NCBI GenBank assembly: GCA_029055875.1
Contig: JAIDCJ010000023.1
Coordinates: 10,355 to 64,253 of the forward strand
DNA length: 53,899 nucleotides
Direction: 5' to 3'
Source of the DNA: Clostridia bacterium
Lineage (GTDB): Bacteria > Bacillota > Clostridia > Christensenellales > Borkfalkiaceae
The position numbers were made by a program, and so were the translations under genes. Positions within the stretch are counted from its first letter, which is position 1; each line of letters begins with the position of its first letter. Positions 1 to 53,899 of this stretch are shown piece by piece. Below the pieces are notes generated by a model, which saw only the letters and a program-made list of their open reading frames with translations, was not told the DNA's origin and did not search any database.

Positions 1-329
1 AGGATAAAAATTTCTATTCGTTTTTAATCTACTACGCCGAGCAAATAATCCGTTGATACGTTAAAATATTTTGCAAGAACAACGATTACGGAAGCAAGAG
101 GTATTCTTTGACCATTTTCCCAAAAGCCTATCGCGCTTCTGCTCAATCCCGTTTCTTGGGCAAGTTGGTCTTGTGTAAGTCCTTTTTCTATTCGCAGTTC
201 TTTTAATCTCTCATAGAACTTTTCCATATCTTTATTTTACCACAACATGCGGAGGATAAAAATTTCTATTCGTTTTTAATCTACTACGCCAAGCAAATAA
301 TCCGTTGATACGTTAAAATATTTTGCAAG
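1..329. repeat. Tandem duplication of an XRE gene, period 252 bp
   Basis: Bases 1-77 and 253-329 are the same except for one mismatch (position 39 against 291, G/A). They cover the 3' part of two neighbouring XRE genes plus the bases after the stop codon. Similarity falls off toward the 5' part of the genes, where the proteins also differ. This looks like a tandem duplication followed by divergence of the DNA-recognition half, or by gene conversion that kept the 3' half uniform. Confidence 0.85.
24..227 (-). CDS. Small XRE-family helix-turn-helix regulator (copy 1)
   Basis: This 67-residue protein is almost only a Cro/CI-type helix-turn-helix domain: ERLKELRIEKGLTQDQLA, then LSRSAIGFWENG as the recognition region, ending in YFNVSTDYLLGV. 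It should bind DNA as a dimer and act as a repressor in the cytoplasm. It is a tandem paralogue of the next gene and resembles the regulator at 11501. The stretch before its start codon (TTGTGGTAAAATAAAGAT, ending at 228) is the same as the one before the 11501 gene, so it carries its own promoter and probably a degenerate operator near 240-252. It has no divergent partner of its own. The fold is certain; the target sites are inferred. Confidence 0.9.
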   Translation of the reverse strand: MEKFYERLKELRIEKGLTQDQLAQETGLSRSAIGFWENGQRIPLASVIVVLAKYFNVSTDYLLGVVD

Positions 330-479
330 CGCGATAATTGCAAGCGCATTCGGGATTCTTTTTCCCGTTTCCCAAAATCCGATTGCTCCCGCACTAATTC
401 CCGTTGCTTTCGCTAATTCCATCTGCGAAAATCCTTTCTCTGTTCGCAGTTCCTTTAATCTTTCCATGAACTTATCCAT
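276..479 (-). CDS. Small XRE-family helix-turn-helix regulator (copy 2)
   Basis: A 67-residue Cro/CI-type DNA-binding protein, paralogous to the genes at 24 and 11501. The recognition region reads ISAGAIGFWETG and the C-terminus (YFNVSTDYLLGVVD) matches copy 1. It is transcribed divergently from the small protein gene at 573, and the 93 bp between the two start codons holds three palindromic elements. The same arrangement recurs at 11138-11704, so it likely represses itself and the partner. There is no inducer or dimerisation domain beyond the helix-turn-helix fold, so how repression would be relieved is not visible. Confidence 0.9.
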   Translation of the reverse strand: MDKFMERLKELRTEKGFSQMELAKATGISAGAIGFWETGKRIPNALAIIALAKYFNVSTDYLLGVVD

Positions 480-488
480 AAAATTATT

Positions 489-557
489 CTACAACAAATG
501 TAGTTAAAATACTTGACCACTCACGAACGTTAGTGTATGATAAAACTACAAATGTTG
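489..557. promoter_or_regulatory. Divergent promoter-operator region of XRE module 1
   Basis: The plus-strand promoter is TTGACC (513-518), a 17-bp spacer and TATGAT (536-541). Three dyads lie in the region: CAACAAATGTAG (492-503) in front of the XRE gene, CACGAACGTTAGTG (522-535) inside the promoter spacer, and CTACAAATGTTG (546-557) just after the -10. The last is identical, in the same place relative to the promoter, to the site of module 2 (11424-11435 on the other strand). This supports operators for the neighbouring XRE protein. No binding data exist here. Confidence 0.7.
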
Positions 558-572
558 TTGAAGGAGAATTTT

Positions 573-839
573 ATGGAATATTCTGCAATCGAGAAAATAC
601 TTTTCGGAAAACGCGGGCACATAGACTTTGTGAAGTCGAGCAAAGAAAGCGAAGTCTTTTGTGACGAAAAAAATAAGCTTTTCTCGCAAATAGAAGAAAA
701 GCTAAAAAACGATAAGGAACTTTTGAAAGCGTATGAGGACGCTTTGGAAAATTATATTATGCAGGAAACAACCGATTTTTTCAAAGAGGGTTTCCGCTTC
801 GGTGCGCTTTTGGGTATGGATATTATTTACGAAGCGTAA
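573..839 (+). CDS. Small protein of XRE module 1 (DUF6809-like)
   Basis: An 88-residue protein of unknown function, rich in Glu and Lys and predicted mainly helical. The start at 573 is chosen because AAGGAG (561-566) sits at the right distance; an upstream ATG at 537 lies inside the promoter -10. It shares SAIE, ILFG, a DF motif, a charged helical middle and a final FKEGFRFG...M motif with the protein at 11138. From memory the pattern resembles the DUF6809 family; this is not verified. It is divergent from an XRE repressor and its 3' end overlaps the aminotransferase gene by 17 bp, tail to tail. Confidence 0.75.
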   Translation: MEYSAIEKILFGKRGHIDFVKSSKESEVFCDEKNKLFSQIEEKLKNDKELLKAYEDALENYIMQETTDFFKEGFRFGALLGMDIIYEA

Positions 840-2013
840 AATATTCCTTTGCAAGTTTTTCAAATGCGGGAAGTGCGCGGCGAATCATGTTACTATCCAC
901 ACAATAGGAAATGCGAACGTAGCCCTCTACCCCGAAGCTGTCGGACGGAACTAAAAGCAATTCGTATTTCTTCGCGCGTTCGCAGAATGCTTTCGCGTCA
1001 GGTTCGGGCGATTTCATAAACAGGTAGAACGCGCCCTCGGGGAGAATACACGCATACCCCATGTCGGTGAGTGCGCCGTATAACAGCTTGCGGTTGGAAT
1101 CGTAAACGGAAATATCGCTCGATTTGCCGAGGCACTTCGCGCACACTTTTTGGAAGAGCGCGGGCGCACAAACGTAACCGAGGCTTCTGCCCGCGCCGCA
1201 CACAGCGGCAAACAAATCCTCCGCACCTACGCAGGCGGGGTGAATTGCAATATACCCGATGCGCTCGCCCGCAAGGCTCAGCGATTTGGAGAACGAATAG
1301 CAAACGATCGTATTCTCGTAATAGTTCATTACGTAAGGCACCTGAGTGCCGTAAACAAGCTCGCGATAGGGCTCGTCCGAAATCAAGAAAATCGGCGCGC
1401 CCTTTTCTTTGCTCTTTTCTTCAAGCAATGCGGCAAGCCCCTTGATTTCTTCCGCCGAGTACACCGCGCCCGTGGGGTTGTTGGGGGAATTGAGAATGAC
1501 CGCCTTGGTATTTTTGCCGATTGACTTTTTGAGCGTGCTTAAATCCAAATGGAAGTTTTTATCCGACTTCGCCGTAACGACTTTTCCGCCCGCGCGTTCA
1601 ATGAAAACCCTGTATTCGGGGAAGCAGGGCGTGATGACGACGAACTCGTCGTCTTTTTCAAAGAGCGCGTTCAGCGTAATGGTGAGCGAAGCCGCCGCCC
1701 CGCACGTCATGTAAATAAGCTCCGCAGGCACGGCTACGCCGAAGCTCGATTGAATATAATTTGCAACCGCCGCCCGAACGCCCGGATCGCCCGCCGCCGA
1801 GGTATAGCCGTGGAGATTAGCCGAGGGCGTTTCCTTTACGAGCCGTTCGATTTCCTCCCGCACGCAGTCGGGCGCGGGCACGCTTGGATTGCCGAGCGAA
1901 AAGTCGAACACGTTCTCCGCGCCGATTTGCTTTTTCCGCGCGTTGCCGTACTCGAATATTTCACGAATGACCGAACGCTCTTCCCCGAGCTTTTGCATTA
2001 CTTTGTTGAACAT
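823..2013 (-). CDS. PLP-dependent class I/II aminotransferase
   Basis: A fold-type I aminotransferase of 396 residues, close in length to aspartate-type enzymes. Visible hallmarks are the early FDFSLGNPS substrate loop, the SPNNPTGAVYS motif, the DEPYRELVY strand and the PLP lysine in YSFSKSLSLAGERIGY, followed by the RISYC arginine near the C-terminus that usually holds the substrate carboxylate. It transfers amino groups between an amino acid and a 2-oxo acid in the cytoplasm; the exact substrate cannot be read from sequence. The start at 2013 is preceded by AAAGGAG; an upstream in-frame ATG (2046) lacks such a site. It lies downstream of uvrA with a short gap and may be transcribed with it. 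Confidence 0.88.
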   Translation of the reverse strand: MFNKVMQKLGEERSVIREIFEYGNARKKQIGAENVFDFSLGNPSVPAPDCVREEIERLVKETPSANLHGYTSAAGDPGVRAAVANYIQSSFGVAVPAELIYMTCGAAASLTITLNALFEKDDEFVVITPCFPEYRVFIERAGGKVVTAKSDKNFHLDLSTLKKSIGKNTKAVILNSPNNPTGAVYSAEEIKGLAALLEEKSKEKGAPIFLISDEPYRELVYGTQVPYVMNYYENTIVCYSFSKSLSLAGERIGYIAIHPACVGAEDLFAAVCGAGRSLGYVCAPALFQKVCAKCLGKSSDISVYDSNRKLLYGALTDMGYACILPEGAFYLFMKSPEPDAKAFCERAKKYELLLVPSDSFGVEGYVRISYCVDSNMIRRALPAFEKLAKEYFTLRK

Positions 2014-2063
2014 GGTTTTCTCCTTTTGTGTTTGGACTTTGTTCATAAGATTCTTCGCTCCGC

Positions 2064-4892
2064 TCAGAATGACGACGAGGAGAGTATTTTCTTTAAGAAT
2101 TGCCCCGTGTAGCTCTTCTCCACCTTTGCAACCTCTTCGGGCGAACCCGTGCAGAGGATTTCCCCGCCGCCGTCGCCGCCCTCGGGCCCGAGGTCGATAA
2201 TGTGATCGGCTACCTTGATAACGTCCAAGTTGTGCTCGATAACCAGCACGGTATTGCCGCTGTCGCGCAGGCGTTGCAGAATGGAAACGAGCTTTTGCAC
2301 GTCGTAGCTGTGCAGGCCCGTGGTGGGCTCGTCGAGGATATAAAAGGTCTTGCCCGTGGAACGCTTTGAAAGCTCGGTTGCGAGCTTCACGCGCTGCGCC
2401 TCGCCGCCCGAAAGGGTGGTGGAGCTCTGCCCTAATTTGATATACCCTAAGCCCACTTCGTTGAGCGTGGAAATTTTATTGTAGATAGAGGGAATAGGCT
2501 TGAAGAATTCGCACGCGTCCTCTACCGTCATTTCGAGTACGTCCGAAATGCTCTTGCCCTTGTACTTGACTTCGAGCGTTTCGCGGTTGTAGCGTTTGCC
2601 GCCGCACACCTCGCAGGGCACGTACACGTCGGGCAGGAAGTGCATTTCAATTTTCATGATGCCGTCGCCCTGACAGTTCTCGCACCGTCCGCCCGCTACG
2701 TTAAAGGAAAATCTGCCCGATTTGTAACCCATAGTCTTGGCGTCGGGAGTGGCGGCGAATAGATCGCGGATCGCCGAGAACACGCCCGTATAGGTGGCGG
2801 GGTTGGAGCGCGGCGTTCTGCCGATGGGCGACTGGTCGATTGCAATGACTTTATCGAAATGCTCTACCCCCGAATGCTTTCCGCTTTTGCCGAGGGGCAG
2901 GCGCGCCCCACCGAGCTCGTTACTCAAAATGGGCAGAATTATTTCGTTGACGAGCGAGGACTTGCCCGAACCGCTCACGCCCGTGACCGCCGTAATGAGC
3001 CCCGCGGGTACTTCCGCCGTAATGCCCTTTAAGTTGTTCTGGCGGCAGTCCTCTACGCGGAGGAACCGTCCGTCCGCTTTCTTGCGAACGGCGGGAATTT
3101 CTATTTTTCTGCGCCCTGCAAGGAAGTCGCCCGTAATGGAGCGCGGCTCCTGCATGATTTCTTCCGCCGTGCCGCACGCGACGATTTCGCCGCCGTGCAC
3201 GCCCGCACCGGGGCCTACGTCTATAATGCAGTCCGCCGCCCGCATGGTGTCCTCGTCGTGCTCTACCACGATAAGCGTGTTGCCGATATCCCGAAGCCCT
3301 TTGAGCGACGCGAGCAGTTTTTCGTTATCGCGCTGATGAAGCCCGATACTCGGCTCGTCGAGAATGTATAAAACGCCCGTGAGCGCACTCCCGATTTGGG
3401 TAGCAAGCCGAATGCGCTGGCTCTCCCCGCCCGAAAGCGTAGCCGCGCTCCGCGCAAGGGTTAGATAGTCAAGCCCGACGCCGACTAAAAAGTCGATACG
3501 GCTTTTGATTTCCTTTAAGATGACGTCCGCGATTGCGTGCTGGGTAGCCGTGAGCTCCAACCCACCCAAAAATTCGCGCAGGCTCTTCACGGGCATTTCG
3601 CAGACTTCGGCAATGTTCTTGCCCCCCACCGTGACCGCGAGCGCCTCTTTTTTCAGACGCTTGCCGTGGCAGGTAGGACAGTCGGTGGTGCGCATATAGC
3701 GTTCGATATCCCACTTCACGCCCACCGAAGTGGTTTGGTTATACCGCCTTTGCAGATTGTTGACAAACCCCTCCCACGCGCTTTGATAGGTAGAGCGGAA
3801 GGTCTTTGTCTGGTACTCCATTTCTATTTTCTCGCCGTCCGTGCCGTACATGAGAAGGTCGTAAACCTCCTTGGGTAAATCCTTCACGGGCGTATCGAGC
3901 GAGAACCCGAAGCGGCGGGAAAGCGCGCCGAGATACATTTGCGTAACGGACGAGGAATCGAGATTCCAGCCGCTGATACGGATTGCGCCCTCGCGCAGGG
4001 TTTTCGTTTTATCGGGGCAAATCAAATCGGGATCGACAAGCTGACGGAAGCCTAACCCCGTACACTCGGGGCACGCGCCCCAAGGGGTGTTGAACGAGAA
4101 AAGGCGCGGCTCGATTTCCTCAATGGAGATATTGCAGTCGGGGCAGGAATAGCGCGAAGAGTACAGAATTTCCTCGCCGCCGCAGTCGATAACCACGAGC
4201 CCGTCGGCAAGCTTCAACGCCGTTTCGAGGCTCTCCGTGAGCCGTTTCAAAATACCCTCTTTCACCACAAGACGGTCGATCACCACGCTTACGTTGTGCT
4301 TGATATTTTTATCGAGCTTGATTTCTTCCTGCAAGTCGTAGACGCTTCCGTCTATCTTCACGCGGGCGTAGCCGCTCTTGCGGTAGCCCTGTAATTCCTT
4401 TTGAAACTCGCCCTTTCTGCCGCGCACCACGGGCGCGTTCACTAAAATCTTGCTCCCCTCGGGCAGCGTCATCACGCGGTCTGCGATTTCGTCCACCGTC
4501 TGGCGGCGGATCTCCCTGCCGCACTTGGGACAATGCGGCGTGCCCGCCCTTGCAAACAGCAAACGCAGGTAGTCGTAAATCTCCGTCACCGTGCCCACCG
4601 TAGAGCGGGGGTTGTGCGAAGTCGTTTTCTGGTCAATGGAAATGGCGGGAGAAAGCCCCTCGATACTCTCGACGTCGGGCTTTTCCATCATGCCGAGGAA
4701 CTGCCGCGCGTAGGAAGAAAGGCTCTCCATGTATCTTCTTTGCCCCTCGGCAAAGATGGTATCGAACGCGAGCGTACTCTTGCCCGAACCCGAAAGCCCC
4801 GTAAGCACCGTGAGCTTGTTGCGCGGAATGTGTACGTCCACGTTTTTTAAGTTGTTTTCTTTTGCGCCTTTTACGTAAATTTCTTCTTTCAT
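2064..4892 (-). CDS. uvrA: Excinuclease ABC subunit A
   Basis: The damage-sensing ATPase of nucleotide excision repair; it dimerises, loads UvrB on lesions and leaves. At 942 residues it is full length. It has two ABC ATPase modules: the first Walker A (GLSGSGKST) near residue 31 with signature LSGGESQRIRLA and Walker B LDEPSIGLH, and the second Walker A (GVSGSGKSS) with signature LSGGEAQRVKLA and LDEPTTGLH. Zinc-binding CxxC pairs are present (CPKCG, CPDC, CPEC, CENC, CEVCGG). It is the third gene of an operon starting at the uvrB promoter, 12 bp after the nucleotidase gene. Confidence 0.98.
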   Translation of the reverse strand: MKEEIYVKGAKENNLKNVDVHIPRNKLTVLTGLSGSGKSTLAFDTIFAEGQRRYMESLSSYARQFLGMMEKPDVESIEGLSPAISIDQKTTSHNPRSTVGTVTEIYDYLRLLFARAGTPHCPKCGREIRRQTVDEIADRVMTLPEGSKILVNAPVVRGRKGEFQKELQGYRKSGYARVKIDGSVYDLQEEIKLDKNIKHNVSVVIDRLVVKEGILKRLTESLETALKLADGLVVIDCGGEEILYSSRYSCPDCNISIEEIEPRLFSFNTPWGACPECTGLGFRQLVDPDLICPDKTKTLREGAIRISGWNLDSSSVTQMYLGALSRRFGFSLDTPVKDLPKEVYDLLMYGTDGEKIEMEYQTKTFRSTYQSAWEGFVNNLQRRYNQTTSVGVKWDIERYMRTTDCPTCHGKRLKKEALAVTVGGKNIAEVCEMPVKSLREFLGGLELTATQHAIADVILKEIKSRIDFLVGVGLDYLTLARSAATLSGGESQRIRLATQIGSALTGVLYILDEPSIGLHQRDNEKLLASLKGLRDIGNTLIVVEHDEDTMRAADCIIDVGPGAGVHGGEIVACGTAEEIMQEPRSITGDFLAGRRKIEIPAVRKKADGRFLRVEDCRQNNLKGITAEVPAGLITAVTGVSGSGKSSLVNEIILPILSNELGGARLPLGKSGKHSGVEHFDKVIAIDQSPIGRTPRSNPATYTGVFSAIRDLFAATPDAKTMGYKSGRFSFNVAGGRCENCQGDGIMKIEMHFLPDVYVPCEVCGGKRYNRETLEVKYKGKSISDVLEMTVEDACEFFKPIPSIYNKISTLNEVGLGYIKLGQSSTTLSGGEAQRVKLATELSKRSTGKTFYILDEPTTGLHSYDVQKLVSILQRLRDSGNTVLVIEHNLDVIKVADHIIDLGPEGGDGGGEILCTGSPEEVAKVEKSYTGQFLKKILSSSSF

Positions 4893-4904
4893 AATATGTA
4901 AATT

Positions 4905-5483
4905 TTATCCCTGCCGAGCGATACGCTGAACCGCCTCGTCTATTTGCTGCCAGTTCTCGCCGTAGTAGCGGAACTCGCCGACCCTATCTAAATTGTGCCG
5001 CCCGACGGCGAGCACGCCCGTAATACCGTAGCTTTCCGCTTCTTTCAGAATATCGGGGGTGTCGTCCACGAGCACGGATATGCCGTGCGCCTTGCAGTAC
5101 GCGCCCTTATCCCAATGCTCCGCTACGATTTCGTCGTAGGGGATTTTGCGTTTTTCCAACCAGTCGCGGCTGAGCATAGCGGGGTTGCCGAACCAGTCCT
5201 TTTGGCGGGCGGTGAGAATAATTACCTCGTGTCCCGCTTTCCGCCAGCCCGCAAGCGCCTCTCTTGCGCCCTTCCGCGCTTTTGCCTCGGTGAATGCGGA
5301 CACGCCCCCGTCCAGCATAAATTCGGTTACGTCGGCAAACGTCCAGTCGTAAACGTTTACGAACATATTTGAATTTTCGTCTTTGAGCTTAAAGGGCAGA
5401 TTTTTGCGTGCGATATAGAGCCCCGCGCGCTTGGCGCGTTCCACGATATTCAAGGTATCGTCAATGTCTACCGCGATTCTCAT
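4905..5483 (-). CDS. HAD-superfamily 5'-nucleotidase-like protein
   Basis: A 192-residue haloacid-dehalogenase-fold phosphatase. Motif I is DIDDT at the very N-terminus (nucleophile plus acid Asp), motif II is ILTARQ, and the acidic motif IV is VLVDDTPD. A helical cap seems to be inserted after motif I. Relatives are annotated as 5'(3')-deoxyribonucleotidases of the cytosolic type C family or as YqfW-like nucleotidases, which remove phosphate from nucleoside monophosphates. Its start overlaps the uvrB stop as ATGA, so translation is probably coupled, and uvrA follows at 12 bp. The position inside the uvrB-uvrA operon suggests handling of nucleotides during repair; that is inference. Confidence 0.8.
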
Positions 5484-7447
5484 GCGTTCCCCCTCAGCCG
5501 TTTTCTCAGCTCCGTAATGTTTTCCCGAATTTCGATTGCACGCTCGAAGTCGAGCTGTGCGGACGCCACCTTCATGAGCGCCTTTAATTTTTCGATTTCT
5601 TCGGGGATATCTTTGATGCGGACGTCTTCCGTCCGTTTCGCCTTCGCCGTAATGTTGAGCGAGGTTTTCACTTCCTTTACAATCGTCCGCGGCACGATGC
5701 CGTGCTCTTCGTTATACTTCTGCTGAATGGCGCGGCGGCGGTTGGTTTCGCCGATTGCGCGCGACATGCTCCCCGTCATTTCGTCGGCGTACATAATAAC
5801 GCGCCCCTCCGCATTTCGTGCGGCTCTGCCAATCGTCTGCACGAGCGAGGTTTCGCTTCGTAAAAACCCTTCCTTGTCCGCGTCGAGAATGGCAACCAGC
5901 TTGACCTCGGGCATATCGAGCCCCTCGCGCAACAAATTGATTCCGCACAGCACGTCGAACTCGCCCGATCTAAGGCCGTTCACGATATCGATACGCTCCA
6001 AGGTATCGATATCCGAGTGCATATAGCGCACCTTCACGCCGCTTTCCTTTAAGTAGTCGGTGAGGCTCTCCGCCATGCGCTTGGTGAGCGTAGTGACGAG
6101 CACGCGCCCGCCCGAGCTCACCGTCTTTTTGATTTCGCCGAGCAAATCGTCTATCTGTCCGCGCGTGGGGCGGATTTCCACGGGCGGGTCCAAAAGCCCC
6201 GTGGGACGAATGAGCTGTTCCACCACCTGCCCCGCCTGCTCCAATTCATACGGTGCGGGCGTTGCCGAAACGCAGATGAGCTGCGGCACGCGGGCGTCGA
6301 ACTCCTCGAAGGTCAAGGGGCGGTTATCGTAAGCCGACTTCAAGCGGAAGCCGTAATCTACGAGGTTGGTCTTTCTCGCCAAGTCGCCGTTGTACATGGC
6401 GCGTATCTGCGGAATGGTCATGTGGCTCTCGTCAATAAACACGATAAAATTTTTCGGGAAATAGTCGAGTAGCGTAAACGAGGGCTGACCGGGTGCGCGT
6501 CCGTCGAAATAGCGGGAATAGTTCTCCACGCCCGAGCAGTAGCCGATTTCGCGGAGCATCTCCAAATCGTGCTCGGTGCGCTGACGGAGCCGCTGCGCTT
6601 CCAACAGTTTGCCCTCGTCCTCGAAGGCTTTCACTTCGCCCTGCATGTCCTCTTCGATCATGGAAAGCGCGGAATGCAGACGCTCGCTGCCCACGGCGTA
6701 GTGGCTTGCGGGGAAGATAACGGCGTGCTTCAAGGAAGAGATGATTTTACCCGTAACGACGTCCTCTTCGCCGAGCGTTTCGATTTCGTCGCCGAAGAAT
6801 TCCACGCGGATTGCAACCTCTGAATTGGACGCGGGGAAGATTTCCACCACGTCGCCGCGGACGCGGAAGGTGGAACGCTTGAAGTCCGTATCGTTGCGCG
6901 AATACTGAATTTCCACGAGGCGGGATAAAAGCTCGTCCCGCGAAATTTCCTGCCCCGGGCGGAGCGAAATGCCGAGGCGGAAAAACTCCTCGGGTGCGCC
7001 AAGTCCGTAAATGCAGGACACGGAAGAAACCACTATCACGTCGTCCCGCTCGCCGAGCGAACAGGTTGCCGCGTTGCGCAGTTTATCGATTTCGTCGTTC
7101 ATGGAGAGGTCTTTCTCGATATAAGTATCGGTTGAGGGAATATAGCTCTCGGGTTGGTAATAGTCGTAATAGGAAACGAAGTACTCCACGCGGTTGTTGG
7201 GGAAGAACTCGCGGAACTCGTTGCAGAGCTGCGCCGCAAGCGTCTTGTTGTGCGCGATAACGAGCGCGGGACGCCCCACGTTTTTAATGACGTTCGCCAT
7301 GGTAAACGTCTTGCCGCTGCCCGTAACGCCCACCAAAACCTGCGTGCGGATACCGTCCTCTACCCCCTCGGTGAGGCGGCGGATTGCCTCGGGCTGGTCG
7401 CCCGTCGGCGCAAACGGTGATTTTAATTCAAAGTCAAAGTGTTCCAT
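5480..7447 (-). CDS. uvrB: Excinuclease ABC subunit B
   Basis: The helicase-like core of nucleotide excision repair (655 residues): UvrA hands it to damaged DNA and UvrC then cuts both sides. Visible elements: Walker [11 protein letters not shown], the beta-hairpin [10 protein letters not shown] that threads between DNA strands, the DEAH-like IDESH box, motif [11 protein letters not shown], and a C-terminal UVR coiled-coil domain that contacts UvrC. The start at 7447 begins the conserved [18 protein letters not shown] sequence; a much longer in-frame extension to 7663 would cross the promoter and is not used. It is the first gene of an operon with the nucleotidase and uvrA. Confidence 0.98.
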
Positions 7448-7483
7448 AAATATTTCCGTAGTGATATGCAAAAATAGACACAA

Positions 7484-7528
7484 ACAAACGTTTGTATCTA
7501 TTGTAGCGCGTTCGCGCGGATTTGTCAA
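7484..7528 (-). promoter_or_regulatory. uvrB promoter with downstream palindromic operator
   Basis: Reading the minus strand, TTGACA (7523-7528), a 17-bp spacer and TACAAT (7500-7505) form a near-consensus sigma-A promoter. A perfect 12-bp palindrome ACAAACGTTTGT (7484-7495) begins 4 bp after the -10, where bound repressor would block initiation. Since uvrBA are classic SOS genes, this is a candidate LexA-type operator, though it departs from the common Firmicute GAAC-N4-GTTC box. Confidence 0.75.
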
Positions 7529-7541
7529 TGAAATATGCGCT

Positions 7542-7913
7542 CTATTTGAAGATGAAGCGCAGAATGACGCCGATGAAAAAGGTGATACACGCGCCGATTG
7601 CGGCAACGCCCCATTTGAATGCGACGGTGCGTTTGCGCTGTATATCCGACCGCTTATAGGCAAGCCCCGCTTCGTGCATTAAAACGACGTAAATCTTTTC
7701 GCCCTTGCGCTCGGACTCGATAAGCTGAAAGTAACCGTCGAGCTCTAACGAGCGCAGCGTTCTATCGAGCATTTCCTCGTCGAACCCCGCCTTGGGCGGG
7801 AGCGCGGCAAGAATTTCGCACGGAGCAACCAAGAACCGCTGTTTGCCGAGGGAAAGAGAAAACACCGCCTGCATGACCTCGTTTTCCCGTTTGTTGAGTT
7901 TCTCGTTTATCAC
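7542..7913 (-). CDS. Small winged-helix-like protein with C-terminal membrane anchor (paralogue 2)
   Basis: A 123-residue protein of unknown function. The first ~85 residues look like a winged helix ([12 protein letters not shown], then a [10 protein letters not shown] wing-like strand pair), followed by a basic patch ([10 protein letters not shown]) and one hydrophobic segment near residues 100-120 ([20 protein letters not shown]). This predicts a membrane-anchored protein with its N-terminal domain in the cytoplasm. It follows the gene at 7919 by 5 bp, and both share the same design, which suggests a tandem duplication and possibly a heterodimer. No name recognised. Confidence 0.75.
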
Positions 7914-7918
7914 CTTCG

Positions 7919-8287
7919 TTACCTCAAGGGTAACAGCAATGCAATGAGTGCACCGAAGAACCCGCCCGCGAAGCCGCCCGCAAGAGCCAGCAAAAACGCC
8001 TCGATTCTGCGGATAAGCCGCTCGCGCTTTTCGCTCTTCGTGCGCTCGAAGTAGAGCCTGCCCTCGGGCATGGGGCGCACGCAGTACTCCCCTTCGCCCG
8101 CGTAACCGACCTCGATATACTTGTGGGCTTCGAGATAGTCGAGCATAGCTTTTAAGCCCGCCGAGTCTATTCTAAACGCCTTAGGAAAGCACGCGAGAAG
8201 ATCGCTCTCCTCAATGATTTTATAGCTCCCGTTCCCGCAGCATTCGTTCACCGCGGAAAGCAGAAGACTCGTTCGTTCGTCCAGCAT
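7919..8287 (-). CDS. Small winged-helix-like protein with C-terminal membrane anchor (paralogue 1)
   Basis: A 122-residue protein of the same design as its neighbour at 7542: a predicted winged-helix domain (LDYLEAHKYIEVGYAG resembles the wing), a basic RERLIRRIEAF stretch, and a Gly/Ala/Leu-rich hydrophobic C-terminus (LLALAGGFAGGFFGALIALLL) that may span the membrane once. Function unknown. Located between a polytopic membrane protein gene and its paralogue, all on the minus strand with short gaps, so an operon is likely. A role in sensing or scaffolding at the membrane is only a guess. Confidence 0.75.
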   Translation of the reverse strand: MLDERTSLLLSAVNECCGNGSYKIIEESDLLACFPKAFRIDSAGLKAMLDYLEAHKYIEVGYAGEGEYCVRPMPEGRLYFERTKSEKRERLIRRIEAFLLALAGGFAGGFFGALIALLLPLR

Positions 8288-8325
8288 ACCGTTACCGAAA
8301 ACAGTATGCGCGAATTACAAATTTA

Positions 8326-9381
8326 TCATGCGCCGAAGAAAAGCAGGAAGGGGTTGCCGTAGAAGAACAGTCCGCCGAGCGGCGAGGACGAAAGGAACGC
8401 CATAAACCCTGCAATTCCCTGCGTAATGCCCTCCGGAAGTCCCTGCTGTGCGGCGGCAAGCTCCAAGAGCTTGACAACGCCAAGGTTCAGCCCGCACGTG
8501 AACGCAATAAAGAACGCGGTGAACACGACGGAAAGAATGACGCCGTCGACCGCAGAAAGCGTAGGCGAAATGCTGCGGTACTTGCGAATGAGCTTGTTGA
8601 AGAAGAACCCGCCCGTCATAATGAGCGCAAACAGCACGAGGAAGATAATTGCCACAACGATGAGATAGGAAACCATAGTTGCGATAACGATATTCATCGT
8701 TCCCTTTGCCATGCTGCCCGCCATTGCGGCCGTCCAGCTCTTGAGGAAGGGAACGGCAAGCGCGAGATACACGGCAAGCACGAGCGCGCCGAGCGTGAGC
8801 GAAATCATAAGCACCGTTTGAAGCGAGCGCACGAGCCCGATACGGTAGCCCCCGCGCATGAAGAGAATGCACAGGAAAATGAGTACGAGGTCTTGAATAT
8901 ACTTTGCGCCGAACTGCGTCCAGACGGGGTTTGCATAGACGGGCTGTAACGCCTCCACGGGCACGGCGTAATACATGACGCCGAGCGCGAACCCGCCGAG
9001 AATGACGATAAGCAGCGCAATGTTGAGAAGCGACGTCACCGCGCCTAAAATGCGGTTCATCACGCGGAAGAACTTATTCGAGCGCGTGGGTTTCTTTAAG
9101 ATATGACGGCGGATAAAATGCCCCGATACGAGCACGAGCGCCGTTACGCCCACGAGGTACCCCGCGCCGACCGCGAAGGCCTGCCAAGCCTCGGGCAGAG
9201 GAGGAATGAATTTCAGAAGAAGGGTAAGCGCGAAGATAACGAGAATCTGCCAGCTTGTCCAGCTCATGCGGACGAAGTTACGGAAGATACCGTAAACCAC
9301 GGACGCTACCGCACACGCGCCGATCACGCCGATGCCGATCCACACGGGCGTAGAGATACTCGAAAGTAAATTGATAATCAT
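8326..9381 (-). CDS. Polytopic membrane protein, CvpA-like
   Basis: A 351-residue integral membrane protein with about eight to nine hydrophobic segments. The pattern of two similar halves (VWIGIGVIGACAVASVVYGIFRNF with a following Arg, and a later FMRGGYRIGLVRSLQTVL segment) recalls the CvpA family duplicated in tandem; CvpA proteins often begin with a hydrophobic helix followed by GxxRG. No catalytic motifs are visible. It heads the likely operon 9381-7542 with the two small membrane-anchored proteins. Membrane location is firm; family assignment is tentative. Confidence 0.7.
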   Translation of the reverse strand: MIINLLSSISTPVWIGIGVIGACAVASVVYGIFRNFVRMSWTSWQILVIFALTLLLKFIPPLPEAWQAFAVGAGYLVGVTALVLVSGHFIRRHILKKPTRSNKFFRVMNRILGAVTSLLNIALLIVILGGFALGVMYYAVPVEALQPVYANPVWTQFGAKYIQDLVLIFLCILFMRGGYRIGLVRSLQTVLMISLTLGALVLAVYLALAVPFLKSWTAAMAGSMAKGTMNIVIATMVSYLIVVAIIFLVLFALIMTGGFFFNKLIRKYRSISPTLSAVDGVILSVVFTAFFIAFTCGLNLGVVKLLELAAAQQGLPEGITQGIAGFMAFLSSSPLGGLFFYGNPFLLFFGA

Positions 9382-9424
9382 ACGTTTTCCCTCCTTTTCA
9401 GATTTTCAAAAATATCCCTGCTCT

Positions 9425-11050
9425 TTATTTATTAAAGTTATCCTTCAAAGATACGATCTCGGATAAGCAAAGTTTGTCGTTTTTTGTACAAGTTTTGTAG
9501 TATCCCGTACGCATGAGCTGGAATGCGGTGTTCTCCGTCGCCTCTTTGAGGTACGGCTCCGCTTTCGCCTGGAAGATATGCTCGCTATCGAGATTGATGC
9601 GTTCGGAGAAATCCTGCCCCGCATAGTCCGCGTCGCGAAGCAAATGGTCGTACTGCACGAGCTCCGCGTCCACGCAGGTTTCCGCATTCACCCAATGCAA
9701 AACGCCCTTCGCCTTAATGCCGCTCGTGTCGTTTCCGCTGCGCGATTCGGGAATATAGGTGCACTTGATTTCGGTCACCTTTCCGTCTTTATCGGTCACC
9801 GCCTCGTCGCAACGGACGATATACGCGTTTTTCAGCCGTGCGTATCCGCCGATTTTCAAACGGTGGTATTTGGGCGGCGGATCTAACGAGAAGTCGCCTT
9901 GCTCGATATAGAGCGTTTTGCCGAACTTCACTTTGCGCGTGCCCGCGCCCTCTTCTAACTGATTGATTTCAAAGTCGATTTCTTCGCTCCCCTCGTAGTT
10001 GGTGATGGTGAGCTTCAACGGCTCGGCAACCGCCATGGCGCGGGGTGCGTGTGCGTTGAGGTACTCGCGCACGACTGCCTCGAAGTAGGAAATTTCGCAT
10101 TCGGAATTTGCTTTTACAACGCCGATACGCGAGCAGAAGTCGCGCACCGCCGCCGCGGGAATGCCGCGGTTGCGTAAGCCCGCAAGCGTGGGCATACGCG
10201 GATCGTCCCAGCCGTGAACGGAGTTTTCTTCCACGAGCTTTTTGAGATACCGCTTACTCATAACCAAATTGGTTAAATTCAGCCGCGCAAACTCGATTTG
10301 GCGGGGCTTCGGCGCAAAGCCGAGCGAATACCCTACCCAGTCGTAAAGCGGGCGGTGGTCCTCAAATTCGAGCGTACAGAGCGAATGCGTTACGCCCTGC
10401 AAATAGTCGCAGATGGGGTGCGCGTAGTCGTACATGGGGTACACGCACCACTTATCGCCCGTGCGGTGATGGGTGGCGCGCAGAATGCGGTAGATAACCG
10501 GATCGCGCAGATTGATATTGGGCGACGCCATGTCTATTTTCGCACGCAGACACTTTTCGCCGTCCGCATACTTGCCTGCACGCATTTCGCGGAAGAGCTT
10601 CAAATTCTCTTCGGGAGTACGGTTTCTATAAGGGCTTTCCTTGCCGGGTTCGGTGAGCGTACCGCGCGTTTCTTTGATTTCTTCCGCCGATAAATCGCAG
10701 ACGAACGCCTTGCCCTCCTGAATGAGTTTTTCAGCGTACTCATAGATTATATCGAAAAAGTCGGAAGCGTATACCTCTTTTTCCCATTTATATCCGAGCC
10801 AAGAAATATCGCGGCGGATTGCGTCTACAAATTCCGTCTTTTCCTTGGACGGATTCGTATCGTCGAAGAACAGGTTGCAGGTGCCGCCGTATTTATTCGC
10901 CGTGCCGAAATTGACGAACATACTCTTTGCGTGTCCGATATGCAAATAGCCGTTCGGCTCGGGCGGGAAACGCGTTTTTACCGCGGAAATTCTTTGCTCC
11001 GCTAAATCGCTCTCCACAATTTGTTCAATGAAATTTGCAGGCTCTGCCAT
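9425..11050 (-). CDS. glnS: Glutaminyl-tRNA synthetase
   Basis: A class I synthetase of 541 residues that charges tRNA-Gln with glutamine. The HIGH motif is in PEPNGYLHIGHAKS, and the second signature is VMSKRYL. The sequence TRFPPEPNG and the NxRDPVIYR region are typical of GlnRS rather than GluRS, as is the two-barrel anticodon-binding C-terminus. The start at 11050 follows a good GGAGG site; a longer in-frame start at 11131 has none. An extended -10 TGCTATAAT (-10 at 11081-11086) lies 31 bp upstream. Many Clostridia instead form Gln-tRNA through GatCAB, so a dedicated GlnRS is a useful lineage marker. Confidence 0.96.
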   Translation of the reverse strand: MAEPANFIEQIVESDLAEQRISAVKTRFPPEPNGYLHIGHAKSMFVNFGTANKYGGTCNLFFDDTNPSKEKTEFVDAIRRDISWLGYKWEKEVYASDFFDIIYEYAEKLIQEGKAFVCDLSAEEIKETRGTLTEPGKESPYRNRTPEENLKLFREMRAGKYADGEKCLRAKIDMASPNINLRDPVIYRILRATHHRTGDKWCVYPMYDYAHPICDYLQGVTHSLCTLEFEDHRPLYDWVGYSLGFAPKPRQIEFARLNLTNLVMSKRYLKKLVEENSVHGWDDPRMPTLAGLRNRGIPAAAVRDFCSRIGVVKANSECEISYFEAVVREYLNAHAPRAMAVAEPLKLTITNYEGSEEIDFEINQLEEGAGTRKVKFGKTLYIEQGDFSLDPPPKYHRLKIGGYARLKNAYIVRCDEAVTDKDGKVTEIKCTYIPESRSGNDTSGIKAKGVLHWVNAETCVDAELVQYDHLLRDADYAGQDFSERINLDSEHIFQAKAEPYLKEATENTAFQLMRTGYYKTCTKNDKLCLSEIVSLKDNFNK

Positions 11051-11137
11051 GAGATTTTCCTCCGTAGTTGCTTTGGCAGTATTATAGCACTTTTCTACAA
11101 AAATTGATACTGTTTCTTTGCGATTTCGCAAAATTTG

Positions 11138-11410
11138 TTAGTCGGCTGTGAATAGCTCCATAGAAATAAAAAAGCCGTTGCGAAACCCCGCTTTGTAATA
11201 ATCGCGTACCTCTATGCAGGTTTGCTCGTCAATTTCCTGTTGCAGTCTTTTTAGAACTTCCTTTTTTTCGGGCGATTCTTCCAACAGCTTTTCCAACTTT
11301 TTTTCCCACTCCATAACGATATCCGACTGCGCCGAAAGCTCCTCCGAACGCGGAATAAAATCTGATTTCCCCCATGTTCCGTATAAAATTCCTTCGATTG
11401 CCGATTTCAT
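11138..11410 (-). CDS. Small protein of XRE module 2 (DUF6809-like)
   Basis: A 90-residue charged, helical protein and a divergent paralogue of the protein at 573. Both share SAIE, IL(F/Y)G, DF and a C-terminal GFRxG...M pattern. The ribosome binding site AAAGGAG lies just before the start at 11410. It is divergent from the XRE gene at 11501, the mirror image of module 1. Its promoter is TTGACT-N17-TATGAT, almost the same as that of the 573 gene. From memory it resembles DUF6809; no activity is known. Confidence 0.78.
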   Translation of the reverse strand: MKSAIEGILYGTWGKSDFIPRSEELSAQSDIVMEWEKKLEKLLEESPEKKEVLKRLQQEIDEQTCIEVRDYYKAGFRNGFFISMELFTAD

Positions 11411-11423
11411 AAACTTCTCCTTT

Positions 11424-11488
11424 CAACATTTGTAGAAATATCATACTTCAACAAACGTTGAAAGTCAAGCGAATTTCAACAATTGTGG
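11424..11488. promoter_or_regulatory. Divergent promoter-operator region of XRE module 2
   Basis: On the minus strand TTGACT-N17-TATGAT drives the small protein gene. Three dyads occur: CAACATTTGTAG (11424-11435) after the -10, CAACAAACGTTG (11449-11460) in the spacer, and CAACAATTGTGG (11477-11488) in front of the XRE gene. Number, order and position relative to the promoter match module 1 (489-557), which argues for conserved repressor sites. Confidence 0.7.
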
Positions 11489-11500
11489 TAAAATAAAGAT

Positions 11501-11704
11501 ATGGAAAAATTTATTGAACGGTTAAAAGAATTGCGTCTTGAAAAAGGACTTACGTTAGTACAACTTGCAAAAGAAACGGGCATCAGTCACGGCGCAATCG
11601 GTTTTTGGGAAAGCGGAAAAAGAGTTCCCAACGCGCTTGCAATTATTACGCTTGCAAAATATTTCAACGTTACTTCCGACTATCTTCTTGGTTTATCGGA
11701 CTGA
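11501..11704 (+). CDS. Small XRE-family helix-turn-helix regulator (copy 3)
   Basis: A 67-residue Cro/CI-type DNA-binding protein, closely related to those at 24 and 276: ERLKELRLEKGLTLVQLA, then ISHGAIGFWESG, ending YFNVTSDYLLGLSD. It is divergent from the small protein gene at 11138, with three dyads in the 90 bp between them. The glyS promoter starts 5 bp after its stop codon, so read-through could link it with glyS. Probably autorepressing; the signal that relieves it is unknown. Confidence 0.9.
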   Translation: MEKFIERLKELRLEKGLTLVQLAKETGISHGAIGFWESGKRVPNALAIITLAKYFNVTSDYLLGLSD

Positions 11705-11708
11705 TTAC

Positions 11709-11737
11709 TTGACAATTTTTGCGTGAAAGAATAATAT
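11709..11737 (+). promoter_or_regulatory. glyS promoter
   Basis: TTGACA (11709-11714), a 17-bp spacer and TAATAT (11732-11737). The leader is only about 13 nt before the ATG, too short for a T-box riboswitch, so glyS is not controlled by one here. Confidence 0.8.
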
Positions 11738-11756
11738 ATTCCAAAAGGAGCTGACT

Positions 11757-13133
11757 ATGGCAAACAAAGCGGTAACAATGGAAAAACTCGTTGCGCTGTG
11801 TAAAGCGCGCGGCATTATTTTCCCCGGCAGCGAAATTTACGGCGGCATGGGCAACACCTGGGACTACGGCCCCGTAGGCGTTGAAATTAAAAACAACATT
11901 AAACGCGCTTGGTGGAAGCGGTTCGTGCAGGAGAGCGATAACTCCTTCGGCGTGGACGCGGCGATCCTCATGAACGCGCGCGTATGGGAAGCGAGCGGAC
12001 ACACCACTTCGTTTTCCGATCCCAAAATGGACTGCAAGCAGTGCAAAACCCGCCACCGCGCGGATAACCTCATAGAGGCGCATTCCAAAGGGAAAGTAAA
12101 CCCCGATACCATGTCCAACGAAGATATGGAGAAATACGTTCAGGAGCACCAAGTACATTGCCCCAACTGCGGCGGGTTTAACTGGACGAATATTCGCACC
12201 TTCAACCTCATGTTCGAGACCTCGCGCGGCGTGACCGACGAGAGCCAAAACAAAATATACCTTCGCCCCGAAACGGCGCAGGGCGAGTTCGTAAACTTTT
12301 TGAACGTTCAGCGCACCACCCGCGCAAAGGTGCCCTTCGGCATTGCGCAAATCGGCAAGGCGTTCCGCAACGAAATCACGCCCGGCAACTTCATTTTCCG
12401 CACGATCGAGTTCGAGCAGATGGAACACCAATGGTTCTGCAAAGAGGGCACGGACGAGGAATTCTATCAACAGTTCAAAACGAAAGCATATCAATTCCTG
12501 CTTGATTTGGGCTTCGATAAAGAGCACCTGCGTTTCCACGATCACGACAAGCTCGCGCACTACGCAAAAGAGGCGTGCGACATTCAATACCTCTACCCCA
12601 TGGGTTGGCAGGAGCTCAACGGCATTCACAACCGCACGGACTACGACCTCACCCGCCATCAGGAGTTCTCGGGCAAGACCATGACCTACGTAGACCCCGT
12701 AAACGGCGAGAAATATATCCCCTACGTAATCGAATACTCTATCGGCGCAGACAGACTTATGCTCGCCGTGCTTAGCGAGGCGTACGACGAGGAGACGCTC
12801 GAAAACGGCGAAGTGCGGAGCGTCCTGCATTTCCACCCCGCGATTGCGGCTTACAAGGCGGCGGTGTTGCCTCTGCAAAAGAATCTCGCGCCGCAGGCGA
12901 AGGAGCTTTTAGAGAAGCTGAAAAAGTACTTCTCCGTCACCTACGACGAAGCGGGCTCTATCGGCAAGCGTTACCGCAGACAGGACGAAATCGGCACGCC
13001 GTACTGCATTACCATTGACTTCGATACGCTCGAGAACGGCACCGTGACCGTACGCGATCGCGACAGCATGGAGCAAGTCCGCCTCGACGAAAAGGGCGTG
13101 ATTGCGTTCCTTACCGAAAAATGCGCATTCTGA
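11757..13133 (+). CDS. glyS: Glycyl-tRNA synthetase, homodimeric type
   Basis: A class II synthetase (458 residues) that charges tRNA-Gly; this is the single-chain alpha2 form (GlyQS), not the two-subunit form. Seen are the GSEIYGGMGNTWDYGPVG start, motif 2 with FRNEITPGNF, a cysteine-containing insertion (CKQCKTRHRAD ... CPNCGGFNW) and the C-terminal anticodon-binding domain. AAAGGAG precedes the ATG. It is one of few plus-strand genes left of oriC, so it is read head-on to the replication fork, unusual for an essential gene. Confidence 0.97.
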   Translation: MANKAVTMEKLVALCKARGIIFPGSEIYGGMGNTWDYGPVGVEIKNNIKRAWWKRFVQESDNSFGVDAAILMNARVWEASGHTTSFSDPKMDCKQCKTRHRADNLIEAHSKGKVNPDTMSNEDMEKYVQEHQVHCPNCGGFNWTNIRTFNLMFETSRGVTDESQNKIYLRPETAQGEFVNFLNVQRTTRAKVPFGIAQIGKAFRNEITPGNFIFRTIEFEQMEHQWFCKEGTDEEFYQQFKTKAYQFLLDLGFDKEHLRFHDHDKLAHYAKEACDIQYLYPMGWQELNGIHNRTDYDLTRHQEFSGKTMTYVDPVNGEKYIPYVIEYSIGADRLMLAVLSEAYDEETLENGEVRSVLHFHPAIAAYKAAVLPLQKNLAPQAKELLEKLKKYFSVTYDEAGSIGKRYRRQDEIGTPYCITIDFDTLENGTVTVRDRDSMEQVRLDEKGVIAFLTEKCAF

Positions 13134-13154
13134 AAACCAAATAAAAATCGCATA

Positions 13155-13186
13155 AAAAAACAGGTTTGATTACAAACCTGTTTTTT
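13155..13186. terminator. Bidirectional terminator between glyS and the repeat lipoprotein gene
   Basis: Stem CAGGTTTG / CAAACCTG with loop ATTA, flanked by six A on one side and six T on the other. It can stop glyS from the left and the convergent lipoprotein gene from the right. Confidence 0.9.
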
Positions 13187-13193
13187 CATTCAT

Positions 13194-14930
13194 TTATTCG
13201 GCGTTAGCTTCTTCGGGAAGATATACCGTGCAAGTCAGATAACAATTCAATTTCCACGTGGCGGTTTCTTCGTATCCGCCATAGCCCGCCTTTATAATGT
13301 ATTCTCCCTCATATTCGAGTTGACCGCTTTGCGTACTGAGCGTAATTTTATCAAAATAGCCGCTACTGCCTTCCTGACCGTTTTCCAAAGTAAATTTAAT
13401 TTGGATTGAACCGTTGTAGATACTCAAGCCGGGCCTTAAATATTCTTCTTTGATCGAAGCGGTGACTGTAACCTTACGTACGTTATAAATAAGTTTGTTT
13501 TCGGTGATTGTGGTATATTCCTCGGTTACGTTGATATTGACGTATTCCTTTAAGTCCTCTAACGAAGGATTGTACAACGACATTGTGCGCGCCCAAAACG
13601 CATACAGGGTAAGATCGCCGTCAAGAGGCCCTTCTTCGTATTTGTTCTCGCATGCGGAATCGGTATACCAACCCATGAACGTTACGCCGCTTTTCGTAGT
13701 GCTTACTCTATACATCTGCGGCGTTTCGCCGTCGACAACGCGCATATCTTCGATTGCAGATCCGCCGTTGGTTACAAAGGTAACGGTATGGATTTTTGCC
13801 CACTTGGCGTATAGATTCACGTCCGTTTCCGCCGCCCTTGTGCCCGCTTCAAATTTATTTTCAAAATCCGAATCGGTATACCAACCTAAAAACTTATAGT
13901 CCTCACGTTCGGGGGTGTAGGTGTTTATGAGATCGCCGCCCAGCAGTTCAAGCGCGTCTTTTTCCGTTCCGCCGTTCGCATGGAATGTAACCGTGACTTC
14001 CTTTGCAAACTTGGCGTAAAGCGTCCGCGCTCTCGTGACCGCTTTGTCTTCGTACTCGGTATTGTACTCCGCGTCGGTGTACCAGCCCATAAAACGATAA
14101 CCTGCCTTTTCGGGCGTAGGCAAATCGCTTTTACGAAGCATTTCACTTCCGGTTGCGTTGTACACTTCCGTTTCACCGCCGCCCAAATCCAAGGTTATTT
14201 CAACGGGCACCTTGTGCATGAGCTTCAGTTGGAAGGACTCCGTCAGCAGTTCATATTCGAGCGTTCTCCCTGCGATATCAAACGCCACACCAACGGCGGA
14301 CGCGTTGATTTTTCTTAAATAACTGCAAGAGTAGTCGGCTTCGGACGTCAGCGTTACGGTGGTCGTTTCGCTACTCCAAACCACTTCGTTGTTATTGGTC
14401 AGAACGGGAGTTACTTCCACCTCGAAGCCCTCCGCGCTGTTTGCAGGGTCGTACGTCATTTTAGGCGAAATGGAATAATAAATACCCGCATTGCCCCCGC
14501 TGCCGGCATTGAGACCGCCGTTCCAACGGGACGAAACCGAGAAATATTCGGTAAAGTTATCCTTAGTGACCGTGATTTCGTCGATCCACTTTGCGTAGAG
14601 GTCGATCTCGTCCTGCTGCGCGCGCAACTGAGTAAAGCGCGCCTCGGAATATACTTCGGTCAACGCCTCGTCGAAATACCAATTTTCGAGCACCCACGTA
14701 TCCTTTTTCGCTTTCGACAGTATAAATATCTCATTATCGTACAGAGTGGATCTGTGATCTTCCGTATCGTCGGAATCGCTTCCGTAATATCCGCCGTTCA
14801 AATGATATACGACGTACTTTTTGTTATCGTCACCGTTGTTACCGTCGCCGAAATCGCAAGCGGCAAACCCGAGCACACAGCTTACCGTGCAGGCAACCAT
14901 TGTTGTCGCAAGCAAAAGCTTTCTTTTCAT
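13194..14930 (-). CDS. Lipoprotein with InlB B-type repeats
   Basis: A surface lipoprotein of 578 residues. The signal peptide MKRKLLLATTMVACTV ends in the lipobox GFAAC. Four segments of 65-75 residues follow the Listeria-Bacteroides (InlB B, Flg_new) pattern: strand, xNGG, then GWYTDxxxxxxY and a closing LYAKW. The first repeat has NWYFDEALTEVY instead. They are separated by longer beta-rich parts near the N-terminal third and the C-terminus. Such repeats occur in cell-surface proteins of Firmicutes and are thought to mediate attachment. The start at 14930 has AAGGTG upstream; an earlier in-frame GTG is less well placed. Ligand unknown. Confidence 0.85.
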   Translation of the reverse strand: MKRKLLLATTMVACTVSCVLGFAACDFGDGNNGDDNKKYVVYHLNGGYYGSDSDDTEDHRSTLYDNEIFILSKAKKDTWVLENWYFDEALTEVYSEARFTQLRAQQDEIDLYAKWIDEITVTKDNFTEYFSVSSRWNGGLNAGSGGNAGIYYSISPKMTYDPANSAEGFEVEVTPVLTNNNEVVWSSETTTVTLTSEADYSCSYLRKINASAVGVAFDIAGRTLEYELLTESFQLKLMHKVPVEITLDLGGGETEVYNATGSEMLRKSDLPTPEKAGYRFMGWYTDAEYNTEYEDKAVTRARTLYAKFAKEVTVTFHANGGTEKDALELLGGDLINTYTPEREDYKFLGWYTDSDFENKFEAGTRAAETDVNLYAKWAKIHTVTFVTNGGSAIEDMRVVDGETPQMYRVSTTKSGVTFMGWYTDSACENKYEEGPLDGDLTLYAFWARTMSLYNPSLEDLKEYVNINVTEEYTTITENKLIYNVRKVTVTASIKEEYLRPGLSIYNGSIQIKFTLENGQEGSSGYFDKITLSTQSGQLEYEGEYIIKAGYGGYEETATWKLNCYLTCTVYLPEEANAE

Positions 14931-15012
14931 AAAAAACACCTTCTTTTTAGTTTGTTCTATTATATCATTCCCCTTCCTTGACTGTCAACCGCATAACAAT
15001 ATTGCAAATAAA

Positions 15013-15046
15013 AAAGCCGCCGCTTGTGGTTTCAAGCGGCGGCTTT
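15013..15046 (-). terminator. Terminator of degV
   Basis: A 14-bp perfect stem (AAAGCCGCCGCTTG and its complement) with a 6-nt loop. On the minus strand a T-rich run follows, fitting termination of the degV transcript. Confidence 0.9.
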
Positions 15047-15058
15047 CTTTTTATTGAG

Positions 15059-15865
15059 TTATTTTACGACGTACACCATGCCCGCGGCGTTCGCGCCGAT
15101 ATACGCGCCCACGCTGCAACAGACGCGGAGAATTCTTCCGCTCTCCTGCCCGAGCTCTTCCATGAGCTTATGCGTGGGATCGGCGTTGTCCGTTTCCAAA
15201 AAATAGACGGGGTAGCTTTCGTCAACTTCCGCTTCGCGGAACTTCTTTGCAATTTTCTTTCTTGCCTGCATTTGCCCGCGCGCGGTTCCCGTAAGGGTTG
15301 CGCTGCCGTCCGCTTTGATTTCGATAAACGATTTCAGCCCGAACGTGCGTCTGACACTTGCAAGGCTCTTTTTCGCGCGCTTGCCCTTGGCGTAGCAGTC
15401 GAGCGTATCGAGATAGGCGGAAAGGCGTATCTTGGGACGAAGCGCGTCGAGAATGGCAATCACCTCGTCTACCGTTTTATCGCGGTGCTTGCAGGCAGTT
15501 TCCACCATAATGCGGAGCATTGCCGTTGCACAGCGGGAATCGTAAACGTGCACGCGGGAGAACCCGCCCTCTTCCACGGCTTTCTTTGCCGCGTTCACCG
15601 TGCCAGACAGCGCAGAGGAAATGAGAATGACGAGCGTTTCCTCGCCGCCCGTTTCTATGAACGCACGCGTGAACTGCTCGGTTGCGGGAGCTGCGGTATG
15701 CGGGTACTCGTTTGCAAGCCGTTCGTAAAACTCTTCGCGCGATATTTGCGTGTCTTCCGCGTACACGGTATCGCCGAACACGATAGAGAGCGGTACGATA
15801 TGAATGCCGAGCACCGCCGCCTCACGGACGGTGAACTCCGCGGAAGAATCGGTAATAATTCTCAA
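15059..15865 (-). CDS. DegV-family fatty-acid-binding protein
   Basis: A 268-residue protein of the DegV family, which binds a long-chain fatty acid and, in some Firmicutes, serves as FakB for the fatty acid kinase FakA. Visible: MRIITDSSAEF at the N-terminus (the conserved TDSS), PLSIVFGD, a central ISSALSGT motif that contacts the carboxylate, and YDSRCAT (in place of vDS). The start codon is TTG at 15865 with GGAGGA at the right distance. It has its own terminator and no visible FakA partner nearby. Which fatty acid it binds cannot be read from sequence. Confidence 0.92.
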   Translation of the reverse strand: MRIITDSSAEFTVREAAVLGIHIVPLSIVFGDTVYAEDTQISREEFYERLANEYPHTAAPATEQFTRAFIETGGEETLVILISSALSGTVNAAKKAVEEGGFSRVHVYDSRCATAMLRIMVETACKHRDKTVDEVIAILDALRPKIRLSAYLDTLDCYAKGKRAKKSLASVRRTFGLKSFIEIKADGSATLTGTARGQMQARKKIAKKFREAEVDESYPVYFLETDNADPTHKLMEELGQESGRILRVCCSVGAYIGANAAGMVYVVK

Positions 15866-15916
15866 CTTCTCTTTCCTCCTTTAAGTATTTCCCGCTATTT
15901 TGCACAAGCTACGGTC

Positions 15917-16126
15917 ATGAAAATAACGACTTGGATCTGCTGTACGCTTCTTATCTTTTTCGGAATCTCGGCGAGCATCTTTGCACTCACCGGCTTTAAC
16001 CTCTTGCTTTTTCTCACAGCGGGGAACGTGCCGCTCTACCGCGGGTTCCTCTCCCTTGCGGGCGTGTGCGCGCTGTGGCTACTCTTTTGGCTGTTCGCCT
16101 TCCGTCCTACGAAGTTTTTATCGTGA
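15917..16126 (+). CDS. Small membrane protein, DUF378-like
   Basis: A 69-residue protein with two predicted membrane helices: residues 4-30 (TWICCTLLIFFGISASIFAL) and 44-62 (FLSLAGVCALWLLFWLFAF). The layout helix, FNLL, short loop with LYR, second helix with GVCALW matches the DUF378 family of two-helix bacterial membrane proteins. No clear ribosome binding site precedes the ATG. It sits alone between two minus-strand genes. Function unknown. Confidence 0.65.
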   Translation: MKITTWICCTLLIFFGISASIFALTGFNLLLFLTAGNVPLYRGFLSLAGVCALWLLFWLFAFRPTKFLS

Positions 16127-16128
16127 AC

Positions 16129-16332
16129 TTACCAATCTTGTTTTTTTAAGGATTTGTCCTTTATATCGTCGTAGAACTCGAAGTAGCGTTCCTTCCACTC
16201 TGCGGGGGAAAGCGGACGCTCCTCTTTCTCGGCGTAGGCAAGGTATTCCTGCAATTCTTCGGGCGTAAAATCACATTCGCTGATTTCCCCGTCGTACTTG
16301 GAAAACAGCTTCATTAAATCGGATTGTGACAT
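16129..16332 (-). CDS. Small acidic protein of unknown function
   Basis: A 67-residue hydrophilic protein with many Glu, Lys and Asp and two predicted helices (TPEELQEYLAYAEKEE and SPAEWKERYFEFYDDIKD). GAGGA lies upstream of the ATG. It is downstream of the DUF4250 gene and separated from it by a DnaA-box-bearing inverted repeat. No family recognised; no cysteine or catalytic motifs. Confidence 0.65.
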   Translation of the reverse strand: MSQSDLMKLFSKYDGEISECDFTPEELQEYLAYAEKEERPLSPAEWKERYFEFYDDIKDKSLKKQDW

Positions 16333-16344
16333 TTCTCTTTCCTC

Positions 16345-16388
16345 AAAAAGTTATCAACACCCCGTTGTGGAAATGTGGATAACTTTTT
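16345..16388. promoter_or_regulatory. DnaA-box cluster in a long inverted repeat
   Basis: The region holds TTATCAACA (16351-16359, one mismatch to consensus), ATTTCCACA on the minus strand (16366-16374) and a perfect TTATCCACA on the minus strand (16374-16382). The outer boxes are part of a 15-bp inverted repeat with one mismatch (16345-16359 and 16374-16388) that includes AAAAAGTTATC. The minus-strand RNA would form a hairpin ending in T5, so it may also terminate the DUF4250 transcript. Confidence 0.7.
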
Positions 16389-16389
16389 C

Positions 16390-16572
16390 TTATATGCACA
16401 CGAACGCGTTTTTCTCTTCGTCGTATTCGTATCCGAACGCTTGCATCTGCGCTTTGATTTCTTCTTCGTCCGCGTCCAAATCTTCGCATAACGCTAAGAG
16501 TGACGGGTAGAAATCGCGCAGCTTCATATTCAGAAAGCTAAGGAGCAACGCACTGTCTTGGGGTAAAGTCAT
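16390..16572 (-). CDS. DUF4250 domain protein, probably from a leaderless mRNA
   Basis: A 60-residue protein matching the DUF4250 family of small Firmicute proteins: LPQDSALLLSFLNMKLRDFY, then LDADEEEIKAQMQAFGYEYD. Function unknown. The start at 16572 has no Shine-Dalgarno sequence. Instead the -10 TATAAT (16579-16584) ends 6 nt before the ATG, so transcription should begin at or beside the A of the start codon. A longer reading to 16596 would cross this promoter. The nearest other ATG (MKLRDFY) would delete part of the conserved domain and also lacks a binding site. Confidence 0.8.
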   Translation of the reverse strand: MTLPQDSALLLSFLNMKLRDFYPSLLALCEDLDADEEEIKAQMQAFGYEYDEEKNAFVCI

Positions 16573-16578
16573 GCTATT

Positions 16579-16606
16579 ATTATAGCATAGCAACAAAAAA
16601 AATCAA
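16579..16606 (-). promoter_or_regulatory. Promoter of the DUF4250 gene (leaderless)
   Basis: On the minus strand: TTGATT (16601-16606), 16-bp spacer, extended -10 TGC-TATAAT (16579-16584), then six bases to ATG. The strong extended -10 fixes the likely start of RNA at the initiation codon. Confidence 0.75.
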
Positions 16607-16625
16607 GCCCTTTTGAAAAACAAAA

Positions 16626-16650
16626 CCCCCGATTGCAATGCAATCGGGGG
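16626..16650 (-). terminator. Terminator of ssb
   Basis: Stem CCCCCGATTG / CAATCGGGGG with a 5-nt loop; on the minus strand it is followed by TTTTGTTTTT. The plus strand also has seven T a few bases beyond, so it may work both ways. Confidence 0.85.
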
Positions 16651-16665
16651 AGATTTTTTTGCGTT

Positions 16666-17349
16666 TTAGCCTGCGTTGTCGGTAGGCATGGCGTAGAGGT
16701 CGAACTCGCCCTCTAAGTCGAACGTTTCGCTGTCGTCGAACGCGGCGAGCTTGGACACGGATACCTCGTACGCCGTCATGGTGACGGTCTCCGTTTCCGA
16801 AAGCCGCTTCTGATACTCACGGCTCTGGATTCTGCCCGAGAGGGCAACCTTGTCGCCCACCTTCAAATTCTGCACGAAGCGGGCGTTGCGCCCCCAGGCA
16901 ATGCAGGGAATGTAGTCCGATTTATTATACGCGCGGTTGACCGCAATCAAAAGGTCGGCAATTTCACGGTTGAACGGCGTGGTGCGGTAGACGGGCGGTT
17001 TGCAGATATAGCCCGAAAGCACGATGCTGTTGGGATTGTTTGCGGGGGACGCTTCCACAATCTCGCGCACGAACACGGTGAGCATGAGGCGCGATTTCCC
17101 GCCCTCTAACTTGTTGTAGCTGCGGAACTGCCCCAGCGCGGAAATGGTGCTCCCTATCTTGAAATCGTTGCCCTGAATCAACCGTTCCGAAATGGTGACG
17201 GGGAGAATATCCGCCTGCCCCGAAAGGCGCATTACCTTCACGTAAAATTCGTAGAACCCTTCGCCGTAAACCTCGTGAGAAAACTTCGCATCCGAAACGA
17301 TCTCGCCCATAAAGTACACTTTGTTGTTTTTTTCCGAGTTGTAGTCCAT
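16666..17349 (-). CDS. Single-stranded DNA-binding protein with two OB-like regions
   Basis: A 227-residue protein of the SSB/primosomal PriB type. The first ~100 residues form one OB-like unit (NKVYFMGEIVSDAKFSHEVYG), and the second (NSIVLSGYICKPPVYRTT, then DYIPCIAWGRNARFVQNLKVGDKVALSGRIQSREY) matches the canonical SSB OB fold clearly. The C-terminus is acidic but does not end in the usual DDDIPF-like tip. Start at 17349 is set by GGAGG at a 5-7 nt distance. Housekeeping SSBs usually carry one OB fold and form tetramers, so this may be a second SSB-like protein, or a two-fold form acting as a dimer. Likely binds single-stranded DNA in replication or repair. Confidence 0.8.
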   Translation of the reverse strand: MDYNSEKNNKVYFMGEIVSDAKFSHEVYGEGFYEFYVKVMRLSGQADILPVTISERLIQGNDFKIGSTISALGQFRSYNKLEGGKSRLMLTVFVREIVEASPANNPNSIVLSGYICKPPVYRTTPFNREIADLLIAVNRAYNKSDYIPCIAWGRNARFVQNLKVGDKVALSGRIQSREYQKRLSETETVTMTAYEVSVSKLAAFDDSETFDLEGEFDLYAMPTDNAG

Positions 17350-17400
17350 ATATACCTCCAAGTTTTTCCTTAACGCGATTCTACTGCGGCGTGTTTTCAG

Positions 17401-18171
17401 CTATGCCGCGCCGTTGGGAATTTGTTTTCCCGCAGGGTCGATGGTGTAATTCTCACGGTAAATGAGCTCGCCGATGGGCACGAAGTCGAAGCCCTTTGCG
17501 CGAAGCGTATCGATGACGATGGGCAGGGCTTCCGCCGTATGCAGTCCGTTGTTGTGGCAGAGGATAATCGAGCCGCTCTTGACGCGTTCGACGATTCTTG
17601 CCGCTATATCGGATGCCGATAGGTCTTTCCAATCCAGCGAATCGACGTCCCACTGAATGGGATAAATGCCCAGCGCGTTACAGGTATCGATGAGCAGATT
17701 ATCATAGTCGCCGTAGGGCGGACGGAAGAGCTCGACGGGCTTGCCCGTGATGTTCGTGATTGCCTCGGACGAGGTTTTCAGCTCGTTTATAATTTCCGTT
17801 TCGCTCTGTTTGGACATATACGAATGCGTTGCGCTGTGCGTGCCGATTTCATGCCCCGCCTCGTCGATTTTTTTCACGTATTCGGGATATTTCTCCGTCC
17901 AGAACTGAACGGTGAAAAAGGTTGCGTGCACGTTCGCCTCGGCGAGATGGCTGAGGATTTCGTCCGTGTAGTCAACGCCCCAGGCGCAGTCGAACGAGAT
18001 TGCGATTTTGTTATCGCTCCGCTCCACGTTGTAGATGGGAAGGGAGCGCGTGCCCGTCCAGTAGACCTCGGCGGCGCCTGCCGCGCTTGCCGTAAACGCG
18101 CCCGCCGTAATAAGCGCAACGAGCGCAAATGCAATAGCAACGTATTTCAAACGAATGGTTATAAACCGCAT
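17401..18171 (-). CDS. Exported polysaccharide deacetylase, PdaB-like
   Basis: A 256-residue protein with an N-terminal membrane helix or signal peptide (YVAIAFALVALITAGAFTASA) and a NodB-type deacetylase domain. Motif 1 is SFDCAWG, where the usual second Asp of TFDD is replaced by Cys, as also seen in sporulation-type members. Motif 2 GTHSATH supplies two zinc-binding His; motif 3 is RPPYGDY; the late LCHN motif gives the active-site His. It removes acetyl groups from peptidoglycan sugars outside the membrane. PdaB-like enzymes act in spore cortex formation, fitting YyaC in this window. The exact substrate is inferred. Confidence 0.88.
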   Translation of the reverse strand: MRFITIRLKYVAIAFALVALITAGAFTASAAGAAEVYWTGTRSLPIYNVERSDNKIAISFDCAWGVDYTDEILSHLAEANVHATFFTVQFWTEKYPEYVKKIDEAGHEIGTHSATHSYMSKQSETEIINELKTSSEAITNITGKPVELFRPPYGDYDNLLIDTCNALGIYPIQWDVDSLDWKDLSASDIAARIVERVKSGSIILCHNNGLHTAEALPIVIDTLRAKGFDFVPIGELIYRENYTIDPAGKQIPNGAA

Positions 18172-18325
18172 TGCAACACCTATATGTTAATATATTTTTT
18201 TTAGAATATTACGGCTATCTTTGCCGAATAGCGGCGGATATTGTCATTTCCGCTTCGGGAATACTTTCACCCCTTACGCTTTAATGTATGGACGAACCTT
18301 CCCGAATATTCCGAAGAAAAAAGAA

Positions 18326-18355
18326 ACGGCAAGCGCTAATTATTGCACTTGCCGT
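18326..18355 (-). terminator. Terminator of the zinc-ribbon gene
   Basis: Arms ACGGCAAGCGC and GCACTTGCCGT pair over 11 positions with one G-T wobble; on the minus strand TTCTTTTTTC follows. Confidence 0.8.
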
Positions 18356-18373
18356 ATAGGTTGTTTTATTCAA

Positions 18374-19309
18374 TTAAAAGTCGTCGTCTTCGCCGTCCTC
18401 GTCGTCATCCTCGTCGTCGGGAATCATGTAGATTTCGTCGCCCGTAACGTATTCGAGGTCTTCCTCTTCGCTCTCGTAGACTTCGTCCTCTTCTTCCTCT
18501 TCTTCGAGGTCGGCGTCACCGAACTCCTCTTTCAAAGACTCGTCAAGCTCGTCGTCGAGGTCGGAATCCGTCTCGTCGTCGAGGTATTCGCGCCATTCGT
18601 CGTCTTCCTCGGGATCCGCCTCCTCGTCCTCAAGCTCCGCTTTCTTGCGGCACTCTTCGCACATTTTTTCGCCGGGGCGCATCATATTTTCGTTGCATAC
18701 GGGGCAGAGCTCGGTTGCAAGATCCTCCGCTTCGTCCATTTCGTCTATATCCAAAGAAATGCCCTTCATTTCCTTTTGGCAAACTTCGCAATAGGTTTGT
18801 ACGTTTGCGTTGATATAGTTCAACTCGCAACGCGGACATTTTATATATCTCGGCGGTTCGTTCGCTTTCGCGGGCTCCTCCGCTTTTACGGACTTCGACG
18901 CTTTGGCAGTCTTTGCCGCCTTCGCGGGTTTTTCTGCTTTCGCAGGCTTTTCTGCCTTTGCAGGTTTTTCTGCTTTCGCTGGCTTCTCTGCCTTTGCGGG
19001 CTTCTCTGCTTTGGCAGGTTTCTCCGCTTTCGCAGGCTTTTCTGCCTTTACCGCCTTTTCCGCTTTCGCAGGCTTTTCCGCTTTGGCGGGCTTCTCTGCC
19101 TTTGCAGGTTTTTCTGCTTTGGCAGGCTTTTCTGCCTTTGCGGGCTTTTCTGCTTTCGCAGGCTTCTCTGCCTTTGCAGGTTTCTCTGCTTTCGCAGGCT
19201 TTTCCGCTTTCGCGGGCTTCGTATCTTTTTTTATCTTTTCGGATTTTTCCGCTTTTTCTTCTTTCTTGGCTTTATCTGCTTTTTTGGTTAAGAGATCTCT
19301 CAACGCCAT
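18374..19309 (-). CDS. Protein with basic KAEKPA-repeat tail, two zinc ribbons and acidic C-terminus
   Basis: A 311-residue protein in three blocks. Residues 1-150 are strongly basic and hold 15 exact copies of the hexapeptide KAEKPA (34-81 and 88-129) plus degenerate ones, like histone H1-type or Hc1-like DNA-binding tails. Residues 158-220 carry four CxxC pairs (C158/C161, C174/C177, C202/C205, C217/C220) as two zinc ribbons. Residues 222-311 are almost only Asp and Glu. No signal peptide, so it is cytoplasmic. GGAGGAAAA precedes the start. A role in nucleic-acid binding or compaction, with the acidic tail acting as an internal brake, is inference; no family name is known to me for the whole protein. 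Confidence 0.88.
   Translation of the reverse strand: MALRDLLTKKADKAKKEEKAEKSEKIKKDTKPAKAEKPAKAEKPAKAEKPAKAEKPAKAEKPAKAEKPAKAEKPAKAEKPAKAEKAVKAEKPAKAEKPAKAEKPAKAEKPAKAEKPAKAEKPAKAEKPAKAAKTAKASKSVKAEEPAKANEPPRYIKCPRCELNYINANVQTYCEVCQKEMKGISLDIDEMDEAEDLATELCPVCNENMMRPGEKMCEECRKKAELEDEEADPEEDDEWREYLDDETDSDLDDELDESLKEEFGDADLEEEEEEDEVYESEEEDLEYVTGDEIYMIPDDEDDDEDGEDDDF
18923..19210 (-). repeat. 18-bp tandem repeats encoding KAEKPA
   Basis: Sixteen in-frame 18-bp units code for KAEKPA (one variant KAEKAV). The units differ mainly at third codon positions, so the peptide is conserved more than the DNA, which suggests selection on the protein while copy number can still change by slippage or recombination. 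Confidence 0.9.
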
Positions 19310-19438
19310 AAATGATTTTCCTCCTGAAAGTTACCCTGAGTTAAGGCTAATAAATTATATTAGTAATTATTTTTTTTGTAAACTGTTTTTTTATACCTTT
19401 TGAAAAAAATTCTTTTTTATTTTTGTCAAAAGATAGAA

Positions 19439-19466
19439 CTATCCCCCGACTTGGGTCGGGGGATAG
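19439..19466 (-). terminator. Terminator of the large lipoprotein gene
   Basis: A 12-bp perfect stem (CTATCCCCCGAC and its complement) with loop TTGG; the minus-strand continuation is only moderately T-rich (TTCTATCTTTTG). Confidence 0.85.
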
Positions 19467-19471
19467 AGAAA

Positions 19472-21853
19472 TTATTCGTTATAAGGGTCGTTTCCGTTTT
19501 GTTCGTCTTCCGCAGGAAGCTCGGCAGGTTCTGCTTCAGAGGTTTCCGCTTCAGCAGGCTCCGCTTCGGCAGGCTCTGCCTCTTCTGCGGTTTCTTCTAC
19601 GAGCGCTTCCGCAGGTTCTGCCGTTTCGACTGCTTCTTCCGCGGGCGTTTCTTCCGCGGGTTCCGCGTTCATGTTGTAAACGTCCACGTTCTTGTCGTCC
19701 GTGGTATCGACGCGCATTCTCTCCACCTTGGGAGCTTCTTTCTTATGCTTCTTCAAATAGAAGTAAACGCCTACGCCGATGCCCGCACAAGCCGCAACAG
19801 CCGCAATGACGATAAGCATGATCGCCCACCAAGCAAGTCCGTCTTTTTCTTCTTCTGCCGGCGGCGTGTACTTTTGAAGTACGCTCGTCTTCCAGTAGTC
19901 GTTATAAGTTTCGGCGTCCTGTTCGCTCATTTTGCCGAGCATATTCGTGAAGTAGCTCTGCGTGAAATAATCTTTGCCGTTCTCGTCGGTGAAACGTTCG
20001 GCACGCTCCGCGGAGTCCTCCGCCGTAAACGCCTTGATCATTTCCTGCTGTTTCTCGGAATAAAGGTTCTTATAAACGTAGCTCTCTTTCTTGCCCGCGT
20101 CGAGCGCGTCCTGAATATTCTCCCAAACGAGCTTCGTTTCGCCCGTGTAGAAGTAATATTTGAGCGCGTCGGCAACGTTGCTGCCGCCCTCGCCCGCTTT
20201 CACCTCTTCGAGGTAGCCGACTTTCTTATCGGAATCGAAGATGGATTTGTACTTTTCGTTGAGCTCGCGAATCTCGTTATTGTTCATGAGTTTATCGCCG
20301 CTCGTGAGGTTGACGGTATAAACGTAATTGAGCGATTCGCCGAACGATTCCGCATTCGCATAGAAGAGGTTGCCCTCAATGATTTCGTAGCTATACCAAC
20401 CGCTTGCGTGCTGAACGTCTAAAAGCTTCACTTCCTCGAAGGCGGTGTTGTCCACGCCGTCGGGCGAAAGGTTGCTATAGTTTTCTTTCTCGCCGTTGAT
20501 TACCGCGCGTTCCACGGTAAGTGCGCCGTTGCTCGTGCGGGTGTAGTAAACGTATTTGTATTCTTCGGAAGAGGTCGTATCGAGGGATACGAGCGTTGCA
20601 CCGCTTGCATCATACGCAACCTCAATATCTTTCTTAATCTTGCCGTCCTTCGTATCGACGTCCGCACGGTGAATATAATTGCCCGACACGTACAGATAGT
20701 GGTGTTCCGCACCGTCGATATAGTAGAGCGAGGTAGCAGTCGCTTTGGAAAGGTTGACGTTATTTGCAATCACGTCGCGGCCGTCATTCCCCTCAACGGT
20801 GTTCCAACCATCCGCTTCGATTGCGCTGACGGGCAGATAGTAGAGCATATCCTCGGTAACGTTATCCAAGTTCGTGCGCTTGTAATAAATGCCGCCGTTC
20901 ACGTAGTTTTGCAGAGTGTAGGTGTAGCCGAATTCGGGACAGTTTTTCATGCCCTCCGCAACGTCGTGGTTGAACTGCGTCGGCTCGTTTTTACCGTCCG
21001 TCATGCCGAGGTCGGTCTTGCTGATGCCGTCAAGCACGAGCGTGCCGAAATTGACGTAGGGTGCTTCACCGTTATGCTCGTCGAGCCATTCTTTATCCCA
21101 CTCGTAGCCGTAAGGATCTTCCGTTGCGTCCGCACATACGCGGTAAATCTGATTGTATTTGTAAGAAACGGGGTTGTTGCTGTCCAGCTTATCCGATACG
21201 CTCATCGTGTAGTAGATATAGGGATCGGACTTGTCCGTATCGTTAAAGACGTAGGTGCCGCCCTTTACGAGAACGGTATCCGTATTCGCAGCGGTGTTGT
21301 AGGAGTGCAGATCGGTTCCGTCTACGTAGACGAGATAGACCGTATCACCTACTTCTACGAAGCGGTATTTCGTATCTTTATTGGAAAGGCGCAGAATATC
21401 GGTAATACCCGTGCCGTCCGTCTTGACGGACTTGAAGTCGAGGTAATCGTTTTCAATTTCGCCCGTGGTGCTCTTTACGTTGTTGGGCGTTGCATAATAA
21501 ATGCGCTCGCCGTAAATGAAGATACCCGCAGAAGTGTCACCCGCAACCATGAGGGAGGGAACGACGGTTTCGGCGTTGTTCTCTTTCTTTTGAACGTCCT
21601 CTTTGCTGACGCGCATGAGCGCACCCTTTACGACGTCGCCGTAGGTGTTGTCTGCCGAATAATCTTGCTGACCGTTGATGAAGTAGTAATACTTATCCGT
21701 AGCAACGACAAACCCGCCGTTGGAAGTAACGCCCGTTGAAGTATCGGGAGTGATGGGATCGATGCCCTTTCCGCAGGCAACAAGGGAAAGCGCGCCCGCC
21801 GTTACGGCAGCCGCAGTAAGAAGACAAAATGTTTTTTTCGCAAATTTACGCAT
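19472..21853 (-). CDS. Large lipoprotein with C-terminal membrane helix and acidic cytoplasmic tail
   Basis: A 793-residue protein. The signal peptide ends in lipobox SLVAC. A long beta-rich outer domain (about residues 28-670) contains repeated YYY/IYY strand motifs such as KYYYFINGQ, RIYYATPNN, YIYYTMS and YKYVYYTR, like DUF5050-type propeller repeats. One membrane helix follows (AWWAIMLIVIAAVAACAGIG), then KKHKK and a tail of about 90 residues rich in EPAEA units. It would thus be held at both ends, by lipid and by a helix, with the acidic tail inside the cell. The next gene downstream codes for the basic KAEKPA protein. Function unknown. Confidence 0.85.
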   Translation of the reverse strand: MRKFAKKTFCLLTAAAVTAGALSLVACGKGIDPITPDTSTGVTSNGGFVVATDKYYYFINGQQDYSADNTYGDVVKGALMRVSKEDVQKKENNAETVVPSLMVAGDTSAGIFIYGERIYYATPNNVKSTTGEIENDYLDFKSVKTDGTGITDILRLSNKDTKYRFVEVGDTVYLVYVDGTDLHSYNTAANTDTVLVKGGTYVFNDTDKSDPYIYYTMSVSDKLDSNNPVSYKYNQIYRVCADATEDPYGYEWDKEWLDEHNGEAPYVNFGTLVLDGISKTDLGMTDGKNEPTQFNHDVAEGMKNCPEFGYTYTLQNYVNGGIYYKRTNLDNVTEDMLYYLPVSAIEADGWNTVEGNDGRDVIANNVNLSKATATSLYYIDGAEHHYLYVSGNYIHRADVDTKDGKIKKDIEVAYDASGATLVSLDTTSSEEYKYVYYTRTSNGALTVERAVINGEKENYSNLSPDGVDNTAFEEVKLLDVQHASGWYSYEIIEGNLFYANAESFGESLNYVYTVNLTSGDKLMNNNEIRELNEKYKSIFDSDKKVGYLEEVKAGEGGSNVADALKYYFYTGETKLVWENIQDALDAGKKESYVYKNLYSEKQQEMIKAFTAEDSAERAERFTDENGKDYFTQSYFTNMLGKMSEQDAETYNDYWKTSVLQKYTPPAEEEKDGLAWWAIMLIVIAAVAACAGIGVGVYFYLKKHKKEAPKVERMRVDTTDDKNVDVYNMNAEPAEETPAEEAVETAEPAEALVEETAEEAEPAEAEPAEAETSEAEPAELPAEDEQNGNDPYNE

Positions 21854-21899
21854 AGGACTAATCCTTTCGGAAAAATTTTGTTCTAATGATACAGTGTTT

Positions 21900-21928
21900 A
21901 TTATATATTAAAATAAGGTATTTGGCAA
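21900..21928 (-). promoter_or_regulatory. Promoter of the large lipoprotein gene
   Basis: TTGCCA (21923-21928 on the minus strand), 17-bp spacer and TATAAT (21900-21905), about 45 bp before the start codon at 21853. Confidence 0.8.
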
Positions 21929-21988
21929 TCAAAAACGATAATTCTTACGCTTTTTCTTTGAGAAAATTTTGCTTGGAGGTAATATTTT

Positions 21989-22270
21989 TTGGAAAAATTC
22001 GGAATTTTTGAATTGTTGGATACGCTCTCTGCAATTATGGCGCCCAATCCCGCCGACGGAGAGCCTATCCCCGCGGAGAACAAGCACCAATCCGCGCCCG
22101 CTTCCGAGACGGAAAAAGCGGAAATCATTTCACCGAAGCAGAGCGACAGCGCGTTTGCACCGCCCTCGTTCGGCGGGGAACAGACCTTGGAGGCGCAAGC
22201 GAACCGAAACGCGCTTGATACTTTCCTGCAACGCCACGACGCCATTTCTAAAAAGATTGACAAACAATAA
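21989..22270 (+). CDS. Small hydrophilic protein of unknown function, TTG start
   Basis: A 93-residue protein with no recognised domain. The N-terminus EKFGIFELLDTLSAIMA could be an amphipathic helix; the middle is Pro/Glu/Ser-rich and probably disordered; the C-terminus (LEAQANRNALDTFLQRHDAISKKIDKQ) is helical. The start codon is TTG at 21989 with GGAGGT eight bases before it, and a terminator follows directly, so it looks like a real single-gene unit. It is divergent from the large lipoprotein gene. Confidence 0.7.
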   Translation: MEKFGIFELLDTLSAIMAPNPADGEPIPAENKHQSAPASETEKAEIISPKQSDSAFAPPSFGGEQTLEAQANRNALDTFLQRHDAISKKIDKQ

Positions 22271-22277
22271 AAAAATA

Positions 22278-22304
22278 AAACCGTCCGTTTTCGGACGGTT
22301 TTTG
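22278..22304. terminator. Bidirectional terminator between the 93-aa gene and rpsI
   Basis: Stem AAACCGTCCG / CGGACGGTTT with loop TTTT, followed by more T on the plus strand and T-rich sequence on the minus strand. Serves two convergent genes. Confidence 0.88.
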
Positions 22305-22307
22305 TTT

Positions 22308-22721
22308 TTATCTCTTGGAGAACTGAGGAGCGCGGCGTGCTTTTTTCAAGCCGTACTTCTTTCTTTCCTTGACGCGGGGATCGCGCGTTAAGAAGCCTGC
22401 CTTTTTGAGTGCGGGGCGGGATTCGGGTTCAGACTGCAAGAGCGCTCTTGCAATGCCGAGACGGATTGCGCCCGCCTGACCGGTATAGCCGCCGCCGATT
22501 ACGTTTACGCATACGTCGTACTTGCCCTCTGCTGCAACTTCTTTGAGAGGCTGTTTCACGATGTATTGAAGTGTTCCCATGGGGAAATAATCTTCGAGGG
22601 AACGATCGTTAATGACGATTGCTCCGCTGCCGCCGGGAATCAAACGAACGCGTGCGATTGCCTTCTTTCTGCGGCCCGTACCCCAAAATTGTAACTTTTT
22701 CTTCAAACTGACCTTTGCCAT
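22308..22721 (-). CDS. rpsI: Ribosomal protein S9
   Basis: A 137-residue small-subunit protein whose C-terminal tail reaches the P-site tRNA. Visible: [34 protein letters not shown], and the end [12 protein letters not shown] with the invariant final Lys-Arg. It follows rplM by 16 bp, the usual rplM-rpsI operon. Confidence 0.98.
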
Positions 22722-22737
22722 ATTATTCGCTTACCTC

Positions 22738-23169
22738 TCAAAATAATTTCAGTACTTCGGGCTTTTGTGCCGCGTGCGTGTGCTCTGCACCCTTGTAAAC
22801 TCTGAGCTTTTTGATCATCTGACGGCCGAGCGAGTTTTTGGGAAGCATACCCTTAACGGCTTCGTAGACCGCAAGGTCGCTGCGCTCGTTCATGAGCGTG
22901 CCGTAGGGGATTTCTTTCAGCCCGCCGATATAACCGGTGTGATAGCGGTAATATTTATCTTCGAGCTTTTTGCCCGTAAGAACTACCTTATCGCTGTTGA
23001 TGATAATTACAAAATCGCCCGTATCGACGTTGGGGGTATAAACGGGTTTATTTTTCCCGCGCAGAATTGCAGCAACCTTGGAAGCAAGTCTGCCGAGAGG
23101 AATGCCCGCCGCGTCAACGACGTACCATTTTCTTTCAACCGTTTGGGCGTTTGCCATATAGGTTTTCAT
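22738..23169 (-). CDS. rplM: Ribosomal protein L13
   Basis: A 143-residue large-subunit protein, an early assembly factor of the 50S particle. Recognised by [20 protein letters not shown] at the start, [18 protein letters not shown], and the [20 protein letters not shown] motif. First gene of the operon with rpsI, preceded by a strong promoter and a leader of ~75 nt. Confidence 0.98.
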
Positions 23170-23249
23170 ATGCCGTACTACTCCTTAATATAACTTGGAA
23201 ACGTTCGCTTTTTTACTGAAAGACGCTTCTACTTTTGGCTTACTCACTT

Positions 23250-23278
23250 ATTATAGGGGCTTAAAAATTTTCCGTCAA
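23250..23278 (-). promoter_or_regulatory. rplM-rpsI promoter
   Basis: TTGACG (23273-23278), 17-bp spacer and TATAAT (23250-23255) on the minus strand. Confidence 0.85.
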
Positions 23279-23374
23279 GCGGTTTTGCATTCGGTTTTGA
23301 AGTTTTTTTTGGAAAATAATAAAAATTTTTTTCCAAATTAAATTGCGGTTTCCGCATTCTCTGCGGATTAAAAC

Positions 23375-23410
23375 AGCCCGCCGTACTTCGCACACGAAAT
23401 ACGGCGGGCT
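23375..23410 (-). terminator. Terminator of the 670-aa lipoprotein gene
   Basis: Stem AGCCCGCCGT / ACGGCGGGCT, continued by TTCG / CGAA after a small bulge, loop CACA; minus strand continues with a short T run (GTTTTAATC). Confidence 0.85.
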
Positions 23411-23430
23411 TTATTTCTATAATCGTTTTA

Positions 23431-25443
23431 TCAGTCTGCAACGTAAACGGTTATTTTTTCTATAAACACTCTGTTGTTGGTATTAATTTCAACCTTCGTC
23501 GACGCCTTGGCGGCGGTAAAGTTGAAGTACATAATGCCCCAGTCGTTTTTGCTTGCCGTCTGCTCTTCGGAGCCGTTTACGGAAACTTTATCGTTTTGAT
23601 TTTCATTCCATTGACGCGCGGTAATCACGACGCCCAGAATCTTTTTATTGAAGTTGAGCGTGATTTTGCCGTCGTTGTTTGCCGAACCCACCTTGATAAA
23701 GCCCGTGCCCTGCATAACGCCGTTGGAGTCGCTGTTGCCAAGCTCAACCTTCGTAGCCGACGCGCTCTCGAATACGCTTGCGTTGCCGCACGCCAAACCG
23801 AAGATATAATCGGGATTACTAAGCGTGCCCGTCTGCGTCAATTTGGTTAAATCAAACTCGAGCGGCGTGCCGTCCGGCTCTACCGTTTCGGGATAGTAAT
23901 TGTACTGCTTGCTTGCAATATCGCTGTTGCTATAAGTCTTGCTGTCCCCGAGTGCCTGAACCGTAATCCACCAAGTGTCCTTCAACTGCACGGAACGATT
24001 GCCGTCCGCAGGAATGACGATTTCTTCGTTAACGTACTCCGAATAATAATCGCCGGGAACGGAGAATCCGTAATAGGTGACGTAGTAGCCGGTTGCGTGC
24101 TCGATTGCAGTCCAAGTAGCAACGCCCGTTTTGGGATTGATATTGATTTTGGGTGCGTCAAGCGGTGTACGCGTGTCCGCCGTAATGACAACCAAATACT
24201 CAAGCTCTTCTTCGTATATATCGTCTATATCGTTGCCAAGGTACAGCGTCGCAGTGAGCCCAACGTAAATATCTTCCTCACCCGCCGCAGGGCAGGTGAT
24301 GGTAACGTTGCCGTACTCGTCCAATGCAAACGCGCCCGTATCGTCATCGTCTACTTCCCAATCGATATTTACGCCGTAAAGCTCCACGGGCAGATAAAAA
24401 TCACCCATGATTTGAGATTCATATTCCAGCATATCCCAAGCATTGAGCGTATCTTTTACGAGTGCGTATCTATCGTCGTCCGCGATATTCTCGAAGTCCA
24501 CCGAGCGGTAGCTCGAAAGCCCCCTGACCTCACCCTCTTTTTTCAGCGTGCCGATTGCGGTTACTTCAAGCCCTTGAAGCCTTCCGTCGATTGCCAAATA
24601 CAGTTCGGGAACGTATTTGCCGAAGAGCGTAAATCCGTTTTCAAGCATGGCGTCGCCGTTCGCGTTCGACGCAATCGTGCCCGCAACCATGAACTCGCGG
24701 GAGGGAAGATGCGTGCCGTAGTAATTCATAATGGGGAGCAGTTCCTCTACGGTGTAGAGCTCGCCGTTGTCTATGGAAAACTCCGTCCTGCTATAACCGC
24801 TTGAACCGTGGTGGCCCGAATAATCGCCGTCGTTTGCAATCTCTTCCATATTGCCGAGCGCACGCACCTCGAACACCCAAGTCGCATCGAGCCTTGCCGA
24901 GTTGATTTCGGAAAGATTGACCGTGACGGTGGTTTCGGCGGCCGTAGCCGTACTTTGCTTATTGTCGACGGTAGCAATATATTCGTAACCGCTTGCGCCC
25001 TCTACCGCGTTCCAGCTTAAAAGGACTTTGCCCTCGTCTACGCCCTGAATTTGAGCCGTCAAATTTTCGGGTGCGGATAAATTTGCCGCGGGTGCACGGT
25101 AGGTTTTGGCCGCGGAGAAATTGCTGTCCGCATAGTTTACGCCGTCGCCCTTTGCCTTTACCGCAACGGACTGACCGTCCGTTAGCTGAACGGTAAGAGC
25201 GGTTGCGGTTTGCTCCGCGCCGTCGTCAATCTTAAACGCGTAGCCGCTTGCGTGTTCCGCCTCGCTCCAGCTCGCTTTGCCGTAGGCGTCAATCGTAACC
25301 GCAGGCGCAGTCAGCGCAACGGGCTCGGTTTCCTCTCCGTCATTGCCGCCGCCATTGGTGCCGCCGCACGCAACGAGGCAGATGCCCGCGCATATGGAAA
25401 GTACCAGTCCTAAAACTACAAGCCATAAACGTCGTTTTGTCAT
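23431..25443 (-). CDS. Lipoprotein with fibronectin type III-like domains
   Basis: A 670-residue surface lipoprotein. The signal peptide ends in lipobox CLVAC, followed by a Gly-rich spacer. Three segments carry an FN3-like signature: ASWSEAEHASGYAFKID, LLSWNAVEGASGYEYIAT and ATWTAIEHATGYYVTYY, at roughly residues 45-115, 120-220 and 430-515. The part between (GTIASNANGDAMLENGFTLFGK) resembles an OB-like nucleic-acid or sugar-binding fold seen in secreted proteins, and the C-terminal region (from ~530) looks like a beta-sandwich. AAGGAG precedes the ATG. Likely exposed on the cell surface; ligand unknown. Confidence 0.82.
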   Translation of the reverse strand: MTKRRLWLVVLGLVLSICAGICLVACGGTNGGGNDGEETEPVALTAPAVTIDAYGKASWSEAEHASGYAFKIDDGAEQTATALTVQLTDGQSVAVKAKGDGVNYADSNFSAAKTYRAPAANLSAPENLTAQIQGVDEGKVLLSWNAVEGASGYEYIATVDNKQSTATAAETTVTVNLSEINSARLDATWVFEVRALGNMEEIANDGDYSGHHGSSGYSRTEFSIDNGELYTVEELLPIMNYYGTHLPSREFMVAGTIASNANGDAMLENGFTLFGKYVPELYLAIDGRLQGLEVTAIGTLKKEGEVRGLSSYRSVDFENIADDDRYALVKDTLNAWDMLEYESQIMGDFYLPVELYGVNIDWEVDDDDTGAFALDEYGNVTITCPAAGEEDIYVGLTATLYLGNDIDDIYEEELEYLVVITADTRTPLDAPKININPKTGVATWTAIEHATGYYVTYYGFSVPGDYYSEYVNEEIVIPADGNRSVQLKDTWWITVQALGDSKTYSNSDIASKQYNYYPETVEPDGTPLEFDLTKLTQTGTLSNPDYIFGLACGNASVFESASATKVELGNSDSNGVMQGTGFIKVGSANNDGKITLNFNKKILGVVITARQWNENQNDKVSVNGSEEQTASKNDWGIMYFNFTAAKASTKVEINTNNRVFIEKITVYVAD

Positions 25444-25460
25444 ATGCTCTCCTTAAAATT

Positions 25461-26018
25461 TTATTGCTCGATTTTCTTGATGACTCTTGCAGGATTGCCC
25501 ACCGCAACGCTGTTCGCGGGGATATCCCGCGTGACGACGCTCCCGCCGCCGATCACCGCGCCGTCGCCGATCGTAACCCCCGGCATGACCTTCACGCCGC
25601 CGCCAAACCAAACGCTGTTTCCCACCGTAATGGGCTTTGCAATTTCGATTCCCTTGTTGCGCGACGCAGCGTCGAGCGGGTGCACCGCCGTATAAAACCC
25701 GCACTGCGGGCCGACGAACACGTTATCGCCGAACGTGATTTTCGCGCCGTCCAGAAACACGCATTCGTGATTGCAATAGAAGTTTTCGCCGACTTCGGTA
25801 TTGTAGCCGTAATCGAACCACACCGTCGATTCGATATGCACTTCGCGCCCCGCTTTTCCGAGAATGCGCCCGATAAGCTCCCGACGCTTTTCTCCGTCTA
25901 AAACGGAAGTCGCATTCAATTCTTCGCACAGTTTTTTCGTGCGCGTGCGCTCTTTCCCGAGCGATTGATCCGTGCTGTCGTACGGCACGCCCGCGAGCAT
26001 TTTTTCTTTTTCCGTCAC
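25461..26018 (-). CDS. Maltose/galactoside O-acetyltransferase-like protein
   Basis: A 185-residue hexapeptide-repeat enzyme that moves acetyl from acetyl-CoA to a sugar hydroxyl. The N-terminal Maa-type region (EKEKMLAGVPYDSTDQSL) is present, then the left-handed beta-helix with the catalytic His in TAVHPLD and the CoA-binding GGGVKVMPGVTIGDGAVIGGGSVV. Its start overlaps the alaS stop as ATGA. The metabolic link to alaS is unclear, so the coupling may only reflect compact packing. Confidence 0.88.
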   Translation of the reverse strand: MTEKEKMLAGVPYDSTDQSLGKERTRTKKLCEELNATSVLDGEKRRELIGRILGKAGREVHIESTVWFDYGYNTEVGENFYCNHECVFLDGAKITFGDNVFVGPQCGFYTAVHPLDAASRNKGIEIAKPITVGNSVWFGGGVKVMPGVTIGDGAVIGGGSVVTRDIPANSVAVGNPARVIKKIEQ

Positions 26019-27826
26019 TCCAACACCGCCTTGATTCTGCGGATTCCCGCGGACGAGGACTGCTCTTTGACGATACGGAATTTACCCAAAACGCCCGTGT
26101 GCTCCACGTGGGGGCCGCCGCACATTTCTTTGGAAAATTCGCCGATGGCATAGGTCTTGACCACTTCGCCGTACTTGCTGTCGAACACGCCCACGAAGTG
26201 CTGAGCGCGCGCCTCTTCGAGGCTCATTTCCTTGAATACGACGGGGATATCTTCTTTAATCTTTTCGTTGACGATTCGCTCTACTTCCTTAATCTCTTCG
26301 TCCGTCATGGGGCGGGGGAAGTTGAAGTCGTAACGCATTCTCTCGTCGGTAATGTTACTGCCCTTTTGGTTGCAGTCGGGCGAGAGCACTTGCTTTAACG
26401 CCGCATTCAAAAGGTGGGTTGCGGTGTGGTATGCGGTCGCTTTTTCGGAATGGCTCTCTAAGCCGCCCTTGAACTGACCGGGCAGCACGCGACTCTTTTC
26501 CTGATGCTCCTTGAACGCTTCGTTGAAGCCGACGGTATCTACCGTGAGTCCCTTCTCCGCGGCAAGCTCTTCGGTGAGCTCCAACGGGAAGCCGTAGGTA
26601 TCGTAAAGACGGAACGCCGCCTTACCGCCGATGACCGTTTCTTTCACGTAGTTCGGGTTGCTCTTAGACATAAACTCGTTCTTGCGCTCCAAACCGTTCA
26701 CGCATTTCTCAAACTCCTTCATGCCCTGCGTGAGCGTGGTTTCAAACCGCTCCGCTTCCTTTGCAATTTCTTCGAGAATATAGTTCTCTTTTTCTTTGAG
26801 GATGGGATACGCTTCGTCGTAAACTTCTTCGATAAAGATTTTCGCAACCGCGCTCATTGCCTCGGACGAAATGCCGAGCGACTTGCAATAGCGGATCGCT
26901 CTGCGCATGAGGCGGCGCAAGATATACCCCGCGCCCGTGTTGGAAGGAAGCACGCCCTGCTTATCGCCGATGAGCATGACCGTCGTACGCGTGTGGTCGG
27001 CGATAATGCGCATAGCCTTTTGCGCCTCGCCGCCGTCGTCGTAGCGAACGCCCGACAGGCTCTCGATTTTCTTGATAGCGGGCAGGAACAAGTCGGTCTT
27101 ATATCCGTCCGAAAGTCCGTTGAGGAATAAGAGCATTCTGTCGAACCCGAAGCCCGTATCCACGTTTTTATTCGCAAGAGGCTCGTAGCCGCCCTCGGTT
27201 TTCTTGTACTGCATGTACACGTCGTTGCCGATTTCCACGTAGTCGTCGGGGAAGACGGGGTTCTTCTTCGCTCTGTCAAGCGGGTAGAACCATTCGTTAT
27301 CGGGCCCGCAGGGTGTGCCGACGGTGCCCTCTAATTCCCACCAGTTGTCCTCTTTGGGGAGATAGAAAATATGATCTTCTTTGATGCCGAGCTGTTTGAG
27401 ATATTCGGCGGTTTCGTTGTCGCGGGGCGCGGCTTCGTTGCCCTCGAATACGGTGACGCAAAGCTTGTCCTTCTCCAAGCCGAACACTTTGGTGAGAAGC
27501 TCGAACGTCCAGGCGGTTTTCTCTTCTTTGAAGTAGTCGCCGAGCGACCAGTTGCCCATCATCTCGAAGAACGTGAAGTGCGAAGCGTCGCCGACGGAGT
27601 CGATATCCACGGTACGCATACAGCCCTGCACGTTGCAAAGGCGCTTCTTCCCGCTCGGGTGCGGTTTGCCCAAAAGGTAGGGCATGAGCGGCTGCATTCC
27701 CGCCACGTTGAACATAACGCCCGTAGAGCCGTCGCCGATCAGCGACACCGCGCCGATATCTAAATGCCCCTTCTCTTCATAGAATTTGATCCATTTTTGT
27801 CTTAATTCTTTTGACGTGATTTTCAT
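26015..27826 (-). CDS. alaS: Alanyl-tRNA synthetase lacking the C-terminal C-Ala domain
   Basis: Charges tRNA-Ala with alanine. The class II core is intact (FNVAGMQPLMPYLLG, TVDIDSVGDASHFTFFEMMGNW, GFGFDRM), and the editing domain has HTATHLLNAAL and CGGPHVEHTG with zinc and proofreading residues. The protein stops at 603 residues after SSAGIRRIKAVLE, where typical bacterial AlaRS (about 870) continues with the DHHA1/C-Ala domain. Short forms exist in spirochetes such as Borrelia. No frameshift is seen: the gene after it starts at the stop codon by ATGA overlap, so the short end is genuine. Confidence 0.95.
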   Translation of the reverse strand: MKITSKELRQKWIKFYEEKGHLDIGAVSLIGDGSTGVMFNVAGMQPLMPYLLGKPHPSGKKRLCNVQGCMRTVDIDSVGDASHFTFFEMMGNWSLGDYFKEEKTAWTFELLTKVFGLEKDKLCVTVFEGNEAAPRDNETAEYLKQLGIKEDHIFYLPKEDNWWELEGTVGTPCGPDNEWFYPLDRAKKNPVFPDDYVEIGNDVYMQYKKTEGGYEPLANKNVDTGFGFDRMLLFLNGLSDGYKTDLFLPAIKKIESLSGVRYDDGGEAQKAMRIIADHTRTTVMLIGDKQGVLPSNTGAGYILRRLMRRAIRYCKSLGISSEAMSAVAKIFIEEVYDEAYPILKEKENYILEEIAKEAERFETTLTQGMKEFEKCVNGLERKNEFMSKSNPNYVKETVIGGKAAFRLYDTYGFPLELTEELAAEKGLTVDTVGFNEAFKEHQEKSRVLPGQFKGGLESHSEKATAYHTATHLLNAALKQVLSPDCNQKGSNITDERMRYDFNFPRPMTDEEIKEVERIVNEKIKEDIPVVFKEMSLEEARAQHFVGVFDSKYGEVVKTYAIGEFSKEMCGGPHVEHTGVLGKFRIVKEQSSSAGIRRIKAVLE

Positions 27827-27835
27827 ATTTTCTCC

Positions 27836-29221
27836 TTACAGTTTGGTAAGTTCGTATCCTTCTTTGCTGTCCTTTACGGCATAGCCGAGCGATTTTAATT
27901 TCTCGCGCAGTTCGTCGGACTTCGCCCAGTCTTTTGCAAGGCGCGCGTTCCACCGCTCTTCGGCAACCGCTTTCACGGCGGCGGGTATCTCTTCGCTTGC
28001 GGCGTATTTTTCTAAATATTCTTTCGCGGTTTTTTTGAAGAGCCCCAACAGCGAATAGGTTTGCTTGATTTGGTTGGTGATTTGTCTTGCGCGGGAATCG
28101 CCTGCTTCCGCGAGGCGCGCCACCTCTTTGAAATAGCCGAACAAGTCGGAAAGCGCAAGCGCGGTATTGAAGTCGTCGCTCATGGCCTCGTCGAACTTTT
28201 TATCGATTTCCGCCGCCCTGCCCGCTTCGTTCGGGAACGCCTCTTCCGCTTTTGCAATCAGCGTGTAGAAGCGCGTTATATGTTCTTCCGCTTCGGAAAA
28301 GAGCGTATCGGTAATATTCAAATCTCCGCGGTAGTTGGAAGAGAGCAAAGCAAACTTCAACGCGTCGGGGGAGTATTTATCGAGCAAATCGGAAAGCAAA
28401 AGACTGTTGCCGAGGGACTTGCTCATTTTCTGTCCGTTGACTTTAATGAGTCCGTTGTGCGTCCAGTACTTTGCAAAGCGTTTGCCCGTGAGCGATTCGC
28501 TCTGCGCAATCTCGTTTTCGTGGTGCGGGAAAATTAAATCCCTGCCGCCGCCGTGCAAATCGATTTGATCGCCGAACGCAACGCGGTTCATGGCAGAGCA
28601 CTCGATATGCCAGCCGGGGCGGCCCTTGCCCCAGGGCGAATCCCAAGAAATTTCGCCCGCCTTCGCCGCTTTCCAAAGCGCAAAGTCGTACGCGTTTTTC
28701 TTGGAGCTGTCGTTCTCGACGCGCACGCCGTCGAGCATATCCTCTTTACTTCTGCCCGAGAGCTGTCCGTACGCGGGGCAGCTGTCAACGTCGAAATACA
28801 CGTCGCCGTTCGCGCTCGCGTAGGCATGCCCCTTAGCAATGAGCTCTTCGATAAACGCAATAATGTTGCCCATGTTCTCGGTTGCTTTGAGCCAGAGCGT
28901 GGGCTCGTCGATTTCGGCACACGCCATTACGCGGTCGATATTCTCAATCATCATGGCGGCGTACTTGTCCGCGGGAATGCCCGTCTCCTTGGAACGCGCA
29001 ATAATTTTATCGTCTACGTCGGTATAGTTGCGGGCGTAAGTTACCTTATAGCCCTGCTTTTCGAGGAACTTGCGGAACACGTCGTAAATGAGCGCCTGAA
29101 AACCGTGCCCGATATGCGCCTCGCCGGACACCGTAATGCCGCAGGCGTACATCTTCACCTTGCCCGTTTCAAGCGGTTGAAACTCTTCCTTTCTCCGAGT
29201 AAGCGAATTATAAATCTTCAT
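27836..29221 (-). CDS. cysS: Cysteinyl-tRNA synthetase
   Basis: A 461-residue class I synthetase. Seen: MYACGITVSGEAHIGHGFQ (HIGH motif with zinc Cys), GWHIECSAMN and FPHHENEIAQSE (zinc ligands Cys, His, Glu), and KMSKS in GQKMSKSLGN. The start overlaps the end of cysE by 14 bp, and alaS follows after 9 bp, so cysE-cysS-alaS are one operon. The common motif CGPTVY is replaced by CGITVSGE, as in some lineages. Confidence 0.97.
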   Translation of the reverse strand: MKIYNSLTRRKEEFQPLETGKVKMYACGITVSGEAHIGHGFQALIYDVFRKFLEKQGYKVTYARNYTDVDDKIIARSKETGIPADKYAAMMIENIDRVMACAEIDEPTLWLKATENMGNIIAFIEELIAKGHAYASANGDVYFDVDSCPAYGQLSGRSKEDMLDGVRVENDSSKKNAYDFALWKAAKAGEISWDSPWGKGRPGWHIECSAMNRVAFGDQIDLHGGGRDLIFPHHENEIAQSESLTGKRFAKYWTHNGLIKVNGQKMSKSLGNSLLLSDLLDKYSPDALKFALLSSNYRGDLNITDTLFSEAEEHITRFYTLIAKAEEAFPNEAGRAAEIDKKFDEAMSDDFNTALALSDLFGYFKEVARLAEAGDSRARQITNQIKQTYSLLGLFKKTAKEYLEKYAASEEIPAAVKAVAEERWNARLAKDWAKSDELREKLKSLGYAVKDSKEGYELTKL

Positions 29222-29747
29222 TCTTTTCTCCGTTAATTCTTACGATTCTTGCGGGCACGCCGACGACGGTCGCAAAAGGCGGGACTTCCTTTAACACCAC
29301 CGCGCCCGCGCCGATTTTTGCGCCCTCGCCCACGGTGAACCCGCCGAGCACCTTCGCCCCGCAGGAGATAGTCACCCCTCTTTCCACCGTCGGGTGGCGT
29401 TTGCCCTTTTCCTTGCCCGTGCCGCCGAGCGTGACTCCCTGATAAATGACGACGCCCTCTTTCACCTCTGCCGTTTCGCCGATGACGACGCCCGCGCCGT
29501 GGTCGATGAACACACCCGCGGCAATCTTCGCGGCGGGGTGTATCTCAATTCCCGTTCTGCGTTTCGCGTACTGCGACACCATGCGCGCAAACAATTTCAA
29601 GTGCATACGGTACAGCCTGTTTGCAAAGCGGTGGTAGCAGAGCGCGTGCACGCCCGAATAGGTAAGAAGTATTTCTAATTTATTGCGGGCGGCGGGGTCG
29701 CTTTGCTTTGCCGCTTCAATATCCTTTCTCAGCCTTGAAAAGAACAC
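29208..29747 (-). CDS. cysE: Serine O-acetyltransferase
   Basis: Makes O-acetylserine, the precursor of cysteine, from serine and acetyl-CoA. It has 179 residues: a short helical N-terminus and a left-handed beta-helix with GIEIHPAAKIAAGVFIDHGAGVVIGETA (the catalytic Asp-His pair is in FIDHGAG) and GVTLGGTGKEKGKRHPT. Start codon is GTG at 29747 with GGGAGG before it. The binding site is part of a hairpin (29750-29767), so translation may be controlled. cysS follows, joining cysteine supply with its use. Confidence 0.95.
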   Translation of the reverse strand: MFFSRLRKDIEAAKQSDPAARNKLEILLTYSGVHALCYHRFANRLYRMHLKLFARMVSQYAKRRTGIEIHPAAKIAAGVFIDHGAGVVIGETAEVKEGVVIYQGVTLGGTGKEKGKRHPTVERGVTISCGAKVLGGFTVGEGAKIGAGAVVLKEVPPFATVVGVPARIVRINGEKNEDL

Positions 29748-29749
29748 AA

Positions 29750-29767
29750 TTTCCTCCCGTGAGGAAA
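29750..29767 (-). promoter_or_regulatory. Hairpin covering the cysE ribosome binding site
   Basis: The mRNA reads TTTCCTC-ACGG-GAGGAAA, a perfect 7-bp stem whose 3' arm is the Shine-Dalgarno GGGAGGA. Just upstream, GAGG-TTTT-CCTC can form another hairpin that uses the same CCTC, so the two are mutually exclusive. Confidence 0.5.
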
Positions 29768-29788
29768 ACCTCTTTGTATTCTATTCTT

Positions 29789-30646
29789 TTAAGTTATGCT
29801 TTTGCCCGTCAGCCTGAGAATCGGCTCGATATCGTAGCAGGGAATAATCACCTCGTATTCCTCCGCGCCGTCTCTCAGCTCCATGATATAATAGGGCTTT
29901 ACGGAAACCATGCCGTTGTTGTTCATGCGAATTTTATATTGCTTATAAATCCCCTGACGGGCGGGTACGTCCTTATTCCACTGGCGGAACGTAATGCGCT
30001 TATCTACTGCGGCAATTCGGACGATTCGCTCTAACGGAATTTTCACCACGCAATCGAGAAACGCAAAGCAGATTGCCTCGCCCTCCCGAAACACCTTCGC
30101 GTTTTGGTTTTGATACACGAATCCGAAACCCGCCTTCGGGTTTTCCCATTGCTTTTTCGTGAGCACGGAGAGCATGACGTCGGTATCCACCGCGTCCGCG
30201 GGCACGCCGAGCGCAACGAAGCTCTCGCCTATCGTGTTTTGCGCACGCTCCAAAACGTATCTCGCGTCGCTGCTTGCGGACACCCTCTTTCTGCGTATGG
30301 TTGCAAGCGCAAAAAAACCTATGGCAAGCACCACGCATACCAGCATAACGGGGAGAAGCCACGGGGCTTTTTTGTTGAGCTCCGCAAACGTGGTATCGCT
30401 CCACACCTCGAAAAACACGGCAACAAAAATCGCCGCCGCACCGGTAACGACGAGTCCCAAAATGCGCAGCCACAGCGGAAGAGAGGCGGCCTTTTCAACG
30501 CGTTGAACCTCTTCGCGCATCTGCGTTTGTTTCTTCAAAAGCTCGCCGTCGGGCGTTCTGTCCACAAACGCGATTGCCGAGCGGACGATATATCCGTTCG
30601 CATCAACCTGCTCGCTTTTCTTTTGAACGCTGAATAAGTTTTTCAC
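29789..30646 (-). CDS. Membrane protein of unknown function with two helices
   Basis: A 285-residue protein. The start is GTG at 30646 with GAGGGG before it; a longer frame to 30721 would cross the promoter. After a charged N-terminus come two predicted helices (LWLRILGLVVTGAAAIFVAVF and WLLPVMLVCVVLAIGFFALAT), then a cytoplasmic domain of ~165 residues with beta strands (KQYKIRMNNNGMVSVKPYYIMEL) that may be a PH-like fold. Lies 41 bp upstream of cysE and may be transcribed with it. No family recognised. Confidence 0.75.
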   Translation of the reverse strand: MKNLFSVQKKSEQVDANGYIVRSAIAFVDRTPDGELLKKQTQMREEVQRVEKAASLPLWLRILGLVVTGAAAIFVAVFFEVWSDTTFAELNKKAPWLLPVMLVCVVLAIGFFALATIRRKRVSASSDARYVLERAQNTIGESFVALGVPADAVDTDVMLSVLTKKQWENPKAGFGFVYQNQNAKVFREGEAICFAFLDCVVKIPLERIVRIAAVDKRITFRQWNKDVPARQGIYKQYKIRMNNNGMVSVKPYYIMELRDGAEEYEVIIPCYDIEPILRLTGKSIT

Positions 30647-30688
30647 TTGAAAACCCCTCTTATGCCGTCCGCACGTTTTCCTTTCAAA

Positions 30689-30717
30689 ATTGTAGCATTT
30701 TCCGCAAAAAAAAGCAA
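30689..30717 (-). promoter_or_regulatory. Promoter upstream of the 285-aa membrane protein and cysE-cysS-alaS
   Basis: TTGCTT (30712-30717), 17-bp spacer and TACAAT (30689-30694) on the minus strand. Confidence 0.75.
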
Positions 30718-30778
30718 GCAATTCATAGCGTCTGCCCGCACCGATTCTTTGCTTGAAAACTTTGAAAATAAATTACAC

Positions 30779-30880
30779 TTTTCACTTTTGGCGCAAAAAG
30801 TCACAATTTTTTCACTCTTTTTATGAAAACTTTTTGTGAACCACTTGCCTTTTATTTGATATTATGTTAAAATTTTTCAC
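30779..30880 (+). promoter_or_regulatory. deoR-type regulator promoter with TTTTCAC repeats
   Basis: TTGCCT (30845-30850), 17-bp spacer and TAAAAT (30868-30873). The motif TTTTCAC occurs at 30779, 30809 and 30874, and an inverted GTGAA at 30836. Repeated motifs around the promoter of a DeoR gene suggest autoregulation; the exact operator is uncertain. Confidence 0.55.
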
Positions 30881-30899
30881 GAAAAGAAGGAGGCGAATT

Positions 30900-31658
30900 A
30901 TGAAAAGAGATCGTATTGAAGAAATTGCAGAACTTTTAGACAAACGCGGGAAACTTTCGCTCGAACAGCTCGACGACTTTTTCCCCGACGTATCGCAAAT
31001 GACGCTCAGAAGAGACTTGTTACAGCTCGAACAGCAGGGGCGCATTATCCGTATCCGCGGCGGCGCAATGAGCGTGAAAGAGGTGCAAAAGGTTTCGGGT
31101 GAGCCGTACGTGAAGAAGACGACCATTCACACCGACGAAAAAATTATCATTGCGGAAAAAGCCGCAAGCCTCATTGACGAGGACTGCTCGCTCTTTATCG
31201 ACGGCGGCACGACGGCAATGTATCTTGCAAAGAATTTCCCCGACAGGAACGTTCACATTTTCACGAACGGACTTGCGGTGGCGGTTGAGCTTGCCAAGAA
31301 GAAGAACATTAACGTTACCATGGTAGGCGGACAGGTAATGAAGGAGAACCTCTCCACCGCGTCCCCCATGGCGAAGGATTATTTCGACAACACGAACTTC
31401 GAGCTTGCAATCATTTCCGCATCGGCGTTCACGCCCGAGAACGGTTTCTCCTGCACTTCGCAGATCGAAGCCGATCTTCTGAAAATGGTGCGCGCGAAAG
31501 CGAAGTCGCTCTACATGATGCTCGATAGCTCCAAAATCGGCAAGGTACAGCCCTACACATTCAGCCGCATGGAGGAAATCGACGTACTCATTACGGACGG
31601 AAATTTCCCCGCCGACCTCAAAGATATGTTTGAACAAAAGAACATTGTAGTTATGTAA
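30900..31658 (+). CDS. DeoR-family transcriptional regulator
   Basis: A 252-residue regulator. The N-terminal winged helix (RIEEIAELLDKRGKLSLEQL, then MTLRRDLLQLEQQGRIIRIRGG) binds DNA, and the DeoRC domain (FIDGGTTAMYLAKNF, FTNGLAVAVELAKK, SASAFTPENGFSC) senses a phosphorylated sugar. Start follows AAGGAGG. No sugar kinase or transporter gene is near; it is a single gene with its own terminator, so the target operon lies elsewhere. Confidence 0.92.
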   Translation: MKRDRIEEIAELLDKRGKLSLEQLDDFFPDVSQMTLRRDLLQLEQQGRIIRIRGGAMSVKEVQKVSGEPYVKKTTIHTDEKIIIAEKAASLIDEDCSLFIDGGTTAMYLAKNFPDRNVHIFTNGLAVAVELAKKKNINVTMVGGQVMKENLSTASPMAKDYFDNTNFELAIISASAFTPENGFSCTSQIEADLLKMVRAKAKSLYMMLDSSKIGKVQPYTFSRMEEIDVLITDGNFPADLKDMFEQKNIVVM

Positions 31659-31664
31659 CGATTA

Positions 31665-31696
31665 CCCCCTTTCGTATGAGAGGGGGATTCTTTTTT
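31665..31696 (+). terminator. Terminator of the deoR-type gene
   Basis: Stem CCCCCT / AGGGGG with a 10-nt loop, followed by TTCTTTTTT. Confidence 0.85.
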
Positions 31697-31707
31697 CGGA
31701 GGGATTT

Positions 31708-32304
31708 ATGACGGAGCGCACGAGAAAAATTTTCAATATTGCGGGCACCTGTTTCGGGCTTGCAATGGCGCTTGCAATCGTTATCGGTCTTACCGTAACC
31801 TACTTAAAAAATAAAAACGGAGAATATTATCACGTGACCAAACAGGAATTTTTAGAGATTGCCGAGGGCGGCGATGACGACGAGCTTTTAGAAGAGGCGC
31901 TTGAATGGACGGAAAACTTATGCCCGATAGGCGGCAAGAAGCTCTCAAAGGCACCCGTGTCCGTACAATACGCGCAGGCAATGCTTCATTTGGATATGGA
32001 AGTTCTGAACGGCGGATTTTCGCAGTTCTATTTTAACCGATATCACACCTACGGTTTTCAATACGAAGCCGCGTTTCGGGCGGCGGGGCTTGACGGGGTT
32101 GCCGATTTGTATTTGCGGGTGCAGGCGTACTTTGAAGAAATCAAGCACACCCTGCCGAGCGGTTCGGATATAGACGATTATACGCAATGGGCTTCAAACA
32201 GCCGTTGGGATGAATTCGACGAGGAGTACGCCGATAGCCAGGAGGAAATTGCCGAGGCGATTGCCGCATATATCAGAAGCAATATTTCCGATTTCGGCGA
32301 CTGA
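31708..32304 (+). CDS. Membrane-anchored DMP19/DUF4375-like protein
   Basis: A 198-residue protein with one N-terminal helix (AGTCFGLAMALAIVIGLTVTYL) and an outer or inner globular domain containing VLNGGFSQFYFN, the hallmark of the DMP19 (DUF4375) family, a fold named after a DNA-mimic protein of Neisseria. The rest is acidic and helical. GGAGG precedes the start. Whether it mimics DNA is unknown; most family members are uncharacterised. Confidence 0.75.
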   Translation: MTERTRKIFNIAGTCFGLAMALAIVIGLTVTYLKNKNGEYYHVTKQEFLEIAEGGDDDELLEEALEWTENLCPIGGKKLSKAPVSVQYAQAMLHLDMEVLNGGFSQFYFNRYHTYGFQYEAAFRAAGLDGVADLYLRVQAYFEEIKHTLPSGSDIDDYTQWASNSRWDEFDEEYADSQEEIAEAIAAYIRSNISDFGD

Positions 32305-32318
32305 ATTAGGAATGAATT

Positions 32319-32861
32319 ATGGAAATTTTTATTTGGGTAACTTTTTCAATTTTAACGATAAGTGTTATCGCAATTATTTGTGTAGATTTTTATGCAACGA
32401 GGAAAGAAAAAAAGAACCCCGCTACCAGTGTGTTAAGACCAAATAGATTTTTCTATATCGTAGGTATCGGGGGTGGAATATTTTTGCCGGCGATACCTCT
32501 TTTAGGATTTTTGGATACCGTCAGTTCGGAATATGAAGTGATAATATATATGATTCTTAGCATATTGCTCATGGGTTCATTGGGCGGATATTTAGTTTTC
32601 TTCTATCTGAACTACAAGGTAATCGTATACGAAGATTATTTTATCTATCAAAACTTCTGGCGGATTAAAAAGAAAATTTATTATAAAGATATCGTGATAG
32701 ATAACTCGAAGCTGTATCCGCAGGTAAGGCAAAAAAGAGAGAACGGAAAAACGAAACTTGTATTCAAGCTTGCAGGCGTTTTGGAAAACGAAATCTGTTT
32801 TACCGAAGCCTACAAAACATGGAAAAACCAACCAAAGAAAAAGAAAGAAGAAACAACCTAA
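32319..32861 (+). CDS. Membrane protein with PH-like cytoplasmic domain
   Basis: A 180-residue protein with three predicted helices (residues ~3-23, 46-64 and 74-97) followed by a domain with KVIVYEDYFIYQNFWRIKKKIYYKDIV, a pattern typical of bacterial PH-like or DUF6560-type domains, and a Lys-rich end. Fourteen bp after the DMP19-like gene, so a two-gene unit. Function unknown. Confidence 0.7.
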   Translation: MEIFIWVTFSILTISVIAIICVDFYATRKEKKNPATSVLRPNRFFYIVGIGGGIFLPAIPLLGFLDTVSSEYEVIIYMILSILLMGSLGGYLVFFYLNYKVIVYEDYFIYQNFWRIKKKIYYKDIVIDNSKLYPQVRQKRENGKTKLVFKLAGVLENEICFTEAYKTWKNQPKKKKEETT

Positions 32862-32863
32862 AC

Positions 32864-32897
32864 AAAAAATCGACCTCTTTTTTGAGGTCGATTTTTT
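32864..32897. terminator. Bidirectional terminator between 32861 and pckG
   Basis: Stem AAAAAATCGACCTC / GAGGTCGATTTTTT with a 6-T loop, usable from both sides. Confidence 0.9.
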
Positions 32898-32900
32898 CAA

Positions 32901-34670
32901 TTACTTTTCGCAATTTTTTTTGAGCAGAGCTAGGTTCTCTTTAAGCTCCTTGGGAAGCCGATCACCGAACTGCTTGTAATACTCGGCAATCTCGTCCGCC
33001 TCCGCACTCCAACGCTTTTTATCGATATAGAGAATTTTCTCTAAATCCGCCTCGGTCATATCGAGCCCCGAAAGGTCGATATCCTTTGCGTGAGGCACGT
33101 AGCCGATTGCCGTTTCCTCTGCGTCAACTGCGCCCTCGCAGCGTTTCAAAATCCATTCCAGAACGCGCATATTGTCGCCGAAGCCCGGCCACAGGAATTC
33201 GCCGTTCTCGTCCTGACGGAACCAGTTTACGTTGAAAATCTTAGGCGGGTTGGTTACCTTTTTGCCCATGTCAACCCAATGCTGGAAGTAGTCCGCCATG
33301 TGATAGCCCGCGAAAGGTTTCATTGCCATGGGGTCGTGACGGAGCACGCCGACCGCACCCGTAGCCGCCGCCGTGGTCTCGCTGGACATAATGGAGCCGA
33401 CGAACACGCCGTGGTTCCAGTCGCGCGATTGATATACGAGCGGGGTAGTGGTAGCTCTTCTTCCGCCGAACACGATTGCGTCAAGCGGAACGCCTTCCTT
33501 GGAGTTGAACATATCCGAAAGGCAAGGGCAGTTTTCGGCGGGAGCCGTAAATCTCGAATTGGGGTGCGCCGCCTTCACGCCGCTTTCGGGCGTCCATTCG
33601 TTTCCGAGCCAGTCGATAAGATGCTCGGGCGCGGGCTTGGAAAGCCCTTCCCACCATACCGTGTTGTCGGCGGGGTTGATTGCAACGTTCGTGAAGATAG
33701 TGCCCTTCTTGGTAGCGGCGAGCGCGTTGGGGTTGGATTTTTCGTTCGTACCGGGCGCAACGCCGAAGAAGCCGTTCTCGGGGTTGACTGCCCAAAGTCT
33801 GCCGTCCTTGCCGACGCGGATCCAGGCGATATCGTCGCCCACACATTCCACTTTATAGCCTTTATCGAGATAGTGTTTGGGCGGAATGAGCATTGCAAGG
33901 TTGGTCTTGCCGCAGGCGGAAGGGAACGCCGCCGCGAGATATTTCTTTTTGCCGTTGGGATACGTTACGCCAAGAATTAGCATGTGCTCTGCCATCCAAC
34001 CCTCGTTCTTGCCGAGATAGGACGCAATTCTGAGAGCAAAGCATTTCTTGCCGAGGAGCACGTTTCCGCCGTAAGCGGAGTTCACGGAAATAATGGTGTT
34101 GTCCTCGGGGAAGTGCATAATGTAACGCTTTTCGGGATCGACGTCGCACTTGCAGTGGAAGCCCTTAATGAAGTCGCCTTCCTTGCCGAGTGCCTTGTAG
34201 CAATCTAAGCCGACGCGCGTCATAATTGCCATGTTCAAAACGACGTAAATGGAGTCGGTTACCTCGATACCGATTTTGGAGAACGGCGAGCCGACAACGC
34301 CCATGGAGTAGGGAATTACGTACATGGTGCGGCCTTCCATCTTCCCGCGGGCGATCTCGCGGCAGAGCGCATACGCCTCAACGGGGTCCATCCAGTAGTT
34401 GACGGGGCCTGCGTCTTCCTTGTTCTTGCAGCAGATAAACGTGCGCGCCTCTACGCGGGCAACGTCGTTTTCCGCCGTGCGGTGATAGTAACAGCCGGGG
34501 AGTTTTTCCTGATTGAGCTTGATCATTTCGCCCGTCTTTACTGCCTCTTCGCGAAGCGCGGCAAGCTGTTTCTCGCTCCCGTCGATCCACACGATTTCCT
34601 TCGGGCGCGCGAGCTCTGCGCTCTCCTTCACGAAGTCGAGGACTTTTTGATTTTCTGTAAGCGGTTTCAT
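32901..34670 (-). CDS. pckG: Phosphoenolpyruvate carboxykinase (GTP)
   Basis: A 589-residue enzyme that converts oxaloacetate and GTP to phosphoenolpyruvate, GDP and CO2 (or the reverse). The GTP type is recognised by the kinase-1a P-loop FPSACGKTNLAML with its reactive Cys, the metal site (AYGGNVLLGKKCFALRIAS), FGGRRATTTPLVYQ and NWFRQDENG. Cytoplasmic; links citric-acid intermediates and glycolysis. Single gene with its own promoter and terminator. Confidence 0.97.
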   Translation of the reverse strand: MKPLTENQKVLDFVKESAELARPKEIVWIDGSEKQLAALREEAVKTGEMIKLNQEKLPGCYYHRTAENDVARVEARTFICCKNKEDAGPVNYWMDPVEAYALCREIARGKMEGRTMYVIPYSMGVVGSPFSKIGIEVTDSIYVVLNMAIMTRVGLDCYKALGKEGDFIKGFHCKCDVDPEKRYIMHFPEDNTIISVNSAYGGNVLLGKKCFALRIASYLGKNEGWMAEHMLILGVTYPNGKKKYLAAAFPSACGKTNLAMLIPPKHYLDKGYKVECVGDDIAWIRVGKDGRLWAVNPENGFFGVAPGTNEKSNPNALAATKKGTIFTNVAINPADNTVWWEGLSKPAPEHLIDWLGNEWTPESGVKAAHPNSRFTAPAENCPCLSDMFNSKEGVPLDAIVFGGRRATTTPLVYQSRDWNHGVFVGSIMSSETTAAATGAVGVLRHDPMAMKPFAGYHMADYFQHWVDMGKKVTNPPKIFNVNWFRQDENGEFLWPGFGDNMRVLEWILKRCEGAVDAEETAIGYVPHAKDIDLSGLDMTEADLEKILYIDKKRWSAEADEIAEYYKQFGDRLPKELKENLALLKKNCEK

Positions 34671-34742
34671 ATTTGACCTCCGAAAAATAATTTACTTATG
34701 CTATGGGAAATGCAGACAAAAAGCCCACATTCTTCCATTTAT

Positions 34743-34771
34743 ATTATACCACAAAACTTAGTCAATGTAAA
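34743..34771 (-). promoter_or_regulatory. pckG promoter
   Basis: TTTACA (34766-34771), 17-bp spacer and TATAAT (34743-34748) on the minus strand. The leader is about 65 nt with no clear riboswitch fold. Confidence 0.75.
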
Positions 34772-34815
34772 CGAATGAAAAAATTTTTTTCTTTTTTCAC
34801 CGTTTGAATTACCGT

Positions 34816-34843
34816 AAAAAGAACCGCTGTTATCAGCGGTTCT
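34816..34843 (-). terminator. Terminator overlapping the stop codon of the 34833 gene
   Basis: Stem AGAACCGCTG / CAGCGGTTCT with a 4-nt loop; the 5' arm codes for the last residues (Lys-Asn-Arg-stop) on the minus strand, and T5 follows. Confidence 0.85.
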
Positions 34844-35495
34844 TACTATCGAATTCTTCAAACGGATTCTCGTCCGTCGGCTGTGCGGGCCGTGCGGGTT
34901 CCGCGGGCGGGGTGTATCCTCTGCCCATATAGTTGTCGTCATTCCCCGCATAGGGCGGCCAACTTCCCGCATTCGGCGTTCCCTCGTAAGGCGCTCCGCC
35001 GCCCGAATAAAACGCTCCCTCGGGGGAATCGCTTTCGGACGCTTTCTTGCCTTTCATGATTTTTATCACCGTCATGCCCGCCATAAGCACGCCAACTGCC
35101 GTAAACACGCCGCCCACGATAAACATGAGCGTGGTGCCCATTTTGCTGTCGGAAACAATGATTGCCTCGTCCGGATTGAACGGATTGTAAGCTATATCTC
35201 TCTTTGCTCCGATTGAAGGACGGATATTGCTCGACGAACTGCTCTTGATGGTATAAGTCTTTTCGTCTACCGTGTACGAAATGATTTCGCGGTACATCAC
35301 TTCGTCGTCGTCCTTACTCACGGCGTAATCGGTAACGATACCCGTCGTCTTCTCCCACGCGGCAATCTTCTCATCGTTTGACTTTTTCAAAAACGTTCCG
35401 CCTACGATGAGGCCGATTCCGAGCGCCAGAAACAGCACTGTCAGCAATACGTTAATAACGCTTTGTTTGTTTGCAGATTGTTTTTTGGTTGACAT
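34833..35495 (-). CDS. DUF3592-like membrane protein
   Basis: A 220-residue protein with two helices (VINVLLTVLFLALGIGLIVGG and LMFIVGGVFTAVGVLMAGM) around an outer beta domain of ~85 residues (GIVTDYAVSKDDDEVMYREI, then SIGAKRDIAYNPFNPDEAII), the pattern of DUF3592 proteins. A Pro/Gly-rich cytoplasmic tail follows. Start 35495 has AGGAG nine bases upstream; an ATG at 35501 is only three bases from it, too close. Function unknown. Confidence 0.8.
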   Translation of the reverse strand: MSTKKQSANKQSVINVLLTVLFLALGIGLIVGGTFLKKSNDEKIAAWEKTTGIVTDYAVSKDDDEVMYREIISYTVDEKTYTIKSSSSSNIRPSIGAKRDIAYNPFNPDEAIIVSDSKMGTTLMFIVGGVFTAVGVLMAGMTVIKIMKGKKASESDSPEGAFYSGGGAPYEGTPNAGSWPPYAGNDDNYMGRGYTPPAEPARPAQPTDENPFEEFDSKNR

Positions 35496-35516
35496 TTTCA
35501 TATTCTCCTCTTTCGT

Positions 35517-35545
35517 ATTATATCATATTGCCGCCCGAATATCAA
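35517..35545 (-). promoter_or_regulatory. Promoter of the DUF3592-like gene
   Basis: TTGATA (35540-35545), 17-bp spacer and TATAAT (35517-35522) on the minus strand, just after the stop of the upstream gene. Confidence 0.8.
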
Positions 35546-35550
35546 CCTTT

Positions 35551-36465
35551 TTACACGTCGTAAACGCGGACGTATTCGCCCGTGTCGGCGTCCTGAAAGA
35601 CGACGTAAAAGCCCTCTTCGTCCGAGAACTGCGTCTTGGGTACGAACACGCCCCGCTCCTTTACCTCTTGGGGCGGTTCCTTTAAGGCTTCCACCGCCAC
35701 GCACAAATAGCGCGGCGTACCGTCCTCGTAAATAATGCCGAGGAGTGCTCCTTCCGAATTTACCCATTCGGACATGGGGAAGATTGCCTTTAACCGTTCG
35801 TCGCGGGGGCGGGTGGCAAACACTTCGTCGAGCTTCTCCTTTACTTCGTTGTAGTAGGTAAGCGAGCCGCGCGGCGGCAAGTGAGATACGCCGTCTTCAT
35901 CTTTTCCAGCACCATTCCCCGCTTTTTCCGTTTGCTTTTCACCCCCGCCGTAAGCGCCGTCATTTTCATCGCTTTGGGATAGGGCGAAATAGTCGGACTC
36001 TGCAATTGCTTCGTCGTTATACTTTCCGCGAAAGGTGGCGGGCGCGCTCTCGTCTTCGGCGGGCTCCCTATCCTGACGGCTGTGTTTTTTCTCGGCGAGC
36101 TCTTCCAGATTGTCCACCGTGCTCAAAAGCGATTCATAGCTGCGGGGTGCTTCGCCGCAGCCGCCGTAGGCAACGGGCTCCGCTTCCCCCTTTACGAAGA
36201 GTAACAGCGCGGCAAACCCGCGTGCAAGCGACGGCGCGTTCTCCATAGTGATTGCCGTTTCGTATTCAAAGCAATAGGTTCTACCGTCTATCCAAACCGC
36301 CAAACAGTACCTGCCCCCTACGAGCGGCGCCGCGGGAATCTTTGCGCTGAGCGTGAGGGTCGTGCCCAGCCGCTCCGCATACACCGCACCCGTGAGCGCG
36401 CCGCCGTCGGCGGAAAACCCTTTCTTAATTTGTTTGAGTACGCACACGCGCTTTTCGTACGCCAT
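35551..36465 (-). CDS. Hypothetical protein with two folded ends and a disordered middle
   Basis: A 304-residue cytoplasmic protein. Residues 1-105 look beta-rich (VYAERLGTTLTLSAKIP, YCLAVWIDGRTYCFEYET), 110-205 are charged and likely disordered, and 205-304 form a second folded part (FPMSEWVNSEGALLGIIYED, TPRYLCVAVEAL, FYVVFQDADTGEYVRVYDV). No signal peptide, helix or catalytic motif. AAGGAG precedes the ATG. No family recognised. Confidence 0.75.
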   Translation of the reverse strand: MAYEKRVCVLKQIKKGFSADGGALTGAVYAERLGTTLTLSAKIPAAPLVGGRYCLAVWIDGRTYCFEYETAITMENAPSLARGFAALLLFVKGEAEPVAYGGCGEAPRSYESLLSTVDNLEELAEKKHSRQDREPAEDESAPATFRGKYNDEAIAESDYFALSQSDENDGAYGGGEKQTEKAGNGAGKDEDGVSHLPPRGSLTYYNEVKEKLDEVFATRPRDERLKAIFPMSEWVNSEGALLGIIYEDGTPRYLCVAVEALKEPPQEVKERGVFVPKTQFSDEEGFYVVFQDADTGEYVRVYDV

Positions 36466-36566
36466 AAAATAATTCTCCTTATATATACTTTCAGAGTTTT
36501 ATCTTAACGGAAAACGCGCGTCGAAGGGTGGGAGATTTTCGCACTATTTGGCGCTTTCTGCCGAAA

Positions 36567-36595
36567 AAAAAGACGCGGCCGTTTAGCGCGTCTTT
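36567..36595 (-). terminator. Terminator of rsmG and the SLOG gene
   Basis: Stem AAAGACGCG / CGCGTCTTT with a 9-nt loop; on the minus strand eight T follow. Confidence 0.88.
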
Positions 36596-37046
36596 ATAAA
36601 TATATGACCGGAATATTTTTTTCCTTTGCGTACTTTACGGTGTACGCCGTGCCGCCCGTATCCTTCACGCAGTACGCGAGCACGGTATCGGCGCAGTCCA
36701 CCATGTATCGATCGCGGGCATGATAGCAACCGCTTTGATATTCTTCAAAGAGCACCGTCTTTCTATCGCACCATTCGAGCATACTGCGGTATCTTTTCCT
36801 ATCCCATTCCGAATAGCCTTTCTCCTGCCCCGCGAACGGAATACACGCCTCGATATAGATATTGTATTTCTTTTTCAAATCGACGAGGCACCCGAGTGCA
36901 AGCAAATCGAACCCCTTTGCCATGCCGCAGAAAAAAGTATCGCACCCGCCTTGAATCAGCTCTTCCAGCTTATCGTATAAGGCGTTGCCGTCAAAAGTAT
37001 CGGGAACGGCGCGGTGTCCCGTGAGTGCGCAGGCAGTTCTCGTCAT
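36594..37046 (-). CDS. SLOG-family protein (DUF1273/YpsA-like)
   Basis: A 150-residue Rossmann-like protein of the SLOG superfamily, which binds nucleotide-derived ligands. Visible: CALTGHRAVPDTFDGNALYD at the start, FFCGMAKGFDLLALGCLVDLK (the Gly-Met-Ala loop), CIPFAGQEKGYSEWD, and MVDCADTVLAYCVKDTGGTAYTV. YpsA-type proteins affect cell division in some Firmicutes. Its ATG overlaps the rsmG stop (ATGA), so it is translated with rsmG. Confidence 0.88.
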   Translation of the reverse strand: MTRTACALTGHRAVPDTFDGNALYDKLEELIQGGCDTFFCGMAKGFDLLALGCLVDLKKKYNIYIEACIPFAGQEKGYSEWDRKRYRSMLEWCDRKTVLFEEYQSGCYHARDRYMVDCADTVLAYCVKDTGGTAYTVKYAKEKNIPVIYL

Positions 37047-37738
37047 AGCGGGTTCTTGCGCTCCTTTCCGTTTCCGCGCGGGTATTTGGGCGGCGTCGGT
37101 TTTTCCTTATTTATCACGACGAGGGTGCGCTCTCCCGCTTCTTCGGGGAGCTCGTAGCAGATTTGCTCCGTCCTTCCCCCGCCGAGCGTTAAAATTGCGT
37201 GCTTCGCTTCCTGCACTTCCTCTTCCGCGCGCCCTTTATAGGCAATCATTTTTCCGCCCGTTTTTACAAAGGGAAGACAGTATTCCGCAAGCGTATTCAG
37301 CCGCGCAACCGCCCTTGCACAGCAAATATCGAATTTTTCGCGGTAGAGAATATCTTTTCCCAAATCCTCCGCGCGGGCGCAGAGCACGGTGACGTTTTCG
37401 AGCGCAAGCTCTTTGACCGCCGTTTTCAGAAACTCGCATTTTTTGCCCGTGCTTTCCACGAGGGTGAAGCTTAAATCTTCGCGCACGATCTTCAAGGGCA
37501 GGGAAGGAAAGCCCGCACCCGAGCCGATTTCAATGACGCCCCCGTTTTTCGGGAACAAAAACTCTCCCGCAAGCGAATCGTAGAAGTGCTTTATCAACAC
37601 TTCCTTTTCGTCGGTGATGGCGGTGAGATTGTATCTACCGTTATATTCCGCGAGCAAACTCTGAAAAATACGGAATTTTTCCGCAAATTCCGTAAATTTT
37701 TGCTCGGTTTTCTCAAAATTAACGCAGTTTTTGCTCAT
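37043..37738 (-). CDS. rsmG: 16S rRNA (guanine527-N7)-methyltransferase
   Basis: Methylates G527 of 16S rRNA using S-adenosylmethionine. The protein has 231 residues: RYNLTAITDEKEVLIKHFYDS, the SAM loop VIEIGSGAGFPSLPLKI, and CARAVARLNTLAEYC. The start at 37738 gives the normal length. A longer frame to 38059 would run through the promoter and DnaA boxes and is not real. There is no Shine-Dalgarno site; TATAAT ends 6 nt before the ATG, implying leaderless mRNA. The gene borders oriC as in many bacteria. Confidence 0.95.
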   Translation of the reverse strand: MSKNCVNFEKTEQKFTEFAEKFRIFQSLLAEYNGRYNLTAITDEKEVLIKHFYDSLAGEFLFPKNGGVIEIGSGAGFPSLPLKIVREDLSFTLVESTGKKCEFLKTAVKELALENVTVLCARAEDLGKDILYREKFDICCARAVARLNTLAEYCLPFVKTGGKMIAYKGRAEEEVQEAKHAILTLGGGRTEQICYELPEEAGERTLVVINKEKPTPPKYPRGNGKERKNPL

Positions 37739-38133
37739 AAACTGATTATAGCATACCTTTTTCCGTTTATCAACTTGTTGTTGAAAGATTGCTATGATTT
37801 TATCCACACTGTGGATAGTTTTGTGGACAACCCTTATTCTTCTCTTGGAAGTTTCTTTTTTCCGTTTCCGTCCGTTTCTCCGTGAAAAAACCGCAGTGTG
37901 GACAACCTTCTTTTTCCACAATTTTTCCACAGAGTTATCCCCAACGAAAATCTCGTTATCTTTTCCAAAAAAGGGGTAAAATACTTGAAATTTTCCGCTT
38001 TTTCCGTTATAATATGGTAGTATCCCGTAAAAATGCGGGTGGCGGACGAACTTGTCCACATTTCCACAGCCACTACTACTATATATATTATTTAATTATT
38101 ATATAATAAATCATCATACGAAGGGGAGTACTC
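37739..38133. other. oriC: Chromosomal replication origin (oriC)
   Basis: Between rsmG and dnaN, without a gene. DnaA boxes: TTATCCACA 37800-37808 (+), CTATCCACA 37810-37818 (-), TTGTCCACA 37822-37830 (-) and 37897-37905 (-), TTTTCCACA 37912-37920 and 37923-37931 (+), TTATCCCCA 37935-37943 (+), TTGTCCACA 38052-38060 (+), ATTTCCACA 38060-38068 (+). After the last box come GCCA, then CTACTACTA (38073-38081), which is the complement of DnaA-trio repeats, then an AT-only stretch to ~38110 as unwinding element. Gene direction turns at this point. Confidence 0.92.
37745..37773 (-). promoter_or_regulatory. rsmG promoter (leaderless)
   Basis: TTGATA (37768-37773), 17-bp spacer, extended -10 TGC-TATAAT (37745-37750), then six bases to the ATG. 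The -35 overlaps a weak DnaA-box-like TTATCAACT (37767-37775). Confidence 0.8.
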
Positions 38134-39231
38134 ATGAAATTCATTTGCGACGGACTTTCGCTTAGTGAAGCGGTTCAGAAGGTTAGCAAGGCTTGTGCGG
38201 TTCGCACGACTGCGCCGGTTATGGAATGTATTAAAATTTCCACCCAGCAGGAAGATATTACGCTTCTTGCAACGGACGGAGAGCTTTCCATTCAGAAATC
38301 CGTGAAAGCGGAAATTTTGGAGAGCGGCGAAGTTTGCGTTCCAGGAAAGCTGTTTGCGGATTTCCTCACCAAGCTCACCGACGAAGAAATTTGCATTTCC
38401 ACAACGGATAAGGGAATGGAGATCAACTACCGCGACAGCGGAACCTCCATGCAGACCATCCGCGCCGAAGAATTCCCCCAAATCGATTTGGAAATCGGGG
38501 AAAACTCCTTCGTTATGAATCAGGGCGCGCTCAAAAAGATTATTGCGGAAACGATTTTCTGCTGCGCGCAGGACGATACCCGCCCCGTTCTCAAGGGCAG
38601 TTTAATGGAGTTCGGCGATAAGCTTTGCATGACCGCGCTCGACGGATACCGCTTGGCGTTTTCGGAAACGGAAATTCTTGCAAAGAGCGGAGAGGCAAAG
38701 CTCATTTGCCCCGCAAGAACGCTCGTGGAAATTTCGCGTATGCTCACGGGTGACGACGAAGAAATCACCCTCTATTCGCAGGGCGGAATGCTGCTCGTGA
38801 AATCGGAAGGAACGGTGCTCGTATCCCGCCTGTATCAGGGCGACTTTATCAAGAAGGAAAACGTCATTCCCTCAGCCTTTACGACGACGGTCACCTTTGA
38901 AAGAAACGAGCTGATACAAAGCGTAGAACGCGCCGCAATTCTCATTCGCGGGGATAAAAACAATCTTATTACTTTGGAAATCGGTGCGGAGGGCGTAAAA
39001 GTCAATTCCGTTTCGGAAATCGGCAAGGTTTCGGAAAGCGTATCCGCAGGCGTGGACGGCGTGGAACTGAGCATTTCCATGAACGCAAAATTCCTGCTCG
39101 ACGCGCTCCGTGCGCTCGACGAAGAGGAAGTCGTCGTTTCTTTGAACGGTGCGGTTTCTCCCTTTATTCTGCAAAATAAAAAGAAGAAAGAGAGTTTATA
39201 TCTCATATTGCCCGTCAGAAACGCACAATAA
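38134..39231 (+). CDS. dnaN: DNA polymerase III beta subunit (sliding clamp)
   Basis: A ring-forming clamp of 365 residues that tethers the replicative polymerase to DNA. It starts MKFICDGLSLSEAVQKVSKA and has the three repeated clamp folds; ATDGELSIQ, TALDGYRLAFSE and the C-terminal LILPVRNAQ (consensus MPMR-L; here LPVR) mark the family. AAGGGGAG precedes the ATG. It directly follows oriC; dnaA, normally before it, and recF/gyrB, normally after it, are not here. Confidence 0.98.
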   Translation: MKFICDGLSLSEAVQKVSKACAVRTTAPVMECIKISTQQEDITLLATDGELSIQKSVKAEILESGEVCVPGKLFADFLTKLTDEEICISTTDKGMEINYRDSGTSMQTIRAEEFPQIDLEIGENSFVMNQGALKKIIAETIFCCAQDDTRPVLKGSLMEFGDKLCMTALDGYRLAFSETEILAKSGEAKLICPARTLVEISRMLTGDDEEITLYSQGGMLLVKSEGTVLVSRLYQGDFIKKENVIPSAFTTTVTFERNELIQSVERAAILIRGDKNNLITLEIGAEGVKVNSVSEIGKVSESVSAGVDGVELSISMNAKFLLDALRALDEEEVVVSLNGAVSPFILQNKKKKESLYLILPVRNAQ

Positions 39232-39235
39232 TCGC

Positions 39236-39264
39236 TTGACGGAAGCCGCGAAAAACTTTATAAT
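39236..39264 (+). promoter_or_regulatory. rpmH promoter
   Basis: TTGACG (39236-39241), 17-bp spacer and TATAAT (39259-39264), right after the dnaN stop. Confidence 0.88.
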
Positions 39265-39298
39265 TTGAAAGAAAAAATCCACTTAGGAGTGATTTAAA

Positions 39299-39433
39299 AT
39301 GAAAAGAACTTATCAGCCCAAGAAAAGAAGCCGCAGCAAGGTGCACGGCTTCCGCCAGAGAATGAAAACGCAGGGCGGGCGCAAGACGCTGAAGAGAAGA
39401 AGAAACAAGGGTAGAAAGCACATTTCCGCGTAA
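39299..39433 (+). CDS. rpmH: Ribosomal protein L34
   Basis: A 44-residue, very basic large-subunit protein: starts [18 protein letters not shown], then [21 protein letters not shown] and ends HISA. TAGGAG lies before the ATG. rnpA begins 6 bp after the stop. In most bacteria rpmH is divergent from dnaA; here it follows dnaN in the same direction. Confidence 0.98.
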
Positions 39434-39439
39434 AAACAG

Positions 39440-39817
39440 ATGAAGTATCTGCGGATCAAGCGGAAGAAAGACATTACCAAAATTCTGAAATCGGGGAAGC
39501 GTGCGCATGCCGATTCTCTTACCCTCGTATATCTTCCCGCAAAAGAGACGGCTTTTGCCGTTTGTGTGGGGAAAAAGTACGGAAAAAGCACCGTAAGAAA
39601 CCGCATCAAGCGGCTTCTTCGGGAAGCGTTCCGCGCACAGAGGGACGTGAAACCGACTGCCTTCCTTTTCATTCCGCGCATCAAAGAAGAGTATTCCTAC
39701 GCCGCATTCGTACGCGATACGGAGAAACTTCTCAAAAAGGAACGATTATTTGAAAATCAACGTTCGGAAGCTGTGGGTGCAGAACCTCAAATATCTGCGC
39801 CGGCGGAAACTGTTTAA
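39440..39817 (+). CDS. rnpA: Ribonuclease P protein component
   Basis: The protein partner of RNase P RNA in 5' maturation of tRNAs. It has 125 residues; the conserved RNR box is in STVRNRIKRLLREAFR, and the N-terminus MKYLRIKRKKDITKILKSGKR is typical. The last ~20 codons overlap yidD by 68 bp in another frame, a usual arrangement in this cluster. Confidence 0.96.
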   Translation: MKYLRIKRKKDITKILKSGKRAHADSLTLVYLPAKETAFAVCVGKKYGKSTVRNRIKRLLREAFRAQRDVKPTAFLFIPRIKEEYSYAAFVRDTEKLLKKERLFENQRSEAVGAEPQISAPAETV

Positions 39818-40055
39818 GCCGTACTTAAGAGCTCTTTGTATACGGCTTATCTGCTTTTATCAAAATAAACTCTCGCGCCATACCTGTCTTTACCAGCCCA
39901 CCTGTTCGGAATACACGAAGCGCTGCATCAGCAACTTCGGTGTCGTTACGGGAATACTGCTTGGACTTTGGCGCATCCTTCGGTGCAATCCCCTTTCAAA
40001 GGGCGGGTTCGATCCTGCACCCGAGCGGTTTTGGAAGAGAAAATGGCTCGTATAA
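39750..40055 (+). CDS. yidD: Membrane protein insertion efficiency factor YidD
   Basis: A 101-residue protein peripheral to the inner face of the membrane that aids YidC. Signature: YQPTCSEYTKRCISNFG, then LGLWRILRCNPLSKGGFDPAP. Start codon is TTG at 39750 with AAGGA eight bases before it. It overlaps rnpA and is followed by yidC. Confidence 0.95.
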   Translation: MKINVRKLWVQNLKYLRRRKLFKPYLRALCIRLICFYQNKLSRHTCLYQPTCSEYTKRCISNFGVVTGILLGLWRILRCNPLSKGGFDPAPERFWKRKWLV

Positions 40056-40069
40056 TCTGAGGAACTTGA

Positions 40070-41656
40070 ATGGGAACTTTTTTAAGCTCAATGTTAAACG
40101 CGGTTGCCAACGCCCCGATTCTGCAAGAGGGCTTTTATATCAGCCCGGGCGATCTTGGTAAATTTGCGCAAGTCATTATCGAAGGCGTCGGTATTATCGG
40201 CGTCGGCATTATTCTGTTCGCGCTTACACTCAAAGCAATCACGTTGCCCTTCGATATTTATCAGCGCATTAAAATGCGTAAGCAGACGCTCATCATGCGC
40301 AAAATGCAGCCCGAGCTCGAAAAATTGCAGAAGCAGTACGCAGACAATAAGCAAATGTACAACCAGAAAATGATGGAGTTGTACAAAAAGAACGGCTACA
40401 GTATGCTCGGCGCGTGTCTGCCCATGATTATTTCCATGGTCATTCTGATTATCGCGTTCGCAGGCTTCCGCGGATATTCCACTTCTGCGAACCTCGCCAT
40501 GTACGAGGGAATGTCCGAGGCTTATAATTCGGCGATTGCCGAATACCGCATAGACGGAGATAAAGACAATTTACCGCTAAACTATCACTTGCCCGCCGAA
40601 GCCGAAGCGGACGATCTCACCATTCATTTGGAAGATTGGACGGACGAAAACAAAATCGCTTTGGATAACTGGACGAGCCTTGCTTCGCACGCAGAGGGCG
40701 GGTTTTATTATACGGTAGGAACGTTTGCGGCAACCTCCGAAGATTCCGCCGAGTCGGAAAATTCCCAACTGAAATATTTAATCGTGCAGTCGGCAAACGC
40801 GGACGAAAAGTGTATCTTCTATTGGTATCCGCTCTTCGGGGACGGCACGATCGGGACCAAAGAATATAAAATCGATATCGACAAGCTGCTCGGCCTTGAC
40901 GGCATTCCGGCAAAAATCGAAACGATTCAAGCGGAAGAAGCCGAGAAAGGAACACCCGTATCCCAAGAAGAGGCGTGCCAGCTTTACTATGCGAAAAAAG
41001 GCGCGGAAGAGGCGCGTGATTGGTACAGGGGCAAGGGTAATTACGAAGGACAGCGCAACAATTCGGGCTTCCTTTGGATCAAAAACGTTTGGCGGCCAGA
41101 CGTTTCCTACAACTGTCCCATCATTAAAAAGCACAGCGATTTTATCAAAGATTTCAATAATGCTTCGGTAAAATTCGAGGATAAGAGTAAACCCAAAGCG
41201 AAGCTCAAAGACGTGCTCGACGAAACCAACTACAAATATCTCACCATGGAGCTCGACAAGGAGACCAAATCTCCCAACGGATACTTTATTCTGATTATCC
41301 TTTCCATCGGGCTCATGGTGCTTTCGCAGTTCATTTCCATGAGAAGCCAGAAGGAAACGAATAAATATCAGACGGTGGACGGCTCGGGCGCACGCACGCA
41401 GAAGATCATGCTCGTGGTCATGCCTATCATCTACGCGATATTCGCGTTTATGTACAGTGCCGCGTTCTCCGTGTACATGGTTATGAGCAGCTTCATTACC
41501 ATCTGCACGACGCTCATTACCAATTTGATTATCGACCGCGTGTATCATAAGAAAGAAGTAGCGGAAATCAAAGAGCAGAATTCCCGCATTCCCGCATGGA
41601 TGAAAGAGCGGGAGGCCGCCGGAAAAAAGAATAAGAATCAAAAGAACGGAAAATAA
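40070..41656 (+). CDS. yidC: Membrane protein insertase YidC/SpoIIIJ with enlarged outer loop
   Basis: Inserts and folds membrane proteins. The core is clear: helix 36-57, cytoplasmic coiled hairpin (63-112), helix 113-133, helix 404-424 and the final helices (445-490), then a basic tail. Between residues ~134 and 403 lies an outer region of about 270 residues, where usual Firmicute proteins have a few dozen; FLWIKNVWRPD (334-344) is the normal end of this loop. The groove arginine of the family appears as Lys55 (LTLKAITLP). No lipobox at the N-terminus, unlike SpoIIIJ. GAGGA precedes the ATG. Confidence 0.93.
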   Translation: MGTFLSSMLNAVANAPILQEGFYISPGDLGKFAQVIIEGVGIIGVGIILFALTLKAITLPFDIYQRIKMRKQTLIMRKMQPELEKLQKQYADNKQMYNQKMMELYKKNGYSMLGACLPMIISMVILIIAFAGFRGYSTSANLAMYEGMSEAYNSAIAEYRIDGDKDNLPLNYHLPAEAEADDLTIHLEDWTDENKIALDNWTSLASHAEGGFYYTVGTFAATSEDSAESENSQLKYLIVQSANADEKCIFYWYPLFGDGTIGTKEYKIDIDKLLGLDGIPAKIETIQAEEAEKGTPVSQEEACQLYYAKKGAEEARDWYRGKGNYEGQRNNSGFLWIKNVWRPDVSYNCPIIKKHSDFIKDFNNASVKFEDKSKPKAKLKDVLDETNYKYLTMELDKETKSPNGYFILIILSIGLMVLSQFISMRSQKETNKYQTVDGSGARTQKIMLVVMPIIYAIFAFMYSAAFSVYMVMSSFITICTTLITNLIIDRVYHKKEVAEIKEQNSRIPAWMKEREAAGKKNKNQKNGK

Positions 41657-41679
41657 TCCATCCGAAAAGAGGTAGGAAC

Positions 41680-42552
41680 ATGGAAGAGAAGGAATTCACC
41701 GGAAAGACGGTAGAAGACGCAGTAGCCGCGGGACTCAAGGAGCTCGGGCTCACGGCGGAAGAAGTGGAAGTCACGGTACTCGACGAGGGCAAGAAGAAGC
41801 TGATCGGCTCGGTGCCCGCGCGCGTTTTGCTTACCCCCAAGAATAAAGCGACGGACGGAGAGCGCGCAATTAAATTTTTGATCGGACTTCTGCCCCACCT
41901 CGGCGTGAATGCAGAGCCCGTGCTCGAAGAAGAAAACGAGAAAATTATTATCAATCTTACGGCGGAATCGGCGCGCGAAATTATCGGCCGCCGCGGTGAA
42001 ATGATCGACGCCATTCAGGTGCTCACGGGTGCGGTTGCCAATACGGGCCGCCGCGACTACAAGCGCGTCGTGGTGGATTGCAGCAATTACCGCGAAGAGC
42101 GTGAAGAAACCTTGAAGCACGTTGCGAATAAACTCGCCGCGAAAGCGGTGCGCACGGGACGCCGCGTTCGGTTGGAACCCATGAACCCCTACGAGCGCAG
42201 AATTATCCACGCGGCGCTTGCGGAAAGCGAAGAAGTATTCACCAAGAGCGAGGGCAGAGAACCCGAACGCTTCGTGGTGATCATTCCCAAGAATGCAAAG
42301 AACGGCGGAAGAGGCGGTAGAGACAAAAACCGTTCGGGCAAGGACGGACGCCGCCGCGAAAAATACGGAGATAAGTTCGGCGAGAAAAAGCCGTACCCGA
42401 AGCGCGAGCTTCCTGCGGAAGACACGCCGCAGACCTCGGGCACGACCTACAAGAAGGGCGGCTATAACGGATTCTTCGGAACCTTCCTCGGGAACGAAGG
42501 CGAAGAAGATACGACGACCGACACGACGCCCACCGAAAATTCGGAAGAATAA
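41680..42552 (+). CDS. jag: RNA-binding protein Jag/KhpB (EloR)
   Basis: A 290-residue RNA-binding protein that partners with KhpA and affects cell elongation and division in Firmicutes. Domains: Jag-N (EFTGKTVEDAVAAGLKELGL), KH (ESAREIIGRRGEMIDAIQVL), R3H (MNPYERRIIHAALAE ... SEGREPERFVVI), and a C-terminal charged extension of about 80 residues (Gly/Arg/Lys-rich, then Asp/Thr) absent from many homologues and likely disordered. Follows yidC by 23 bp, the classical pair. Confidence 0.95.
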   Translation: MEEKEFTGKTVEDAVAAGLKELGLTAEEVEVTVLDEGKKKLIGSVPARVLLTPKNKATDGERAIKFLIGLLPHLGVNAEPVLEEENEKIIINLTAESAREIIGRRGEMIDAIQVLTGAVANTGRRDYKRVVVDCSNYREEREETLKHVANKLAAKAVRTGRRVRLEPMNPYERRIIHAALAESEEVFTKSEGREPERFVVIIPKNAKNGGRGGRDKNRSGKDGRRREKYGDKFGEKKPYPKRELPAEDTPQTSGTTYKKGGYNGFFGTFLGNEGEEDTTTDTTPTENSEE

Positions 42553-42559
42553 AATTTAT

Positions 42560-42589
42560 CCCGCCGCAAAACACGGCGGGTATTTTTAT
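42560..42589 (+). terminator. Terminator of the dnaN-jag gene cluster
   Basis: Stem CCCGCCG / CGGCGGG with loop CAAAACA, followed by TATTTTTAT. Confidence 0.88.
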
Positions 42590-42604
42590 AAAATTTAGAA
42601 TCAT

Positions 42605-43039
42605 ATGAGTTGGTTTAATTATTACGGATTAATTGCAGTTGCAATTATATTAATACCCAATATTATTAGCGCGTTGGTTGACAAAGGCGCATTTGAAAAC
42701 AAGTACACGAATAAGGCAATCCTTGCATTAGAGCAAATAGGGCGTTACGGTTGTATGGTTTTTATGACGTTTAATATTCCGTACACATATTTCAATTTTT
42801 GGTTCGACCACGCTCTTATGGTGTATCTGATTGTAAACGGAGTATTGCTTCTGCTGTACGTACTTGGTTGGATTTTGTTTCGGAAAGGACGGAACACGAT
42901 AAAAATGCTTTGGCTTTCAATTATTCCAACCGTCTTGTTTTTATTTAGCGGAATCATGCTTTTATCAATTCCGCTTATTGTTCTTGCGGTGATCTTCGGA
43001 ATAGGACATATCACGGTTAGCTATATGAACAGAAATTAA
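42605..43039 (+). CDS. Small four-helix membrane protein
   Basis: A 144-residue protein with four predicted membrane helices: residues ~7-24, 45-64, 71-92 and 100-140 (the last part probably two short helices). No catalytic or transport motifs. No strong ribosome binding site. In place of the mnmE-mnmG genes that often follow jag. Function unknown. Confidence 0.7.
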   Translation: MSWFNYYGLIAVAIILIPNIISALVDKGAFENKYTNKAILALEQIGRYGCMVFMTFNIPYTYFNFWFDHALMVYLIVNGVLLLLYVLGWILFRKGRNTIKMLWLSIIPTVLFLFSGIMLLSIPLIVLAVIFGIGHITVSYMNRN

Positions 43040-43075
43040 CTCTAAACTTCAATCTTTCTTTATGCACACAAAACA

Positions 43076-43108
43076 AAAAGCGCTCGGATGATTCACTCGA
43101 GTGCTTTT
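43076..43108 (+). terminator. Terminator after the 144-aa membrane protein gene
   Basis: Stem AAAAGCGCTCG / CGAGTGCTTTT with one G-T wobble and an 11-nt loop. It is followed by repeat copy A. Confidence 0.82.
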
Positions 43109-43156
43109 ATTGAAAATAAATTTTGCGCACAGTTAAAGTGAAAATCCCTTAAAAAT

Positions 43157-43310
43157 CCATAAAAAAGGGGGGTTCTCAGCTTATTTCTGAGAAAAAACTC
43201 CTCTTTTTTCCCGCAAAAAACCGAATTTTTAGAAAAAACTTCGCTCAGAATTAACGTGAGAGCACGTTTTTGACGCATTTTTGGGGCAATTTTCGGAAAA
43301 TTTTACTTTT
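43157..43310. repeat. Structured intergenic repeat, copy A
   Basis: About 155 bp nearly identical to 44568-44721. It starts CCATAAAAAAGGGG, contains a hairpin with TTCTCAG / CTGAGAA (loop CTTATTT) inside a larger stem of A6G4 pairing with CTC and T6, then conserved TTAACGTGAGAGC and TTTTTGACGCATTTTTG, and ends TTTTCGGAAAATTTTACTTT. Upstream terminators of both copies also resemble each other. No gene is seen in it; it fills the 328-bp gap before 43368. Confidence 0.9.
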
Positions 43311-43326
43311 TTATCCTTCGATATGC

Positions 43327-43332
43327 TATAAT
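43327..43332 (+). promoter_or_regulatory. Extended -10 of the 43368 gene
   Basis: TGC-TATAAT, 35 bp before the start codon and directly after repeat copy A. No good -35 is visible at 17 bp. Confidence 0.5.
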
Positions 43333-43367
43333 GGTTGTACGATAAACAGTAATTTAGAGGACTATTT

Positions 43368-43937
43368 ATGAATACGGAACAGTTCAAAGAAGAAATGAAA
43401 AAACGAACGTATATCACGGCTAATTCCGAAATGCACTTACATATGCACGAAATGGTGCAAAGAGCGAGAAAGATAACTGTCGAGATAAATAACGCATATC
43501 ATACGCCCGAAGAATTGCGAGATCTATTTTCCCGGCTCATAGGAAATTCGATTGACAAGAGTTTCGGTCTGTTTCCACCGTTTTATACCGACTACGGGCA
43601 AAACATAACAATCGGCAAAAACGTCTTTATCAATTCGGGTTGCTGTTTTCAGGATCAAGGCGGAATAGAGATTGGAAATAACGTTCTTATCGGGCAACAA
43701 GTAGTATTGGCAACGTTAAATCACGATTTAACGCCTGAAAAACGAGCAAATATGTCGCCTGCCCCTATCAAAATAGGAAACGACGTATGGATAGGCGCAC
43801 ACGCAACGATTCTTGCGGGAGTAACTATCGGCAACGGTGCGGTTGTTGCCGCAGGCGCGGTTGTAACGAAAGACGTTCCCGCAAATACGGTTGTCGGCGG
43901 AGTACCCGCAAAAATTATAAAAACAATTATGGAATAG
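43368..43937 (+). CDS. Sugar O-acetyltransferase (Maa/LacA type)
   Basis: A 189-residue left-handed beta-helix acetyltransferase. The Maa-type N-terminus is present ([38 protein letters not shown]), followed by [20 protein letters not shown], catalytic His in LATLNHDL, and [26 protein letters not shown] for CoA binding. GAGGA precedes the ATG. With the lipoprotein gene it forms a cassette flanked by repeat copies A and B. Substrate unknown. Confidence 0.9.
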
Positions 43938-43940
43938 GTT

Positions 43941-44444
43941 ATGAAGAAACTTTTTGCGGTTCTTTTTATTGCGCTAATAATGTGTTTCGCCTTTGCAGGG
44001 TGCAATAAAACTGAAAAACCGCCTTATGACAACGGCGGTAATGGAGCAACAGGCACTTTGCCAGAAGAAGATAATAAGGATATTACAAAGATGTATTTGA
44101 CGATAAACGGAAATAAAATTGAAGTAATCCTTGCTGAAAATTGTGCAGTGGATGCGCTTGTGGAAATATTAATGCAGGGAGACATAACTTACACGGCAGA
44201 TGACTACGGCGGATTTGAAAAGGTCGGAAGTTTAGGGTATACTCTCCCTACTGATAATTCGCAGATAACAACGCAAGCGGGTGATGTTATTCTATATTCG
44301 GGAAATCAGATAGTCTTGTTTTACGGCAGTAATTCGTGGTCATACACAAGATTAGGCAAAATAAACGGTTATTTCGTTTCAGAGCTTCGCACTCTTTTAG
44401 GCGCGGGCAACGGTAGCGTTCAAGTCAGAATTAGTTTGAAATAA
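43941..44444 (+). CDS. Lipoprotein with cyclophilin-like domain
   Basis: A 167-residue protein with a lipoprotein signal peptide (lipobox FAGC at residues 18-21), a Gly/Asn-rich linker, and a C-terminal domain (LTINGNKIEVILAENCAVDAL, DYGGFEKVGSLGYTLP, AGDVILYSGNQIVLFYGSNSW, TRLGKING) that matches the cyclophilin-like fold family. Members lack proven isomerase residues, so enzyme activity is doubtful. It follows the acetyltransferase by 3 bp. Confidence 0.82.
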   Translation: MKKLFAVLFIALIMCFAFAGCNKTEKPPYDNGGNGATGTLPEEDNKDITKMYLTINGNKIEVILAENCAVDALVEILMQGDITYTADDYGGFEKVGSLGYTLPTDNSQITTQAGDVILYSGNQIVLFYGSNSWSYTRLGKINGYFVSELRTLLGAGNGSVQVRISLK

Positions 44445-44491
44445 TTATATAAATTTCAATTTGTCTTCATACAATTTTTTGTAAAAGAAAT

Positions 44492-44520
44492 GCTCTCGGA
44501 TAAATCGCCCGAGAGCTTTT
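44492..44520 (+). terminator. Terminator of the acetyltransferase-lipoprotein cassette
   Basis: Stem GCTCTCGG / CCGAGAGC with a 9-nt loop, followed by TTTTG. Followed by repeat copy B. Confidence 0.8.
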
Positions 44521-44567
44521 GTTGTGAGATAATTTTACGCATAATTAAAGCAAAAACACTATAAAAA

Positions 44568-44721
44568 CCATCAAAAAAGGGGCTTTCTCAGCTTATTTCT
44601 GAGAAAACACCCCTCTTTTTTCCCGCGAAAAACCGAATTTTCCGAAAAAAATTCGCTCAGAATTAACGTGAGAGCCCGTTTTTGACGCATTTTTGAGGCA
44701 ATTTTCGGAAAATTTTACTTT
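44568..44721. repeat. Structured intergenic repeat, copy B
   Basis: Same direction as copy A (43157-43310). The hairpin is conserved: AAAAAAGGGG...TTTCTCAG / CTGAGAAA...CCCCTCTTTTTT. It ends within the last codons of the convergent vat-like gene (stop at 44715). The gap 44445-44714 holds only this repeat and the terminator. Confidence 0.9.
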
Positions 44722-45362
44722 CTGCTCTTCAAAATTGCAGAGATTTCCCTCTTCACCTTTTCCAAATCGCTGCAAGAAAGAATCGGAATGAGTGCGTTGA
44801 TTTCTTTGATGCTCAAATTCCACCATTGAAATTCGAGGAGCAGAGCAATCAACTCGTCGTCGAACCGTTTGCGAACGGGCTTTGCAGGGTTTCCCGCAAC
44901 AATCGTATAGGGTGCAACGTCACTTCCCACAACGCTGTTCATGCCGATAATCGCGCCGTCACCGATATGTACGCCCGGCAAAATCGTCACGTTTTGTCCA
45001 ATCCAAACGTCGTTTCCAACAACGGTATCCCCTTTTATCGGCAGCTCGGAAAGCGGGGGAAGCTCCTGCTCCCAGCCCTCGAAGATATAAAAGGGATAGG
45101 TGGATGCCGCATTCATTTGGTGATTGGCGCCGTTCATTACAAAATTCACGCCCGCGGCAATTTGGCAGAATTTCCCGATAATCAGCTTATCGCCGTAAAA
45201 CCCGTAATGGTGCGTTACGTGTTTTTCAAAGTCCGTATCGCTAAAATAGGTAAAATCGCCGACGATAATATTCGGATTTGTAATCGTCGGTTTAATATAC
45301 GTTACCGTGTTGCAGTTCGGTACGGGAAAAATTCGATTGGGATCGGGGGTGCAGTTTTTCAT
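44715..45362 (-). CDS. Vat-like xenobiotic O-acetyltransferase
   Basis: A 215-residue hexapeptide acetyltransferase very similar in layout to streptogramin A acetyltransferases: YIKPTITNPNIIVGDFTYFS, FEKHVTHHYGFYGDKLIIGKF, FVMNGANHQM with the catalytic His, STYPFYIF, GNDVWIGQNVTILPGVHIGDG, and the late LLEFQWWNLSIKEINALIP. Such enzymes inactivate streptogramin A by acetylation. Chromosomal relatives may have other substrates, so resistance is not proven. Start at 45362; a longer frame to 45455 crosses a terminator. Confidence 0.88.
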   Translation of the reverse strand: MKNCTPDPNRIFPVPNCNTVTYIKPTITNPNIIVGDFTYFSDTDFEKHVTHHYGFYGDKLIIGKFCQIAAGVNFVMNGANHQMNAASTYPFYIFEGWEQELPPLSELPIKGDTVVGNDVWIGQNVTILPGVHIGDGAIIGMNSVVGSDVAPYTIVAGNPAKPVRKRFDDELIALLLEFQWWNLSIKEINALIPILSCSDLEKVKREISAILKSRK

Positions 45363-45383
45363 AAATATCTCCGAAAAAAATAA

Positions 45384-45401
45384 GAACGCCTTGCGGCGTT
45401 C
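45384..45401 (-). terminator. Terminator of the 76-aa gene
   Basis: Stem GAACGCC / GGCGTTC, loop TTGC; on the minus strand TTATTTTTTT follows. It lies between the 76-aa gene and the Vat-like gene. Confidence 0.82.
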
Positions 45402-45414
45402 TTTTTCCTTTTGA

Positions 45415-45645
45415 TTATCTGAGGTCGAGCCACAGAAGCGCAGCTGCTTTCGCATAGCCTCTGATTTTCTCTTTCGGGTACGGAGATTCTTCTCCGCCGT
45501 AAATATAAAGGAAATAATCTCCCTCGGGGGTCTGATACATCGTCAGTTCGTATCCCGTGGGGTCGCCGTAATCTTTGCTTGTGCATTTTTTCACAATCGT
45601 AGCCGTTTCCGTGTCGTAGGTTCTCTTTTTCGTTACCTTAATCAT
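45415..45645 (-). CDS. Small conserved protein of unknown function
   Basis: A 76-residue protein with mainly beta strands: KKRTYDTETATIVKKC, TGYELTMYQTPEGDYFLYIYGGEES and a final helix GYAKAAALLWL. The pattern KKRYDTETA...LY...G.YFL is known from many small Firmicute and phage-linked hypothetical proteins. GAAAGGAGG lies before the start and its promoter is clear. Function unknown. Confidence 0.8.
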   Translation of the reverse strand: MIKVTKKRTYDTETATIVKKCTSKDYGDPTGYELTMYQTPEGDYFLYIYGGEESPYPKEKIRGYAKAAALLWLDLR

Positions 45646-45677
45646 GATTTCCCGCCTCCTTTCTATAATGTATTATC

Positions 45678-45706
45678 ATTTTACGCTCTCCGTAAATTTT
45701 CGTCAA
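45678..45706 (-). promoter_or_regulatory. Promoter of the 76-aa gene
   Basis: TTGACG (45701-45706), 17-bp spacer and TAAAAT (45678-45683) on the minus strand. Confidence 0.78.
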
Positions 45707-45785
45707 TACATTCACAGAAATATTTTATAGATTGGGAAATTTTGTTAATTATTCACAAATTTTCATTTATTGCCCCGCAAAAATG

Positions 45786-46343
45786 TTATTCATTTACACT
45801 TTTCGGAAGATCGTGTTTTTTCAAAGACGAGAGCGCGGAGAGCGCATCGGAAATCGTCTGCGCCATGGAATACACCACGTTCAGCCGCGTGAGATTGAGC
45901 ACGGAATAGGAAAAGGACGACTTTTTTGCCACGATTCCGAGAATGGATACGTCGCCCACCTTGCCGAGACGCTTATTTGCGCCCGAACCGGGGCGAAGCG
46001 GCTGGTTGCTCACCTTCACAAGCCCGACGTCCGAATCTTCCCCGACTGCCGCATCTACCGCAATAATTTTACTGAACGGGTGCGTCTTTTTCAAAAAATT
46101 GTTAATATACTTAACTTCTTTTGCCGTGACGGGGGCGTTAAGCGTGCCGTAGACGAAACCGCGGAATTCGGGCCTACGCCGCAGCATAGTACCCGTAATC
46201 GGGCCGAGCGAATCCCCCACGGCCAAATCGCTGCCGATACAGAGCACGACGGGCGGGGCATCGGTTTCCCCCAAGCATTTTTCAAGGGCCATCATAATGC
46301 CGGTTTCCGCCATTGAATTATAAAAATGAAACGCGTAGTCCAT
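45786..46343 (-). CDS. yyaC: YyaC family spore protein
   Basis: A 185-residue DUF1256 protein, related in fold to the spore protease GPR and to hydrogenase maturation proteases. Visible: VVLCIGSDLAVGDSLGPITG, IIAVDAAVGEDSDVGLVKVSNQPLRPGSGANK and VGDVSILGIV. Expressed in sporulation in Bacillus, where it sits beside the soj-spo0J genes, as it lies near parAB here. The start at 46343 follows GGAGG; a frame to 46598 is a shadow of cvpA. Supports a spore-forming host. Confidence 0.93.
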   Translation of the reverse strand: MDYAFHFYNSMAETGIMMALEKCLGETDAPPVVLCIGSDLAVGDSLGPITGTMLRRRPEFRGFVYGTLNAPVTAKEVKYINNFLKKTHPFSKIIAVDAAVGEDSDVGLVKVSNQPLRPGSGANKRLGKVGDVSILGIVAKKSSFSYSVLNLTRLNVVYSMAQTISDALSALSSLKKHDLPKSVNE

Positions 46344-46408
46344 AATTCCTCCAAACGGATAGATTATGCCCACCCCGCCCGATTTTATAACATGGGCGGC
46401 AGAAACGT

Positions 46409-46437
46409 TCGACATTTTTTGTGAACGGTGGTATAAT
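46409..46437 (+). promoter_or_regulatory. cvpA promoter
   Basis: TCGACA (46409-46414), 17-bp spacer and TATAAT (46432-46437). Confidence 0.75.
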
Positions 46438-46458
46438 GGTAAAAAAAGGAGGTTGTCC

Positions 46459-47004
46459 GTGTCCTGGATTTTAGACGTTATTTTTGTGCTGGCAATCGTC
46501 GGCGGAATATTGATTGGCGTTCGCCGCGGCTTTATTGCGGAAATCTGTAAGCTCGCGGGAACCGTCTTTTCTATTTTTGTGGCAATTACCTTTTGCAACG
46601 CGTTTCAGGTAACGCTGGAAAAATGGTTCGGAATGACTTCCGCACTCGTGAACGCAATCGGAAACGAAACGGCAGGATATTGGATTGCCGTAGTAATCAG
46701 CTTCGTAATTTTAATTATTTTCGTGCGTTTGGCTGCCTGGGCGGTCGGAAAGCTTGGTACGGCACTCGTCGGGAAAATAAAAGCGTTTGACGTGGTCAAC
46801 CAGTTGTTCGGCGGATTATTGGGACTTTTGAAAACGGCAATAGCCTGTTTCCTAATTTTGGCTTTCTTCAAGAACCTGATTGGTTGGGCAAACCTCACCG
46901 CCTTTGAAAACTTTATTAATTCAAGTACGATTGTGGGAGCCATCTTCAAATGGGATTGGTTCATTCAAGCTTCCACCTTCTCGTTTTTAGGTTTTAAGAT
47001 ATAA
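46459..47004 (+). CDS. CvpA family membrane protein
   Basis: A 181-residue protein with four helices: LDVIFVLAIVGGILIGVRRG at the start with the family GxxRG, then segments near residues 30-50, 64-95 and 105-135. Start is GTG at 46459 with AGGAGG. Relatives are linked with colicin V export or purF expression in Proteobacteria and with yyaD-like genes near parAB in Firmicutes; the true role is unclear. Confidence 0.88.
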   Translation: MSWILDVIFVLAIVGGILIGVRRGFIAEICKLAGTVFSIFVAITFCNAFQVTLEKWFGMTSALVNAIGNETAGYWIAVVISFVILIIFVRLAAWAVGKLGTALVGKIKAFDVVNQLFGGLLGLLKTAIACFLILAFFKNLIGWANLTAFENFINSSTIVGAIFKWDWFIQASTFSFLGFKI

Positions 47005-47027
47005 ATATAACGGTAAATCAAACGAAA

Positions 47028-47056
47028 GAACCGCCCCTCGAGGGCGGCTTCTTTTA
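47028..47056 (+). terminator. Terminator of cvpA
   Basis: Stem GAACCGCCC / GGGCGGCTTC with loop near CTCGA, then TTTTATG. Confidence 0.82.
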
Positions 47057-47073
47057 TGTATTTTAGCACCCAA

Positions 47074-47089
47074 TGTTTCACGTGAAACA
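47074..47089. promoter_or_regulatory. parS: parS site 1
   Basis: TGTTTCACGTGAAACA, a perfect 16-bp match to the consensus ParB (Spo0J) binding site. It is 9 kb from oriC and 3 kb before parB. Confidence 0.97.
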
Positions 47090-47118
47090 TGCCAAAATCG
47101 GGGTTAAAATTCGGGAGT

Positions 47119-47134
47119 TGTTTCACATGAAACA
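47119..47134. promoter_or_regulatory. parS: parS site 2
   Basis: TGTTTCACATGAAACA, one central mismatch to consensus, 45 bp after site 1 in the same gap (47005-47355) before ftsH. Confidence 0.92.
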
Positions 47135-47262
47135 TTTTTGCCCATTTTTGCGGTGCGCTGAGCCCCAAATGATGCAAAATTGCCCTTTTCTACCTCGTTG
47201 GCTGTCTTAGGGTTATCTTGTGTGATAATTTGATAAAATCGGAAAGATTTTCCAAGATTTGC

Positions 47263-47291
47263 TTGATAAATAATAAAACTTATGATAATAT
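47263..47291 (+). promoter_or_regulatory. ftsH promoter (candidate)
   Basis: TTGATA (47263-47268), 17-bp spacer and TAATAT (47286-47291), ~65 bp before the TTG start of ftsH. Confidence 0.55.
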
Positions 47292-47355
47292 AATTAGGCA
47301 CAAAAGCCGCATACTAACAGTTGAGGCATTCATATATTATAAAAGGAGATTCGAT

Positions 47356-49416
47356 TTGAGTAAAACAGTAAAAACAATTATTGCGGTAATTATTATCGCG
47401 GTGCTCGGCTTCGGAATCTATTATTGGGTAACGAGTGCGATTCGCGATAGTAAAGAAATCAGCCAAACGGAATTTTATAAGCGAATAGAAGACGAACGCG
47501 GCGACGACGGAAAAGATTCCGGAAAGGAAAAAGTCGGCGAGTATTGGGATAACGAGCAAATCGTCAGAATTCACGTGGAAGGCTTTGTGGTTTACGGCTA
47601 TACGAGCGTAGACGCCCGCAATTACACTTATTGGGCAAATATGACGGCGGGCCAGAACAGCATTCCTCTGAACGATAAAATCGAAGAATGGGAAGAGGCG
47701 GGGTTAATTCAAAAGACGACCGCTTCCAACCCAAACTCGGGTGACGGCTGGGCTAACTTTATTTATATTGCCATTCTCGTCGTAGGCGTCGTTGCGTTCT
47801 TTATTATTCTGCGTGCAACGAGCGGCGGTGGCGGAAAAGTCATGAACTTCGGAAAAACGAAGGCGAAGGTTTCCACCAACCTGAAAGTGCGGTTCTCCGA
47901 CGTTGCGGGAGCGGAAGAAGAAAAAGAAGAGCTCAAAGAAGTGGTCGAGTTCCTGCGTAGCCCGAAAAAGTTCTCCGATTTGGGGGCAAAGATTCCCAAG
48001 GGCGTACTCCTCGTAGGCCCTCCCGGAACGGGTAAAACGCTCTTTGCAAAAGCGGTAGCGGGCGAAGCGGGCGTGCCCTTCTTCTCCGTGAGCGGTTCGG
48101 ATTTCGTGGAAATGTACGTCGGCGTTGGTGCTTCGCGTGTGCGTGACCTGTTTGATTTGGCAAAGCGTAACCAGCCCTGCATTATCTTCATTGACGAAAT
48201 CGACGCGGTCGGCCGTCAACGCGGAGCGGGCTTGGGGGGCGGTCACGACGAGCGTGAACAAACCCTCAACCAAATCCTCGTCCAGATGGACGGCTTCGAT
48301 ACGAACGAAGGAATTATCGTAATGGCGGCGACAAACCGTGCGGATATCCTCGATAACGCACTTCTCCGTCCCGGACGGTTCGATAGACAAATCTACGTCA
48401 ACCTTCCCGACGTTAAGGGCAGAGAGCAAATTCTCAAAGTTCATTCACGCAACAAACCGCTTGCGGCGGACGTCAACTTCAAAGTAATTGCCCGCATTAC
48501 GAGCGGCTTCTCGGGGGCGGATCTTGCAAACCTCTTGAACGAGGCGGCAATCCTCGCGGCCCGTGCGGGAAGAACGACGATTACCAACCACGACCTCTAC
48601 GAGGGTATTAATAAGGTTATTATGGGGCCTCAAAAGAAGAGCCGTGTGGTAACCGAGGCAGACAAGAAAAATACGGCTTATCACGAAGCGGGGCACGCAA
48701 TCCTTGCAAAGCTCTGCGAGAACTGCGACGAGGTTCAGGAAGTTTCCATTATTCCCCGCGGTATGGCGGCAGGTTATACTCTCCAACGCCCCGAAACGGA
48801 CGACCGCTCGGATACAATCAACAAGCTCAACGACGACATTTGTATGCTCATGGGCGGACGGGTTGCGGAAGAGCTCGTCATTCACGACTACTGTGCGGGG
48901 GCTTCGGGCGACATTCAAAGTGCCACCTCCCGTGCCCGTAAAATGGTCACCGAATGGGGTATGAGTGAAAAGCTCGGGCCTATCGCCTACGGCAGTAACG
49001 GGCCCGTGTTCCTTGGCAGAGACTACGAAGAGAGAACGGTCTACTCCGAGCAGACGGCCGCCCTCATTGACGAGGAAATCAAACGGATCATCGGCACACA
49101 GTACGAGCGTGCGAAAAAGCTCCTCTCGGAAAATCGTTCAGTACTTGACAATATGGCAAGAGTGCTCGTCGAGCGGGAAACCATTTATACCGCCGAGGTC
49201 AATATGCTCATGAAGGGAGCGAGCTATCAGGAAGTGCTCGACTATATGGAAGAGCACGATAAAGAACAGCCCGACAACCCCTTCGGTATTGCGGCGGAAG
49301 AAGCTCCGCAGGAAGAAACGGTTGTTAAGGAAGGTGAACAAACAAAAACAGCCGAGTCCGAAGAGAAGCCGCAGGAAAACGCGGAAGACACGAAAGATAA
49401 ATCCGACAAGGAGTAA
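47356..49416 (+). CDS. ftsH: ATP-dependent zinc metalloprotease FtsH
   Basis: A membrane-bound AAA+ protease (686 residues) that removes unfolded and regulatory proteins. Two helices ([18 protein letters not shown] and [18 protein letters not shown]) enclose an outer domain of ~100 residues. AAA module: Walker A GPPGTGKT, Walker [32 protein letters not shown]. Protease site HEAGH. The C-terminal 50 residues are acidic. Start is TTG at 47356 with AAAGGAG; a frame to 47218 lacks such a site. Confidence 0.97.
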
Positions 49417-49421
49417 AGAAT

Positions 49422-50198
49422 ATGGGAAAAATTATTTCCTTTTCCAATCAGAAGGGCGGCGTAGGCAAGACGACGACGTGCGTCAACATGGCGGCTTACG
49501 TTGCATATATGGGCAGAAGAGTTCTGCTTGTAGACCTCGACCCGCAGGGCAACGCCACGACGGGAATGGGCTTTTCCAAGAGTGCGCTCAAAAAATCCGT
49601 CTATAACGTCTTAATCGACGGCGACGAGGCAAAGGACAACATTCTCCGCACGGAAATGGAAACGCTCGACATTCTGCCCGCGAACATCGATTTGGCGGGC
49701 GCGGAGGTTGAGCTCGTCTATAAAAAGAACCGTGAGAAGGTTTTGAAGGAAGCGATCGACAAAATCAAGTCAAATTACGATTATATTTTCATTGATTGTC
49801 CGCCCTCGCTCGGGCTCATTACGATCAACGCCTTAGTGGCAGCGGATAGCGTCATCATTCCCATTCAGAGCGAATATTACGCATTAGAGGGACTTTCTCA
49901 GCTCATGAACACCATTTCGCTCGTTCGTCAGCATCTCAACAAGAATCTGAAGGTCGAGGGTGTGGTGCTCACAATGTACGACGGCCGCTCGCTCATCAGC
50001 AAGCAGATTGCCGCGGAAATCAAGAAGTTCTTCACGAAGAAGCTCTACGAAATCGTCATTCCGCGCAACATTCGTCTTTCCGAGGCGCCCAGCCACGGAA
50101 AACCCATCGTCCTGCACGATCCCAAATGTTTGGGGGCAAGAGCGTACGAGGCGCTTGCGGAAGAATTTTTATTAAAAACAGAAGGAAAAGGAGAATAA
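49422..50198 (+). CDS. parA: Chromosome partitioning ATPase ParA (Soj)
   Basis: A 258-residue deviant-Walker ATPase: NQKGGVGKTTTCVNMAAY with the signature Lys, VDLDPQGNATTG, and FIDCPPSLGLITINAL. With ParB it moves new origins apart and regulates DnaA in Bacillus. Ribosome binding site AAGGAG overlaps the end of ftsH; parB follows after 3 bp. Confidence 0.97.
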   Translation: MGKIISFSNQKGGVGKTTTCVNMAAYVAYMGRRVLLVDLDPQGNATTGMGFSKSALKKSVYNVLIDGDEAKDNILRTEMETLDILPANIDLAGAEVELVYKKNREKVLKEAIDKIKSNYDYIFIDCPPSLGLITINALVAADSVIIPIQSEYYALEGLSQLMNTISLVRQHLNKNLKVEGVVLTMYDGRSLISKQIAAEIKKFFTKKLYEIVIPRNIRLSEAPSHGKPIVLHDPKCLGARAYEALAEEFLLKTEGKGE

Positions 50199-50201
50199 AT
50201 C

Positions 50202-51104
50202 ATGGCAGCACCCAAAGGACTTGGAAGAGGGCTCTCCGCGCTGATCAGCGATACGGAGGAGGCATACAAAAACGCACAGGCAGAAGGCGGAAGCAATGCG
50301 GGCGGGGCGACGGAAGTCGCGCTTTCCGAAGTGTTCCCCAATCCCGATCAGCCGCGCAAGGCGTTCGACGAAAACGCTTTGAACGATCTGGCAAATTCCA
50401 TCAGAGAACACGGCGTCATTATGCCGCTCATCGTAAACCGTACGAAAGACGGAACTTATATGATTATCGCGGGCGAACGCAGATACCGCGCCGCAAAAAT
50501 TGCGGGGCTCGATACGGTGCCCGTCATTATTAAAGAGCTTGACGAACGCGAAATCCAAGAGGTTTCGCTCATCGAGAACTTACAGCGTGAAGACCTCAAT
50601 CCCATCGAAGCGGCGTACGGCATGAAGCGGCTCATGGAAGAGTTTCACCTCACGCAGGAAGTGCTTGCGGAGCGGCTCGGCAAATCCCGTCCGGCAATCG
50701 CAAATACTTTGCGTCTTTTAACCCTTTCGGAAGAAGTAATCGCCTTGGTGCGCGACGGCAAGCTTTCTTCGGGACACGCGCGCACGCTCGTTACCGTTCC
50801 CGCCGAAAAGCAGACGGAAGTTGCAAACGAATGTATCAAAAACGGTTGGTCGGTGCGTGAAACCGAGCGCGCGGTCAAACAGCTTCTGAACCCGCCCGAA
50901 GTGCTCGCTAAGGAAAAAGAAACCAAAAACGCAGTCATGAGCGCGGAGCTCAAGCATTTGGTGGAGCGGCTCAGAACGACGCTCAAAACCAAGGTTTCCC
51001 TCATCGGCACGGACAAAAAGGGTAGAATTTATATCGATTACTACACCCGCGACGATCTTGACAGAATCAGCGAGCTGCTCGATATTATCGATAGAATGGA
51101 ATAA
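50202..51104 (+). CDS. parB: Chromosome partitioning protein ParB (Spo0J)
   Basis: A 300-residue CTP-dependent DNA clamp that loads at parS and spreads. The CTP site includes IIAGERRYRAAKIAGL; the NLQREDLNPIEAA motif and the helix-turn-helix LTQEVLAERLGKSRPAIANTLRLL follow; the C-terminal dimerisation domain ends at YYTRDDLDRISELLDII. parS sites occur at 47074 and 47119. The start MAAPKGLGRGLSAL is the ParA-activating tail. Confidence 0.97.
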   Translation: MAAPKGLGRGLSALISDTEEAYKNAQAEGGSNAGGATEVALSEVFPNPDQPRKAFDENALNDLANSIREHGVIMPLIVNRTKDGTYMIIAGERRYRAAKIAGLDTVPVIIKELDEREIQEVSLIENLQREDLNPIEAAYGMKRLMEEFHLTQEVLAERLGKSRPAIANTLRLLTLSEEVIALVRDGKLSSGHARTLVTVPAEKQTEVANECIKNGWSVRETERAVKQLLNPPEVLAKEKETKNAVMSAELKHLVERLRTTLKTKVSLIGTDKKGRIYIDYYTRDDLDRISELLDIIDRME

Positions 51105-51112
51105 AGGGAAAT

Positions 51113-51149
51113 AAAAAGACAGCCGACGATAATCGTCGGCTGTCTTTTT
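51113..51149 (+). terminator. Terminator of parAB
   Basis: Long stem AAAAAGACAGCCGACGA and complement with a TAA loop, ending in T5. Confidence 0.9.
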
Positions 51150-51176
51150 ATACATTATTATATATAATAAAGAAAA

Positions 51177-51425
51177 TTATTTATCTTGATTTTCTTCGTT
51201 TTCTTGTTTAATTTGCTCGTTTTGTTCGTCGGTATTCATGAAATCCGCGGAGGGTTTGGGGGGCGGATCGGATTTTCGTTTCGCCCAAACCATACCGCCT
51301 CCGAAAACTGCGGCGCCCGCAATTACGACGAAGAACCATTCCCAGCCCAAAAAAATGCCGACGAAAATACTTGCGGCAACGCAAATGCACGACAAAATGC
51401 AAAAAATTATTTTCAAAACCTTCAT
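51177..51425 (-). CDS. Small membrane protein of unknown function
   Basis: An 82-residue protein with two helices close together (KIIFCILSCICVAASIFVGIF and WFFVVIAGAAVFGGGMVWA), then a hydrophilic tail rich in Asn, Gln and Glu. Weak AGGGAA ribosome binding site. Between parB and the rRNA operon, opposite in direction to both. No family recognised. Confidence 0.65.
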   Translation of the reverse strand: MKVLKIIFCILSCICVAASIFVGIFLGWEWFFVVIAGAAVFGGGMVWAKRKSDPPPKPSADFMNTDEQNEQIKQENEENQDK

Positions 51426-51554
51426 AATATTCCCTGCTATTTGGTATAAAATCGCATATATTGTAGCATAAATGCCCTAAAAAGACAACAGATTGTGGTA
51501 TGACAAAGACTGTAAAAAATTTCAAAAAAATTTAAAAAATTTTGCGAAAAACAG

Positions 51555-51583
51555 TTGACATGACCATTATATTATGATATTAT
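51555..51583 (+). promoter_or_regulatory. rRNA operon promoter
   Basis: TTGACA (51555-51560), 17-bp spacer and TATTAT (51578-51583), with an A/T-rich UP-like element (about 51510-51550) before it. A TATAAT at 51581 is spaced 20 bp. Confidence 0.82.
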
Positions 51584-51589
51584 AATCAA

Positions 51590-51870
51590 GCTGTCTATGA
51601 GAAAGGCATCAAAATATCGGTCGAAAGGGTGAAAAACCCTAAGAAATCGAAAAAGTTGCCCCCAAATCTCAGGGAGCCCGAACTGTCGTTCGGTAACGCA
51701 GATTAAAAATAGAATAAGAAGGAAACGATTTTTTGTAACACAAAAACAAGTTTCTGTCAATTTTTTTGAGCAAACAATAGTACTCAAAACAAAGTCAGCA
51801 AAAAGATAACGAGAATTTATTCAAGTTAGAGCCGTCGGAACGGTTAGCCCCGTTTCGGCTTTAAACAATT
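51590..51870 (+). other. rRNA leader region
   Basis: About 280 bases before 16S, no gene. Small hairpins: AGGGT-GAAAA-ACCCT (near 51626), CCGAAC-TGTC-GTTCGG (near 51678), and an imperfect stem AGAGCCGTCGGAACGG / CCCGTTTCGGCTTT (51826-51862) next to the 16S 5' end that probably pairs during rRNA processing. An 11-codon frame at 51597 has no binding site. Confidence 0.6.
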
Positions 51871-53378
<1,508 letters not shown>

Positions 53379-53535
53379 AGGGAGAATTGGTAGCAGTAGC
53401 TGATAAACCTGCTATCCATTTTCAGTCGATACAGAAACTTGGTTTCTTTCTTATTCATTTTTAATACAAAACGATGCATCCCCCAAGGGGTGCATTATTT
53501 TTGATATTACCGCTTGAAAAAGCGTTAATATATAT

Positions 53536-53611
53536 GGGGGTATAGCTCAGCTGGTAGAGCACCTGCCCTGCAAGCAGGGGGTCATCGGTTCGAACCCGAT
53601 TACCTCCACCA
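53536..53611 (+). tRNA. tRNA-Ala (TGC)
   Basis: Full cloverleaf; acceptor GGGGGTA / TACCTCC with one G-T, anticodon loop CCTGCAA, T loop TTCGAAC, CCA encoded (53609-53611). In the 16S-23S spacer. Confidence 0.98.
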
Positions 53612-53614
53612 TAC

Positions 53615-53691
53615 GGGCCCATAGCTCAGCTGGTTAGAGCACACGCCTGATAAGCGTGAGGTCGGTGGTTCGAGTCCACTTGAGCCCACCA
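53615..53691 (+). tRNA. tRNA-Ile (GAT)
   Basis: Full cloverleaf with anticodon GAT in loop CTGATAA, T loop TTCGAGT and encoded CCA. Acceptor arms GGGCCCA and TGAGCCC leave a C5-A68 mismatch. It starts only 3 bases after tRNA-Ala; the order Ala-Ile is the reverse of E. coli and B. subtilis. Confidence 0.95.
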
Positions 53692-53899
53692 GACGGCGTA
53701 AGCCGTTCGGGATTAAGTGCGTGAGGAAGACCTCACATAAGCTATCCTTGTTGGTAGTTTGCACTTGAGCCCACCAACTGCTGGACTATGAGTTCGGCAG
53801 AACAGCAAGACTGTTGTCTTGTAACCGAAGATTGACAACTGCATAGCAAGAACAAGAAATTGTAAGGCAAAAAATTCACATGTACGTTGTAAAAGACGT
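53692..53899 (+). other. tRNA-Ile to 23S spacer
   Basis: No gene. Contains hairpin GTGAGG-AAGA-CCTCAC (53721-53736) and, at 53762-53776, CACTTGAGCCCACCA, an exact copy of the 3' end of tRNA-Ile. The remainder (ATTGACAACTGCATAGC near 53831) resembles the antitermination/processing sequence before 23S. The 23S gene itself is not reached. Confidence 0.7.

Follow-up and report, generated by a model that had tools for sequence, protein, structure and literature searches.

Divergent XRE and DUF6809 genes form recurrent modules with candidate operators in Christensenellales

Modules in which a small XRE gene is divergent from a gene of the Pfam family DUF6809 recur in the order that includes the genome considered here. 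I would put at roughly 60% the probability that each is a local autoregulated circuit, in which the XRE protein holds down DUF6809 and its specificity shifts jointly with that of the operators. The gene pairing, the geometry of promoters and dyads, the likeness of sites within a module, and their co-variation with the recognition helix were all computed. The work began with one stretch of 53,899 nucleotides from a Clostridia bacterium (contig JAIDCJ010000023.1), referred to as the window.

Two modules and their relatives

The window contains two modules in opposite orientations (Table 1), each a 67-aa XRE gene divergent from a gene for a small protein (88 and 90 aa). Direct reading bears out what a sequence-only reading had said of them: both have the promoter TTGAC(C/T)-N17-TATGAT, and both have the same 12-mer, CTACAAATGTTG, after the -10. 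The three XRE proteins of the window, one of them outside the modules and 72% identical to the repressor of module 1, are HTH-only in a Pfam scan and belong to HTH_3 (58.5-68.1 bits; curated cut-off 23). The two small proteins belong to DUF6809 (PF20648), the first of them scoring 26.5 bits in the genome search, slightly below the curated cut-off, and the shared GFRxG...M end is an instance of the GF.xG C-terminus common to that family. An AlphaFold2 model of the module 1 protein (mean pLDDT 89) found no PDB match at E<=10 and just three matches in BFVD, all with E above 6.

Table 1. Features of the two modules and the neighboring XRE gene (positions within the window)
Feature	Position	Strand	Remarks
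Third XRE gene	24..227	-	67 aa; tandem to 276-479; HTH_3 6.9e-19; recognition helix SRSAIGFWE
Module 1 XRE repressor gene	276..479	-	67 aa; ORF; Pfam HTH_3 1.8e-16
Module 1 likely XRE -10, TAGAAT	486..491	-	6 nt before ATG; predicted leaderless start
Module 1 putative operator before XRE, CAACAAATGTAG	492..503	.	Dyad; position class X
Module 1 DUF6809 promoter -35, TTGACC	513..518	+	N17 to -10; sequence read directly
Module 1 putative operator in promoter spacer, CACGAACGTTAGTG	522..535	.	Dyad; position class S
Module 1 DUF6809 promoter -10, TATGAT	536..541	+	Sequence read directly
Module 1 putative operator after -10, CTACAAATGTTG	546..557	.	Dyad; same 12-mer as module 2
Module 1 DUF6809 Shine-Dalgarno, AAGGAG	561-566	+	Upstream of ATG 573
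Module 1 DUF6809 gene	573..839	+	88 aa, ATG 573; PF20648 28.0 bits (cut-off 27)
Module 2 DUF6809 gene	11138..11410	-	90 aa; PF20648 32.3 bits (cut-off 27)
Module 2 DUF6809 Shine-Dalgarno	11422-11417	-	
Module 2 putative operator after -10, CTACAAATGTTG in gene sense	11424..11435	.	Dyad, identical to module 1
Module 2 DUF6809 promoter -10, TATGAT	11440..11445	-	
Module 2 putative operator in promoter spacer, CAACAAACGTTG on + strand	11449..11460	.	Dyad
Module 2 DUF6809 promoter -35, TTGACT	11463..11468	-	N17 to -10
Module 2 putative operator before XRE, CAACAATTGTGG on + strand	11477..11488	.	Dyad
Module 2 likely XRE -10, TAAAAT	11489..11494	+	6 nt before ATG 11501; predicted leaderless start
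Module 2 XRE repressor gene	11501..11704	+	67 aa; ORF; Pfam HTH_3 6.5e-16

What had been taken for a single duplicated pair is one of many such modules. In a search of 396 genomes of the order, a divergent HTH neighbor was found at 36 of 37 strong DUF6809 matches (E<=1e-15): 33 by script, with L061, L062 and L072 (where DUF6809 is cut by a contig end) added, and L064 the exception. The source genome has four strong DUF6809 genes, all with a divergent small HTH gene, and the two further pairs have dyads of their own. Searches of genome contigs for related loci gave no relative with a 4-row alignment and seven loci with a 16-row alignment. A further set of 46 DUF6809 ORFs comprises 32 paired with XRE by script and 14 unpaired; a contig ends no more than 330 bases from five of the latter (L164, L165, L177, L178, L198), and at L165 an XRE gene can be seen to begin there; nine (L157, L160, L162, L197, L199, L200, L205, L207, L209) have no XRE despite at least 826 bases upstream. 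Failure to maintain the small ORFs had been named as grounds for giving up the sequence-only reading; in three close DUF6809 pairs dN/dS is about 0.05-0.06, and the ORFs there are under purifying selection.

Promoter geometry and candidate operators

From 49 modules, three near-identical ones (L048, L050, L063) and six with fewer than 60 intergenic bases (L060, L066, L085, L087, L095, L100) were dropped, leaving 40. Judged against a trans-pairing control, a dyad lies in mid-spacer of the DUF6809 promoter in 26 of the 40 (2.5 expected, z 10.3), and a second, before the XRE gene and about 29 bp from the first (anchored on the DUF6809 promoter), in 18 (3.3 expected, z 6.4). A dyad after the -10 was found in 9/38 modules (3.0 expected, z 2.3). 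Windows outside the three positions gave z from -1.4 to 2.8, and three modules (L004, L041, L086) have no good dyad at the expected positions. A test with fixed dyad centers gave peaks near -38 and -9 and others too (z between -4.0 and 3.8); it was too blunt, because the dyads differ in parity, and was replaced by the best-center trans-pairing used here.

The 32 pairs of the further set were reduced to 25 (six redundant and one short were dropped), dubious promoter picks at L158, L173, L208 and L211 being kept; the set is near-independent, and one of its loci, L126, had been examined earlier. The spacer dyad appears in 17 of these modules (2.2 expected, z 8.2), the XRE-side dyad in 7/20 (1.7 expected, z 3.5), and the dyad after the -10 in 3/24 (2.1 expected, z 1.9). 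Three dyads per copy, as first described, are seen in both window modules, but across relatives two positions are general and the third belongs to a subset only. Conservation of the dyads in relatives, the lack of which was to have counted against the idea, is seen in the layout of 40 and 25 modules, and with it recurs the picture of a compact, self-contained XRE circuit free of phage genes, with putative operators at fixed promoter positions.

A genome-wide search for the dyad, as had been proposed, found exact CWACAWWTGTWG at three places in 1.6 Mb, all inside the two window modules, and the same pattern read backwards, as a control, at one. With up to two mismatches allowed, the window has 17 matches to the motif where 15.5 are expected, which is no enrichment.

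The two genes also differ in their starts. Sufficient upstream sequence was available in 44 of 46 modules, and among these 38 DUF6809 genes have a Shine-Dalgarno sequence and 34 XRE genes lack one. A -10-like hexamer lies exactly 6 nt before the ATG in 26 of the 34 (5.1 expected). By this spacing, 26 of 44 XRE genes look leaderless, and I infer that they start so in vivo.

Repressor specificity and the proposed circuit

The dyads are alike within a module and different between modules: sites reach at least 9 matches in 25/40 modules, whereas comparison between modules predicts 2.7 (z 12.7; z -1.3 in the control region). Tests of the recognition helix used 50 of 61 single-HTH modules (32 of 36 earlier), a dyad of at least 5/6 pairs being required. 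Likeness of operators tracks that of the helix when the rest of XRE is partialled out (Mantel r 0.18, 0/5000, 50 modules). The rest of XRE tracks the operator as strongly (r 0.36, against 0.35 for the helix; partial correlations 0.20 and 0.18), and shared ancestry is therefore part of the signal. Particular helices go with particular operators, xN[CR]YASWE with TACCC and P[VI]STYANWE with TAGTC, and a change from SQRSISSWE to SQRSISGWE accompanies one from AGCTC to AGCGC. Correlations with DUF6809 likeness are weak, both for XRE (r 0.14, 56/5000) and for the operator (r 0.15, 7/5000); an interaction would also yield them.

In all four modules tested whose repressor is a fused double HTH, the direct orientation gives a better match between sites (mean 10.0 of 13) than the inverted one (6.8), as compared to 9.4 and 9.3 in 57 single-HTH modules, and the sites so appear to be non-palindromic direct repeats. 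Such repressors would be natural single-chain dimers with asymmetric sites. At least three more double-HTH genes exist (two in L136, one in L138).

The proposed circuit would work as follows. The repressor, a small XRE protein of mostly 63-80 aa and often with a leaderless mRNA, would bind its private palindrome at two or three intergenic places: in the spacer of the DUF6809 promoter, blocking DUF6809; at the site abutting the XRE -10, giving autorepression; and in some modules, both window modules included, immediately after the DUF6809 -10. Both the binding to these candidate sites and the repression are likewise inferred. Activation of XRE from the spacer site, in the manner of lambda PRM, is a further possibility. 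Since repressor and operators would change specificity jointly, cross-regulation among the modules of a genome is not to be expected as a rule. The two in the window have one operator in common, and between them it is possible. DUF6809 would be the repressed product and most probably the payload, a small helical protein with its own function separate from the switch. A point against the circuit is that the XRE repressor lacks a sensor domain, so that the scheme supplies no inducing signal.

Other readings and known systems

The sequence-only reading had suggested that the small protein might be an anti-repressor, binding the adjoining XRE and lifting repression in a two-state switch, as in SinR/SinI or phage repressor/anti-repressor pairs. 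In SinR/SinI, too, an XRE repressor adjoins a small helical protein; unlike that pair, DUF6809 and XRE have no Pfam domain in common. Strong DUF6809 matches are closely paired with an HTH protein that has no sensor domain, DUF6809 is the sole conserved target seen, and XRE and DUF6809 correlate weakly; all this speaks for such a role, and DUF6809 may bind a conserved part of XRE. But in genome G373 the DUF6809 proteins of L065 and L089 are 93% alike and their XREs 78%, those of L089 and L090 96% and 59%, and in both cases the operators differ; conversely, pairs of the 67-aa class listed at XRE identity of at least 55% have DUF6809 proteins 17-38% alike (50% in L097-L098). The weakness of the co-variation and the persistence of DUF6809 genes with no adjoining XRE lean against a purely anti-repressor role, and the solitary genes lean towards DUF6809 as payload; I regard the anti-repressor reading as possible but doubtful. 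The payload reading is somewhat favored; DUF6809 having no fold match, it is reached by a weak exclusion.

More speculative, and rather improbable, is the notion that the modules are "immunity-typed" cassettes, whose repressor/operator specificity is a type tag shifting by joint mutation and whose payload would hit any cell or newcomer without the matching repressor; as a group the modules would make up a natural library of paired repressors and operators revealing an XRE recognition code.

An addiction module of toxin-antitoxin type, with a harmful DUF6809 kept off by XRE, is unlikely. The cassette is small (two genes), its distribution is patchy, with several copies in some genomes, and in L063 DUF6809 is truncated and the adjacent XRE intact, all of which would suit it. 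The pair is divergent, however, and forms no co-directional operon of the type II kind, either in the window modules or at 36/37 strong matches, and solitary DUF6809 genes ought to be harmful. The window DUF6809 protein has no PADLOC or NCBIfam family, 71 relatives have weak matches only (best E 0.0011 and 5.7e-4), and one relative used as query had no match in plasmid or phage records.

That the modules descend from the immunity region of a phage or conjugative element is very improbable. The XRE has similarity to regulators of phages (phrog_8) and of ICEBs1 (7t8i, 1.7e-7), but the queries used in place of the window proteins, DUF6809 relative P0018 (50,697 phage and 72,556 plasmid records) and alignment A3 (IMG/VR), had no match. 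Housekeeping functions predominate in the flank families listed (the 25 commonest of 101), and for 78 flanking proteins the phage families listed, 25 of 83, include one integrase family with one member. These queries and flank scans place the switch in no phage genome. The lambda CI/Cro region has divergent promoters, several operators and a leaderless repressor mRNA. The modules resemble it in their divergent promoters, multiple putative operators and predicted leaderless repressor mRNA, and differ in lacking phage genes and a second DNA binder of the Cro kind, and in a 67-aa XRE devoid of the CI-type C-terminal domain.

It had been claimed that no described system has this form, and indeed no paper naming DUF6809 or PF20648 was found in the literature searched; yet the small protein belongs to a family in Pfam, and pairs of XRE with a small partner are known. 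The XRE-DUF397 pairs of Streptomyces (WhiJ-BldB paralogue) occur as many paralogous pairs per genome, with a partner mostly of 100 aa or less, and the intergenic region of WhiJ9 has direct repeats to which WhiJ9 binds and which mediate activation of iosA (PMC10294661, PMC10364602, PMC2701414); in the portions of these papers at hand, such pairs are reported from Actinobacteria only. In some genomes DUF6809 modules likewise occur as several paralogous pairs. Their partner is of another family (a Pfam scan of both small proteins gives DUF6809 and no DUF397 at E<=1) and divergent, whereas DUF397 lies downstream of XRE, and the spacer dyad and per-copy operator change set them apart from XRE-DUF397 as those portions describe it. 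Controller (C) proteins of restriction-modification systems are small and regulate themselves; their promoters have palindromic boxes, and their transcripts are without a leader (PMC4824078). The HTH-only XRE, with its predicted dyads in its own promoter and predicted leaderless start, may be similar, and C.AhdI is a sequence match (1e-5). Unlike the case of C proteins, it is the neighbor DUF6809 that lies under the putative operators: no restriction-modification family, and with it no endonuclease/methyltransferase pair to control, appears among the window neighbors or in the list of flank families (the 25 commonest of 101).

The search of related genomes for divergent XRE/small-protein pairs, which had been suggested at the outset, has led to 65 analyzed modules, each with a compact repressor and likely operators, mostly at fixed, readable positions. 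Confirmed binding would make it possible to test directly how the specificity of repressor and operator evolves, and would give the Pfam family DUF6809 a promoter-level handle.

Modules in the window and elsewhere in the host genome

The window holds two divergent pairs, each of a 67-aa XRE (HTH) protein and a DUF6809 protein of 88-90 aa, and I will refer to such pairs, with their shared intergenic region, as modules. The promoters, dyads and coordinates assigned to them by the sequence-only reading are right on direct reading of the sequence, and the two small proteins score 28.0 and 32.3 bits against PF20648 (DUF6809; Pfam cut-off 27). A third XRE gene stands in tandem with that of module 1; the two have nearly identical 3' ends and differ in the half encoding the recognition helix. 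By eye, the common stretch is about 77 bases with one mismatch, next to unlike 5' halves, and a similar repeat lies past the left end of the window; there may be more than two tandem copies.

Coordinates of the module genes in the window
Feature	Position	Strand
Third XRE gene	24-227	
Module 1, XRE	276-479	-
Module 1, DUF6809	573-839	+
Module 2, DUF6809	11138-11410	-
Module 2, XRE	11501-11704	+

Four strong DUF6809 genes are present in the host genome, which spans 1.6 Mb in 25 contigs, and each of the four is divergent from an HTH gene of 63-68 aa. Outside the window, one module (L003) has the usual layout with a different dyad, TTAGAAAACTAA, present three times, and the other (L004) has its own repeats, of the ATTATATAAT type, displaced from the usual positions. 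A genome-wide search for exact copies of the window motif gives three places, all inside the two window modules. A fifth, weaker DUF6809 gene (L039, C2:273224) adjoins no XRE gene. By eye, promoters with dyad-like spacers also face divergent partners other than DUF6809. At locus L021 the partner is a second XRE; at L019 it looks like a membrane protein and at L017 and L022 like a lipoprotein, and these three have no Pfam match. Other small XREs are divergent from small Cys-containing 'NCKxF/CKHY' proteins (L010, L018, L023) or '(S/N)G(Q/E)(R/K)F.L' proteins (L013, L024, L025), neither kind with a Pfam match.

The AlphaFold2 model of the DUF6809 protein is a helical hairpin predicted with confidence (mean pLDDT 89, pTM 0.68; helices at residues 5-10, 24-43 and 48-87). 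A fold search with this model gave no match in the PDB and no usable match among viral models; by sequence there was no significant relative in the PDB (best E 0.14), and PADLOC, NCBIfam and PHROG yielded no convincing family, with nothing but weak matches among 71 relatives (best E 5.7e-4). A literature search found no paper naming DUF6809 or PF20648.

Putative operators, their specificity and the repressor transcript

Dyad geometry was assessed in 40 non-redundant modules, anchored on the DUF6809 -10, by comparing the pairing of arms within a module to that of arms drawn from different modules. At least 5 of 6 pairs form in 26/40 modules about a centre in mid-spacer (-10 to -7; 2.5 expected, z 10.3) and in 18/40 about one on the XRE side (-40 to -37; 3.3 expected, z 6.4), with a weak peak at +14 to +17 (9/38, 3.0 expected, z 2.3); windows clear of the three peaks give z from -1.4 to 2.8. 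In 25 further modules, the spacer dyad recurs (17/25, 2.2 expected, z 8.2), as does the XRE-side dyad (7/20, 1.7 expected, z 3.5), and the dyad after the -10 shows no clear recurrence (3/24, 2.1 expected, z 1.9). Three operators per copy had been claimed: all three are real in the window, but only two are general among relatives, since the spacer and XRE-side peaks recur and the third does not clearly do so. Spacer and XRE-side sites are alike within 25/40 modules, against 2.7 expected between modules (z 12.7), and the region after the -10 also resembles its own module's sites (10/38 vs 1.8, z 6.1); a control region shows no within-module likeness (z -1.3).

Across 50 modules, operator half-sites co-vary with the recognition helix (Mantel r 0.35, 0/5000), also with the rest of the XRE removed (r 0.18, 0/5000), and equally strongly with that remainder (r 0.36; partial 0.20, 0/5000). 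The helix xN[CR]YASWE accompanies TACCC...GGGTA at three loci (L056, L059, L083) whose other XRE parts are 41-44% alike; P[VI]STYANWE accompanies TAGTC at L204, L210 and L212, where L210 and L212 are 43% alike outside the helix and L204 is closer; SQRSISSWE goes with AGCTC (L047) and SQRSISGWE with AGCGC (L126). Many pairs in which 6/9 helix residues are identical nevertheless have unlike operators. In two modules from different genera (L161, L165), the spacer dyad ATCTCAAATGAGAT accompanies one and the same helix, SQNAIAQWE.

In four modules (L096, L101, L102, L103), those analysed here, the repressor is of 149 aa and carries two HTH domains per chain; at least three further double-HTH genes lie outside this sample. 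Their sites score 12, 10, 9 and 9 of 13 in direct orientation and only 8, 6, 6 and 7 inverted; 57 single-HTH modules have no orientation preference (means 9.4 direct, 9.3 inverted). By an odd-width palindrome measure, spacers with at least 5 of 6 pairs number 21/57 with single-HTH and 0/4 with double-HTH repressors. Direct-repeat sites are what a single-chain pseudo-dimer should prefer, though the sample is small (n=4).

A Shine-Dalgarno sequence is missing from 34/44 XRE genes, of which 26 (5.1 expected) match TATAAT in at least 4 of 6 bases exactly 6 nt before the ATG; DUF6809 genes have one in 38/44 cases. Both window XREs fit (TAGAAT and TAAAAT, 6 nt, then ATG); in some ten modules, whose HTH is of another type, the leader is normal. 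Because of the missing Shine-Dalgarno and the -10-like hexamer, XRE transcripts are predicted to be leaderless. Leaderless transcripts are reported for controller proteins in excerpts of PMC4824078; the window XREs resemble these in their HTH-only build and predicted leaderless start but differ in target.

Spread, pairing and turnover among relatives

DUF6809 relatives occur in 52/396 genomes of the order and 28/142 of its genera (30-row alignment, E<=1e-4), in 50/301 family genomes (30-row alignment, E<=1e-8) and in 13/391 class genomes (E<=1e-8), where all matches below 1e-15 lie within the host's own family. The spread is patchy, since the Pfam model matches 5/61 relatives; carriers with names are assemblies of Clostridia and include one of Candidatus Coproplasma. 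A divergent HTH gene stands beside 36/37 order-search matches with E<=1e-15, counted by script with three loci (L061, L062, L072) read individually. No XRE was detected beside 14/20 weaker matches fetched, and a further set of 46 had 33 paired (including L165), 9 unpaired and 4 at contig ends, the unpaired counts depending on a single XRE profile that other HTH types could escape. One solitary DUF6809 gene (L064, genome G424), with no XRE adjoining, has an upstream dyad, GGTAATACC, resembling the L065 operator of another genome.

Module 2 lies between GlnRS and GlyRS. Both synthetase genes are present in 22/30 loci (host and 29 relatives), though not as divergent neighbours in L115; two of these loci, the host's and L126 (G430), have a module there, and six have a short gap of 185-290 bases and no module. 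The gaps of relatives often hold other inserts, by eye a membrane-like ORF of 281-306 aa at L114, L118, L120, L121, L125, L129 and L131. Genome G216 also has a module at this site (L084): between G000 and G216 the flanking proteins are about 90.5% alike, the XREs 72% and the DUF6809s 37%, and the operators differ. Because 37% falls so far from the flanks, DUF6809 at this site may change much faster than its neighbours or have been replaced in place. Genome G373 has the opposite pattern, with DUF6809s 93-96% alike and XREs and operators unlike. In close pairs (L047, L048, L050) dN/dS of DUF6809 is about 0.05-0.06, indicating purifying selection; the small ORFs are maintained, as is the placement of the spacer and XRE-side dyads in relatives.

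A reading of the circuit

From the position of the sites and their co-variation with the XRE, I infer that the XRE would bind there and repress. As to DUF6809, I favour a payload over an anti-repressor of the adjoining XRE, because DUF6809 persists without XRE and varies in sequence largely independently of it; the anti-repressor is kept alive by the close pairing of the genes and by a weak correlation of DUF6809 with XRE (r 0.14, 56/5000), that with the operator being also weak (r 0.15, 7/5000). The nearest kind, judging from excerpts of the sources, is the XRE-DUF397 pair of Streptomyces, with many paralogues, a small partner and unknown biochemistry (PMC10294661, PMC10364602, PMC2701414), although the window pair falls outside that family. 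The modules fit a circuit in which the XRE is a local, autoregulated repressor that keeps its DUF6809 neighbour down.
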